Positions 1 through 47,548 of a DNA stretch of 47,548 nucleotides are shown here, one piece after another (positions within the stretch are counted from its first letter, which is position 1; each line of letters opens with the position of its first letter). The position numbers and the translations under genes are program-made. Source of the stretch: Parcubacteria group bacterium (GTDB lineage: Bacteria > Patescibacteriota > Minisyncoccia > Phycocordibacterales > 21-14-all-47-15); contig JACOYO010000007.1 in assembly GCA_016181845.1 (NCBI GenBank), positions 1 to 47,548 on the forward strand, in the 5' to 3' direction. The notes under the pieces are model-generated. The model was not told the DNA's origin, did no database searches, and was given only the letters and a program-made list of their open reading frames with translations.

Positions 1-1
1 A

Positions 2-184
2 ACCACATCTACCACCACCACTCCGATGGTTGACACATCAACACCAACCACTGCCACTTCAACAACAACCACTGTTACCACCACGCCGGAGACTGCCACC
101 TCAACGCCGGAAACTATACAGGCAACCACTTCAACCACTACAACGTCTACCACAACTACATCAACCGCAACCTCTACAGAATAG
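2..184 (+). CDS. C-terminal part of a Thr/Ser/Pro-rich protein (5' end outside the window)
   Basis: Frame 2 is open from the window edge to TAG at 182-184: TTSTTTTPMVDTSTPTTATSTTTTVTTTPETATSTPETIQATTSTTTTSTTTTSTATSTE*. Confidence 0.6.
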   Translation, partial: TTSTTTTPMVDTSTPTTATSTTTTVTTTPETATSTPETIQATTSTTTTSTTTTSTATSTE

Positions 185-213
185 TAAGTTGTTATAACAG
201 CTAACTAACCACT

Positions 214-951
214 TTGGAAGAATTCAATACAAACATAGAAAAATTTCTTCCGTATTTGGAAGATTTACGTCGCCGATTGTTTCGCGTAGTAATCATATTC
301 GCCATATTCTTCGTGGTCGGTTTTTTCTTTGCCGGAACGATTCTTAAAAAAATATTGAGCTTTATTCACATCGATCAGGTCACCATCGCCGCCTCTTCAC
401 CGTTTCAATTTATCGATGTGGCGATGAATTTCGGATTTTTCTCTGCGATTATAGTTTGTATTCCATATATAATTTATAGCTTTTATGTCTTCATCATACC
501 CGCTTTAACTAAAACCGAGCGGATAAAATTATTAAGATCAATTCCTTTAAGTATCGGTCTTTTCATCGTCGGATTTTCTTATGGGTTTTTTGTTCTTAAC
601 TATGCTTTAGAATTATTGGCGTCCATCAACATCAGTTTAGGGGTTGCCAATTTTTGGAATATCGGTCAATTTTTGTCACAAATATTTATCACTTCCGCGT
701 TGTTGGGATTGGTCTTTGAATTTCCCGCCCTCTTGACCCTACTTATAAAGTTGGGTATAATTACTCCTCAAACCCTCAAGGACTATCGGCGTGTAGCTTA
801 TTTATTAATGTTTTTTTTGACTGCTTTACTTCCGCCAACGGACATTTTATCATTAATAGCAATGGTATTACCGCTTGTGTTGTTGTATGAAGCGACTATA
901 TTATTAAATAAGGATAAATATCATGTTTGGACATTAGAATCTCATAAGTAG
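214..951 (+). CDS. tatC: Sec-independent protein translocase TatC (TTG start)
   Basis: 245 aa; N-terminal FLPYLEDLRRRL and six hydrophobic segments typical of TatC; followed by TatA-type genes. Confidence 0.93.
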   Translation: MEEFNTNIEKFLPYLEDLRRRLFRVVIIFAIFFVVGFFFAGTILKKILSFIHIDQVTIAASSPFQFIDVAMNFGFFSAIIVCIPYIIYSFYVFIIPALTKTERIKLLRSIPLSIGLFIVGFSYGFFVLNYALELLASINISLGVANFWNIGQFLSQIFITSALLGLVFEFPALLTLLIKLGIITPQTLKDYRRVAYLLMFFLTALLPPTDILSLIAMVLPLVLLYEATILLNKDKYHVWTLESHK

Positions 952-1046
952 CAATTCTCATTTATCCACAATTGCTTTATAGACGAATAGAGCTCAACAA
1001 TGCTATTATACAAAGTGACGATTATTATTCAATAAGAATAAATACC

Positions 1047-1220
1047 ATGTTTGGACTAGGCACTAACGAAATAATCATTTTAGCCATTATCTTTGTTTTT
1101 CTTTTTGGTGCGAAAAAGATTCCGGAACTTGCTCGCAGTATTGGTGAGGCTGGAAAACAGCTAAGAAAAGGTTTTTCAGATGATGATGGAAAAGATAAAA
1201 AAGTGGACAAAACAAATTAA
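1047..1220 (+). CDS. tatA: Twin-arginine translocase subunit TatA/E family
   Basis: MFGLGTNEIIILAIIFVFLFGAKKIPELARSIGEAGKQLRKGF, canonical TatA TM plus amphipathic helix; the ATG at 1047 is preferred over the track's 972. Confidence 0.93.
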   Translation: MFGLGTNEIIILAIIFVFLFGAKKIPELARSIGEAGKQLRKGFSDDDGKDKKVDKTN

Positions 1221-1279
1221 ATACCATATCATTAATTAAAAGGTCGACATCTTATTAAAGAATAAATAAATAAAATATT

Positions 1280-1429
1280 ATGTTTGGACTAGGAACTACT
1301 GAAATAATTGTTGTGGCCGGAATTCTCGTTTTGCTTTTTGGCTCAAAGAAGATTGCAGACCTTGCTCGTAGCGTCGCGGAGGCTGTGAAAATACTTAGGG
1401 GTAGTTTTTCTGATGATGAAAAAAAATAA
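1280..1429 (+). CDS. tatA: Second TatA/E family protein, 49 aa (absent from ORF track)
   Basis: Read directly: MFGLGTTEIIVVAGILVLLFGSKKIADLARSVAEAVKILRGSFSDDEKK*, a close paralogue of the preceding TatA. Confidence 0.88.
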   Translation: MFGLGTTEIIVVAGILVLLFGSKKIADLARSVAEAVKILRGSFSDDEKK

Positions 1430-1471
1430 CGAAGACAAAGCTTCTCAAGCTTAAGTTTTAATTGATGAGGT

Positions 1472-2098
1472 ATGCAGGATTGGAAGCGTATTCTTTTGGT
1501 TGTTTTCGTATTGATTGGCGGCACGACGTCGTTTGCTTTTTGGTCATTCCAACAGTTTGATCATGTTTTTGATAATACTTTTGAAAACTTAAGCGCCTTT
1601 TACGTCGCAATTTCTCCACGTGTTCATGAACCATCATCCATTGCTACCACCACGACGGAGATTGCCACCTCAACACCAACCACTTCCTCCGATCAAGACA
1701 ATGAGCAAGACAATATAGATCCAAAGTTTCAGCTTGTTTTTTTACCGAAACCAAAAGGAGAGGATGTTTATATTGGTTGTACCTACGAAATTTCCTGGTT
1801 AGCCTCAACAACAATAAAGTCTCTAGAAACCGTTCTCATTGACGCCGGCACGCGTAAACCGACCGGCCCAATAACAAGCGGATTGGACAAGGAAAACAAT
1901 ATAGAAGCTGATTCACAAAGTTTGCAATGGAAAGTGGGGGTAGCTTGGCCGGGTGAATATTTTATTTCAATATCAAATGTAAATGGCACGACAACAGATG
2001 AAAGAAGTCGGAAATTTATAATAAACGAGATGCCTAATGGAGCGAATAAAAAAGAACAAAAAATCTTATGTAAAGAAACTGGTGGTAATTTATTTTGA
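1472..2098 (+). CDS. Hypothetical membrane-anchored protein with Thr-rich linker and probable Ig-like extracytoplasmic domain
   Basis: N-terminal TM (ILLVVFVLIGGTTSFAFWSF), TTTTEIATSTPTTSS linker, beta-rich remainder. Confidence 0.6.
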   Translation: MQDWKRILLVVFVLIGGTTSFAFWSFQQFDHVFDNTFENLSAFYVAISPRVHEPSSIATTTTEIATSTPTTSSDQDNEQDNIDPKFQLVFLPKPKGEDVYIGCTYEISWLASTTIKSLETVLIDAGTRKPTGPITSGLDKENNIEADSQSLQWKVGVAWPGEYFISISNVNGTTTDERSRKFIINEMPNGANKKEQKILCKETGGNLF

Positions 2099-2331
2099 TT
2101 AACATTTAAATAAAGTAGAATTTTTACCAGCTTGTTACTATTCTGATTTATAGCCCGCCCTGAAAAATTTCCGTCAGCTCCGCGTTGCGCGGCGCGGCGG
2201 TTTTTATTGGCATTGGTTATGAATTTTTGATAAAGTAAGTTTGAGTGAAGTTGAAAGATACTCCAAAATATAAAGACTTGCCAAAACGCACCAATACGTT
2301 GTGCGTTATTTTTGTGTTATAATAAAAGTAT

Positions 2332-5070
2332 ATGGAACACATTCCCCAGAAAGTGTTCAAGGCAAGTGTTTTTGCCATAGATGTAATCGCAGAAGGAATT
2401 AAAAAAATCACTTTTAAGATAAACGGGCCGTTTTCTTTTTTGGCTGGACAGTATGTGTGGGTTGAGATTCCGGAATTAAAAGTGAAAGACGCGAGAGGCA
2501 ATCGAAGAGCGTTTTCAATCTGCAATATCAAAAATCAAGAAAACACTGTCTCCATTGTTACGAGAATCAGTACGAGCGGTTTCAAGCAAACATTATTTGC
2601 GCTTGACCCGGGCGATGAAGTGAACATACACGGGCCGTTTGGCAGTGCTTTTGTTCTCCGCAATCACAAAGCAAAAGAAAGAAATATTATCATGGTGGCG
2701 GAGGGCTCCTGCATAACCCCGTTTTTGGCGACTATTGAGAGGATTAAAGCGGATGCTTTGCAGGTCAATATTTTTTTAGCGTATCTCAATACTAAAAAAG
2801 AAACGGCACCTTTCCTGAAAGAACTTGAAGCGTTTAAGAACAGCAATAGTTTTTTTGATTATCTGGTGATATATGAGCCATTTTCTTGGGATTGCGTGAA
2901 AGGAGCGTATGGCAAGCTTGGCCACCATACGGAATGGTGGATTTCCGGTTTGCAGACAACGGTGGATTTTGTGTATGAGATTTTGGAAAAACACGGCGTC
3001 TCTATGCTTGATATGGCGTTTGAGCATTATTATCCGACTCACAAAGATACTCTGACTCTCGGGCAAATAAAAGAACAGCTTGAAAGCGGAGGATTATGCG
3101 CGCAGGTGATTCAAAATGCAAACAACCATACGATTATCACCGATGTGAACGGCGTCATATTGTTTGCCAACAAAGCGGCAGAGCTCGCGACCGGCTATTC
3201 GCAGGAGGAACTTTTGGGGCATACCCCGCGGCTTTGGGGCGGATTGATGAGCCCCGAATTTTATAAAGATTTTTGGTCTCGGAAAAAATCGGAGCGGTTT
3301 TTTGAGACAGAGCTTGTCAATCGGCATAAAAGCGGGAAACTCTACTACGCAACCGTGTATATTACGCAGATTGTAAATGACGCAAAAGAGCTTATCGGAT
3401 ACATCGGCATGGAAAAAGATATTTCCAAGAAAGTTGAAATGGAAGAAAGAATTCTCCTCCAATATGATTTGATATCAAAACTTTCTCTGGGAACATTTGG
3501 TCTGGCGTCGGTTAAAACAATGATTGAAATGATTGCGAAAGGGCTCCATTGGGATTTTTGCTCAATATGGATTCCGTCCTCCGACGGCAACAATGTGCGC
3601 AATATACATACGTGGAGCCGCGCGCCGGAGAAGCATGTCTCTTTTGAAAAATGCACTAAAAATGAAGTATTAAAAAAAGGAATCGGGTTGCCCGGCAGAG
3701 TATACGCGAATTGCACATCAGAGTGGATACTTGATGTGGTGTCTGATAAAAATTTTCCGAGAGCAAAATGCGCCAAAGAGGCCGGGCTACGCACCGGATT
3801 TGCTTTCCCCGTGTATGAAGGCGAACGCGTATACGCGATTTTTGAATTTTTTTCCGAAGAGATGTCGCCCGAGGATGAATATTTGCTCAAGACATACTAT
3901 CTCATCGGGCATCAGATCGGTCAGCATTTTCTCAAGGAAGAACAAGATGTGGAATTGAAATCGCTTCTGAAACGTTTTAATTTGGCGACAAAGTCAGCGC
4001 ATATCGGCGTGTGGGAGTGGAACTTTGAAAAAGACAAGTTGTACTGGGATGACAACATGTACCTTTTGTTTGGTATTGATAAAAAAGATATTGGCGAGGA
4101 TGCGCCTCTCTCGGCTCTTAGAAAAAAGGCGATTCATCCGGCAGATTTTGAAAGAGTTGAGAAAGAAGAAGCGCTGGGGGTTGAAGAGAATAAAAATCTT
4201 GATACGACATTTCGGGTGATATGGAAAGACGGCTCACTGCACTACCTGCGCGCGTTTGGGCTCGTGGAAAAAGATAGTTTTGGCAAGCCCGCAAACTTTA
4301 TCGGCGTAAATTGGGATGTGACCAAAGAAAAAGAAGCCGACCGCATAAAGTCTGAATTTATTTCACTCGCCAGCCATCAGCTGCGCACGCCGCTCACCGG
4401 CATTGAGTGGACCGCCGAACTCTTTTCAAAGAAAGAAACATTGACGGAGACTGGGAAAAAGTATCTCCGCGACATATCTTTTTCCGCCAAGCGGCTTTCA
4501 ACTCTCGTGCGGCTACTTTTGGATGTATCGCGCATAGAGGGCGGGAATATCGGTGTTTCTCCGGAGCCGATTGAATTGGTCTCATTTATAAAAGAACATC
4601 TTGAGCATATGCAAGTACTTTGCGCGAAAAAAGGGCTCACCTGTTTTTTTGCAAAAGAGAAACCTGAAAAGTGTCTGATTACCACCGATAAAAATCTTCT
4701 GGGATACATTGTGCAAAATATCATTTCAAACGGCGTTGAATACACGAACGCTGGAGGAAATGTAGTCGTTTCTCTGGAAGCAAAGCCGGATAGAGTATGT
4801 ATCAAGGTGCAAGATACCGGTATCGGGATACCAAAAAAAGAGCTCGGGCGTGTTTTTGAAAAGTTTTTCCGCGCGTCAAATGCGACCGCCGTGAAGCCGG
4901 ACGGCACCGGACTCGGTCTCTACATTGTTTCTGAAGCGGTAAAATTGCTTGGCGGCGCGGTACGAGCTGAATCGGAGGAGGGGAAAGGGTCCATATTTTT
5001 TGTAGAGCTCCCTTGGGCGATAGCGTCTCATGCCGGAGAAAAGAAACTCACACAAGAATTTCCATTGTAG
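2332..5070 (+). CDS. Hybrid sensor: FNR/flavodoxin-reductase-like FAD/NAD domain + PAS + GAF + PAS + HisKA + HATPase
   Basis: RAFSIC and VAEGSCITPFL resemble FNR FAD/NAD motifs; PAS (TIITDVNGVILFANKAAELATGYSQEELLG); H-box FISLASHQLRTPLTGIEW; N/G boxes (IIQNIISN-like, DTGIGIP, GTGLGLYI). Confidence 0.88.
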   Translation: MEHIPQKVFKASVFAIDVIAEGIKKITFKINGPFSFLAGQYVWVEIPELKVKDARGNRRAFSICNIKNQENTVSIVTRISTSGFKQTLFALDPGDEVNIHGPFGSAFVLRNHKAKERNIIMVAEGSCITPFLATIERIKADALQVNIFLAYLNTKKETAPFLKELEAFKNSNSFFDYLVIYEPFSWDCVKGAYGKLGHHTEWWISGLQTTVDFVYEILEKHGVSMLDMAFEHYYPTHKDTLTLGQIKEQLESGGLCAQVIQNANNHTIITDVNGVILFANKAAELATGYSQEELLGHTPRLWGGLMSPEFYKDFWSRKKSERFFETELVNRHKSGKLYYATVYITQIVNDAKELIGYIGMEKDISKKVEMEERILLQYDLISKLSLGTFGLASVKTMIEMIAKGLHWDFCSIWIPSSDGNNVRNIHTWSRAPEKHVSFEKCTKNEVLKKGIGLPGRVYANCTSEWILDVVSDKNFPRAKCAKEAGLRTGFAFPVYEGERVYAIFEFFSEEMSPEDEYLLKTYYLIGHQIGQHFLKEEQDVELKSLLKRFNLATKSAHIGVWEWNFEKDKLYWDDNMYLLFGIDKKDIGEDAPLSALRKKAIHPADFERVEKEEALGVEENKNLDTTFRVIWKDGSLHYLRAFGLVEKDSFGKPANFIGVNWDVTKEKEADRIKSEFISLASHQLRTPLTGIEWTAELFSKKETLTETGKKYLRDISFSAKRLSTLVRLLLDVSRIEGGNIGVSPEPIELVSFIKEHLEHMQVLCAKKGLTCFFAKEKPEKCLITTDKNLLGYIVQNIISNGVEYTNAGGNVVVSLEAKPDRVCIKVQDTGIGIPKKELGRVFEKFFRASNATAVKPDGTGLGLYIVSEAVKLLGGAVRAESEEGKGSIFFVELPWAIASHAGEKKLTQEFPL

Positions 5071-5147
5071 GCATGAGCGGGTGTTGTTTGGTTCCTTTTT
5101 TATAAAAATCATTGTAGAATTAGAATTATAGAATAAAGAAAACTAAT

Positions 5148-5534
5148 ATGAATTACGCTCGCCACTTGATAGCCCTCATTGAAGACGACAGAGTGCTTTC
5201 AGATGCCATATATACAGGATTAACTGATGCAGGTTTTACGGTTGAAAGAGCTTTTGACGGGGAAAGCGGGCTTGCAATGGTATTATCAAAAAAGCCGTCG
5301 CTTGTATTGCTTGATATTTTAATGCCGAAAATGGACGGTCTCGCGGTAGCGGAGAAGATTAAAAATAATCCGGAAACAAAAAAAATTCCCATCATCATTC
5401 TCACCGTTCTTGAAAATGCAAAGCCAGTCGCAAAGGCGCTTGATTTGGGCGTACATGAATATTTTATAAAATCAGATTTCAAGGTTGATGATATTGTAAA
5501 CCGTGTCAAGGAACATTTTAACGAAAGCAATTAG
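5148..5534 (+). CDS. Stand-alone response-regulator receiver protein (CheY-like)
   Basis: IEDDRVLSD, PSLVLLDILMPKMDG phospho-Asp motif; no output domain. Confidence 0.92.
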   Translation: MNYARHLIALIEDDRVLSDAIYTGLTDAGFTVERAFDGESGLAMVLSKKPSLVLLDILMPKMDGLAVAEKIKNNPETKKIPIIILTVLENAKPVAKALDLGVHEYFIKSDFKVDDIVNRVKEHFNESN

Positions 5535-5538
5535 CCCC

Positions 5539-5934
5539 ATGAACAAACAAAAAATAATCATCATAGAGGATGATGAAATCCTCTCCAAGGCTCTCTCTAC
5601 CGACCTTGCCGATGCTGGCTTTGACGTTTTGCCGGCATTTGACGGCGAATCGGGTTTAAAATTGGTCCGCTCTGAAAAGCCGGATTTGGTTTTGCTTGAC
5701 CTCGTGCTTCCAAAAAAACATGGATTGGAAATACTTGAAGAAATGAAAAAAATGCCCGATACGCGCGGCATTCCGGTCATCATTCTCACTTTTCTTGGGG
5801 ATGATGAGACTATCAAAAAGAGTCTCCGTCTCGGGGCGGAAGATTATTTGGTCAAATCAAGCCATGCGCTCGCGGAGATTGTGGAGCGGGTCAAGAATTT
5901 TTTTGCGCAAGAAGGGCATTCAAAGGTTCAGTAA
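5539..5934 (+). CDS. Second stand-alone response-regulator receiver protein
   Basis: MNKQKIIIIEDDEILSKAL..PDLVLLDLVLPKKHG; ATG at 5539 preferred over the track start 5503. Confidence 0.92.
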   Translation: MNKQKIIIIEDDEILSKALSTDLADAGFDVLPAFDGESGLKLVRSEKPDLVLLDLVLPKKHGLEILEEMKKMPDTRGIPVIILTFLGDDETIKKSLRLGAEDYLVKSSHALAEIVERVKNFFAQEGHSKVQ

Positions 5935-5950
5935 ATAACTTTGAATTTTG

Positions 5951-6096
5951 TGAATTATAAACTCTTCCTCATCATGGTTTTTGATAGACGCGCATAATCC
6001 CGCTTGCGAGCGGGATTTGCTATGCTCCCCCGACAGTATCGTCGGGGTCCGCAATGTCTCTCAAAAACCATGATTCAGAAGGAGCCACATAATTCA
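5951..6096 (+). repeat. Palindromic dispersed element, copy A
   Basis: TGAATTATAAACTC..CATAATTCA ends; inner arms ATCATGGTTTTTGATAGAC/GTCTCTCAAAAACCATGAT; hairpins CCCGCTTGCGAGCGGG and CCCCGACAGTATCGTCGGGG. Confidence 0.8.
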
Positions 6097-6102
6097 AAGT
6101 AG

Positions 6103-8769
6103 ATGAATACAAAACCAATAATTTTATTACTGCTTTTGGTCATTCTGCCTATGAGCGTTTTTGCCGCGGAAGCGACGATTGACGCGTCTATTCATACCAC
6201 GCTCACTTCTCACAACGGCAGTTCGCCGACATCGGTATTCATTTCGGACCAAGTTGGTTATGCGTTTTTTCGCGACTCTGCAGGTTCGTGCGCGTATAGC
6301 AAAACCACTGACGGCGGCGGCACTTGGGGAGCGGCAGTTACGGTAGATGCCCAGACCGACTGCTTGAAAATTGCCGTTTGGTACGACCGGTGGACTCCAG
6401 ATGACAGCACCGGCACTAACATTCATATCGCAACTCTGGATACGGGAGATTTATGGTACACAAAACTTGATACTTCAAACGATACGCTTACTGCCACGGT
6501 GAATGCGAGCGGAGCAAATCAAGGGGGCGGGTTTGTCGTGGGGGCAAATATTCCTTCAATTACCAAAGGGACAGACGGCGACCTCTATATGGGGGTGCAA
6601 GATGCCGGAGATTCTTTTGTGATAAAGTGCCTCACTTCAGCAGATTGCACGCAAGCGGTTAATTGGGCTGAAGCCGGCACGAATCCTTTTGACCTCGCTA
6701 TTGATTGGCTGATACTCATGCCGCTCTCGGGAGGAAATATATTGGCTATTCGCTCTGATATATCTGCGGATGATGTCCAGTCAAAAGTATATACTGATTC
6801 ATCAAATACTTGGGATGTGGCTTGGACAACTATTGATGTAAATGCCATAGAAAATGGCACATACGACGCGCATTTCGGTGCGACCATTAGAAAAGGAACG
6901 GGAGATATTTATCTGGCATACGCGACTGATGTTGCCACGTTCGGCACTGATGACGATATCCGCACCGCTGTATATTCAGCAGGCGCGTGGACGTCTAAGA
7001 CCGATGTTTTGACGAACGATACCAAAGGTATCACCGGTGTAAAAATCAGCTTTGATGAAAATACAAATGAGATTTACGCGGTGTACACTGCGCGCACTAC
7101 GCCGGGCACGGCGGTAAGCGGCAATGTATATTGGAAAAAATCCGCAGATGGCATGGCTTCGTGGGGGTCAGAACAAGGACCGATAAACACTACCGCCGGT
7201 GATATTTACGGAGCGCGAGTGAATGCTATGTCTGATGAACGAATTTATGCGACTTGGGATTTGGCTTCTCTTGACGACCTTATCGGAAATACTATTGCTG
7301 ACATTTCACCATCTGACACTACCGCGCCTGCAGCCGTTTCCGACCTGGCTCTTTCTAGTCCTTCAAACAGCGCAATGACGGTTTCCTGGACAGCCACCGG
7401 AGATGACGGCTCTACCGGCACGGCTACGAGCTATGATTTGAGATATTCTACTTCGGCGATTACTTCCGATAATTTTAGTTCCGCGACGCAAGTTTCCGGA
7501 GAGCCAGCGCCGTCATCATCCGGCAGTGCAGAATCCATGAGCGTTACCGGGCTATCGCCTTCTACGACATATTTTTTTGCTATCAAAACATCCGATGAGG
7601 TTCCGAACACTTCCGCGATTTCAAATGTGCCGAGTTTGGCGACGACGGCAACTCCCGACACAACTGCTCCTGCGGCGGTCAGTGATTTAGCGGCTTCAAG
7701 CCCGACTGCATCATCTCTGGCGGTTTCATGGACTGCTCCAGGCGATGATAATAATATAGGCACCGCGACTTCTTACGATTTGCGTTATTCCACTGCCGCT
7801 ATTACCGATGGCAATTTCTCTTCCGCAACACAAGTTTCCGGTGAGCCAGCGCCATTAGTGGCCGGCGCAAGCCAATCAATGACGGTTACCGGGCTTTCCG
7901 CAAACACTACATATTATTTCGCCCTTAAAACATCCGATGAGGTTCCGAACACTTCCGCGATTTCAAATGTGCCGAGCGGCACCACGAGTGACGGGTCATC
8001 AATTTCAATTCCAGTAAGCGCGAGCGGGGGTTCCAGAGTTGACCCGACAAGAGTCGTGTTTTCAGGTCAAGCATATCCTGGGGCAACTATTGAAGTTTTG
8101 CGTAAAAGCGCGATTGATTTGATTTATAAGAATACTCCGATTAAAACTTCAGAAATAAAAGCTGACGGGAGTTTCATGATTACATCCACGGCGCTTCTTC
8201 AGGGAGAGTATCTTTTTGCATTGCTTGCGAAAGACAAAGACGGCAGAAAGACAGGAGTGGTCGCGTTTAACGTGGATTTGGCGGCAAATAATATATTGGA
8301 AGCAAAAGATATTTTTTTGCCCCCCACGCTTGATTTTGGAAAAACGGTCATTGTCTTGGGGAAAGACCTAAAGATTCTTGGATATGCTACGCCGGAAAAA
8401 AAGATTGAAATTGAAATTGATGGTATACTAAAAGGAGAGGCAACATCAGATGCAAATGGTTTCTGGTCTTTTGCAACAAGCACCGCGTCTTTCAGAACAG
8501 GAAATCATTACGCGAGAGCAAGACAAATAAAAGAAAACGGCAAAGAAAGCGAATTTTCACCGTCGCGCGCGTTCCGTGTTTCTATTCTTCTGTCGCCGAA
8601 GTCAGATTTAAACAATGACGATAAAATTACCATTGCCGATTGGAGTATTTTTCTTTTCCGGTGGGGCTCAAAAGACAGCATGTTGAGAGGAAAAATTGAC
8701 ATGAACGATGACGGGAACATTGATATTAGAGACTTAAGCATTTTTTTAAAAACATTAAAAACGCTGTAA
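6103..8769 (+). CDS. Secreted protein: Asp-box (BNR/sialidase-like) N-terminal region, two fibronectin type III repeats, C-terminal type I dockerin
   Basis: Signal peptide MNTKPIILLLLLVILPMSVFAA; Asp-box-like SKTTDGGGTWG; two DTTAPAAVSDLA..TYYFALKTSDEVPNTSAISNVPS FN3 repeats; DLNNDDKITIADWSIFLFRWG..IDMNDDGNIDIRDLSIFLKTL duplicated Ca-loop motif. Confidence 0.85.
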   Translation: MNTKPIILLLLLVILPMSVFAAEATIDASIHTTLTSHNGSSPTSVFISDQVGYAFFRDSAGSCAYSKTTDGGGTWGAAVTVDAQTDCLKIAVWYDRWTPDDSTGTNIHIATLDTGDLWYTKLDTSNDTLTATVNASGANQGGGFVVGANIPSITKGTDGDLYMGVQDAGDSFVIKCLTSADCTQAVNWAEAGTNPFDLAIDWLILMPLSGGNILAIRSDISADDVQSKVYTDSSNTWDVAWTTIDVNAIENGTYDAHFGATIRKGTGDIYLAYATDVATFGTDDDIRTAVYSAGAWTSKTDVLTNDTKGITGVKISFDENTNEIYAVYTARTTPGTAVSGNVYWKKSADGMASWGSEQGPINTTAGDIYGARVNAMSDERIYATWDLASLDDLIGNTIADISPSDTTAPAAVSDLALSSPSNSAMTVSWTATGDDGSTGTATSYDLRYSTSAITSDNFSSATQVSGEPAPSSSGSAESMSVTGLSPSTTYFFAIKTSDEVPNTSAISNVPSLATTATPDTTAPAAVSDLAASSPTASSLAVSWTAPGDDNNIGTATSYDLRYSTAAITDGNFSSATQVSGEPAPLVAGASQSMTVTGLSANTTYYFALKTSDEVPNTSAISNVPSGTTSDGSSISIPVSASGGSRVDPTRVVFSGQAYPGATIEVLRKSAIDLIYKNTPIKTSEIKADGSFMITSTALLQGEYLFALLAKDKDGRKTGVVAFNVDLAANNILEAKDIFLPPTLDFGKTVIVLGKDLKILGYATPEKKIEIEIDGILKGEATSDANGFWSFATSTASFRTGNHYARARQIKENGKESEFSPSRAFRVSILLSPKSDLNNDDKITIADWSIFLFRWGSKDSMLRGKIDMNDDGNIDIRDLSIFLKTLKTL

Positions 8770-8773
8770 CTAT

Positions 8774-10540
8774 ATGGCAAAAAAATTTTTAATAATTCCT
8801 CTCTCGTTTCTCGCTTTTTTCTCATATGCTTTTTCGGCAGACGCGGCGGTCATTTCTCTTTTGCCGCAAGCAAGAACGTTTGGTGTCGGGCAAGAATTCA
8901 ATGTTGATATAAAAATTGACACCGAAGAAACGCATATCAACGCAGGTCAAGCAACAGTTCGATTCCCAATTGGGATGCTTGAATTGATGAGTGTTGATAA
9001 ATCAGGCTCTGCTTTTGGTTTTTGGGTTGAGGAGCCGAAAATCTCAAACGAAGACGGTACGCTTATGTTTACCGGTGGTACGACCAGCGGCGTATCTGGC
9101 GGTTCTTTGCAAATTTTGAAAATGAAATTTAAGGCGAAGGACGCGGGTCTTGTAGATATTCTCTTGCAAGACGCGGCGGTTACGGCTTCTGACGGCAAAG
9201 GCACGAATGTTTTGTCCGCGCTCAAGGGGACGAGTGTTTCAGTGGGAACGCAAGTTATTCCTCCAGTTACTCCTACGATTTCTGTGCCGTCTACTGCCAG
9301 GCAGGTCATTCCCGTCGTTTCAGTTCCGGCACCAGAGCCGCAAAAAGTAGTCCGTGAGGCGATTGTGGCGCAAAAATTACCTGGGAAACCGCTGCTTCGA
9401 GTTCCTTTGTATGGTGATTCAACCCGTTGGTATAATCACCAAGGCGAAGCGGTCGTCTTTTGGGATGTCCCGCCGGATGCGGTTACAGTTGCGGTAGCTG
9501 TTGACCGTAGCCCGCGAACGATTCCGCAAAAACCTGAAGCGGAATTATTTACCGGAAAAAATCTTGGAGTATTGAAAGAAGGCGTGTCGTACGTGCATGT
9601 ACGGTTTAGAAATAATGTCGGATGGGGAGAGACAGCTCACTTCAAAATTGCCATTGATGTTACGCCGCCGTTGCCGTTTGAGATTAACGACTCGCTCACG
9701 AGCGATAATCCGACGCCAAAAATTCAGTATGAGGCGCACGACGCTTTATCTGGAGTTTCCCACACCGTTCTTTTTCTTGATGGCAAAGAATTTTTAAGGT
9801 CAACTTCAACATCGGTGGTATTGCCGCCACAGCCGCCGGGTCCTCACACTATTCTTGCCAGGGTGTTTGATTTTTCAGGGAATAGCGCCGAGAGCGAAAT
9901 GAAGTTTGAAATTCTGCCGCTCCAGACACCAGTGGTTGATTTTATATCGGCTTCAATAACCGTAGGCGAGCCATTCTTTGCCTCGGGTACCTCAATCCCA
10001 AATGCTTTTATTGATATGCGCGTATTAGATGCGTCAGAGCGGGAGGTGATTGCTGATAGCGCCGCAAGTGATGCACGGGGGAATTGGAAAATTTCCATCA
10101 CCAAACCTCTGCCAGCCGGAATGTATACCGTCTCTATTGTCGCGCGCGATGAGCGCGGGGCAAGGAGTTTCCCTGTGGATGGAGTAAAGCCGCTCAAAGT
10201 GCATCCGAAGACCGTGTTGTCGTTCGGAGGATTTATTGACTTTGGCTGGCTTGAAATTTTGATTATGTTGGTATTGCTTATTACATCGGGGGCTGGGTTC
10301 TTCGCGTCGCGGTATGTTTTAAAAAACAAAACGCGCGAGGCGTACAAAACGATTGTCGGCAGAGACGTGAATAAATTCGCAGACATGCTCTTTTCTTTTT
10401 TGAAAGAGTTTGAGGATGCGGGCGGGTTAAACGAAGATAGCCGTCGTGTCAAACAAAAAGCGCTCATTGAACAAGCAAAGGAAACTGTGGCAAAAATGAA
10501 AAAATATATCTGCGAAGAAGTAAACAAATTGGGAAAGTAA
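8774..10540 (+). CDS. Membrane-anchored protein with N-terminal cohesin-like domain
   Basis: Signal peptide; AAVISLLPQARTFGVGQEFNVDIKIDTEETHINAGQATVRFPIGMLELMSVDKSGSAFGFWVEEPKI..LQILKMKFKAKDAG is cohesin-like; C-terminal TM WLEILIMLVLLITSGAGFFASRYVL and cytoplasmic tail. Confidence 0.8.
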   Translation: MAKKFLIIPLSFLAFFSYAFSADAAVISLLPQARTFGVGQEFNVDIKIDTEETHINAGQATVRFPIGMLELMSVDKSGSAFGFWVEEPKISNEDGTLMFTGGTTSGVSGGSLQILKMKFKAKDAGLVDILLQDAAVTASDGKGTNVLSALKGTSVSVGTQVIPPVTPTISVPSTARQVIPVVSVPAPEPQKVVREAIVAQKLPGKPLLRVPLYGDSTRWYNHQGEAVVFWDVPPDAVTVAVAVDRSPRTIPQKPEAELFTGKNLGVLKEGVSYVHVRFRNNVGWGETAHFKIAIDVTPPLPFEINDSLTSDNPTPKIQYEAHDALSGVSHTVLFLDGKEFLRSTSTSVVLPPQPPGPHTILARVFDFSGNSAESEMKFEILPLQTPVVDFISASITVGEPFFASGTSIPNAFIDMRVLDASEREVIADSAASDARGNWKISITKPLPAGMYTVSIVARDERGARSFPVDGVKPLKVHPKTVLSFGGFIDFGWLEILIMLVLLITSGAGFFASRYVLKNKTREAYKTIVGRDVNKFADMLFSFLKEFEDAGGLNEDSRRVKQKALIEQAKETVAKMKKYICEEVNKLGK

Positions 10541-10545
10541 ATCAG

Positions 10546-10584
10546 AAAAACCCAGTGTGGAGTCGGTCTCCGCATGGGGTTTTT
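10546..10584 (+). terminator. Rho-independent terminator after the cohesin gene
   Basis: AAAAACCCagtgtGGAGtcggtCTCCgcatGGGGTTTTT. Confidence 0.7.
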
Positions 10585-10618
10585 GTTTTCCTCGTCTTTT
10601 TCCCGTATACTATTTTGT

Positions 10619-11002
10619 ATGGAAAAAGATTTTGACAAATGGAATGGAGCAAAGAAAAAAACAAATGCTGAACCAACACGCTTCTATACTGTCCGTGAGA
10701 TATGGTGGTGTCGTCTTGGTGTAAATATCGGTTCTGAACAGGATGGAAATGGCCAAGCATTTCTTCGTCCAGTTGTAATAGTTCGTGCGTTTGGACCAGA
10801 AACATGCGTTGTTATTCCTCTCACGACGTCAGAGCGGAAACATCCACTCCGTATTCCTGTGGGGACGATACAAGAAAAGAACGCGTCAGCACTGCTTTCA
10901 CAGGTGCGTGTGATTGACACCCGCCGTCTTGTTGAAAAGGTAGGATTCCTTGATAATGGAATATTCGTGCAATTAAGAAAAGCCGTCAGAAATTTGTTCT
11001 GA
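10619..11002 (+). CDS. MazF/PemK-like toxin family protein
   Basis: REIWWCRLGVNIGSEQDGNGQAFLRPVVIV..VIPLTTSERK..ALLSQVRVIDTRRL, PemK/MazF motifs; no adjacent antitoxin ORF visible. Confidence 0.8.
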   Translation: MEKDFDKWNGAKKKTNAEPTRFYTVREIWWCRLGVNIGSEQDGNGQAFLRPVVIVRAFGPETCVVIPLTTSERKHPLRIPVGTIQEKNASALLSQVRVIDTRRLVEKVGFLDNGIFVQLRKAVRNLF

Positions 11003-11016
11003 CGGCTTTTCTTTTT
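10979..11016 (+). terminator. Terminator overlapping the 3' end of the first toxin gene
   Basis: AAAAGCCGTCAGAAATTTGTTCTGACGGCTTTTCTTTTT. Confidence 0.8.
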
Positions 11017-11176
11017 CTGTTCTCCCTCTTGCGAGGGTAAGGCCGAAGCCACTTGTATTTATATGGTATATTATGCGAGTATCGGATGTCAACCATGTGT
11101 ACCAGCGCATCAAAGATTGTAAAAACAAAAAGCACATTAATTTTCCTTTGGGTGGAATTTTCGCTATACTGACGAC

Positions 11177-11308
11177 ATGACTGACAGCGTGGAGAAAAAA
11201 GGGCGTTTGCATCCGCTGACGCATGTTATCCGCCACATGGTGGGTATTTTTCGCGAGCTTGGATTTGCTGTTGCCGAGGGACCGGAAATAGTTGAGGTCA
11301 AACTTTAA
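11177..11308 (+). pseudogene. Truncated duplicate of the pheS 5' end (43-codon ORF)
   Basis: 11201-11289 is identical over 89 bp to 11890-11978 in pheS; translation [43 protein letters not shown]. Confidence 0.9.
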
Positions 11309-11331
11309 CAGTCATATTTGAATAAAGTAAT

Positions 11332-11736
11332 TTGAAAAAATACATGAAAAAGGATTTTGATAATTGGCACAAAGAAAAAAGTAATTTACATCAAGAAAAA
11401 ATACGTCCATTTTTCCACGAAAGAGAAATTTGGTTCGCTTCGGTTGGAATAAATATCGGTTTTGAGCAGGATGGCAGGGGGGATCAATTTCTGCGTCCTG
11501 TTATTATCCTTAAAAAATTTAATAATGAAGTATTGTGGGGGATACCACTTACAAAAAATCAAAAGAAAGGGGAATATTATTTTCAGTTTAAGTTTTTAAG
11601 TGAGGAAAAAATGAGTACCGCCATTCTTTCTCAAATTCGTTTGATAGATTCAAAGAGACTGCAGTATAAGATTGGTGACGTGAAAGAAGATAATTTTATT
11701 GAACTAAAAAGAAAAATCATGCAATTGCTTGCATGA
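11332..11736 (+). CDS. Second MazF/PemK-like toxin family protein (TTG 11332 or ATG 11344 start)
   Basis: REIWFASVGINIGFEQDGRGDQFLRPVIIL..WGIPLTKNQKK..AILSQIRLIDSKRL, diverged paralogue of 10619-11002. Confidence 0.8.
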   Translation: MKKYMKKDFDNWHKEKSNLHQEKIRPFFHEREIWFASVGINIGFEQDGRGDQFLRPVIILKKFNNEVLWGIPLTKNQKKGEYYFQFKFLSEEKMSTAILSQIRLIDSKRLQYKIGDVKEDNFIELKRKIMQLLA

Positions 11737-11747
11737 TTTTTCTTTTT
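11713..11747 (+). terminator. Terminator overlapping the 3' end of the second toxin gene
   Basis: AAAATCATGCAATTGCTTGCATGATTTTTCTTTTT. Confidence 0.8.
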
Positions 11748-11856
11748 ACCCTCTTGCGAGGGAGGGCCGAAGCCGTTTGTGTTTATACTATATATCCCAG
11801 AGATTGAAAGTCAAGCAAATTTTTATTTTACGTCTTTTTGATTTATACTGTTTTGT

Positions 11857-12606
11857 ATGGGAATGAAACAGGATACGAAGCAGGAGAAGGGGCGTTTGCA
11901 TCCGCTGACGCATGTTATCCGCCACATGGTGGGTATTTTTCGCGAGCTTGGATTTGCTGTTGCCGAGGGACCGGAAATTGAGACGGAACACTACAATTTT
12001 GACGCGCTGAACATTCCAAAAGACCATCCGGCTCGCGATATGTGGGATACGTTTTGGCTTAAGCCGCGAAACGCAGGCAAGCTTTTGCGCACCCATACCT
12101 CGCCGATGCAGATTCGGTATATGGAAACGCACAAGCCGCCGATTCGGATTATTGTGCCCGGAAAAGTGTTTCGCTATGAAGCGACAGACAGCACTCATGA
12201 AGCGCAATTTTATCAACTTGAAGGGCTTTTGATAGACAAAAACATTTCGCTTGCGCATTTGAAAGGAGTGCTTGGAAAATTTTTTGAAGGGCTTTTCGGC
12301 AAGCATACGGCAGTGCGGCTGCGCCCGAGTTATTTTCCGTTTGTTGAGCCCGGAGTGGAGGTTGATGTGTCGTGTTTTAAGTGCGCGGGGAAAGGGTGCG
12401 GACTTTGCAAGCAAAGCGGATGGATTGAAATCATGGGCGCGGGCATGGTGCATCCAAACGTTTTACGTGGGGTAGGCATAGACGAGCGGGAGTGGCAGGG
12501 ATTTGCTTTTGGCATCGGCATTGACCGCGTGGCGATGTTGAAATACGGTATAGACGACATTCGTCTTTTGTATCAGGGGGATTTGCGTTTGGTAAACCAG
12601 TTTTAG
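11857..12606 (+). CDS. pheS: Phenylalanine--tRNA ligase alpha subunit (short form)
   Basis: Class II motifs [23 protein letters not shown] and [20 protein letters not shown]; 249 aa, lacking the N-terminal coiled-coil region. Confidence 0.93.
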
Positions 12607-12611
12607 ATGGA

Positions 12612-12759
12612 TTTGAATTATGAAACTCTTCACTCGGCAATTATTTTGATGAGCACACATAAAATTCTCTGGAATTTTTGCTCCGCTCCCCCGACGATAC
12701 TGTCGGGGTCCGCGAGGCTCCTCAAAACAATCGCCATCGTTCGAGTTTCATAATTCAAA
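12612..12759 (+). repeat. Palindromic dispersed element, copy B, between pheS and pheT
   Basis: Perfect 17-bp TIR TTTGAATTATGAAACTC (12612-12628) / GAGTTTCATAATTCAAA (12743-12759); inner CCCCGACGATACTGTCGGGG. Confidence 0.85.
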
Positions 12760-12766
12760 AACAATT

Positions 12767-15178
12767 ATGGTAATTTCATACAATTGGCTACAATCTTTTT
12801 TTGAAGAACCATTGCCCGCGCCTGAAAAGGTGGCGGAGCTTTTAACGACGCATAGTTTTGAAGTGGAATCGTTTGAGAAGAAAGACGGCGATACTATTTT
12901 TGAAATTGATATTTTGCCCAATCGCGCGCACGATTGTCTTTCTCATCGCGGTGTGGCGAAAGAACTCGGCGCTCTTTTGAAATTAAATCTCAAATCTCAA
13001 ATTTCAAATGTATCGTCCAAATCTCAAATTTTAAAAAACAATTTAATAATCAACATTGAAGACGAAAAATTGTGCCGCCGATATATCGGGCGGGTGATTG
13101 AAAATGTAGAGGTCGGTCCTTCGCCGGATTGGCTACGTGATCATCTTCTATCCATCGGACAAAAGTCTATCAACAATGTGGTGGACGCGACAAATTATGT
13201 GATGTTTCACTTGGGACAGCCGATGCATGCCTTTGACGCGGACAAGCTCGTTTCACCCGACATTTTGGTGCGCAAAGCACGCGAGGGAGAGCGCATCACT
13301 ACGCTTGATAAAAAAGAAGTAATGCTTGATAGCGGAACGCTTGTTATTGCCGACAAAGAAAGTCCGCTTGCAATCGCTGGTATTAAAGGCGGCATGAAAG
13401 CAGATGTGAATGAGTCAACAAAAAATATCATTTTAGAATCGGCAAATTTTGAGCCGTCAAATATCAGACTAACAGTACAGAAAACAGGCATCCGCACCGA
13501 TTCTTCCAAGCGGTTTGAGCAGGGGATTGCTCCGGAGCTTGCGCTTGAGGCGATGGAGCTTGCCACCAAAGTTATTCTTGAAATAGCCGGAGGAGAAGAA
13601 ACAGCGGTTGGGGATATCGTGGATGTTTATCCACGCCCGGGCGCTCCATACAAAATCGGCGTGTCGCTTGAAGAAATAAATTCTTTATTAGGATTAATCC
13701 TTCGTGAAAATGATGTGAAAGACATTTTTGACCGTCTCGGCTTTCCATATGAAATACTTGACCCGATTAAAAAAGTGCTTGAAATGGCGCCAACATTTTT
13801 AGGAGTGCCATACCGGCACGGAGCGAGCGTTGTCTATGACGCGCCGCGCGCGTTTGATTGCTCCTCTTTTACCGCGTATCTTTTTGCACAAGCCGGAGTC
13901 GCCATTCCGCGAATGTCAGTCGACCAATACGTATTTGGCAGAGAAGTGCCGCTTGAAGAGATGAAGCCCGGTGATATTGTTTTTTCAAATGGACATCATG
14001 GAAAGCAACACACGGCAAGCATAGAATTTTTATCCGGAACGTTCGTCAAAGAAGGCATTGACCATTGCGGGCTCTATCTGGGCGGCGGAAAAATCATCCA
14101 CGCCTTACGGCACAATGGCGCAGGAGCGGTGTTGATTGAAGCATTGGAGGCAAGCAAAGCATTTGCTGATGTTGTCGGCGCGCGGCGTATGTATGAAGGA
14201 GAAAAGCGTTTCGTAGTGACCGTACCGCATGAGCGGCTTGATATCCGCATCGCGTATGACTTGATTGAAGAAATCGGTAGAATACATGGATATGTAGATA
14301 TCCCTGAAGATTTGCCGAATCGTTCTCAACAAAATGAAATTGAATCGCCCATTTTTTATCAGAACGTTATTCGTGAAATCTTGGCGAACGAAGGATTTTC
14401 GGAAGTGTATACCTACACCTTTGTAGACAAACAAGACGGGCAAAAACAAATTGAACTTGAAAACCCGCTTGCGGCGGACAAAGCATTTTTGCGCCCGACG
14501 CTCGCGACCGAATTTTTTGAAAAATTTGAAACCAATGCGTACTATGCGGATTTTCTCGGCATTGATACTGTGAAGATTTTTGAAATCGGCAGAGTATTTT
14601 CTGCTCAAGACGGAGGAGAAAGAGATGTGCTTGGCATTGGCGTCAAACGTGTCAAAAAAGGAAAGAAGGGAATAGAAGCAGATGAATTGCTTTTGCAAAC
14701 TCTCCGCACCCTTTTCAGTACGCTTGGCCTTGATGCGCCGTCTTTGTCAGTATTAGATAGCATAAAAAAAGATCCGCAAACGATGAGCGCGTTTATAGAA
14801 TTACCGTTTGAAGATATCGTCGCGAAGATTGACAAAGACGCGGTACGGAAATTTTTTGACGAGCAAACAATTTTTTCCCGTTCGCCAGAAGTTTCTTATC
14901 AGCCGCTTTCAAAATATCCATTTGTCATACGCGATATCGCATTTTTTGTGCCCGAGCAGGTTTCGTCTGAAGAAGCTGAGCGTGTTATTCGCGAAACGAC
15001 AGGACCGCTTTTGGCGCGGCTGTATCTTTTTGACACCTTTTTGAAAGACGGCAAAAAATCTTTTGCGTTCCGTCTTGTTTTCCAATCACACGAGAAAACG
15101 CTTTCCGATGACGAAGTGAACGAACAAATGTCGGTTGTATCTCAAGCGGTGGACATGCGCGGATGGGATGTACGATAG
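12767..15178 (+). CDS. pheT: Phenylalanine--tRNA ligase beta subunit with inserted NlpC/P60-like domain
   Basis: B3/B4 and B5 regions, C-terminal FDX-ACB (SKYPFVIRDIAFFV..GWDVR); insertion at about 13758-14208 with FDCSSFTAYLFAQAGVAIPR..KPGDIVFSNG..DHCGLYLGGGKIIHA. Confidence 0.93.
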   Translation: MVISYNWLQSFFEEPLPAPEKVAELLTTHSFEVESFEKKDGDTIFEIDILPNRAHDCLSHRGVAKELGALLKLNLKSQISNVSSKSQILKNNLIINIEDEKLCRRYIGRVIENVEVGPSPDWLRDHLLSIGQKSINNVVDATNYVMFHLGQPMHAFDADKLVSPDILVRKAREGERITTLDKKEVMLDSGTLVIADKESPLAIAGIKGGMKADVNESTKNIILESANFEPSNIRLTVQKTGIRTDSSKRFEQGIAPELALEAMELATKVILEIAGGEETAVGDIVDVYPRPGAPYKIGVSLEEINSLLGLILRENDVKDIFDRLGFPYEILDPIKKVLEMAPTFLGVPYRHGASVVYDAPRAFDCSSFTAYLFAQAGVAIPRMSVDQYVFGREVPLEEMKPGDIVFSNGHHGKQHTASIEFLSGTFVKEGIDHCGLYLGGGKIIHALRHNGAGAVLIEALEASKAFADVVGARRMYEGEKRFVVTVPHERLDIRIAYDLIEEIGRIHGYVDIPEDLPNRSQQNEIESPIFYQNVIREILANEGFSEVYTYTFVDKQDGQKQIELENPLAADKAFLRPTLATEFFEKFETNAYYADFLGIDTVKIFEIGRVFSAQDGGERDVLGIGVKRVKKGKKGIEADELLLQTLRTLFSTLGLDAPSLSVLDSIKKDPQTMSAFIELPFEDIVAKIDKDAVRKFFDEQTIFSRSPEVSYQPLSKYPFVIRDIAFFVPEQVSSEEAERVIRETTGPLLARLYLFDTFLKDGKKSFAFRLVFQSHEKTLSDDEVNEQMSVVSQAVDMRGWDVR

Positions 15179-15245
15179 GACGTATTTTTGGTAGGATATG
15201 TGTATATTTGTTTTTTCATCCATTACCAGCTAATTATTATTGATT

Positions 15246-15830
15246 ATGGATAGTATTCAAACGACGCATCAAGACAAGAAACAATCGCGCTGGCTCAAGT
15301 GGCTCCTTATTGTAGGCACGGTGATTATTTTGAATCTATTTATAAACAGCCTCATTAAGGTTGTTTATCATGAGCCGCTCTATACTAATTTTTGCGAGGA
15401 AAAACAAGTGAAAATTATTCCTGACACGAAAGACTCATGTCTTGCCATAGACGGGCAGTGGACTGATGACCTTTTTGTGCAAAAACGATTGCTTTCCGGC
15501 GAGCCGGTTGCGATGCCGGTGATTGAACAACAGCGTGCCGGATATTGCGACCCCGATTTTACTTGCCGCAAGGGATACGATACAGCATTAAATGTATATG
15601 AACGCAATGTATTCGTGGCGTGGGTGGTTGCCGGCGTGCTCGCTTTGATTGCCGGATTTTTCTTGAAACTTGAAGTTGTGTCGCTTTCGCTTTCTCTCGG
15701 AGGCGTCGTTTCTCTCGTTATAGGATCAATGCGCTATTGGTCGCGGATGGATGATACGCTCCGTCTCGTTGTCCTCGGTGTTGCGCTCGCGGTGCTTATA
15801 TGGGTCGGGATTAAAAAGATACGGGAATAA
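15246..15830 (+). CDS. Hypothetical membrane protein
   Basis: Several hydrophobic segments, Cys-containing loop; no family recognised. Confidence 0.7.
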   Translation: MDSIQTTHQDKKQSRWLKWLLIVGTVIILNLFINSLIKVVYHEPLYTNFCEEKQVKIIPDTKDSCLAIDGQWTDDLFVQKRLLSGEPVAMPVIEQQRAGYCDPDFTCRKGYDTALNVYERNVFVAWVVAGVLALIAGFFLKLEVVSLSLSLGGVVSLVIGSMRYWSRMDDTLRLVVLGVALAVLIWVGIKKIRE

Positions 15831-15847
15831 TTTTTCAACAGCAATAG

Positions 15848-15882
15848 AAAAAGCCCCGCGCAAAAATACGCTGGGCTTTTTT
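15848..15882 (+). terminator. Rho-independent terminator
   Basis: AAAAAGCCC..GGGCTTTTTT. Confidence 0.7.
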
Positions 15883-15983
15883 GTGTCTGATTTTGTTATT
15901 GTGAGAAAAATAATTAATAAATCTCACGGATTATATGCAAATGTTGAAATAGGCAATTGGCATAATTTTTACCACCAAAAATA

Positions 15984-16013
15984 AAAAACCTTGCGATATA
16001 TCGCAAGGTTTTT
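15984..16013. promoter_or_regulatory. Perfect 30-bp palindrome; candidate operator and/or terminator, site 1
   Basis: AAAAACCTTGCGATATATCGCAAGGTTTTT. Confidence 0.6.
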
Positions 16014-16099
16014 GAGAGGTACATAAAAAATGATGGTCAATGTGCTAGATACAAAACGGAATATTTGCAAGAATGTTGATTTTTATCAACTTCCAAATT

Positions 16100-16118
16100 C
16101 TTTCGATATATCGTAAGG
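16100..16118. promoter_or_regulatory. Candidate operator, site 2, immediately upstream of the TrpR-like gene
   Basis: CTTTCGATATATCGTAAGG, 8 nt before ATG 16127; shares the core of sites 1 and 3. Confidence 0.6.
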
Positions 16119-16126
16119 TTTATTAT

Positions 16127-16528
16127 ATGCCGCATCTTTCAAATAAAAAATTAAATAAAAAAGTTCTTAAAGACCTTGATAAATATATTTTTTCTATTAT
16201 TCATGATGCGGGGGCAAAAACTCGTGTTAACATTTTTCGTGAATTACTCACTAAAACTGAAAAAATTATGATTGCAAAACGTATCGGTATGTTATTTCTT
16301 TTGAGAAAAGGGCTATCGTTGTATGAGATTAGCAAGGCTTTAGGAGTGAGCTCTTCTACCGTTGAGAGATTTGCCAGAGCGCAGGAATTTCAAAAATATC
16401 GTCACACAACTGATTGGGTATGGAAGCACAGCGAGGACGGCTCGTTTGATGCTTTCATGGAAGCACTTGTCAGACTCGCTTTTACAGGACGCGCTCAATC
16501 GTTTAAAAAATTTGTAGATGAATATTAA
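16127..16528 (+). CDS. TrpR/YerC-family DNA-binding protein
   Basis: ELLTKTEKIMIAKRIGMLFLLRKGLSLYEISKALGVSSSTVERFA, TrpR-superfamily HTH. Confidence 0.85.
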   Translation: MPHLSNKKLNKKVLKDLDKYIFSIIHDAGAKTRVNIFRELLTKTEKIMIAKRIGMLFLLRKGLSLYEISKALGVSSSTVERFARAQEFQKYRHTTDWVWKHSEDGSFDAFMEALVRLAFTGRAQSFKKFVDEY

Positions 16529-16552
16529 ACCTTTCGATATATCGAAAGGTTT
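16527..16552. promoter_or_regulatory. Candidate operator/terminator palindrome, site 3, overlapping the stop codon
   Basis: AAACCTTTCGATATATCGAAAGGTTT, perfect 26-bp palindrome. Confidence 0.6.
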
Positions 16553-16617
16553 TTATAAATGATTTATTATTTTTCTAATTTGTTTAATGTGTATTTTTGT
16601 GGTTTTATATATATAAG

Positions 16618-19080
16618 ATGAATGAATACGACCACAAAGAAATAGAAAAAAAGTGGCAGAAAAAGTGGGCGGAAGAAGAGCTCTATAAAACAAGTGAAAG
16701 CTCGGACAAACCGAAAGAGTATGTGCTTGATATGTTTCCGTATCCTTCAGGCGAAGGACTTCATGTGGGGCATCCAAAAGGATACATCGCCACTGATATT
16801 TATTCGCGTTACAAAACGATGCGCGGGTTTAATGTGCTTCATCCGATGGGGTGGGATGCGTTTGGATTGCCTGCTGAAAATTACGCGCTCAAAAACAAAG
16901 TACATCCGCGGCAGGCGGTAGAAAAAAATATCGCGCGCTACAAAGAACAGCTTTCAATCATCGGTTTTAATTATGATTGGGATAGGGAAATCAACACGAC
17001 CGACCCCGCGTATTATAAATGGACGCAGTGGATTTTTTTGCAGTTGTTTAAGCACGGGCTTGCGTATGAATCAAATGAGCCGATTAACTGGTGTCCGTCG
17101 TGCAAAACAGGGCTTGCGAATGAAGATTTGGATAACGGGGCGTGCGAGCGGTGCGGAAGTACTGTGGAGAAAAAACGCATCAGGCAGTGGGTGCTTCGCA
17201 TTACCGATTATGCCGAGCGGCTTTTGAATGATTTAGATGAACTGAAAGAATGGCCGGAGCATATCAAAGAATTGCAGAGAAACTGGATTGGTAAAAGCGA
17301 GGGGGCTGAAATAGATTTTAAGATAAAAACGCAAAACGCAAAACGCAAAACAACAACTCAAAATTTAAAATTTACGGTATTTACGACTAGACCAGACACT
17401 TTGTTTGGCGCAACGTATGCTGTTTTATCTCCAGAACATACCATTTTAGAATCTTTGGAAGATGTTATTGATAACTGGGGCGATGTTAAACATTATATTG
17501 ATGAATCAAGTCACAAAACAGAAATTGAGCGGACGGCGGAAGGGAAGGAAAAGACGGGAGTTGAGTTGAAAGGTGTCAAAGCAATCAATCCGACTAACAA
17601 AGAAGAAATTCCTATTTTTATTGCCGATTACGTGCTCGCTGATTACGGCACGGGCGCCATTATGGCGGTGCCCGCGCATGATGAGCGTGATTTTCAATTT
17701 GCTAAAAAATATGAGTTACCAATTCGGATGGTAATTTGTCCGCACTATCCAGCGCCAACGTGCCCGATTTTGGATGAGGCGTATACGGGAGCGGGGCACC
17801 TTGTAGTATCCGGAAAATTTGACGGCCTTTCAAACGAAGAAGCAAAACAAAAAATCACGGAATTTGTCGGAGGAAAAATGAAGACGACGTACAAACTTCG
17901 TGACTGGGTGTTTTCGCGCCAGAGATATTGGGGTGAGCCTATACCGCTCATTCATTGCGAAAAGTGCGGCGTGGTGCCGGTGTCGGAAAAAGATTTGCCG
18001 GTTGTGTTACCTGAAGTGGAAAGTTATGAACCAACAGGCACTGGAGAATCTCCGCTCGCGAATATCTCGGAGTGGGTGAATATCGCGTGTCCAAAGTGCG
18101 GTGGGAAAGGGAAGCGCGAGACGAACACGATGCCGCAGTGGGCGGGCTCGTCGTGGTATTACCTCGCTTATACGCTCGGAACTAAAAAATTAAAACGAAA
18201 AACGCAAAATTATTTAGATGATAAAAATATTAAAAAATTATTAAATTTTTGGATACCCGTTGATATGTATGTCGGCGGGGCGGAACACGCCACGCGCCAT
18301 CTTATCTACGCGCGCTTTTGGCATAAGTTTTTATACGACCAAGGATTTGTGTCGCATAGCGAGCCGTTTCGGCGCTTGAAAAGTCCCGGGCTCATCGCCG
18401 GCGCTGACGGCAGGAAAATGAGCAAGCGTTTCGGCAACGTTATAAATCCAGACGATGTGGTCGCCACCTACGGCGCCGACACGCTTCGTCTGCATGAGAT
18501 GTTCATGGGTCCCTTTGAGCAGGGGGCGGCGTGGAGCGAGGAAAGCATCATCGGCCCTCGGAGGTTTGTGGAAAAAGTCTGGAGATTGAGCAAGCATATA
18601 GGAAGCGAAACCGACGCTCGCGATGAATCAAAACTGCATCAAACAATCAAAAAAGTTACTGAAGACATTGAACAATTTAAATTTAATACGGCAATCAGCG
18701 CTTTGATGATATTGGCAAATGAAATGGAGAGAAAAGAAAAAATATCCGCGATTCATTATTCGCAGTTCTTGATTCTTTTGAGCCCGTTCGCGCCGCATGT
18801 CGCAGAAGAATTGTGGCGCGAAACGCTTGGTCATAAAACATCAATTCACCTTGAGCCATGGCCGAGCCATGATGAATCAAAAATTATTTCAGAGGGGTTT
18901 GTTATCACCGTGCAGATGAACGGCAAAGTGCGCGACACATTCACGACTGAAACCGAGCTTTCGGAAGACGAAATAAAAGAGAAAGCGCTTGCGCTGGAAA
19001 AAATCAAAAAGTGGATTGACGGACAGTCAATCAAAAAAATCATTTACGTGAAAAATAAAATCGTAAATATCGTCATATAA
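16618..19080 (+). CDS. leuS: Leucine--tRNA ligase
   Basis: FPYPSGEGLHVGHPKGYIATD, FTTRPDTLFGATY, KMSKRFGNVINPDDV. Confidence 0.97.
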   Translation: MNEYDHKEIEKKWQKKWAEEELYKTSESSDKPKEYVLDMFPYPSGEGLHVGHPKGYIATDIYSRYKTMRGFNVLHPMGWDAFGLPAENYALKNKVHPRQAVEKNIARYKEQLSIIGFNYDWDREINTTDPAYYKWTQWIFLQLFKHGLAYESNEPINWCPSCKTGLANEDLDNGACERCGSTVEKKRIRQWVLRITDYAERLLNDLDELKEWPEHIKELQRNWIGKSEGAEIDFKIKTQNAKRKTTTQNLKFTVFTTRPDTLFGATYAVLSPEHTILESLEDVIDNWGDVKHYIDESSHKTEIERTAEGKEKTGVELKGVKAINPTNKEEIPIFIADYVLADYGTGAIMAVPAHDERDFQFAKKYELPIRMVICPHYPAPTCPILDEAYTGAGHLVVSGKFDGLSNEEAKQKITEFVGGKMKTTYKLRDWVFSRQRYWGEPIPLIHCEKCGVVPVSEKDLPVVLPEVESYEPTGTGESPLANISEWVNIACPKCGGKGKRETNTMPQWAGSSWYYLAYTLGTKKLKRKTQNYLDDKNIKKLLNFWIPVDMYVGGAEHATRHLIYARFWHKFLYDQGFVSHSEPFRRLKSPGLIAGADGRKMSKRFGNVINPDDVVATYGADTLRLHEMFMGPFEQGAAWSEESIIGPRRFVEKVWRLSKHIGSETDARDESKLHQTIKKVTEDIEQFKFNTAISALMILANEMERKEKISAIHYSQFLILLSPFAPHVAEELWRETLGHKTSIHLEPWPSHDESKIISEGFVITVQMNGKVRDTFTTETELSEDEIKEKALALEKIKKWIDGQSIKKIIYVKNKIVNIVI

Positions 19081-19165
19081 GCGCTGTTTCTGAAATACCG
19101 CGCAAGAGCGCTCTTTTGCGCGGTTGACATTTTGGGGCGAGTTATTTAGGATACGGGCATCAAGT

Positions 19166-19702
19166 ATGCTGGAAAACAACGAACAACAGAACCGAGCGGA
19201 TTGTGGCAAACATGTTTTTATTTTTTTACTCGGTTTTGCCGTGGGCTTTGGAAGTTTTTGGCTGTGGGATAAAAATAATACCGACTCTGCGGACAAAAAT
19301 TTAGATGAATCAAAAGAAATTTCGGCTTCCGCAGAAGAAGACGGCTCCAATGGCGCAAACCCAAAAGAGCGCAATCGCGTCGTCGTAGTTTCCCAAGAAG
19401 CGGGTAGTTTGGTTGTGGTTACGGAGGTAGAGGTAGAAGCGCCGACCTGGGTGGCTATACACGAAGACGTGGACGGCAAACCGGCAAACATTCTAGGCGC
19501 GCAGTTGTTTGACGCAGGTATTCATTCGGGCACGGTTGCTCTTCTGCGCAATACGGAACCAGGCAACACATACCACGCGTTTCTCTACAAAGACAACGGA
19601 GATAGGGCATTTGATTATGTTATTGATTTGCCGGTTGAAGGCGTTTCAGAAACAGTTGTTTCCTCATCATTCGTCGCTGTTTCACCATCAGTACCGTTAT
19701 AA
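19166..19702 (+). CDS. Membrane-anchored protein with DUF7282-like domain
   Basis: N-terminal TM; APTWVAIHEDVDGKPANILGAQLFDAGIHSGTVALLRNTEPGNTYHAFLYKDNGD. Confidence 0.6.
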   Translation: MLENNEQQNRADCGKHVFIFLLGFAVGFGSFWLWDKNNTDSADKNLDESKEISASAEEDGSNGANPKERNRVVVVSQEAGSLVVVTEVEVEAPTWVAIHEDVDGKPANILGAQLFDAGIHSGTVALLRNTEPGNTYHAFLYKDNGDRAFDYVIDLPVEGVSETVVSSSFVAVSPSVPL

Positions 19703-19738
19703 AAACCCGCTCCTTTCAGGAAGACGGGTTTCTTTTTT
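19701..19738 (+). terminator. Rho-independent terminator
   Basis: AAAAACCCGctcctttcaggaagaCGGGTTTcTTTTTT. Confidence 0.75.
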
Positions 19739-19807
19739 ATAAAATTGCTATGGGTGTTGACAAATAAAACCAAAATCTATATAGTATTAATAATAATTAA
19801 TATACGT

Positions 19808-20839
19808 ATGTCAATTATCATTTTTAAGCCAAAGCAGGTAACCAAGAAGTTTTTAACCGTTTTGCCGGAGCGCATTCGTGTTGTGGTTTCTGAACGATTT
19901 GGATTAGGGCCCGACGGTACGCGGAAAACCCTTGAATCTATTGGCCAAAAATATGGCGTTACCAGGGAGCGTATACGCCAAATTGAAGACTTTGGACTTA
20001 AAAACATACAAAAATCAGATGTGTATAAAAACGAGCAAGCTGTATTTGACAACTTGAAAGAGGCGCTCATGACATACAGCGGGGGAGTCGCGCCGGAAAG
20101 CGATTTTTTCAACCACATTACCAAAGATGAAGCGACTCAAAATCATCTCCACTTGCTCTTGGTGCTTGGCGAGCCGTTTGAAAAAAATAAAGAGGATGAA
20201 AAATTTGTGCATCGGTGGGTGGTTGAGAAGTCAATTTCTGAAGCGGTGCATGACGCGCTTGAACGGCTTGTCGCTGATTTGAAGGAAGATGATTTAATCA
20301 CTGAAGAAGAATTGCTTGAGCGTTTTTTCGGCCATTTAGAATCAGTACCAAAGGAATATCGCAATGAAACCATTGCGCGCCGATGGCTCCAGCTTTCAAA
20401 AATGATTGATACAAATCCGCTTGGAGAATGGGGTGTTGCTTCATCACCAAATGTTAACGCGCGCGGTATGCGTGATTATGCGTTTTTAGTTATTCGCCGG
20501 CATGGTTCGCCGATGCACTTTACCGAAGTGGCAAAAGCAATCACCAAACTTTTTGGCAAACAAGCTCATACGGCAACATGCCACAACGAATTGATTAAAG
20601 ATGAACGGTTTGTGCTCGTCGGGCGCGGACTATACGCGCTCTCTGAATGGGGATACGCGCGCGGCATTGTGCGCGATGTCATCAGCGATATTCTCAAAGA
20701 ACACGGAGCGCTCTCCAAAGAAGACATTATTGACAAGGTGACGCAAGAGAGATACGTAAAACCAAATACGATTTTGGTAAACCTTCAAAATGGAAACTAT
20801 TTCAAAAAGACCGATGAAGGGGATTACACATTAGCTTAA
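19808..20839 (+). CDS. Sigma-70 region-4-like HTH protein with HARE-HTH-like C-terminal region
   Basis: TLESIGQKYGVTRERIRQIEDFGLKNIQ is a sigma region-4 motif; AFLVIRRHGSPMHFTEVAKAITKLFGKQAHTATCHNELIKDERFVLVGRGLYAL is HARE-HTH-like. Confidence 0.8.
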   Translation: MSIIIFKPKQVTKKFLTVLPERIRVVVSERFGLGPDGTRKTLESIGQKYGVTRERIRQIEDFGLKNIQKSDVYKNEQAVFDNLKEALMTYSGGVAPESDFFNHITKDEATQNHLHLLLVLGEPFEKNKEDEKFVHRWVVEKSISEAVHDALERLVADLKEDDLITEEELLERFFGHLESVPKEYRNETIARRWLQLSKMIDTNPLGEWGVASSPNVNARGMRDYAFLVIRRHGSPMHFTEVAKAITKLFGKQAHTATCHNELIKDERFVLVGRGLYALSEWGYARGIVRDVISDILKEHGALSKEDIIDKVTQERYVKPNTILVNLQNGNYFKKTDEGDYTLA

Positions 20840-20859
20840 ATATGAATCTATTTGTTGAC

Positions 20860-20905
20860 AAAAAGCCCCGCTTTTTCTTTCGCTAAAGAATAAACGGGGT
20901 TTTTT
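20860..20905 (+). terminator. Rho-independent terminator
   Basis: AAAAGCCCCG..CTAAAGAATAAACGGGGTTTTTT. Confidence 0.75.
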
Positions 20906-20947
20906 GGTTGCTACATTTTTAGCCGCCAATCTGCTATACTTTTGTTA

Positions 20948-22180
20948 ATGGATGTATTTATTCAAGAAACTTTTGCGCGGATTATTATCGCATCTTTCCA
21001 AACAGCTCCGTATTGGCTTACGATTGTGCTCGGGATTGCTTTTTGGCGAATGTGGATGTCGTATATTCACGCAAGAAACATCGCCAATCTCCAATGGACG
21101 ATGCTTGAGATAAAGATACCGCGGGAGATTTCAAAATCGCCGCTTGCGATGGAGCTTGTGTTAAACGCGCTGTATCAGCGCGGGATGATAAATAACGCGA
21201 TTGATGTTTATTGGAATGGGAATCTCTCGCCGGTGTTTTCTTTGGAGCTGGTTTCCATTGAAGGAAAAGTGCATTTTTTTATACGAACTCAAAAATTTTA
21301 CAAACAGCTTATTGAAGCGCAAATTTACGCGCAGTATCCCACAGTGGAGGTGAGCGAAGTTGAAGATTACGCGATGAAGGTTCCATATGGACATCCGGAC
21401 TCTGATTGGCAGATGTGGGGCGCTGAATTTATTTTAACAAAACCCGACCCATACCCAATCAAAACATACATTGATTACGGTTTGAATAAAGACCCGAAAG
21501 AAGAATTTAAAATTGACCCGCTTACCGCCGTGTTGGAATATTTGGGCTCAATAGGAAAAGGCGAGCAAATATGGATTCAGATTATGATACAGAGAACTCA
21601 AGAACGATTCCGTACGCCTGGCACATGGCTTGCAAAACGCGGATGGAAAGAAGAAACAAAAGATTTGATCGATAAACTCTTGAAAGATATATCAAAAAAA
21701 TCAAAACAACGAACCGACAGCGAAAAACAATTTAGTTTTACCGTGCAGACAAAAGGCGAGGAAGAAATGGTGACTGCGGTTGAAAGAAGCATTACCAAAC
21801 TCGGTTTTGATTGTGGCATCAGAGGTATTTATTTGGCGAGAGAAGGTGTTTTCAACGCGATTAATGTTGTTGGGCTGATTGGTTCCATGCGTCAGTATAG
21901 CTCGGAAAATCTAAATGGTTTCAAACACGCTAATAGCACGAGTGTTGATTATCCGTGGCAAGATTTCAAAAAAATTAGAATTGGTAATATCAAAGCGCGG
22001 ATGTTTGACGCGTATATTCGGCGCAGTTACCACTATCCGCCTTATAGCCGCAAGCCGATTATTTTAAATAGCGAAGAATTAGCCACGATATTTCACTTCC
22101 CTGGCAAAGTGGCAGAAACCCCGACCTTTGAGCGCATTGAATCGCGCCGGGCGGAGCCGCCGCACGATCTTCCTGTATAA
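20948..22180 (+). CDS. Conserved hypothetical membrane protein
   Basis: 412-aa ORF, single N-terminal TM; downstream of a TATACT box; no family securely recognised. Confidence 0.75.
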   Translation: MDVFIQETFARIIIASFQTAPYWLTIVLGIAFWRMWMSYIHARNIANLQWTMLEIKIPREISKSPLAMELVLNALYQRGMINNAIDVYWNGNLSPVFSLELVSIEGKVHFFIRTQKFYKQLIEAQIYAQYPTVEVSEVEDYAMKVPYGHPDSDWQMWGAEFILTKPDPYPIKTYIDYGLNKDPKEEFKIDPLTAVLEYLGSIGKGEQIWIQIMIQRTQERFRTPGTWLAKRGWKEETKDLIDKLLKDISKKSKQRTDSEKQFSFTVQTKGEEEMVTAVERSITKLGFDCGIRGIYLAREGVFNAINVVGLIGSMRQYSSENLNGFKHANSTSVDYPWQDFKKIRIGNIKARMFDAYIRRSYHYPPYSRKPIILNSEELATIFHFPGKVAETPTFERIESRRAEPPHDLPV

Positions 22181-22182
22181 AT

Positions 22183-23169
22183 ATGCCGCCAGAGCTGATT
22201 ATCGCACAGGAGAAAAAGAATTTTTATCAAACGCGTATTGCGTGGATAGTGCTTTTTTTTATTGCCGCAGTATTTCTTTTTTACGCAGTCTCGTTTGCTC
22301 CTCCAAAAACATTCCCGTCTGATTTTATTATCGCGATCCATAGCGGGGATACCATAAGTGAAACCGCGACGCAATTTAAGAAGGCGGGCCTGGTGCGTTC
22401 AGAGTTTTATTTCAAATTGCTCGCGCATTTTTTTGGCGGTTCCACCGGTGTCATTGCTGGCAAATACTATTTCAATGAACCGTTGTCCATATTTAGCGTT
22501 ATCAATCGTGTGCTCACAGGAGCGTATGAAATCAAAACACAAAAAGTGCTTATTCCGGAGGGGTTCACAGCAAAAGATATTGCCTCAAAAATTTTGTTGG
22601 TTTTCCACGACTTTGACAGTGAATTATTTTTGCGGCTCGCTAAAGAAAAGGAAGGGTATTTGTTCCCCGATACGTATTTTTGGCGGCCTGATATTTTGCC
22701 GACGCAGGCGCTCTCGGATATGCAGAAAAATTTTCATAAAAAAATCGCGCCGCTTGCACAAACGATTGCCGCATTTGGGAAGTCAGAGAAAGAAATAATC
22801 ATCATGGCGTCGCTTATTGAAAAAGAAGCTCGACAAATGGAGACGCGCAGGATAGTCGCTGGGATTTTATGGAAACGCCTCGCGCTCGGCATGCCTCTTC
22901 AGGTTGACGCGGTATTTCCGTATATAAACGGCAAGAATACCTTTCAGTTGACTACGGAGGATTTGAAAGTTGACCATCCGTATAATACCTATACTAGAAA
23001 AGGTCTTCCGCCAGGACCTATTTCAAATCCCGGGCTTGACGCGATTTTGGCTGCAATCACACCGACTGTTTCGCCATATCTCTATTATCTGTCCGATAAA
23101 AACGGCAACATGCACTACGCGCGCACTTTTCCAGAGCATGTGGCGAATAAAGAGCGGTATTTGAGATAA
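22183..23169 (+). CDS. mltG: Endolytic transglycosylase MltG (YceG-like)
   Basis: IIMASLIEKEARQMETRRIVAGILWKRLALGMPLQVDAVFPY..PYNTYTRKGLPPGPISNPGLDAI. Confidence 0.95.
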   Translation: MPPELIIAQEKKNFYQTRIAWIVLFFIAAVFLFYAVSFAPPKTFPSDFIIAIHSGDTISETATQFKKAGLVRSEFYFKLLAHFFGGSTGVIAGKYYFNEPLSIFSVINRVLTGAYEIKTQKVLIPEGFTAKDIASKILLVFHDFDSELFLRLAKEKEGYLFPDTYFWRPDILPTQALSDMQKNFHKKIAPLAQTIAAFGKSEKEIIIMASLIEKEARQMETRRIVAGILWKRLALGMPLQVDAVFPYINGKNTFQLTTEDLKVDHPYNTYTRKGLPPGPISNPGLDAILAAITPTVSPYLYYLSDKNGNMHYARTFPEHVANKERYLR

Positions 23170-23207
23170 GGAAACGAAAAACTAAAAATTAAAAATGCGA
23201 AACAACT

Positions 23208-24575
23208 ATGATAAAAACAATCCATTGTATTGGCATCGGAGGAATTGGCGTGTCAGCGCTTGCGCGGTTTTTCTTGTCGCGCGGAGCGCGGGTGAGCGGT
23301 TCGGATGGCAGAGATGGCGCGTGGCGGAAACCGCTTGAAGATGAGGGAGCGCGTATTTTTATCGGGCATGATTCAAAAAATATTCCCGCTGATTGCGATT
23401 TGGTTATTTATTCGTCGGCGGTGCCTGAAGACAATCCTGAACGAAGAGAAGTGTCGCGCCGCGGCATTGCGCAAAAGACATACGCGGAAGGATTAGGCGA
23501 AGCAATGAAAGAATATCCAGTGCGGATTGCCGTATCTGGGACACATGGGAAAACGACCACGACGGCACTTATCGGGCTTATATTTGAAGAAGCAAAAAAA
23601 GACCCTATGGTAATTGTCGGCGGGAAAGTCCCTTCGTGGGGGAGCAATTTTAGAAACGGGCAGGGGGATATCGCGGTTGCAGAAGCGTGTGAATATGAGC
23701 GCGCGTTTGACGCGCTTTCTCCAACGGTTGCGATTGTAAATAATATTGAAGCCGACCACCTTGATTACTATCGTGATATTTCGGATATTGAAAACGCATT
23801 TGGAGATTTTGTCTCAAGATTGCCCAAAAACGGGTTGCTTATCTATAACGCTGACGATGAGCGGGCGCGAAAAATCGCCCTTCGGTCGCCATGCAAAAAA
23901 ATTTCTTTCAGCGTTGATGGCGACGCGGGTATTATTGCGAGAAATAGGACGATAGAAAATGGCGGGCAGAGTTTTGAGGTGTGGAAAGAGGGCGTATTGC
24001 TTGGACGTGTGACGCTCCATGTTCCCGGGACTTTCAATATCTCAAACGCGCTCGCGGCGCTTTCGTGCGCGCTTGCATACGGCGTGTCGTTTTCGGAAGC
24101 AAAAAAAACGCTTGAAGCTTTTCTCGGCAGTTGGCGGCGATTTGAAAAAGTGGGCGAGATTGATGGCAAGCCGATTATTTCCGATTATGCGCATCACCCG
24201 ACGGCGGTGCGCGAGACGATTGCCGCGGCAAAAGAATTCTTCCCAGGTAAAAAAATACTCGCGGTGTTTCAGCCGCACCAGCGCGACCGGACGCTCAAAC
24301 TTTTTGATGAGTTTACTTCCGCTTTTGACGGCGCGGAAGGCGTTATTCTTTCTGAAATTTATGATGTTGCCGGAAGGAATGAAACCGAAAAAGAAATAAG
24401 TTCAAAAGAGCTTGCGGGAGCTCTCCAAAAAAGAAATCCGAAGCAGGATATTGTATATGCCCGCGATTTAGCAGAAACAAAAAAAATGATACAAGAAAAA
24501 ATCGGCGATTTTGACGCGCTCGTCATTATGGGCGCGGGGGATATTGATACCATAGCGCGAGATGTGATACGTTGA
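23208..24575 (+). CDS. murC: UDP-N-acetylmuramate--L-alanine ligase
   Basis: IHCIGIGGIGVSALA, VSGTHGKTTTTALI, DYAHHPTAV. Confidence 0.96.
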   Translation: MIKTIHCIGIGGIGVSALARFFLSRGARVSGSDGRDGAWRKPLEDEGARIFIGHDSKNIPADCDLVIYSSAVPEDNPERREVSRRGIAQKTYAEGLGEAMKEYPVRIAVSGTHGKTTTTALIGLIFEEAKKDPMVIVGGKVPSWGSNFRNGQGDIAVAEACEYERAFDALSPTVAIVNNIEADHLDYYRDISDIENAFGDFVSRLPKNGLLIYNADDERARKIALRSPCKKISFSVDGDAGIIARNRTIENGGQSFEVWKEGVLLGRVTLHVPGTFNISNALAALSCALAYGVSFSEAKKTLEAFLGSWRRFEKVGEIDGKPIISDYAHHPTAVRETIAAAKEFFPGKKILAVFQPHQRDRTLKLFDEFTSAFDGAEGVILSEIYDVAGRNETEKEISSKELAGALQKRNPKQDIVYARDLAETKKMIQEKIGDFDALVIMGAGDIDTIARDVIR

Positions 24576-24579
24576 TTAT

Positions 24580-25131
24580 ATGAAAAAGCATAATTTAGCG
24601 TTTATTGATTTGGAAACAACTGGCTTTTCTACGGAGAAGCATGAGATTATTGAAATCGGATGCGTGGTGGCAAAGCAAATTTTGCGCGATGGAAAAGGCC
24701 CCGAGCTTGAAAAAATTTTGGAATTTGATATCAAGGTGAAACCCATGCGATTGAAAGATGCAGACCCGGAAGCGCTTGATGTGAATGGCTACAATGACGC
24801 CGATTGGCTCTTTGCCACAGATTTGAAATCTGCAATGCAGGCGTTGTCCGACAAAACCGAAAATGCAAACATGGTTGCGCAGAACGTGTGGTTTGATGCC
24901 GGTTTTCTTGATAAGGCGTTTTTCCTGACCGGAATTGAAAATAAAATGCGGCGTTTCAGAATAGACCTGCTTTCTATGTTTTTTGCAAAATATTACGATG
25001 ACCCGACGGTTCAGCAATATTCACTTAAATATATGTGCGAACGTTTCGGGGTTGAGAATCCAAAAGCGCATACCGCGCTCTCTGACGCGCGCGCGACTTT
25101 TGAAGTCTATAAAAAATTGATGGGGGCATAA
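24580..25131 (+). CDS. DnaQ-like 3'-5' exonuclease (DEDD family)
   Basis: FIDLETTGFSTEKHEIIEIG; AHTALSDARATFEVY. Confidence 0.9.
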   Translation: MKKHNLAFIDLETTGFSTEKHEIIEIGCVVAKQILRDGKGPELEKILEFDIKVKPMRLKDADPEALDVNGYNDADWLFATDLKSAMQALSDKTENANMVAQNVWFDAGFLDKAFFLTGIENKMRRFRIDLLSMFFAKYYDDPTVQQYSLKYMCERFGVENPKAHTALSDARATFEVYKKLMGA

Positions 25132-25146
25132 ATTGGTGGCGTAAAT

Positions 25147-25178
25147 AAAAAAACTCGCCGCATGATAACACGGCGAGT
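25147..25178 (-). terminator. Terminator for the minus-strand gene at 25195-25500
   Basis: On the minus strand CTCGCCGTGTTATCATGCGGCGAGTTTTTTT. Confidence 0.7.
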
Positions 25179-25194
25179 GCGGAAACGGAGGATG

Positions 25195-25500
25195 TTATTT
25201 CTCATCATCTACAAATAGCGTTAACTCTACACGCTCCGGCCAGTTTTTCCAAGCCGGCACTGGTAATCCAACTTCTGCCCCATTGGTGGGGAACTCAATG
25301 TTCTTTTCTCCAGCTTGGTCAATTATCACCCATGGAACCCCATCTTTTACATATGGATTTTTTATGACATGGCCAGTATAATTACCAACCGGCAAGGTGA
25401 AATTCTGTTCTTGGGTTTTAACGTTGTAAAGCCAAACCTCTTTTTCTTTGACGTGTATCAAACAAGTATCACCAATCAAAAAAAAGTTGTCATGAAGCAT
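25195..25500 (-). CDS. Hypothetical protein, 101 aa
   Basis: Isolated ORF with its own downstream terminator; AGAAGG-type SD upstream of ATG on the minus strand. Confidence 0.6.
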   Translation of the reverse strand: MLHDNFFLIGDTCLIHVKEKEVWLYNVKTQEQNFTLPVGNYTGHVIKNPYVKDGVPWVIIDQAGEKNIEFPTNGAEVGLPVPAWKNWPERVELTLFVDDEK

Positions 25501-25578
25501 AGCTTCTTTCTCCTAGCAAGGTTATTTTTAAGACCGTTTATATTTTCTCTAATTTAATTGTATAGTATAATACTTATT

Positions 25579-26685
25579 ATGTCAAGTAGGCAAGTAAAAA
25601 CAAAAAAGAGCGTATTCGTCGGGCTTTCTGGCGGAGTTGATTCGTCGGTTGCGGCGGCGCTCTTAAAAAAAGAAGGCTACGACGTGACGGGTGTGTTTAT
25701 CAAAACATGGCATCCGGATTTTTTGCAGTGCACATGGAAAGAAGAGCGGCTTGATGCGATGCGTGTCGCCGCGCATTTAGATATTCCATTTCTTACTTTT
25801 GATTTTGAAAAAGAATACAAAAAAAATGTTGCTGATTATTTTATCAATGAGTATAAATCGGGGCGGACGCCGAATCCCGATGTGATGTGCAACAAAGAAA
25901 TTAAATTTGGCGCGTTTTTGAAAAAAGCGAGAGCGATGGGCGCCGAGTTTATCGCGACGGGGCACTATGCCAGAAGATCTCAAATCTCAAATCTCAAATC
26001 TCAAAAATTATTGAAAGCGCGAGATACAAACAAAGACCAAGCGTATTTTTTGTGGACGCTTTCGCAAGAACAATTGAAGCACGCTTTGTTTCCAATCGGC
26101 AAATATAAAAAAGATGTCGTGCGAAAGCTCGCAAAAAAATTTGGGCTTTCAACCGCGCAAAAAAAAGACAGCCAGGGAATTTGTTTTTTGGGCAAGACCG
26201 ACATGAAAGAATTTTTGGCACGCTACATGACGTCGCGTGTCGGGGCTGTTGTGAACGAAAAAGGCGAAGTCATAGGCACGCACCGAGGAGCCTTCTTTTA
26301 TACATTGGGGGAACGACATGGATTTATCATTACTGCGCACGATGACCAGGCAAAACCGTACTATATAATCAAAAAAAACTTGAAAAACAACACGATTATG
26401 GTTTCACACGTTATCCACAACAAAGGCCCCGCCTTTTATTACGAAGGAGGAACCTTTGTGCAGAGGGAAATATATTTGGAGAATGTCAATTGGATTTCAG
26501 GCTCGGCGCCAGACGGCGGCAAGCCATACACTGCGCAAATCCGATATCACGGTGAGTTTCTGCCGTGTCGCATCAAAGACGTGGAGACGATTATTTTTGC
26601 CAAACCGCAAACGACAGCCGCATCCGGGCAATCGGTTGTTCTCTACGACGGAGAGATTTGTCTTGGCGGCGGTGTCATTAAATAA
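25579..26685 (+). CDS. mnmA: tRNA 2-thiouridine(34) synthase MnmA
   Basis: VFVGLSGGVDSSVAAALLKKEGYDVTGVFIK..TPNPDVMCNKEIKFGAF..KKDSQGICFLG. Confidence 0.96.
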   Translation: MSSRQVKTKKSVFVGLSGGVDSSVAAALLKKEGYDVTGVFIKTWHPDFLQCTWKEERLDAMRVAAHLDIPFLTFDFEKEYKKNVADYFINEYKSGRTPNPDVMCNKEIKFGAFLKKARAMGAEFIATGHYARRSQISNLKSQKLLKARDTNKDQAYFLWTLSQEQLKHALFPIGKYKKDVVRKLAKKFGLSTAQKKDSQGICFLGKTDMKEFLARYMTSRVGAVVNEKGEVIGTHRGAFFYTLGERHGFIITAHDDQAKPYYIIKKNLKNNTIMVSHVIHNKGPAFYYEGGTFVQREIYLENVNWISGSAPDGGKPYTAQIRYHGEFLPCRIKDVETIIFAKPQTTAASGQSVVLYDGEICLGGGVIK

Positions 26686-26765
26686 TTTGAGAAAAGAGAA
26701 CCTTAATTTTGTTTTCTCTCTTTTTTGGTATAGTATTTTAAGAGCCCGTTCAACGTGCTCTAAAT

Positions 26766-28574
26766 ATGCAATCGGAAGAAATACGAAAGCGATTTTTGGA
26801 ATTTTTTAAAGCGCGGGGACACGCAATAATTCCCTCGGCTTCTTTGGTGCCCGAAAACGACCCATCGGTGCTTTTTACCACTGCCGGTATGCAGCCGCTT
26901 GTGCCGTATCTTTTGGGAGAGCCGCATCCGGCAGGAAAACGATTGGTGAATGTGCAGAAGTGTGTCCGCACGCAAGACATTGATGAAGTTGGCGACGCGA
27001 CGCACGACACTTTTTTTGAAATGCTCGGCAACTGGTCGCTTGGCGACAAAGCCGCGCCTGACGGCGTCGGCGAGGCGGGTTACTTCAAGGAAGAAACGAT
27101 TAAATGGAGTTACGAATTTTTAACTTCAAAAGAAGAGGGGCTCGGACTTGACCCGTCGCGGCTCTTCATTACGGTCTTCGGAGGAAATGATTCGGTGAAA
27201 GAAGCAGATGAAGAATCAAAAAAAATCTGGATGTCCTTGGGCATTCCCGAACATCGGATTTATATCATGGAAGGAGATTCAAACTGGTGGAGTCCGGGCG
27301 ACAACGGCCCCTGCGGACCGGATACCGAAATGTTTTACGATGTGACCGAAAAAGGGCTTGGCGATTTGACCAAAGAAGCGTTTAAGCAGGCCGACAAAGA
27401 GCAAAAAGCGGTTGAAATCTGGAATGATGTTTTTATGGAATATGAGAAGAAAGATGGGCGGATTATCGGCAAATTGAAGAATAAAAACGTTGATACAGGC
27501 GCTGGGCTTGAGCGGCTTGCTATGGTGATGCAGGGGAAAGACAATATTTTTGAGACGGATTTGTTTACGCCGCTTATGAACGCGATTGATATGCGGGCGG
27601 CATCTCAAGACCTCTGCGCGAAGCGCATCGTTGCCGACCACATACGAACGGCGGTTTTCATGATTGCCGATGGAGTGCTTCCATCAAACACCGACCGCGG
27701 ATACATTTTGCGGCGGCTCATTCGCCGCGCGGTGCGGTATGTTGACGTGCTTAAGATGAAAGAAGGAACACTCGCGGCGCTTTCCGATGTGGTGGTTCTA
27801 AAATACGAAAGCGTGTATAAAAATCTCTCTTCGGAGAAAGAGCATATTGGGCAGACTATTGCCGACGAATCGGCAAAGTTTCGCCAGACGCTTGAACGTG
27901 GGATGAAAGAGTTCGAAAAAATAAGCAGGCATGGTATTTCAGGAAAAGAAGCATTCGCGCTTTTTTCAACATACGGGTTTCCTTTGGAGTTGACTCTTGA
28001 GCTTGCTGTTGAACAACATATTACAGTTAATAAAAAAGAATTTGAAGAAGAACTAAAAAAACACCAAGTCCTCTCGCGTGCCGGCGCCGAACAAAAATTC
28101 AAAGGAGGGTTGTCCGGGCATGGAGAAATGGAAACCAAGTATCACACCGCGACACATCTCTTGCATCAGGCGCTGCGGCAAGTGTTGGGAGAGCACGTCA
28201 TTCAAAAGGGGAGCAACATCACGCCGGAGCGGCTGCGCTTTGACTTCTCACATTCAGAGAAATTGACTGATGAACAAAAGAAAAAAGCGGAGAATATCGT
28301 AAACGAACAAATCAAACGCGCCCTGCCGGTATCATACGAAGAATTGCCGATTGAAGAAGCGCGGGCTCGCGGCGCCATCGGCGCGTTTGGTGATAAGTAT
28401 GGCGAGCGAGTGAAGGTTTACACGATTGGGAACGACAAAACGGGCATCTTTAGCGCTGAGTTTTGCGGCGGCCCGCATGTTAAAAATACAGAAGAGCTCG
28501 GGCATTTCAAAATAACCAAAGAAGAAGCGGTGGCGCAGGGGATACGGCGCATCAAAGCGCTTTTAGAATCATAA
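26766..28574 (+). CDS. alaS: Alanine--tRNA ligase lacking the C-terminal C-Ala domain
   Basis: RKRFLEFFKARGHAIIPSASLVPENDPSVLFTTAGMQP; editing motifs THLLHQALR and FCGGPHVKNTEELGHFKI; ends at 602 aa. Confidence 0.96.
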   Translation: MQSEEIRKRFLEFFKARGHAIIPSASLVPENDPSVLFTTAGMQPLVPYLLGEPHPAGKRLVNVQKCVRTQDIDEVGDATHDTFFEMLGNWSLGDKAAPDGVGEAGYFKEETIKWSYEFLTSKEEGLGLDPSRLFITVFGGNDSVKEADEESKKIWMSLGIPEHRIYIMEGDSNWWSPGDNGPCGPDTEMFYDVTEKGLGDLTKEAFKQADKEQKAVEIWNDVFMEYEKKDGRIIGKLKNKNVDTGAGLERLAMVMQGKDNIFETDLFTPLMNAIDMRAASQDLCAKRIVADHIRTAVFMIADGVLPSNTDRGYILRRLIRRAVRYVDVLKMKEGTLAALSDVVVLKYESVYKNLSSEKEHIGQTIADESAKFRQTLERGMKEFEKISRHGISGKEAFALFSTYGFPLELTLELAVEQHITVNKKEFEEELKKHQVLSRAGAEQKFKGGLSGHGEMETKYHTATHLLHQALRQVLGEHVIQKGSNITPERLRFDFSHSEKLTDEQKKKAENIVNEQIKRALPVSYEELPIEEARARGAIGAFGDKYGERVKVYTIGNDKTGIFSAEFCGGPHVKNTEELGHFKITKEEAVAQGIRRIKALLES

Positions 28575-28581
28575 CTTCTAT

Positions 28582-28723
28582 AAATTACGAAACTCAATGA
28601 AATCATAGTTTTTGAGAGACATTGCGGACCCCGACAGTATCGTCGGGGGAGCATAGCAAAAATTCAAGAGAATTTTATGCGTGTCTGTCAAAAACTCATG
28701 ATAAAGAAGAGTTTCGTGATTCA
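28582..28723 (-). repeat. Palindromic dispersed element, copy C (inverted relative to copy A)
   Basis: AAATTACGAAACTC..GAGTTTCGTGATTCA; inner sequence matches the reverse complement of copy A across arms and GACCCCGACAGTATCGTCGGGG hairpin. Confidence 0.8.
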
Positions 28724-28819
28724 CAGTAACTTCATAAAAAGACGTTTTTCGTTCTTGCAATCCACACAGCATAGCGGATATATTGGCGCATGCGTGCTAT
28801 ACTTCTTTATATATTATAT

Positions 28820-30043
28820 ATGCCGTTTTTTTCTTTTGCTAAACAGAAAAAAGATGCCACTATCGCTCTTTTTGATATCGGAAGCGCAAGTGTCGGCGGA
28901 GCCCTGGCAAGTATTCCGTTGACAAAAATAAAAGAAAAGAGACTCACCCCGACAATACGCTGGAGCAGGAGAAAAGAAATTCCTTTTCAGAGCGCCGTTG
29001 ATATTGGAAATTTCCCACAGCAGATATTCAACGCGCTGAAAGAAATTATACAAATGATGTCAATTGCGTCGCCGGAACATCCGTCAATGCTTTTATGCAC
29101 TTTTTCATCGCCTTGGTATACGGCGCAAACACGCATTGCGCGGAGTGTACTGCCAAAGCCATCAATAATATCACCTCAAATTATTGAGGCATTGGCCGAT
29201 GCAGAAACCGCGGCTTTTCGGACTGCGCGCATGCCACCCGACGCGCGCAAAGAAGCGTCTGACTATCTGACACCTTTGGAACAAAAAATTATGCGCATTC
29301 GTCTCAATGGGTACGCTACTGCAAAACCATACGCAAAACGCGCGCAGGATATTGATATTGCAATGTATGTGAGTATGAGTCCGCGCGTTTTCATAGATAC
29401 CGTGCGCGAGCTTCTTCTTGGGGCGTTTCATCGTGCGATTGACCATGAGCACTCGCTTGCGTTTATTTCATTTTCAGCGCTTCGTGATATATATCCGGAA
29501 CGCGACCATTTTCTTATGTGCGATATTGGCGGAGAAATCACCGAAGTGTCTCTGATACGGGACGGCTACTTGGTGGAGACTGTTTCTTTTCCAAAAGGGA
29601 GAATGACGCTCTTGCGCGATATGGTTTCCTCGCTCGGGCGTCCCCCGGAGGAAGTGATGTCAATGCTCTCACTTTCTTTGGGCGGCTTGCACAAAGAAGG
29701 GGCGTCTTCGCCGCTGACTAATCTAATTGCAGAAGGACGCAATGCGTGGCTCGCTTTATTCCGTGAAGCTCTAATGCAATTGGGCAGCCGCAACGCGCTT
29801 GCCGATGAAATTGAGATAACCGCGCACCCGATAATGCGGCGATTTATAGAACCAGTGTTTACCGACAATGCATTTGATTTTGGCGCCGGAGCCGGAGCGC
29901 GCAAACTGAAACCGCATTTTATTGATGCGTCATTTCTGCGCGCGCATGTCTCGTTTGCGCACGCTGAACAATTTGACCCCTTTCTTGCGCTTGAGGCGCT
30001 CTTTGCGGATAAACTATTGAATCTTGCATCAGAAACTATATAA
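28820..30043 (+). CDS. Actin-fold PilM/FtsA-like protein
   Basis: IALFDIGSASVGGAL phosphate-1-like and LMCDIGGEITEVSLIRDG phosphate-2-like motifs. Confidence 0.65.
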   Translation: MPFFSFAKQKKDATIALFDIGSASVGGALASIPLTKIKEKRLTPTIRWSRRKEIPFQSAVDIGNFPQQIFNALKEIIQMMSIASPEHPSMLLCTFSSPWYTAQTRIARSVLPKPSIISPQIIEALADAETAAFRTARMPPDARKEASDYLTPLEQKIMRIRLNGYATAKPYAKRAQDIDIAMYVSMSPRVFIDTVRELLLGAFHRAIDHEHSLAFISFSALRDIYPERDHFLMCDIGGEITEVSLIRDGYLVETVSFPKGRMTLLRDMVSSLGRPPEEVMSMLSLSLGGLHKEGASSPLTNLIAEGRNAWLALFREALMQLGSRNALADEIEITAHPIMRRFIEPVFTDNAFDFGAGAGARKLKPHFIDASFLRAHVSFAHAEQFDPFLALEALFADKLLNLASETI

Positions 30044-30085
30044 TATAATTATTATTATTCCTCTAATTCTATTTAATAAACACCT

Positions 30086-31360
30086 ATGCCTAAAAATATT
30101 CTCCAAGATGTCATTGCGTCCAGAAGAAAAGGCGGTTTTATCGCGAATGCCGAAATGAGCAACGCGGCCGGAGGACCGTATGCTGAAGAAAGTTCAGTAA
30201 AAAAATATATCCTGTGGCTTATTGTTGCCGCACTGGTCGTATTTCTTCTCTTCTCTTTCGCGGTTATTTTTTCCGGCGCGACAATCACGGTAACTCCGCG
30301 GCATCAAGATGTTTCTCTTAACGCTACCTTTTCTGCGCACAAACGCGCGCTTGATAATCAAACTACATTACCTTTTGATATCATGAACATAGAAGAAATT
30401 GCCGAGAAAACAGTGCCCGCAACCGGCTCCGAAACTATTCACGAGAAAGCATACGGTGATATTATCATTTATAATAATTACAGTTCGCAAAGCCAAAAAT
30501 TGATAAAAAATACGCGTTTTGAAACTCCCGATGGTAAAATTTTCCGTATCCAAAAATCAATCACTGTCCCTGGAAAAACCGGCGCCGGTGCGAATGCCGC
30601 TCCTGGCTCTGTCGTGACTACGGTCTATGCTAATGAAGAGGGGCCCGCTTTTAATGTTGGTCTGGTTGATTTTACCATCCCCGGATTAAAGGGCTCGCCT
30701 ATGTATAGCGGTTTTTACGCGCGCTCCAAGACACCTATGGCGGGCGGATTTTCAGGCGTGCGAAAGATTGTATCTGAAACAGACCGTCAAGCGGCTGAAA
30801 CCGAACTCAAAAAAATAGCTCAAGATAAACTCATGCAACGCGTGAATCAAGAGAAGCCAGAAGGATTTATCCTGTATGAAGATGGTGTGTCTGTTGATTT
30901 CATAAACGAAAGCGATAAGGTGGTTGCCTCAAGTGTTGCGGCATCTAACAATACCGCTACGATGCGGGTGCGTGCAGTCTTGCATAGTATCATTTTCAAT
31001 AAACAGGATTTGAGCCGTCATATTGCCGAAAAAGCAATAGATAATTTTGATGGCAGTGCCGTAACTATCTCGAATCTTGATACTCTGCATTTTACTCTGC
31101 TCAATAAAGAAAACACTCCTTTCACCGATGTGGAGTCCATATCATTTATGCTCGCCGGTCCCACAAGTGTCGTATGGGTGGTTGATGAGAATGGCTTAAA
31201 AGACAAACTCGCCGGTACGCCAAAAAGCGAATTTCAGAAAATCATGGGCGGATTCTTGAATATTGAGCGCGCGGAAGTTTCCATTAAGCCATTTTGGAAA
31301 ACCAATTTCCCGGTCAATGGCGACACAATAAAAATAACGGTGATAAAGCCCGCTTCTTAA
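30086..31360 (+). CDS. Membrane-anchored protein, baseplate J-like region
   Basis: Single TM (ILWLIVAALVVFLLFSFAVIF) then GDIIIYNNYSSQSQKLIKNTRFETPDGKIFRIQKSITVPG; family assignment tentative. Confidence 0.55.
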   Translation: MPKNILQDVIASRRKGGFIANAEMSNAAGGPYAEESSVKKYILWLIVAALVVFLLFSFAVIFSGATITVTPRHQDVSLNATFSAHKRALDNQTTLPFDIMNIEEIAEKTVPATGSETIHEKAYGDIIIYNNYSSQSQKLIKNTRFETPDGKIFRIQKSITVPGKTGAGANAAPGSVVTTVYANEEGPAFNVGLVDFTIPGLKGSPMYSGFYARSKTPMAGGFSGVRKIVSETDRQAAETELKKIAQDKLMQRVNQEKPEGFILYEDGVSVDFINESDKVVASSVAASNNTATMRVRAVLHSIIFNKQDLSRHIAEKAIDNFDGSAVTISNLDTLHFTLLNKENTPFTDVESISFMLAGPTSVVWVVDENGLKDKLAGTPKSEFQKIMGGFLNIERAEVSIKPFWKTNFPVNGDTIKITVIKPAS

Positions 31361-31514
31361 AAATGCCGTGTGTTTTTAACACGACATTCGCGGACATCAT
31401 GAGGCGCCGTGCCGATTTCAGGCAGTGTGTTGACGTCAAAGGCGTCTTTTGCTATAGTCTTTGGAGCGGCGTTGTCCGCAGTCTTTTGTTTTTGCACATA
31501 GTTTTTATACAAAC

Positions 31515-31727
31515 TTGAGTACACAAAAAAACAACGAAGAAAAGGGCACAGTCATTGAAGCATTGCCAAACGCATTGTTTAAGGTGGTGCTTGCAAATAA
31601 ACAAGAAATGCTGGCATATTTGTCGGGCAAAATGCGTATGCATAGAATCAAGGTTATGATTGGAGACACGGTAACGGTGCTTGTTGACCAATATGGCGGA
31701 AAGGGGAGGATTACCAGACGAGAGTAA
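31515..31727 (+). CDS. infA: Translation initiation factor IF-1 (likely TTG start)
   Basis: KGTVIEALPNALFKVVLANKQEMLAYLSGKMRMHRIKVMIGDTVTVLVDQYGGKGRITRRE. Confidence 0.94.
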   Translation: MSTQKNNEEKGTVIEALPNALFKVVLANKQEMLAYLSGKMRMHRIKVMIGDTVTVLVDQYGGKGRITRRE

Positions 31728-31969
31728 TCAACAGGGCTTTAATATAGGTCCCTGCTACAGAGACCACGCGGTATTGGCCTATATTAGCTCCTTACAGGAG
31801 CAGTACACCTTTTGGACTTTTTACTTCGCACGGCTTGTAAAAATTCTCAAAAGGTTTTGAAAAGCTCCAAGTATTCGCTTTTCAACCTCGGCTCGGAAAA
31901 GAAAAAGTGCGCTTTTTCTTTTCACTCGCCCTACGTCGTTAATAAAGAACGTTAAAGATTTTTTTATAT

Positions 31970-32083
31970 ATGAAAGTCAGAGCATCGGTAAAAAAAATAT
32001 GCGCGCAATGCAAGATTATCCGGCGCCGAGGAAGCGTGCGGATTATTTGTACCAACCCGAAGCATAAGCAAAAACAGGGATAA
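31970..32083 (+). CDS. rpmJ: 50S ribosomal protein L36 (absent from ORF track)
   Basis: [37 protein letters not shown]. Confidence 0.96.
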
Positions 32084-32166
32084 AACAGCTTGTTAGGGGA
32101 TTAGCTTTTAGCTTATTAGGAAAATTCCTAAAAATTTAAAAATCTAACAACCTAAAAAACTAACGT

Positions 32167-32547
32167 ATGAGAATACTTGGCATCACCATTCCAGAAAATA
32201 AAAGGTTAGAAATAGGATTAACCGCTTTGTACGGCATCGGTCGTTCTCGCGCGCAAAAAATTCTCAATTCGGTTCGCGTTGAATACGGAGCAAGACCGAA
32301 AGACGTGTCTACCGATATTGAAAATCAAATCCGCAAAGAGATAGAAGCGCTCAAGCTTGAAGGAGACCTCAAACGTGAAATAGCGGGGAATATCAAGCGC
32401 TTAAAAGATATTAAAAGTTATCGCGGAACGCGGCACTTAAAACGCTTGCCGGCGCACGGACAGCGAACCAAGACAAACTCGCGCACGGTACGAGGAAATG
32501 TCCGAAAGACAATGGGTTCGGGGCGCAAGAAGGCAGAAAAGACATAA
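32167..32547 (+). CDS. rpsM: 30S ribosomal protein S13
   Basis: MRILGITIPENKRLEIGLTALYGIGRSRAQKIL..GTRHLKRLPAHGQRTKTNSRT. Confidence 0.97.
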   Translation: MRILGITIPENKRLEIGLTALYGIGRSRAQKILNSVRVEYGARPKDVSTDIENQIRKEIEALKLEGDLKREIAGNIKRLKDIKSYRGTRHLKRLPAHGQRTKTNSRTVRGNVRKTMGSGRKKAEKT

Positions 32548-32637
32548 TTAGCTTGTTAGGTTTTAGCTTCCTATCTTATTAGGAAAGTCAATTATCTAAA
32601 AAGCTAGGAAGCTAAGTAGATGATAAGCTGAAAAATT

Positions 32638-33072
32638 ATGGGTAAAAAACGTATTGTAAAAAAAGGAGGAGAGGGGTTGAACAGCGAACTAAAAAATCGT
32701 TCGCTTTCACGCGTGCCAAAAAAGAAAATAATCAGCGGCGTGTTGCACGTGCAAGCAACCTATAACAACACAAAACTCCTGCTTGCCGATGAAAATGGAA
32801 ACACTCTTGCGTGGTCCACAAGCGGCGCGCTGGGATTTAAGGGAGCCAAAAAGGGGACACCGTTTGCCGCGGCGAAAATCGGCGAGCTTATTGGTGAAAA
32901 AGCGGCGCTCATGGGAATGAAAGAAGTGAACGTGATTGTCAAAGGCGTAGGTTCTGGGAGAGAATCGGCGGTGCGCGCTTTTGCCACCAAAGGAATCGGT
33001 ATTGTGTCGTTGAAAGATACGACACCGGTGCCTTTTAATGGTCCAAAACCCAAGAAACCTCGCCGCGTATAA
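32638..33072 (+). CDS. rpsK: 30S ribosomal protein S11
   Basis: GVLHVQATYNNTKLLLADENGNTLAWSTSGALGFKGAKKGTPFAA..KPKKPRRV. Confidence 0.97.
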   Translation: MGKKRIVKKGGEGLNSELKNRSLSRVPKKKIISGVLHVQATYNNTKLLLADENGNTLAWSTSGALGFKGAKKGTPFAAAKIGELIGEKAALMGMKEVNVIVKGVGSGRESAVRAFATKGIGIVSLKDTTPVPFNGPKPKKPRRV

Positions 33073-33113
33073 ACGCATGGCAGAGATATTGGTAAACATA
33101 AAATAGTATTATT

Positions 33114-33758
33114 ATGGCACAACAAACATCACAAGCAGTATGCAGAAAATGCCGGCGAGCCGGAGAAAAACTTTTCCTGAAAGGCGAGAAGTGTTTTACG
33201 CACAAGTGTATTTTTGAAAGGCGCCCACATCCTCCCGGCGCTTTGGAATCTCAGCGGAAACATCGCTCAACTGTTTCTGAATACGGTTCACAACTGCGCG
33301 AAAAACAAAAAATAAAAAATTCTTACGGATTGCGCGAACAGCAATTTGTGAATTATGTGAGAAGCGCGTCAGGCAAGCGCGGAGCGGACCCCGCAAAAGA
33401 ATTATTTTCTTCTCTTGAGTCGCGCCTTGACCGCGTGGTATACCGATTGGGGCTTGCTTCATCGCAAGCCATGGCGCGTCAGATGGTTGGACACGGACAT
33501 GTTATGGTCAACGGGCGGCGGACGACCATTCCTTCCCGTCGGTTGCATAGCGGAGACATTGTCAGCGTTCGTGAAGGGAGCAGACAAAAAGGATTTTTTG
33601 GAGATGAGTCAAAAAATCGAATTGAAAAGCAAATGTTGCCGTCATGGCTTGTTTTTGACCCAAAAAAATTTGAAGGAACGGTGCGGGCGAATCCGTTGCT
33701 TGATGCGCGCGTGATGCCGTATGATTTGAAGGCAGTTATTGAATTTTATAGTCGATAA
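33114..33758 (+). CDS. rpsD: 30S ribosomal protein S4
   Basis: Cys-containing N-terminus CRKC..CFTHKC; LESRLDRVVYRLGLASSQAMARQMVGHGHVMVNG. Confidence 0.97.
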   Translation: MAQQTSQAVCRKCRRAGEKLFLKGEKCFTHKCIFERRPHPPGALESQRKHRSTVSEYGSQLREKQKIKNSYGLREQQFVNYVRSASGKRGADPAKELFSSLESRLDRVVYRLGLASSQAMARQMVGHGHVMVNGRRTTIPSRRLHSGDIVSVREGSRQKGFFGDESKNRIEKQMLPSWLVFDPKKFEGTVRANPLLDARVMPYDLKAVIEFYSR

Positions 33759-33812
33759 ACCATACAATTATAAAAATATAACCACACTTTCAATACCACT
33801 AATACCACTATT

Positions 33813-34811
33813 ATGTCAGAGCACAACATTATTTTACCATCAAAACCGAAGATTATTTCCGAAGAAGCGTTTGCTGGAGTATACGAAATAGACGGCCTCT
33901 ATCCCGGATACGGGCACACGCTCGGGAATTCTCTTAGACGGATTATTCTTTCATCTTTGCCTGGAGCCGCGATTACCTCGGTCAAAATTGATGGTGTGAG
34001 CCACGAGTTTTCAACACTGGAAGGAATGAAAGAAGATGTTATCCTACTCCTGCTTCATTTGAAAAAAGTCCGCTTCAAAATGCATTCCCTTGAGCCGCAA
34101 ACAGCGACTATTTCCGCAAAAGGAGCACAGACAATCACTGCCGGAGATATTAAAACTCCGGGTCAGCTTGAGGTGTTGAACCCAGATTTACTTATCGCGA
34201 CGTTAACCGATAAAAAATCAGAGTTACATGTTGAACTTCGGATTGAAAAAGGATTGGGATACGTGCCGAAAGAAATTCTGCAAGAGGGCAAGGTGGATGT
34301 GGGCATGATTGCCGTTGATGCTTCATTTACGCCTATTCGCCGCGTCAGTTATGAAGTGGAAAATATGCGCGTCGGCGACAGGACAGACTACAACCGTCTG
34401 CGCATTTCCATTGAAACGGATGGTACGCTTACTCCGCACGAAGCGTTGGAAAAATCAATCGGTATCATGATAAACCAGCTCAAAGCCATTGTCGGATTTC
34501 AGGAGGATGAACCGCCAATTGCGGTATCTGAAGAACAAACGGCAGATGCCGCGCAAAAAGCCGATACCAATGAGCAAAAGGAGACAAAAAAGCCGGCAAA
34601 AATGGCAGATACCGAATTTTTGAAAACACGCATTGAAAAATTGCCGTTCGGAACACGCACGATGCATGCTCTTGATACGGCAAATATCAGAACGGTAGGC
34701 GGCTTGGTGCGCAAAAAAGAAGCCGACTTGAAAACAATAGACGGACTTGGCGCCAAAGGCATTGAAGAAATTAAAGAAGTGCTCGGCGCTTACGGTATAA
34801 CGCTCAAATAA
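33813..34811 (+). CDS. rpoA: DNA-directed RNA polymerase alpha subunit
   Basis: YPGYGHTLGNSLRRIILSSLPGAAITSVKIDGVSHEFS; C-terminal HhH domain. Confidence 0.97.
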   Translation: MSEHNIILPSKPKIISEEAFAGVYEIDGLYPGYGHTLGNSLRRIILSSLPGAAITSVKIDGVSHEFSTLEGMKEDVILLLLHLKKVRFKMHSLEPQTATISAKGAQTITAGDIKTPGQLEVLNPDLLIATLTDKKSELHVELRIEKGLGYVPKEILQEGKVDVGMIAVDASFTPIRRVSYEVENMRVGDRTDYNRLRISIETDGTLTPHEALEKSIGIMINQLKAIVGFQEDEPPIAVSEEQTADAAQKADTNEQKETKKPAKMADTEFLKTRIEKLPFGTRTMHALDTANIRTVGGLVRKKEADLKTIDGLGAKGIEEIKEVLGAYGITLK

Positions 34812-34827
34812 ACGAGCCTGAAAAATC

Positions 34828-35187
34828 ATGAGACACCACAAAACGATACGAAAATTTGGACGAGTAAAAAAGGTGCGGGAAGCATTGCTCCGTTCTCTTG
34901 CGCGCGCGCTTGTTACGAATGGGAAAATCACTACCACTGAAGCAAAAGCGAAAGAATTGCGTCCATTTATAGAAAAACTTGTAACCAAAGCAAAACACGA
35001 AACCGTCGCTTCGCGGCGGATTGTCGCCGCGCGGCTCGGCGGAGTGGGGGAGATAAATTCCGCAAAAATGCTTTTTGATACCATTGCTCCAAAATATAAA
35101 AATCGCGCCGGAGGTTATACGCGCATTATCAAAATGGCGCCGCGCAAGAGCGATGCAAGCAAGATGGCGGTTATTGAATTTGTATAA
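34828..35187 (+). CDS. rplQ: 50S ribosomal protein L17
   Basis: ALLRSLARALVTNGKITTTEAKAKELRPFIEKLVT. Confidence 0.97.
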   Translation: MRHHKTIRKFGRVKKVREALLRSLARALVTNGKITTTEAKAKELRPFIEKLVTKAKHETVASRRIVAARLGGVGEINSAKMLFDTIAPKYKNRAGGYTRIIKMAPRKSDASKMAVIEFV

Positions 35188-35194
35188 TTTTTAT

Positions 35195-35545
35195 ATGGAA
35201 ACATCTCACACATTAGACGCAACAGAAAAATCAATCGGACGCGTGGCAAGTACTGCCGCGGCGATTTTAATTGGCAAACACACCGCAGCATTCAAAAAAA
35301 ATGCTGTGTCAAAAGAACGGGTACATATTATCAATGCTTCAAAAGCGCGGTTTGCGCAGAAGAAATTAAAAGAAAAGGTGTATATTCACTACACTGGCAA
35401 TCCTGGCGGTTTGAAAATGCGTCACGCCGAGAAAATCGTTGAACAAAAAGGATATTCCGAATTATTTAAAAAGGCGGTCTACGGGATGCTTCCTTCAAAT
35501 AAATTGCGCGCTGAACGCATGAAACTTTTACGCGTAAGCGAGTAA
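35195..35545 (+). CDS. rplM: 50S ribosomal protein L13
   Basis: LDATEKSIGRVASTAAAILIGKHTAAF..GMLPSNKLRAERMKLLRV; ATG at 35195. Confidence 0.96.
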   Translation: METSHTLDATEKSIGRVASTAAAILIGKHTAAFKKNAVSKERVHIINASKARFAQKKLKEKVYIHYTGNPGGLKMRHAEKIVEQKGYSELFKKAVYGMLPSNKLRAERMKLLRVSE

Positions 35546-35559
35546 TCATACTGACATTT

Positions 35560-35970
35560 ATGACAACAAAAGCAAAAAAAGAAACAATCGCATACATAGA
35601 AACAGTCGGCAGACGAAAAATGGCAACAGCGCGGGTGCGCCTTACGGTTGCCGTCAAACAATCCATAATGGTAAATGGCGTATCTATAGATGCGTATTTC
35701 AAAACAAAAGATTTGCAAAACACGATAGAGGATGCTTTGAGCAAAGCAAAAGAATTGTTTTCTGTTGCCGCGCGCGTGACCGGCGGAGGGATGACCGGAC
35801 AAGCAGAAGCGGTACGGCACGGGATTGCGCGCGCGCTAGTTGTGCATAGTGAAGAATTGCGTAAGAAACTCAAACGGGCGGGTTATCTCAAACGCGACCC
35901 GCGTGTAAAAGAACGCCGCAAGTTCGGACTTAAAAAAGCGCGCAAGAGTCCGCAGTGGAGCAAGCGATAG
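35560..35970 (+). CDS. rpsI: 30S ribosomal protein S9
   Basis: ETVGRRKMATARVRL..GGGMTGQAEAVRHGIARALV..KKARKSPQWSKR. Confidence 0.97.
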   Translation: MTTKAKKETIAYIETVGRRKMATARVRLTVAVKQSIMVNGVSIDAYFKTKDLQNTIEDALSKAKELFSVAARVTGGGMTGQAEAVRHGIARALVVHSEELRKKLKRAGYLKRDPRVKERRKFGLKKARKSPQWSKR

Positions 35971-36113
35971 ATTGCGACACGGCGAGGAAGGGGGTCGGGG
36001 GAACACCCCGTTCCCCCGTGGAGGAAGGCAGGGCGAAGCCCGTTGGAAAACCGAGGGTTTCCCAAGCCCGCAATGGAGCAAGCGGTAGATTTCTAATAAA
36101 TATCCAAGGATAT

Positions 36114-36148
36114 AAAAAACCCACAAGCCGCGCGGCTTGTGGGTTTTT
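36114..36148. terminator. Bidirectional terminator downstream of rpsI
   Basis: AAAAACCCACAAGCCGCGCGGCTTGTGGGTTTTT. Confidence 0.85.
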
Positions 36149-36160
36149 GCTACTCACTCT

Positions 36161-36197
36161 AAACATTCTGTGAAGGACGGTCCTTCACAGAATGTTT
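36161..36197. repeat. Perfect 37-bp palindrome between convergent genes
   Basis: AAACATTCTGTGAAGGAC-G-GTCCTTCACAGAATGTTT. Confidence 0.85.
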
Positions 36198-36447
36198 ATT
36201 CTTTCAGTTCAGAGAAGGCGACGGGGCGATACGAACCGCCCTCTTCTTCCGGTTTGCCGTGACTTTGCCGACTGGTTTCTATCCGCCGAAACGATTCGGC
36301 GGTATCCGCGCACTTTTTACACGCTCCAGCGACTTGCGGGTCTTTTGCCAGCATACGCGGCGTGGCCTTTCTGCATGAAGGACAAAATTGGTCCAAAATG
36401 TTTACTTCTGGTTTTTCTTTTGCCACGGGAGCCACTTTTCGTTTCAT
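36196..36447 (-). CDS. Small zinc-ribbon-like hypothetical protein
   Basis: FCPSCRKATPRMLAKDPQVAGACKKCADTAESF, two CxxC pairs; GGAGAAGG SD upstream on the minus strand. Confidence 0.7.
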   Translation of the reverse strand: MKRKVAPVAKEKPEVNILDQFCPSCRKATPRMLAKDPQVAGACKKCADTAESFRRIETSRQSHGKPEEEGGSYRPVAFSELKE

Positions 36448-36553
36448 ACGCCTTCTCCTTTTTTATTTTATTTAACAACCAACCAATTCCCTGATTAATA
36501 TTTTAACACATACATCAAAAAAAGCAAGTCTTTTTGTTTACATGTATGTTATA

Positions 36554-37168
36554 TCAAAATTCGTGCGCGTCTGGGAAAGGGAAAGGGAAAGGAAACCTGT
36601 TGCGATAATTTGGCGAAAGCGGTGACTCCAGCGCTTCTTCTTGCTTGAAAAAAATCTCAAAAAACCGCTTCAATTCCGGCAGGAATTGTTTTTGTTGTTC
36701 TGTGAGGTTTTCGTTCCCAAAACGTTTTTCTGGAGGGAGATGCTCAAGTATGGCATGGGCTTTTGCGCACCACGCGATAAGCGCTTTGACGTGTTGGTTC
36801 ACTTGCCCTTTTTTTGTTTCTGTCTGTTTTCCGCATACTCTCACGTGCTTGTTTACCAGGCCGATAATATCTCTGCATCGTTCTGCCAAAGCACCAATGG
36901 CGAATAGGTCAAACGAAATATCCGTCTGTTTGGGGTATATGGCATTGTGCCAGTACATGATAAGCGGAGGGAAAAACTCCAAAAGAGCAAGGTACACACC
37001 ATATTTCAGTTGTGTATCTTGTGGATCTGAAGAGCGCTCGTCACTTTTTACGATAGAAATTATTTTACCGGTCTCAAGCATGCGCTCAATTGCTTGGTAC
37101 GCGCAAAATGAACCATACCTTCCAAGTGTCGGAGTTTTATAATATGTCGGTTGTTCGTTCAGTTCCAT
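36554..37168 (-). CDS. Hypothetical protein with C-terminal (Phe-Pro)n repeat
   Basis: ATG at 37168 has an AGAGG SD; C-terminus RNRFPFPFPFPDAHEF encoded by a gggaaa tandem repeat. Confidence 0.65.
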   Translation of the reverse strand: MELNEQPTYYKTPTLGRYGSFCAYQAIERMLETGKIISIVKSDERSSDPQDTQLKYGVYLALLEFFPPLIMYWHNAIYPKQTDISFDLFAIGALAERCRDIIGLVNKHVRVCGKQTETKKGQVNQHVKALIAWCAKAHAILEHLPPEKRFGNENLTEQQKQFLPELKRFFEIFFKQEEALESPLSPNYRNRFPFPFPFPDAHEF

Positions 37169-37221
37169 GATTAACCTCTTTATAATAGGGTTTTTTGTCA
37201 ACGAAAGTATGTATTGTACTT

Positions 37222-37364
37222 TGAATTACGAAACGCAAAGACGTCCGACCTCTGCAATGGTAAAACATCGGCAGTGGCCATAAATAAAGGAATTACAACA
37301 TCAGAGATCGGACGTCTCGTTACCACATCAGAGGTCGGACGTCTCGTTGGCGTTTCGTAATTCA
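37222..37364. repeat. Palindromic dispersed element, copy D
   Basis: Perfect 15-bp TIR TGAATTACGAAACGC (37222-37236) / GCGTTTCGTAATTCA (37350-37364); internal AGACGTCCGACCTCTG inverted against two direct copies of ACATCAGAGrTCGGACGTCTCGTT. Confidence 0.85.
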
Positions 37365-37406
37365 CAGTATTGTATCTTTGAGCAATCATACGATATTATG
37401 CTAAAT

Positions 37407-37934
37407 ATGCAATCGCGCCGTGTACTCAATGAAAAATTTTTTTGTCGTGATACGCGCGTGGTGGCGCGGGAACTTTTGGGCAAATTTTTAGTGCGTCGTG
37501 TCGGCAAAAAAGAGAAAGCGCTCATGATTACCGAAACCGAAGCGTATGACGGACCGGACGACAAAGCAAGCCACGCGCATCGGGGCAAGACAGCGCGCAA
37601 CGCGGTGATGTTTGGCAAAGCCGGACGCTTTTATGTGTATTTGGTATACGGCGTGCATCAGATGTTGAATATCGTTACAGATAAAAACGGCTACCCTGCG
37701 GCCGTGCTTATCCGTAGCGCGGGTGAGTACGACGGTCCCGGGAAACTTTCAAAAATTCTGCGTATTAATCGGCAGTTGAATGAAAAAAAAGCAATGCGGA
37801 CAAGCGGGCTTTGGATTGAGGACCGCGGCATGATTATTCCAAAAAAAGAAATAAAAAAAACACCACGTATAGGCGTGGCGTATGCGGGCGAGTGGGCAAA
37901 GAAGCCGTATCGGTTTGTGTATCGTGGGGTGTAA
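37407..37934 (+). CDS. 3-methyladenine DNA glycosylase (AAG/Mpg family)
   Basis: ARELLGKFLVRRVG..ITETEAYDGPDDKASHAHRGKTARNAVMFGKAGRFYVYLVYGVHQMLNIVT. Confidence 0.95.
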   Translation: MQSRRVLNEKFFCRDTRVVARELLGKFLVRRVGKKEKALMITETEAYDGPDDKASHAHRGKTARNAVMFGKAGRFYVYLVYGVHQMLNIVTDKNGYPAAVLIRSAGEYDGPGKLSKILRINRQLNEKKAMRTSGLWIEDRGMIIPKKEIKKTPRIGVAYAGEWAKKPYRFVYRGV

Positions 37935-37968
37935 AAAAGAGGATTGCCAATACTTATTGGCAATCCTC
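37933..37968 (-). terminator. Terminator for the minus-strand gene at 37967-38299
   Basis: Minus strand GAGGATTGCCAATAAGTATTGGCAATCCTCTTTTTT. Confidence 0.75.
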
Positions 37969-38299
37969 ACGGGTCTGGAAGCAGTTCGTCGTGTCGTAGA
38001 CTAGACATCTCTTCCGCCTCTTTTATCTGTTGCGCGAGCTTTTTTTCCGCGGCAGAAATGCACCAGTAGATGCTGTGATGAGAATGAGCGCGCGCTCTTG
38101 TTTGTGCCGCCGCTCCGCGTCTTCCTAATTCTCTGCAAACTGCCAGAAAATAAGCAGTATTGAGATATTCTGTTACTGTTTTGAGCACTTGTGATACCGC
38201 TTCCGGTACAGGCAATCCGTTTTTTTTCATGATGACAGAAGCGGCGTCTGCAAGTTTTTTCACCACTGCCTTTTTTATTTTTGGATTCCGTGATTTCAC
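37967..38299 (-). CDS. Hypothetical protein, 110 aa
   Basis: ORF with GGAGGGCGC-like upstream sequence and dedicated terminator. Confidence 0.55.
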   Translation of the reverse strand: MKSRNPKIKKAVVKKLADAASVIMKKNGLPVPEAVSQVLKTVTEYLNTAYFLAVCRELGRRGAAAQTRARAHSHHSIYWCISAAEKKLAQQIKEAEEMSSLRHDELLPDP

Positions 38300-38604
38300 G
38301 GCGCCCTCCTTTTTTATATTGCGTGATTATCTAGGATAATCATAACTTATATATTTATTTTGTCAAATAAAATAAAGGTTCCTCGGTGCAAAGCCCCGAG
38401 GTATTTCGGGGACTCGCTTTGCTCGTACAATATCGCTAGCCTAGCTACGAGGTATTAACCTGTGTTTCGTCTTCGCTCGGACGAAATGAGAATTGTGATT
38501 CTCATTTCGCTCCTCGCTAGACGAAATAAAAGTTACGATGTATATTCCATTAATTAAAATGCGCGTTTGTTCAAAAAAGTTGCACGATGATATTTAGAGA
38601 CGAA

Positions 38605-39054
38605 TTAAAAGAGAGAATCAACAACTTCTTTTACAGCACTGCCGTCCGCTTTGCCTTGCGTTTCTTTCATAATGGCACCCATGAGGATACCTTTTTTTGA
38701 AGGGTCGGTAATGCCAAGCGACACTTTTTTTGCTTCGGCGATTTTTTTAATTTCATCTCGGCTCATCATTTGTGGAAGGTATGTCTCAATGATATGCAAT
38801 TCTATTTCTTCCGCTTTTGCCAGGTCTTCGCGATTTCCATTTCTAAATTGCTCAATAGAATCTTTTCGCTGTTTGGCTTGTCGTTTGATGACCGCAAGCA
38901 CGTCGGCATCGGAGATAGCTTCTTGAGGCGGTTTGCCTTTCGCGACAAGCTCATTGGTAAATGCCGCAAGCAAGCCGCGAAGCGTGTCTCGTTTCGCGCT
39001 GTCTTTGGCAAGCATGGCCTGTTTCATCTCTTCTTTTATTTGCGTTTGAAGCAT
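38605..39054 (-). CDS. GatB/YqeY-domain protein
   Basis: MLQTQIKEEMKQAMLAKDSAKRDTLRGLLAAFTNE..PSKKGILMGAIMKETQGKADGSAVKEVVDSLF. Confidence 0.93.
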   Translation of the reverse strand: MLQTQIKEEMKQAMLAKDSAKRDTLRGLLAAFTNELVAKGKPPQEAISDADVLAVIKRQAKQRKDSIEQFRNGNREDLAKAEEIELHIIETYLPQMMSRDEIKKIAEAKKVSLGITDPSKKGILMGAIMKETQGKADGSAVKEVVDSLF

Positions 39055-39341
39055 ATTGATTATTATAGCACACGATGCAGATGTATTTGTGTAGATTCAA
39101 ATCAAGAATATATTGTAACACCTGTTTCCGTAAAGAATACTTCAACCAGTATTAGTCCGCCAAATATGTTGGACATCCGATGTCCAACAAGACTATTCCA
39201 GTATACTGGAATACAATCTGACCTATATCATGCTTCAGAATAAACAAAGGGCTACTATTTGTACAAAGTGTACAAAAAGTAGCCCTTTGCAAGACCCCTC
39301 ATAAGACATTTGATGCGATTTGCCTTTTTATTTTTTCGTAG

Positions 39342-39347
39342 TATAAT
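39342..39347 (+). promoter_or_regulatory. -10 box of rnpB
   Basis: TATAAT 7 nt upstream of the inferred P1 5' strand. Confidence 0.6.
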
Positions 39348-39354
39348 TCTAGCA

Positions 39355-40011
39355 GGGTTTTGTGTCGGGTAGTTGCCCTCTTACCACTTTTGTTGCTAAA
39401 TGTTACGTTATTTCTAAATATTTGCATCAAAACAAACATAAACACAAAAAGATTTGACAATAAAAGTGGTAAGGGGGAGGAAAGTCCGAACACGGGCGCG
39501 TTGGAAGACGCGCGAGCAGGGTAGCAGGTAACGCCTGTCGCACTCTAGAAACTGGATACTGGATACTAGATGCTGGAACATATGTTCCAGTCTCCAGCTT
39601 CCAGTCTCCAGTTTCTAGAGTCAGAGGTGCGAGCAGAGACGCTTTGATTTGAAAGGGTCAAAGCTCCGACAGTAACGTCGGAGAGTCCCGATGGCAACAT
39701 CGGGGGTGAAACGGCTAAATCCTTACCTCCGTGCAAGGCCGTACTCTGGATTGTCAGAAGCTGGAAACCGGATACTGGAATATTTCCAGTTTCCAGTTTC
39801 TAGTTTCTAGTTTCCAGCTTCTGGCGTCTAGTTTGTGCCGCTCGAGGCGTTTGGCGACAAACGTCCCAGATAAATAACTATCGTCCAGCACCTATTTTGT
39901 ACACGAACGGTGATATGCAGAGAAAAAAATGCATATTAACATTGTTTATTTGTGAGTTTGTGTACAAAATAGGTGCTGGATACAGAATTCGGCTTATAGA
40001 CATAAAACCAT
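39355..40011 (+). ncRNA. rnpB: RNase P RNA (class A-like) with expanded helices
   Basis: GAGGAAAGTCCGAACAC; GCAGGGTAGCAGGTAACGCCTG; GGGTGAAACGGC; GTGCAAGGCC; AGATAAATAACTATCGTC; ACAGAATTCGGCTTATAG; P1 GGTTTTGTGTC/GACATAAAACC. Confidence 0.9.
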
Positions 40012-40019
40012 GGATTATG

Positions 40020-40054
40020 AAAATCCGCGGCCGGGTATACCTGCCGCGGATTTT
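40020..40054 (+). terminator. rnpB terminator
   Basis: AAAATCCGCGGccgggtatacctgCCGCGGATTTT. Confidence 0.8.
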
Positions 40055-40167
40055 CGCGTCATTTTTTGCATCTTGTCCACATTATACGGATATTGAATAA
40101 AAAGAATAATTTCTTTATACTAATGATACCTTGCATCTTGGCAAAGCCCGGAAAAACATTTATTTTT

Positions 40168-42588
40168 ATGGATATTAAAATTCCAATTTCAAAATCCGAA
40201 TCATATAGCGGCGTTGGCGTTTCTCAACAAAAAAATACTTTTACGTCCAGTGTTGAAACCGCACCCAAAGAAGATATACTTGACACCCTTGCGTTCTGGA
40301 TACTTCTTGGTTTGGTTTTTTTGTTGCCGACCTTTTTTCTACCTATCGGCAATCTCTCTATTTTCTTGAGCAAAAATGTGGTCCTTTCAGCGGCTGTATG
40401 TGTCGTTGCATTATTGTGGCTCATCGCTCGTCTGAAAAAAGGCGAGATGGTCATTCCAAAAACTTCTCTTTTGATTACAGGAGCATTGCTCCCGGTTGTT
40501 TTTTTGATTGCAAGTTTGCTGTCTCCTTCGCCGCGCGTTTCTTTAATCGGAATCGGTTCTGAAATCGGCACTTTTTTTTCAATCACGATTCTCTTTTTGC
40601 TAATGTTTTTTTCATCCATCTTTTTCCAGTCAAAAAAACGCGTTTTCTGGCTCTATACGGCTCTCGCGGCGTCTGCTTTGGTAGTCGCTTTATTTCAAAT
40701 GGCGCGTCTTTTTGGTGCTCAACACATATTATCGTTTGGTTTTTTTTCAACCCAAACGTCAAATCTTCTTGGCAGATGGAATGAGCTCGGCGTGTTTTTC
40801 GGAATGACCGCCTTGTGGTCGCTTATTTCCCTCGCTTTATTTTCATCGCATAAACTTGTGCGGGGTTTTCTATATTTTTTGCTCGCCGTCTCTCTCTTTT
40901 TTGTGCTCATAGTTAATTTTACGCTGGTGTGGATAGTGCTTGGTCTTTTTGCTCTCATATCATTAGTATACGCATTCTCACTAAATAAAAATACAGAATC
41001 TGTTGATACGACGAATAGGACGCGTGTCATGCCAATAGCATCACTGGCGCTTTTGGTGCTTGCTATCTTTGCCATTTTCGGCTCGTCTGTTATCGGGAAC
41101 GCGGTATCTTCTACGCTTCGGATTGAACATTTTGAAGCGCGTCCGACTTTTGCGACAACCTACACTCTGTTCAAAGACACTATCGCCGCGCATCCTTTTT
41201 TTGGTGTCGGACCAAACCGGTTCACCAATCAATGGCTTTTGCTCAAACCTGACGCGGTGAACACGTCTCCGTTTTGGAATGTTGATTTTGCTTTTGGCAT
41301 CAGTGTCATTGCAACGTTTGCAATTACGGCAGGCATTGTCGGTCTTTTGGTTTGGATTATATTTTTGACACAAGTGCTCTATGTCGGTTTTCGGAAATCG
41401 TTTGCCTTTTCATCAGACCGATTTTCGCATTATTTAGCCGTTTCTTCTTTCCTCGTTTCTGTGTATCTTTGGATTTTTATGCTGGTGTATGTGCCAAGCA
41501 ACGCGCTGGTCGGACTCGCTTTTCTTATGACGGGAGCATGGATTGGGCTACTCGTCTCGCTTGGCGGATATAAACAAATTCGTTTTTCTTTTTCAAAAAA
41601 TCCCCAGCGGAGTTTTGTTTCCGTGCTGATTATTCTGGTGCTCGGTATTGGATGTATTGCCGGCATATATATGATATGGCAAAAAATGGACGCGGCCATA
41701 TCGTTTGAAAAAAGCTCTGCCTTGTTTGCGGCTGGGGATATTTCAAACGCATCAATAGCAATGGAACGCGCGGCGCGTTTGGGTGGGAATGCTCTTTATT
41801 ACCGCTCATTGGCCGATATTCACATTGCCGCGCTTAGCGGAATAAAAGAGAAGGTCAATCTTTCAATAGATGAAGCGCGGTCTCAATTTCAGACGGTTCT
41901 CGGGGCGGCTATTGAGAATGCGCGGCAGGCAATCGGCTATGATGCCACCGATTATCTCAATCTTATGTCGCTTGCGCGCGTGTACGAATCGGTCGTGCCG
42001 CTCGGTATTTCCGGAGCGTATGAGAATGCGAAACGCGCCTATGAAGAAGCATTGCTCTATAATCCCAAAAATCCCGTGCTCCCGCTTTCTCTTGCACGTC
42101 TCGCGCTATTGCAAGGAAATCACGATGAGGCGCGGGTTCAGATTTCGCGAGCTCTCACGTTGAAAAATAACTATACCGATGCCATCTTTTTATTGTCTCG
42201 GATTGAGGCGGACGAAGGGAAGATTGCCGATGCTATCGCTTCCGCGGAAATCGCGTCGTTAATCTCGCCTAACGATACCGGTCTCTTTTTTCATCTTGGA
42301 TTATTGCGGTACACAAACAAAGATTATGGCGGAGCCATTTCGGCTTTTGAACGCGCTGTGCTGTTGCAGTCAAATTACGCAAACGCCAAGTATTTTCTTG
42401 GGTTGAGCTACCAACAAATGGGAGAAACTGCCAACTCTATAATTCAGTTTGAAGATATCGCACGGCTTAACCCAGACAACAGCGATGTCAAAAAAATTCT
42501 TGCCAATCTTAAGGCTGGAAAATCTCCTTTTGGCAGTGGGCAAGCGTCTTCACCGGAAAAAAGCAAAACCCCGCCGATCAGAGAGTAG
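40168..42588 (+). CDS. O-antigen ligase-like polytopic membrane protein with C-terminal TPR repeats
   Basis: About ten TM segments, HPFFGVGPNRFTNQW motif, then TPRs (ALLYNPKNPVLPLSLARLALLQGNHDEAR..). Confidence 0.8.
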   Translation: MDIKIPISKSESYSGVGVSQQKNTFTSSVETAPKEDILDTLAFWILLGLVFLLPTFFLPIGNLSIFLSKNVVLSAAVCVVALLWLIARLKKGEMVIPKTSLLITGALLPVVFLIASLLSPSPRVSLIGIGSEIGTFFSITILFLLMFFSSIFFQSKKRVFWLYTALAASALVVALFQMARLFGAQHILSFGFFSTQTSNLLGRWNELGVFFGMTALWSLISLALFSSHKLVRGFLYFLLAVSLFFVLIVNFTLVWIVLGLFALISLVYAFSLNKNTESVDTTNRTRVMPIASLALLVLAIFAIFGSSVIGNAVSSTLRIEHFEARPTFATTYTLFKDTIAAHPFFGVGPNRFTNQWLLLKPDAVNTSPFWNVDFAFGISVIATFAITAGIVGLLVWIIFLTQVLYVGFRKSFAFSSDRFSHYLAVSSFLVSVYLWIFMLVYVPSNALVGLAFLMTGAWIGLLVSLGGYKQIRFSFSKNPQRSFVSVLIILVLGIGCIAGIYMIWQKMDAAISFEKSSALFAAGDISNASIAMERAARLGGNALYYRSLADIHIAALSGIKEKVNLSIDEARSQFQTVLGAAIENARQAIGYDATDYLNLMSLARVYESVVPLGISGAYENAKRAYEEALLYNPKNPVLPLSLARLALLQGNHDEARVQISRALTLKNNYTDAIFLLSRIEADEGKIADAIASAEIASLISPNDTGLFFHLGLLRYTNKDYGGAISAFERAVLLQSNYANAKYFLGLSYQQMGETANSIIQFEDIARLNPDNSDVKKILANLKAGKSPFGSGQASSPEKSKTPPIRE

Positions 42589-42643
42589 AGGTTTTGGAGA
42601 ATGTGTGTTTCTACTCGCGTTGCATTATTGAATAGACATCCAA

Positions 42644-44323
42644 ATGGTCAAAAGAATTTTTAGCGTTTTTCATAAAGAATGGAGCGGCCTTCACGAGGCC
42701 GCTTATCTTCTTGGGCTTTTTGCCTTTTTGTCGCAAGTGCTTGCGCTGTTTCGCGACCGATTGCTCGCGGGGCTATTTGGCGCGGGAGCCGACCTTGATA
42801 TCTACTACACCGCTTTTCGTATTCCCGATTTTTTGTATATTGCAGTTGCTTCGCTTGTGTCGGTGACGGTTTTGGTGCCGTTTTTTATCAAACATCTTGA
42901 GACGGAGAATACGGACTCCGCGCGGAAATTTATCAATGATGTGTTTACCATGTTTTTTCTCGCGCTCGTCGCGGTGAGTGTCGCAACATTTCTTTTGATG
43001 CCATGGATAGTGAAAGTGATTGCCCCGGGATTTCTTTCATCTCAACATGAAACATTGATTTTCCTTTCGCGCGTACTGCTTCTCTCACCGTTTTTACTCG
43101 GTCTTTCAAACTTGTTTGGGTCAATTACGCAATCATACCGCCAATTTTTTGTCTATGCTTTAAGTCCTGTGCTGTATAATGTCGGGATTATCGCTGGGAT
43201 TGTTTTTTTGGCGCCGAAGTACGGCGTTGCCGGCGTGGTATACGGGGTTCTTTTGGGGGCTCTTCTTCACTTGCTGGTGCAAATTCCAGCAGTGGCAAAA
43301 AAAGGACTGCTCCCATCGTTCTCATTCAGCGTCAATATGCTGGAAATGAAAGAAGTCGCGCTATTATCTTTACCAAGGACGTTTGTGCTTTCAACACAAC
43401 AACTCGTCATGGTTGTTTTTTTGGCGCTCGCGTCGCTTTTGGGAGAGGGGGCTATTTCAGTCCTTAAATTTTCGTTTAACCTCCAATCAGTGCCGCTTTC
43501 AATTATCGGGGTGAGTTACTCCGTGGCGGCATTTCCGACGCTTGCGGCGCTTTTTTCCAACGGAGAAAAAGAAGCGTTCGCGAAACAAATCATGGTGGCG
43601 GCAAAGCATATTATTTTTTGGTCATTCCCGATGCTCGTGCTCTTTATCGTGCTTCGCGCGCAAATCGTGAGAAGTATTCTTGGAACAGGCGCGTTCGGCT
43701 GGACCGAGACGCGGCTCACTGCCGCGGCGCTCGCGTTGTTTGCCGTTTCCATTGTCGCGCAGAGTCTCGTGTTTCTTTTTGTTCGCGGATATTACGCGTC
43801 AAACTATACAAAAAAACCGGTCATTATCAACAGCATTGCCGCGATTATTACAATCGCTCTGGCATTTATCTTGCTTAATTTTTTTGCCGCAAATAATACG
43901 TTTCGTTTTTTTGTTGAAGATTTATTTCGTGTTTCAGATGTAGCGCACACGTCAGTGCTTATGCTCCCGCTTGCCTTTTCTATCGGCTCGCTTGCAAACG
44001 CGCTGTTGTTTTGGATAGTGTTCAAAAAAGATTTTCCCGCGTTTTCAATGTCTATCGCGAGCTCCATGTATCATAGTTTTGCCGGTTCAATCGTGATGGG
44101 CTTTGTGGCGCACCAGATGCTTGATGTGCTTGATAACATTTTTGATATCACTACTTTTTGGGGCATATTTTCACAAGGGTTTTTTGCCGGTGTCGTCGGT
44201 CTTATTGCCGGCATATGTCTCTTGTATCTTCTTGAAAACAAAGAAATCAGAGAAATTTGGGATTCTTTCCACCACAAATTTTGGAAAGCGAAAGCGGTTG
44301 CGCCGGAACAGGCGGAGCTTTAG
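42644..44323 (+). CDS. murJ: Lipid II flippase MurJ (MviN-like)
   Basis: RDRLLAGLFGAGADLDIYYTAFRIPDFLYIAVASLVSVTVLVPFF; polytopic membrane protein. Confidence 0.93.
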   Translation: MVKRIFSVFHKEWSGLHEAAYLLGLFAFLSQVLALFRDRLLAGLFGAGADLDIYYTAFRIPDFLYIAVASLVSVTVLVPFFIKHLETENTDSARKFINDVFTMFFLALVAVSVATFLLMPWIVKVIAPGFLSSQHETLIFLSRVLLLSPFLLGLSNLFGSITQSYRQFFVYALSPVLYNVGIIAGIVFLAPKYGVAGVVYGVLLGALLHLLVQIPAVAKKGLLPSFSFSVNMLEMKEVALLSLPRTFVLSTQQLVMVVFLALASLLGEGAISVLKFSFNLQSVPLSIIGVSYSVAAFPTLAALFSNGEKEAFAKQIMVAAKHIIFWSFPMLVLFIVLRAQIVRSILGTGAFGWTETRLTAAALALFAVSIVAQSLVFLFVRGYYASNYTKKPVIINSIAAIITIALAFILLNFFAANNTFRFFVEDLFRVSDVAHTSVLMLPLAFSIGSLANALLFWIVFKKDFPAFSMSIASSMYHSFAGSIVMGFVAHQMLDVLDNIFDITTFWGIFSQGFFAGVVGLIAGICLLYLLENKEIREIWDSFHHKFWKAKAVAPEQAEL

Positions 44324-44335
44324 TATTGGAACGGT

Positions 44336-46144
44336 ATGCAAAACACTATCCGAAATTTTACAATCATCGCGCATATTGACCACGGCAAATCAACGCTTGC
44401 CGACCGCATGCTTGAGGTGACAAAAACGATTGAAAAGCGAAAAATGAAAGCGCAGGTCTTGGACAGCATGGAATTGGAGCGCGAGCGTGGAATTACGATT
44501 AAAATGCAGCCTGTTAAAATGCGCTGGCGCGCTTCTCTTGGTTCTGGACCGGAATATACACTGAATCTTATTGATACCCCAGGGCATATTGATTTTTCGT
44601 ATGAAGTGTCGCGCGCGCTCCGCGCTGTGGAAGGGGCGCTACTTTTGGTTGACGCGACGCAGGGAATCCAGGCGCAAACTATCACCGTGCTTGAAATGGC
44701 GCGCGCGGCGGGGCTCTCCATTATTCCGGCAGTCACGAAGATAGACATGCCAAATGCCCGCACGGAAGAAGTGAAACAAAATGTCGCGGCGCTTCTTGAG
44801 ATAGATCCGAACACAATTCTTGAAGTGTCGGGGAAAACTGGGCAAGGTGTGTCAGAGCTTTTGTCTGAGATGGTTTCGCGCGTACCGCCGCCGCGCTCCT
44901 CTTTTCAGGAAGAGGCTCTTCGCGGAAGCGGGCGCGCGCTCATTTTTGATTTTGAATATTCCACGCACCGAGGAGTGATTTTATACGTTCGGGTAACCGA
45001 TGGAGAATTTAAGAAAGGGGATTCGCTTATGTTTATCGCCGCAAAAAAAACATTTCAAGCGATTGAAGTTGGTGTTTTTACTCCCGAAAAAGAAACGGCT
45101 GGCGCGCTATCGTCCGGAAATATCGGATATATTGTCACGGGTATTAAACAACCCAATATCGCATCGGTGGGTGATACGGTTACCTACGCCAGGAATCCGC
45201 TTCCGCCCATTGCGGGCTACACCGTGCCAGTACCGGTCGTGTGGGCTTCGGTCTATCCCGAAAGCCAAGATGATTTTACTTCGCTCAAAGGAGCGCTTGA
45301 ACGGCTGAAACTTTCTGATTCCTCGCTTTCGTTTGAAGAAGAATCATCGGGCACGCTTGGACGCGGTTTCCGCCTCGGTCTTTTGGGGATGCTTCATTTG
45401 GAAATTATCACAGAGCGTTTGCGGCGAGAATTTCAATTGGAGCTCGTCGTAACATCTCCGACCATTACGTATAAAATAATTTTTGCAAAAGAAAAAGAAT
45501 CAATGGTCTATTCGCCTTCGCTTTTTCCAGATGACGGCGCGTATGAAGAAGCGTTTGAACCGTGGGTGCGCGCGCGAATCATCACGCCGTCTGAATACGT
45601 GAGCGCGATGATGCCGATACTGCATGACCACGAAGCGACGCTTGAAACATCGGAAAGTTTTTTGGGAGATCGGGTTTCTTTTGAAATCAAGATGCCGCTC
45701 CGCGAGCTTATGCGTAATTTTTTTGACGAAATTAAAAGTGCTTCTTCCGGATTTGCGTCTCTTTCATACACTATTGAAGAATTACGCAAAGCAGATGTCG
45801 CGCGGCTTGATATATTGGTTGCCGATGAGGTAGTGTCTGCTTTTTCTCAAGTGGTTGCGCACAGACGAGTGGAAGAGGAAGCAAGGAAAAGCGTTGAAAA
45901 ACTGCACGCTATTCTTCCGCGCCAGCTTTTCGTGGTGAAGATTCAGGCGCGCGCTTTGGGCAGAATCATTGCTTCTGAAACTCTGTCGGCCATGCGGAAA
46001 GATGTGACCGGCTATCTATATGGCGGCGATATTACCCGCAAAATGAAATTGCTTGAAAAGCAAAAACGTGGGAAGAAAAAAATGAAATCGCGCGGAAAAG
46101 TGAATATACCGCACGATGTGTTTTTGAAAATGTTAAAACGTTAA
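44336..46144 (+). CDS. lepA: Elongation factor 4
   Basis: RNFTIIAHIDHGKSTLADRMLE, DTPGHIDFSYEVSRALRAVEGALLLVDATQGIQAQT; C-terminal GYLYGGDITRKMKLLEKQKRGKKKMK. Confidence 0.97.
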   Translation: MQNTIRNFTIIAHIDHGKSTLADRMLEVTKTIEKRKMKAQVLDSMELERERGITIKMQPVKMRWRASLGSGPEYTLNLIDTPGHIDFSYEVSRALRAVEGALLLVDATQGIQAQTITVLEMARAAGLSIIPAVTKIDMPNARTEEVKQNVAALLEIDPNTILEVSGKTGQGVSELLSEMVSRVPPPRSSFQEEALRGSGRALIFDFEYSTHRGVILYVRVTDGEFKKGDSLMFIAAKKTFQAIEVGVFTPEKETAGALSSGNIGYIVTGIKQPNIASVGDTVTYARNPLPPIAGYTVPVPVVWASVYPESQDDFTSLKGALERLKLSDSSLSFEEESSGTLGRGFRLGLLGMLHLEIITERLRREFQLELVVTSPTITYKIIFAKEKESMVYSPSLFPDDGAYEEAFEPWVRARIITPSEYVSAMMPILHDHEATLETSESFLGDRVSFEIKMPLRELMRNFFDEIKSASSGFASLSYTIEELRKADVARLDILVADEVVSAFSQVVAHRRVEEEARKSVEKLHAILPRQLFVVKIQARALGRIIASETLSAMRKDVTGYLYGGDITRKMKLLEKQKRGKKKMKSRGKVNIPHDVFLKMLKR

Positions 46145-46156
46145 CGGCTGGCAATG

Positions 46157-46261
46157 CTAAAAAAAGATAGGCATGTACAAGAAAATCATTCCGAAAATGA
46201 CGATAACTCCGACAACAATCCATACCGCGTGCATTATTTTTTTGTATTTTTTATGAAACAT
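46157..46261 (-). CDS. Possible 34-aa single-TM peptide (absent from ORF track)
   Basis: MFHKKYKKIMHAVWIVVGVIVIFGMIFLYMPIFF*; basic N-terminus plus one TM; no clear SD. Confidence 0.4.
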   Translation of the reverse strand: MFHKKYKKIMHAVWIVVGVIVIFGMIFLYMPIFF

Positions 46262-46299
46262 ATATTGAGAAATTTTTTTTGAGCTTGAGCTTGTGTATC

Positions 46300-46322
46300 A
46301 GTGTGCTATACTATAGCACACT
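46300..46322 (+). promoter_or_regulatory. Palindrome overlapping the -10 box upstream of the DivIC-like gene
   Basis: AGTGTGCTATACTATAGCACACT; TTGAGC (46285-46290) -N16- TATACT (46307-46312). Confidence 0.55.
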
Positions 46323-46353
46323 ATTACAATAATTTTCCACTCGTCATACTCGC

Positions 46354-46731
46354 ATGGCAATAAACGATTTTAGAAAAAAAAGACAGTTAAAAAGAATGTT
46401 TTACTCAACCGGAGCGATTGTCGTTCTTGGGATTATCGTGTTTTTTCTTGGGCATGCAACATGGGATGTATACCAAAAAGCAAAAGTAACCGATGAGAAA
46501 CGCCAAGAAGTATTGAGTGAGCTCACGCGTCTACAAAAGCAACGCACTTCTTTGGAAGACGCGCTGGAGCGTCTGCAAACCGACCGAGGCATAGAAGAAG
46601 AAGTGCGGACGAAATTTAATGTTGCCAAAGAAGGAGAAAAAGTCATAACAATTGTTTCGCCGCAAAAAGAGGATGGGAGTGATACCCCGCAAGCGACCTC
46701 ATGGTGGAAGCGCATTTTTGGCATTGAATAA
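46354..46731 (+). CDS. Septum formation initiator (FtsB/DivIC-like)
   Basis: N-terminal TM, coiled coil, VRTKFNVAKEGEKVITIV. Confidence 0.85.
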   Translation: MAINDFRKKRQLKRMFYSTGAIVVLGIIVFFLGHATWDVYQKAKVTDEKRQEVLSELTRLQKQRTSLEDALERLQTDRGIEEEVRTKFNVAKEGEKVITIVSPQKEDGSDTPQATSWWKRIFGIE

Positions 46732-46762
46732 TAGATATTTTTGCTGGCGGGAATAAAAATAC

Positions 46763-46833
46763 GCGGGTATAGTTTAGTGGCAGAATGGTTGCTTCCCAAG
46801 CAACAGATCGGAGTTCGATTCTCCGTACCCGCA
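46763..46833 (+). tRNA. tRNA-Gly (anticodon CCC), CCA not encoded
   Basis: GCGGGTA..TACCCGC acceptor stem; anticodon arm GTTGC-TTCCCAA-GCAAC; T arm CGGAGTTCGATTCTCCG. Confidence 0.95.
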
Positions 46834-47002
46834 CAGAATTTCATTTTGGATGCTCATTTGGCGTCTAGACTGTTGCCTGATCATAATTTCCGCGGGTTCT
46901 AACATTGTTGTTTTCTCCGAAATTGAGAAAAGCACTGGAATGCGCCAAGAAAAAGTTGAGAAGCCTTTTCAAAACCAGACAAATTTATTACCATGACCGT
47001 AT

Positions 47003-47548
47003 ATGGAATTATTTAACGATTTAATTGCAAAAATTTTTTTTCAGCAACTCTTTTCGTCATCTGTCAAAATACTCGTTATTCTTATCGTGGCATTTTTGCT
47101 ACGAACATTCAGTAGAATTTTTATAGAAAAATTAATAAGAAAGATTATTGTTTCCAAACATTTTTTGACAAAAGAGGCTGAAAAGAAACGAGAAGACACT
47201 CTGGCGAGGATTATCAATGGCTCTATCAGCATAATTGTTTTGCTGATTGCTGGCTTGATGATATTGTCGGAGCTTGGCATTGCTATCGGACCGCTTTTGA
47301 CTGCCGCTGGAATTGCTGGTCTTGCCTTCGGTTTTGGGGGACAATATCTTATTCGCGATGTGATTTCTGGCCTTTTTATCATTTTGGAAAATCAGTACCG
47401 TGTTGGAGATGTCGTTTGTTTTGACGGTACTTGTGGATTGGTTGAAGATGTCAGCTTGCGGATGACTTCATTGAGAGACCTTGATGGTACAGTACACCAT
47501 GTTCCACACGGTGAGATTAAAAAAGTTTCTAACCTTTCTAAATATTAC
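47003..47548 (+). CDS. MscS-family mechanosensitive channel, partial (runs off window)
   Basis: Frame open to the window end: ..LLTAAGIAGLAFGFGGQYLIRDVISGLFIILENQYRVGDVVCFDGTCGLVEDVSLRMTSLRDLDGTVHHVPHGEIKKVSN. Confidence 0.93.
   Translation, partial: MELFNDLIAKIFFQQLFSSSVKILVILIVAFLLRTFSRIFIEKLIRKIIVSKHFLTKEAEKKREDTLARIINGSISIIVLLIAGLMILSELGIAIGPLLTAAGIAGLAFGFGGQYLIRDVISGLFIILENQYRVGDVVCFDGTCGLVEDVSLRMTSLRDLDGTVHHVPHGEIKKVSNLSKYY

What the first reader, a model, noticed from the sequence alone, without database searches (positions are those of the whole stretch)
13758..14208. NlpC/P60-like peptidase domain inserted inside the PheRS beta-subunit B5 domain
The pheT frame is continuous, but about 150 residues interrupt B5 between GVSLEEINSLLGLILRENDVKDIFDRLGFPYE and VVTVPHERLDIRIAYDLIEEIGRIHGYVDIP, which normally adjoin via a short hairpin. 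The insert carries FDCSSFTAYLFAQAGVAIPR (Cys motif), KPGDIVFSNG and DHCGLYLGGGKIIHA (His motif), the recognisable NlpC/P60 catalytic signature, apparently intact. The same protein lacks the N-terminal OB-fold tRNA-binding (EMAP-like) domain found in most bacterial PheT. A possible peptidase, amidase or acyltransferase domain inside an essential synthetase suggests recruitment as a substitute tRNA-binding or structural module, an editing-related hydrolase, or a moonlighting wall enzyme.
Basis: partly seen in the sequence, partly recalled or inferred. Interest (0 to 1): 0.92.

Follow-up and report, generated by a model that had tools for sequence, protein, structure and literature searches.

The report
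Cysteine hydrolase embedded in Phe-tRNA synthetase
Many ultra-small Patescibacteria carry a whole cysteine-hydrolase domain, of the kind that normally cuts cell walls, inside the enzyme that loads phenylalanine onto tRNA; its catalytic residues have stayed intact, and in some lineages the domain became a separate gene beside a replacement enzyme, which points to an unknown task linked to phenylalanine loading.

Summary
Window pheT (12767-15178, 803 aa) has a full NlpC/P60 domain (residues ~331-477) replacing the ~5-residue B5 hairpin. It is no artefact. In an order-level sample, 57 of 298 genomes carry it at that site. A second patescibacterial lineage carries it at the same site in longer PheT (EMAP/B2 present where checked). 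Catalytic Cys and first His are invariant in 61/61 embedded copies, and the third catalytic residue is His, Asp or Glu. An AlphaFold model matches NlpC/P60 crystal structures (TM 0.90, 2.2 A).

Seven genomes have lost PheT and use a single-chain mitochondrial-type PheRS. There the domain survives as a ~220-aa free protein that keeps both B5 halves, beside the new PheRS gene (four 4-nt overlaps, one 3-nt gap, two divergent). In a tree the free copies nest inside the embedded ones, so the domain escaped more than once. It appears to be an active, cytosolic enzyme functionally tied to PheRS.

Wall-enzyme moonlighting is disfavoured but not excluded. The best guess is an accessory hydrolase acting on aminoacyl-tRNA(Phe), a proofreading-like role. 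This is inference; no substrate is shown. No description was found in the papers searched.

The parts
12767..15178 (+). pheT, PheRS beta subunit, 803 aa, without EMAP/B2
   Evidence: TIGR00472 460.9 bits (cut-off 402.65); Pfam domains
13073..13591 (+). B3/4 editing domain (residues 103-275); editing-site residues His154, Glu224, Thr244 kept, Ala356 equivalent is Ser246
   Evidence: PF03483 E 3e-65; alignment to T. thermophilus
13640..13756 (+). B5 domain, first half (residues 292-330)
   Evidence: alignment with insert-less PheT; AlphaFold strand 296-300, helices 301-308 and 314-324
13757..14197 (+). NlpC/P60 domain inserted in the B5 hairpin (residues 331-477)
   Evidence: PF00877 E 1e-20; A2 profile match 13748-14197; Foldseek 7cfl TMt 0.90
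13859..13861 (+). catalytic Cys365 (FDCSS)
   Evidence: 61/61 embedded copies, 10/10 free copies
14063..14065 (+). catalytic His433 (DHCG)
   Evidence: 61/61 embedded copies
14099..14101 (+). third catalytic residue His445 (IIHA)
   Evidence: His 56/61, Asp 3, Glu 2
14198..14302 (+). B5 domain, second half (residues 478-512)
   Evidence: PF03484 best stretch 477-509; AlphaFold strand 481-485, helix 496-507
14909..15154 (+). FDX-ACB anticodon-binding domain (B8)
   Evidence: PF03147 E 2e-19
11857..12606 (+). pheS, PheRS alpha catalytic subunit, 249 aa as called; matches the model only from position 63
   Evidence: TIGR00468 318 bits over 63-322 of 324

Best explanation
An NlpC/P60 cysteine hydrolase was inserted, early in patescibacterial evolution, into the B5 hairpin of PheRS beta. 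It has been kept as a working catalytic domain that serves Phe-tRNA synthesis. Shown: fold, site, distribution, invariant Cys-His dyad, repeated loss, and repeated escape as a free B5-NlpC-B5 protein that stays next to a replacement single-chain PheRS in seven genomes. Inferred, most likely: it works like a cis- or trans-acting proofreading hydrolase. Cys365, activated by His433 and His445, would attack the aminoacyl ester of a wrongly acylated or modified tRNA(Phe), and the B5 shell would hold the domain near PheRS. A possible substrate class is D-aminoacyl- or otherwise non-canonical aminoacyl-tRNA that B3/4 does not clear. The parent fold recognises a D-residue, and no sampled member of the order has the usual deacylase DTD.
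For: Catalytic Cys and His 61/61 and third residue His/Asp/Glu 61/61; only four insert positions are invariant across the 61 copies and two of them are the catalytic dyad. The insert evolves at a rate like the rest of PheT: mean pairwise identity 0.45, against 0.49 for B3/4 and 0.38 for B6-B8. Confident model (pLDDT about 90-97 over most of the insert) with NlpC/P60 fold. In seven genomes, 94-100% complete, with no B3/4 anywhere and only a single-chain PheRS, the free domain lies next to that gene. The free forms keep both B5 halves (hhalign 97.2% and 96.8%, control domains under 10%). In the NlpC tree free forms sit inside the embedded clade in several places. G141 shows a separate NlpC gene overlapping a PheS-like ligase gene by 4 nt. 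Free forms are enriched where B3/4 is missing: 8/80 against 2/218, Fisher p 0.0006, not corrected for relatedness. A domain in the synthetase with a free-standing homologue is the usual pattern for editing enzymes (ThrRS-ed, AlaX; PMC10018355). DTD in 0/298 genomes.
Against: No activity or substrate data. The B3/4 site is largely intact in insert-bearing PheT, so the insert does not simply replace it. Several single-chain PheRS genomes have no such gene beside the synthetase (G009, G013, G015, G031), and most of the order lacks the insert, so it is dispensable. DTD is missing in insert-less genomes too. Most of the gamma-D-Glu S1 residues of wall peptidases (Tyr, Asp, Ser, small residue) are kept (PMC2954226), which fits a muropeptide-like substrate. 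Known editing domains do not use a covalent cysteine (own knowledge).
Confidence: 0.38

Rival explanations
1. The domain is a cytosolic muropeptide or peptide hydrolase (gamma-D-glutamyl peptidase or dipeptidase) tethered to PheRS, releasing or recycling amino acids or sensing wall precursors near translation.
For: S1-site equivalents of YkfC Tyr226, Asp237, Ser239 and Ser257 largely kept (PMC2954226); the organism has a Mur ligase gene (window 23208-24575), so such peptides can exist in the cytosol.
Against: The Trp228 equivalent is aromatic in about half of the order's copies but in 35/36 reference NlpC domains; the Gly after DCS is mostly lost; Asp237 is Ser or Asn in 10/61 and Arg255 is not Arg in 16/61. 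It does not explain why the domain stays beside a replacement PheRS. A cytosolic DL-endopeptidase would threaten wall precursors (inference).
Confidence: 0.2
2. The domain is a tRNA-dependent acyl- or aminoacyl-transferase: Phe passes from Phe-tRNA or Phe-AMP through a Cys thioester to an amine, making a peptide, lipid or protein tag.
For: Papain-like Cys-His domains include acyltransferases (LRAT branch, own knowledge); coupling to a PheRS gene; G141 couples another NlpC gene to a PheS-like ligase related to NCBI's 'mystery ligase' SrmL.
Against: No acceptor gene is conserved beside the free forms in the loci inspected; the family is the canonical, not the permuted LRAT order.
Confidence: 0.12
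3. The domain regulates PheRS or a translation partner by limited proteolysis, deamidation or self-cleavage.
For: Catalytic residues strictly kept; embedded between two halves of a structural domain.
Against: Free forms persist without PheT, so PheT is not a necessary substrate; no conserved cleavage site was looked for.
Confidence: 0.12
4. The insert is a non-catalytic structural or tRNA-binding module, for example replacing B2.
For: The window PheT lacks B2 and the window PheS matches the alpha-subunit model only from position 63.
Against: Insert-less relatives also lack B2; another lineage has both B2 and the insert; dyad invariant 61/61; insert mostly acidic, pI median 5.9.
Confidence: 0.07
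5. Assembly or annotation artefact.
For: None found.
Confidence: 0.01

Closest known systems
NlpC/P60 (MEROPS C40, PF00877) peptidoglycan endopeptidases such as C. difficile Acd24020 (7cfl), T. thermophilus 4xcm, B. cereus YkfC
   Same: Fold (TMt 0.90, 2.2 A), Cys-His-His order, much of the S1 subsite
   Different: Inside a cytosolic tRNA synthetase; FDCSS instead of DCSG; Asp/Arg network broken in subsets; no SH3b or wall-binding partner; no YkfC-type Asp256
Bacterial PheRS beta subunit (PheT, TIGR00472)
   Same: B1, B3/4, B5, catalytic-like module and FDX-ACB in order; editing-site residues mostly kept
   Different: About 150-residue catalytic domain in the B5 hairpin; no EMAP/B2 in this order
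Editing domains of synthetases and their free-standing homologues (B3/4, CtdA, AlaX, ThrRS-ed, INS family, DTD)
   Same: Enzyme-like domain tied to a synthetase, with free-standing versions beside synthetase genes
   Different: Unrelated fold with a Cys-His nucleophile; substrate untested
Single-chain mitochondrial-type PheRS and NCBI 'PheS-related mystery ligase' SrmL (NF051887)
   Same: The ~380-aa synthetase beside the free B5-NlpC-B5 gene has the tRNA-synt_2d + FDX-ACB layout and scores below both family cut-offs
   Different: Those families are not described with an NlpC partner in anything found here
Lineage-specific insertion domains in essential enzymes (for example in RNA polymerase beta)
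   Same: Large insertion tolerated in a conserved core protein
   Different: This one keeps a catalytic site and can leave its host as a separate gene

Membership tests
NlpC/P60 (PF00877, C40) | Profile match above curated cut-off | tested here: met
   67.8-74 bits against 23
NlpC/P60 (PF00877, C40) | Papain-like NlpC/P60 fold | tested here: met
   Foldseek 7cfl TMt 0.90, rmsd 2.2 A
NlpC/P60 (PF00877, C40) | Cys-His-polar catalytic residues | tested here: met
   C365 and H433 61/61; H445 His 56, Asp 3, Glu 2
NlpC/P60 (PF00877, C40) | Hydrolysis of peptidoglycan stem peptide | not testable with these tools
   needs an assay
YkfC/DPP VI subfamily of NlpC/P60 | Acidic residue at YkfC Asp256 plus SH3b tyrosine | tested here: not met
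   position 383 is Met/Ile/Val/Leu/Thr/Arg/Cys, never acidic; no SH3b domain
Circularly permuted LRAT/YaeF branch | Catalytic Cys after the His | tested here: not met
   Cys365 precedes His433
Bacterial PheRS beta (TIGR00472) | Equivalog score and B3/4, B5, FDX-ACB domains | tested here: met
   460.9 bits against 402.65; Pfam
Bacterial PheRS beta (TIGR00472) | N-terminal EMAP/B2 tRNA-binding domain | tested here: not met
   absent in window and in insert-less relatives; known to be missing in many CPR (PMC5370408)
Aminoacyl-tRNA editing enzyme (functional class) | Deacylates mis-aminoacylated tRNA | not testable with these tools
   needs an assay
Aminoacyl-tRNA editing enzyme (functional class) | Genetic tie to a synthetase with free-standing homologues | tested here: met
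Aminoacyl-tRNA editing enzyme (functional class) | Homology to a known editing fold | tested here: not met
   only NlpC/P60 is matched by the insert

The most novel reading that the evidence does not exclude
A new class of translation quality-control (or tRNA-dependent acyl-transfer) enzyme: a cell-wall-hydrolase fold recruited into PheRS, using a covalent Cys-His mechanism on aminoacyl-tRNA(Phe), able to act embedded or as a free partner of a single-chain PheRS.
Probability: 0.35. Interest if true: 0.93.

Novelty: new variant of a known kind. Interest (0 to 1): 0.8.

Why it matters
Catalytic domains gained by synthetases have repeatedly revealed new proofreading or signalling chemistry. Here an enzyme of an unrelated, well-understood fold has been kept catalytically intact inside an essential synthetase over deep evolutionary time. 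It has also been cut free more than once while, in seven genomes, staying beside the new synthetase gene. That gives natural controls: embedded, free, and absent versions, in genomes with and without the editing domain. The question is directly testable with small recombinant proteins, and it bears on how Patescibacteria that lack DTD, and in part B3/4, keep tRNA(Phe) charging accurate.

Tried and rejected
(1) Insert as substitute for EMAP/B2: rejected, since presence of B2 and of the insert are independent. (2) Insert as substitute for a decayed B3/4 site: not supported, since editing residues are kept about equally with and without insert. (3) Mis-assembly: rejected by recurrence. (4) Trade-off with DTD: uninformative, since DTD is absent from all 298 genomes. 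(5) Homology of the 'EYRAVGNR' NlpC family's flanks to B5: first half supported (hhalign 92.6%; best control CLM1 56%), second half not supported by profile (0.7%). The AlphaFold model has a similar strand-helix order, but Foldseek returned only NlpC hits among the top 50, so it is left open. (6) Papers: seven searches found no account of NlpC/P60 in a synthetase. (7) Fusions outside Patescibacteria were not looked for systematically. In the named-genome scan the hits beyond the Patescibacteria looked like ordinary NlpC matches at 29-41% identity, and I did not check each for PheT.

Full report
WHAT IS THERE. The window carries pheS (11857-12606) and pheT (12767-15178). PheT is one open frame of 803 aa. 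Pfam finds B3/4, then NLPC_P60 (residues 346-450, E 9e-19), then only the second half of B5, then FDX-ACB. The NCBI equivalog model still names it PheRS beta (460.9 bits, cut-off 402.65). Against PDB sequences the two outer parts align with PheRS beta and the insert with NlpC/P60 chains. Nineteen insert-less relatives have 5-16 residues where the window has about 150, so the insert sits exactly in the B5 hairpin, at about 13757-14197. AlphaFold with 30 homologues gives mean pLDDT 87, and about 90-97 over most of the insert. Foldseek finds PheRS beta chains (E down to 2e-49) and, for the insert, C. difficile autolysin 7cfl at TMt 0.90 and 2.2 A.

HOW WIDESPREAD. In 148 relatives the window PheT matched continuously across the insert in about thirty genomes of many families, while most others gave two halves around a gap. 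In 298 genomes of the same order, 57 have the insert in PheT and 10 have it as a free ~200-250 aa protein (my sorting by frame length and score). Named relatives include Campbellbacteria, Taylorbacteria, Zambryskibacteria, Nomurabacteria and Parcubacteria C7867-005, so this is a Paceibacteria/Parcubacteria group. In a phylum-wide sample eight genomes outside the class have NlpC at the same B5 site in 920-965 aa PheT; the one scanned against Pfam (L120) retains EMAP/B2. In the class of G170, 6 of 16 genomes have it. On a tree of the PheT core with the insert removed, at least seven changes of the label are needed within the order, four forced by well-supported branches. One ancient gain with repeated loss is the simplest reading, but independent insertions in the two lineages are not excluded.

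CATALYTIC STATE. Across 61 embedded copies Cys365 and His433 are invariant, and the third residue His445 is His in 56, Asp in 3 and Glu in 2. Only four insert positions are invariant and the dyad supplies two of them. The insert diverges at a pace like the rest of PheT. Residues that bind gamma-D-Glu in YkfC (PMC2954226) are largely present: Tyr349 59/61, Asp364 51/61, Ser366 58/61, and a small residue at 384. However, the aromatic YkfC Trp228 position is variable, the usual Gly after DCS is replaced, and the Asp/Arg network is broken in subsets. The domain thus looks like an active enzyme whose substrate site has drifted from, but not lost, the wall-peptidase pattern.

THE DOMAIN CAN LEAVE PHET. 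G051, G538, G098, G619, G572, G593 and G530 (94-100% complete) have no B3/4 domain anywhere. Their only strong PheS-type gene is a single-chain ~380-aa synthetase with FDX-ACB (the FDX-ACB was scanned in three of the seven). Each keeps a free protein of NlpC flanked by both halves of B5, next to that synthetase gene: four share a 4-nt overlap, one has a 3-nt gap, and two are divergent at 37-39 nt. Profile comparison ties its flanks to B5 (97.2% and 96.8%, control domains under 10%). G103 has PheS, a 408-aa PheT without B3/4, and an unlinked free copy. G138 and G549 have an insert-less PheT and an unlinked free copy. In a tree of the NlpC domains the free copies nest within the embedded ones in several places, so excision happened more than once. 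The tree is a quick one with few columns, so branch order is approximate. G141 has a separate bare NlpC gene overlapping a PheS-like ligase gene by 4 nt, in addition to ordinary PheS and PheT.

WHAT THIS MEANS. The domain is not there for the structure of PheT, because it outlives PheT. It is not a stand-in for B2, because B2 and the insert vary independently. It is not a simple replacement of B3/4, whose site is mostly intact. It is dispensable, since most of the order and several single-chain PheRS genomes do without it. An accessory enzyme that serves Phe-tRNA synthesis fits best. Proofreading is my first choice: domains shared between synthetases and free-standing partners are the usual pattern of editing enzymes (PMC10018355), free copies are enriched where B3/4 is gone (8/80 against 2/218, uncorrected for relatedness), and DTD is absent from all 298 genomes. 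That last point is only suggestive, as insert-less genomes lack DTD too. The cysteine mechanism on an aminoacyl ester is inference. A cytosolic muropeptide or peptide hydrolase, an acyltransferase and a regulatory protease remain possible.

NOVELTY. Each part is a known family. I found no report of an NlpC/P60 domain in any aminoacyl-tRNA synthetase in the open papers searched; subscription papers and preprints were not covered. Missing B2 in CPR PheRS-beta is already known (PMC5370408). I rate it a new variant of a known kind, with a realistic chance of a new enzymatic activity.

LIMITS. All evidence is from sequence and predicted structure. Trees used a fast method with SH-aLRT support only. 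Genome samples were even draws, not complete surveys. Coordinates of the model were not available for measuring distances.

Noticed in passing
own genome G000 contig C11:38596-38988 (L112 1312-1974): A second NlpC/P60 protein (220 aa, 'EYRAVGNRCAV') with Cys and His intact and no obvious signal peptide. Its family occurs in several patescibacterial classes and its N-terminal flank resembles the first half of B5 (hhalign 92.6%); the C-terminal flank is unresolved.
   Followed up: partly
L177 (G141:C4) 590-1030 and 593 downwards: Bare NlpC gene overlapping by 4 nt a PheS-like/SrmL-like ligase gene cut by the contig end, in a genome that also has ordinary PheS and PheT.
   Followed up: partly
order sample: 80 of 298 genomes of the order lack any B3/4 domain; those examined mostly use a single-chain mitochondrial-type PheRS of about 380 aa, which in the full-length copies scanned scores below both the pheS_mito and SrmL cut-offs.
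   Followed up: partly
L239 (G103) 3493-4716: PheT of only 408 aa without B3/4, beside a normal PheS.
   Followed up: no
order sample: D-aminoacyl-tRNA deacylase (PF02580) absent from all 298 genomes.
   Followed up: no
window 10574-11002 and 11332-11736: Two PemK/MazF-like genes in tandem just upstream of pheS (PF02452), with similar sequences.
   Followed up: no
window 2332-5070: Large sensor kinase with PAS, GAF and an N-terminal FAD-binding-like segment, notable for a 0.74-Mb genome.
   Followed up: no
L174 and L175 (G563, G591): Embedded inserts with the third catalytic His replaced by Glu and a diverged second half, while Cys and first His remain.
   Followed up: no
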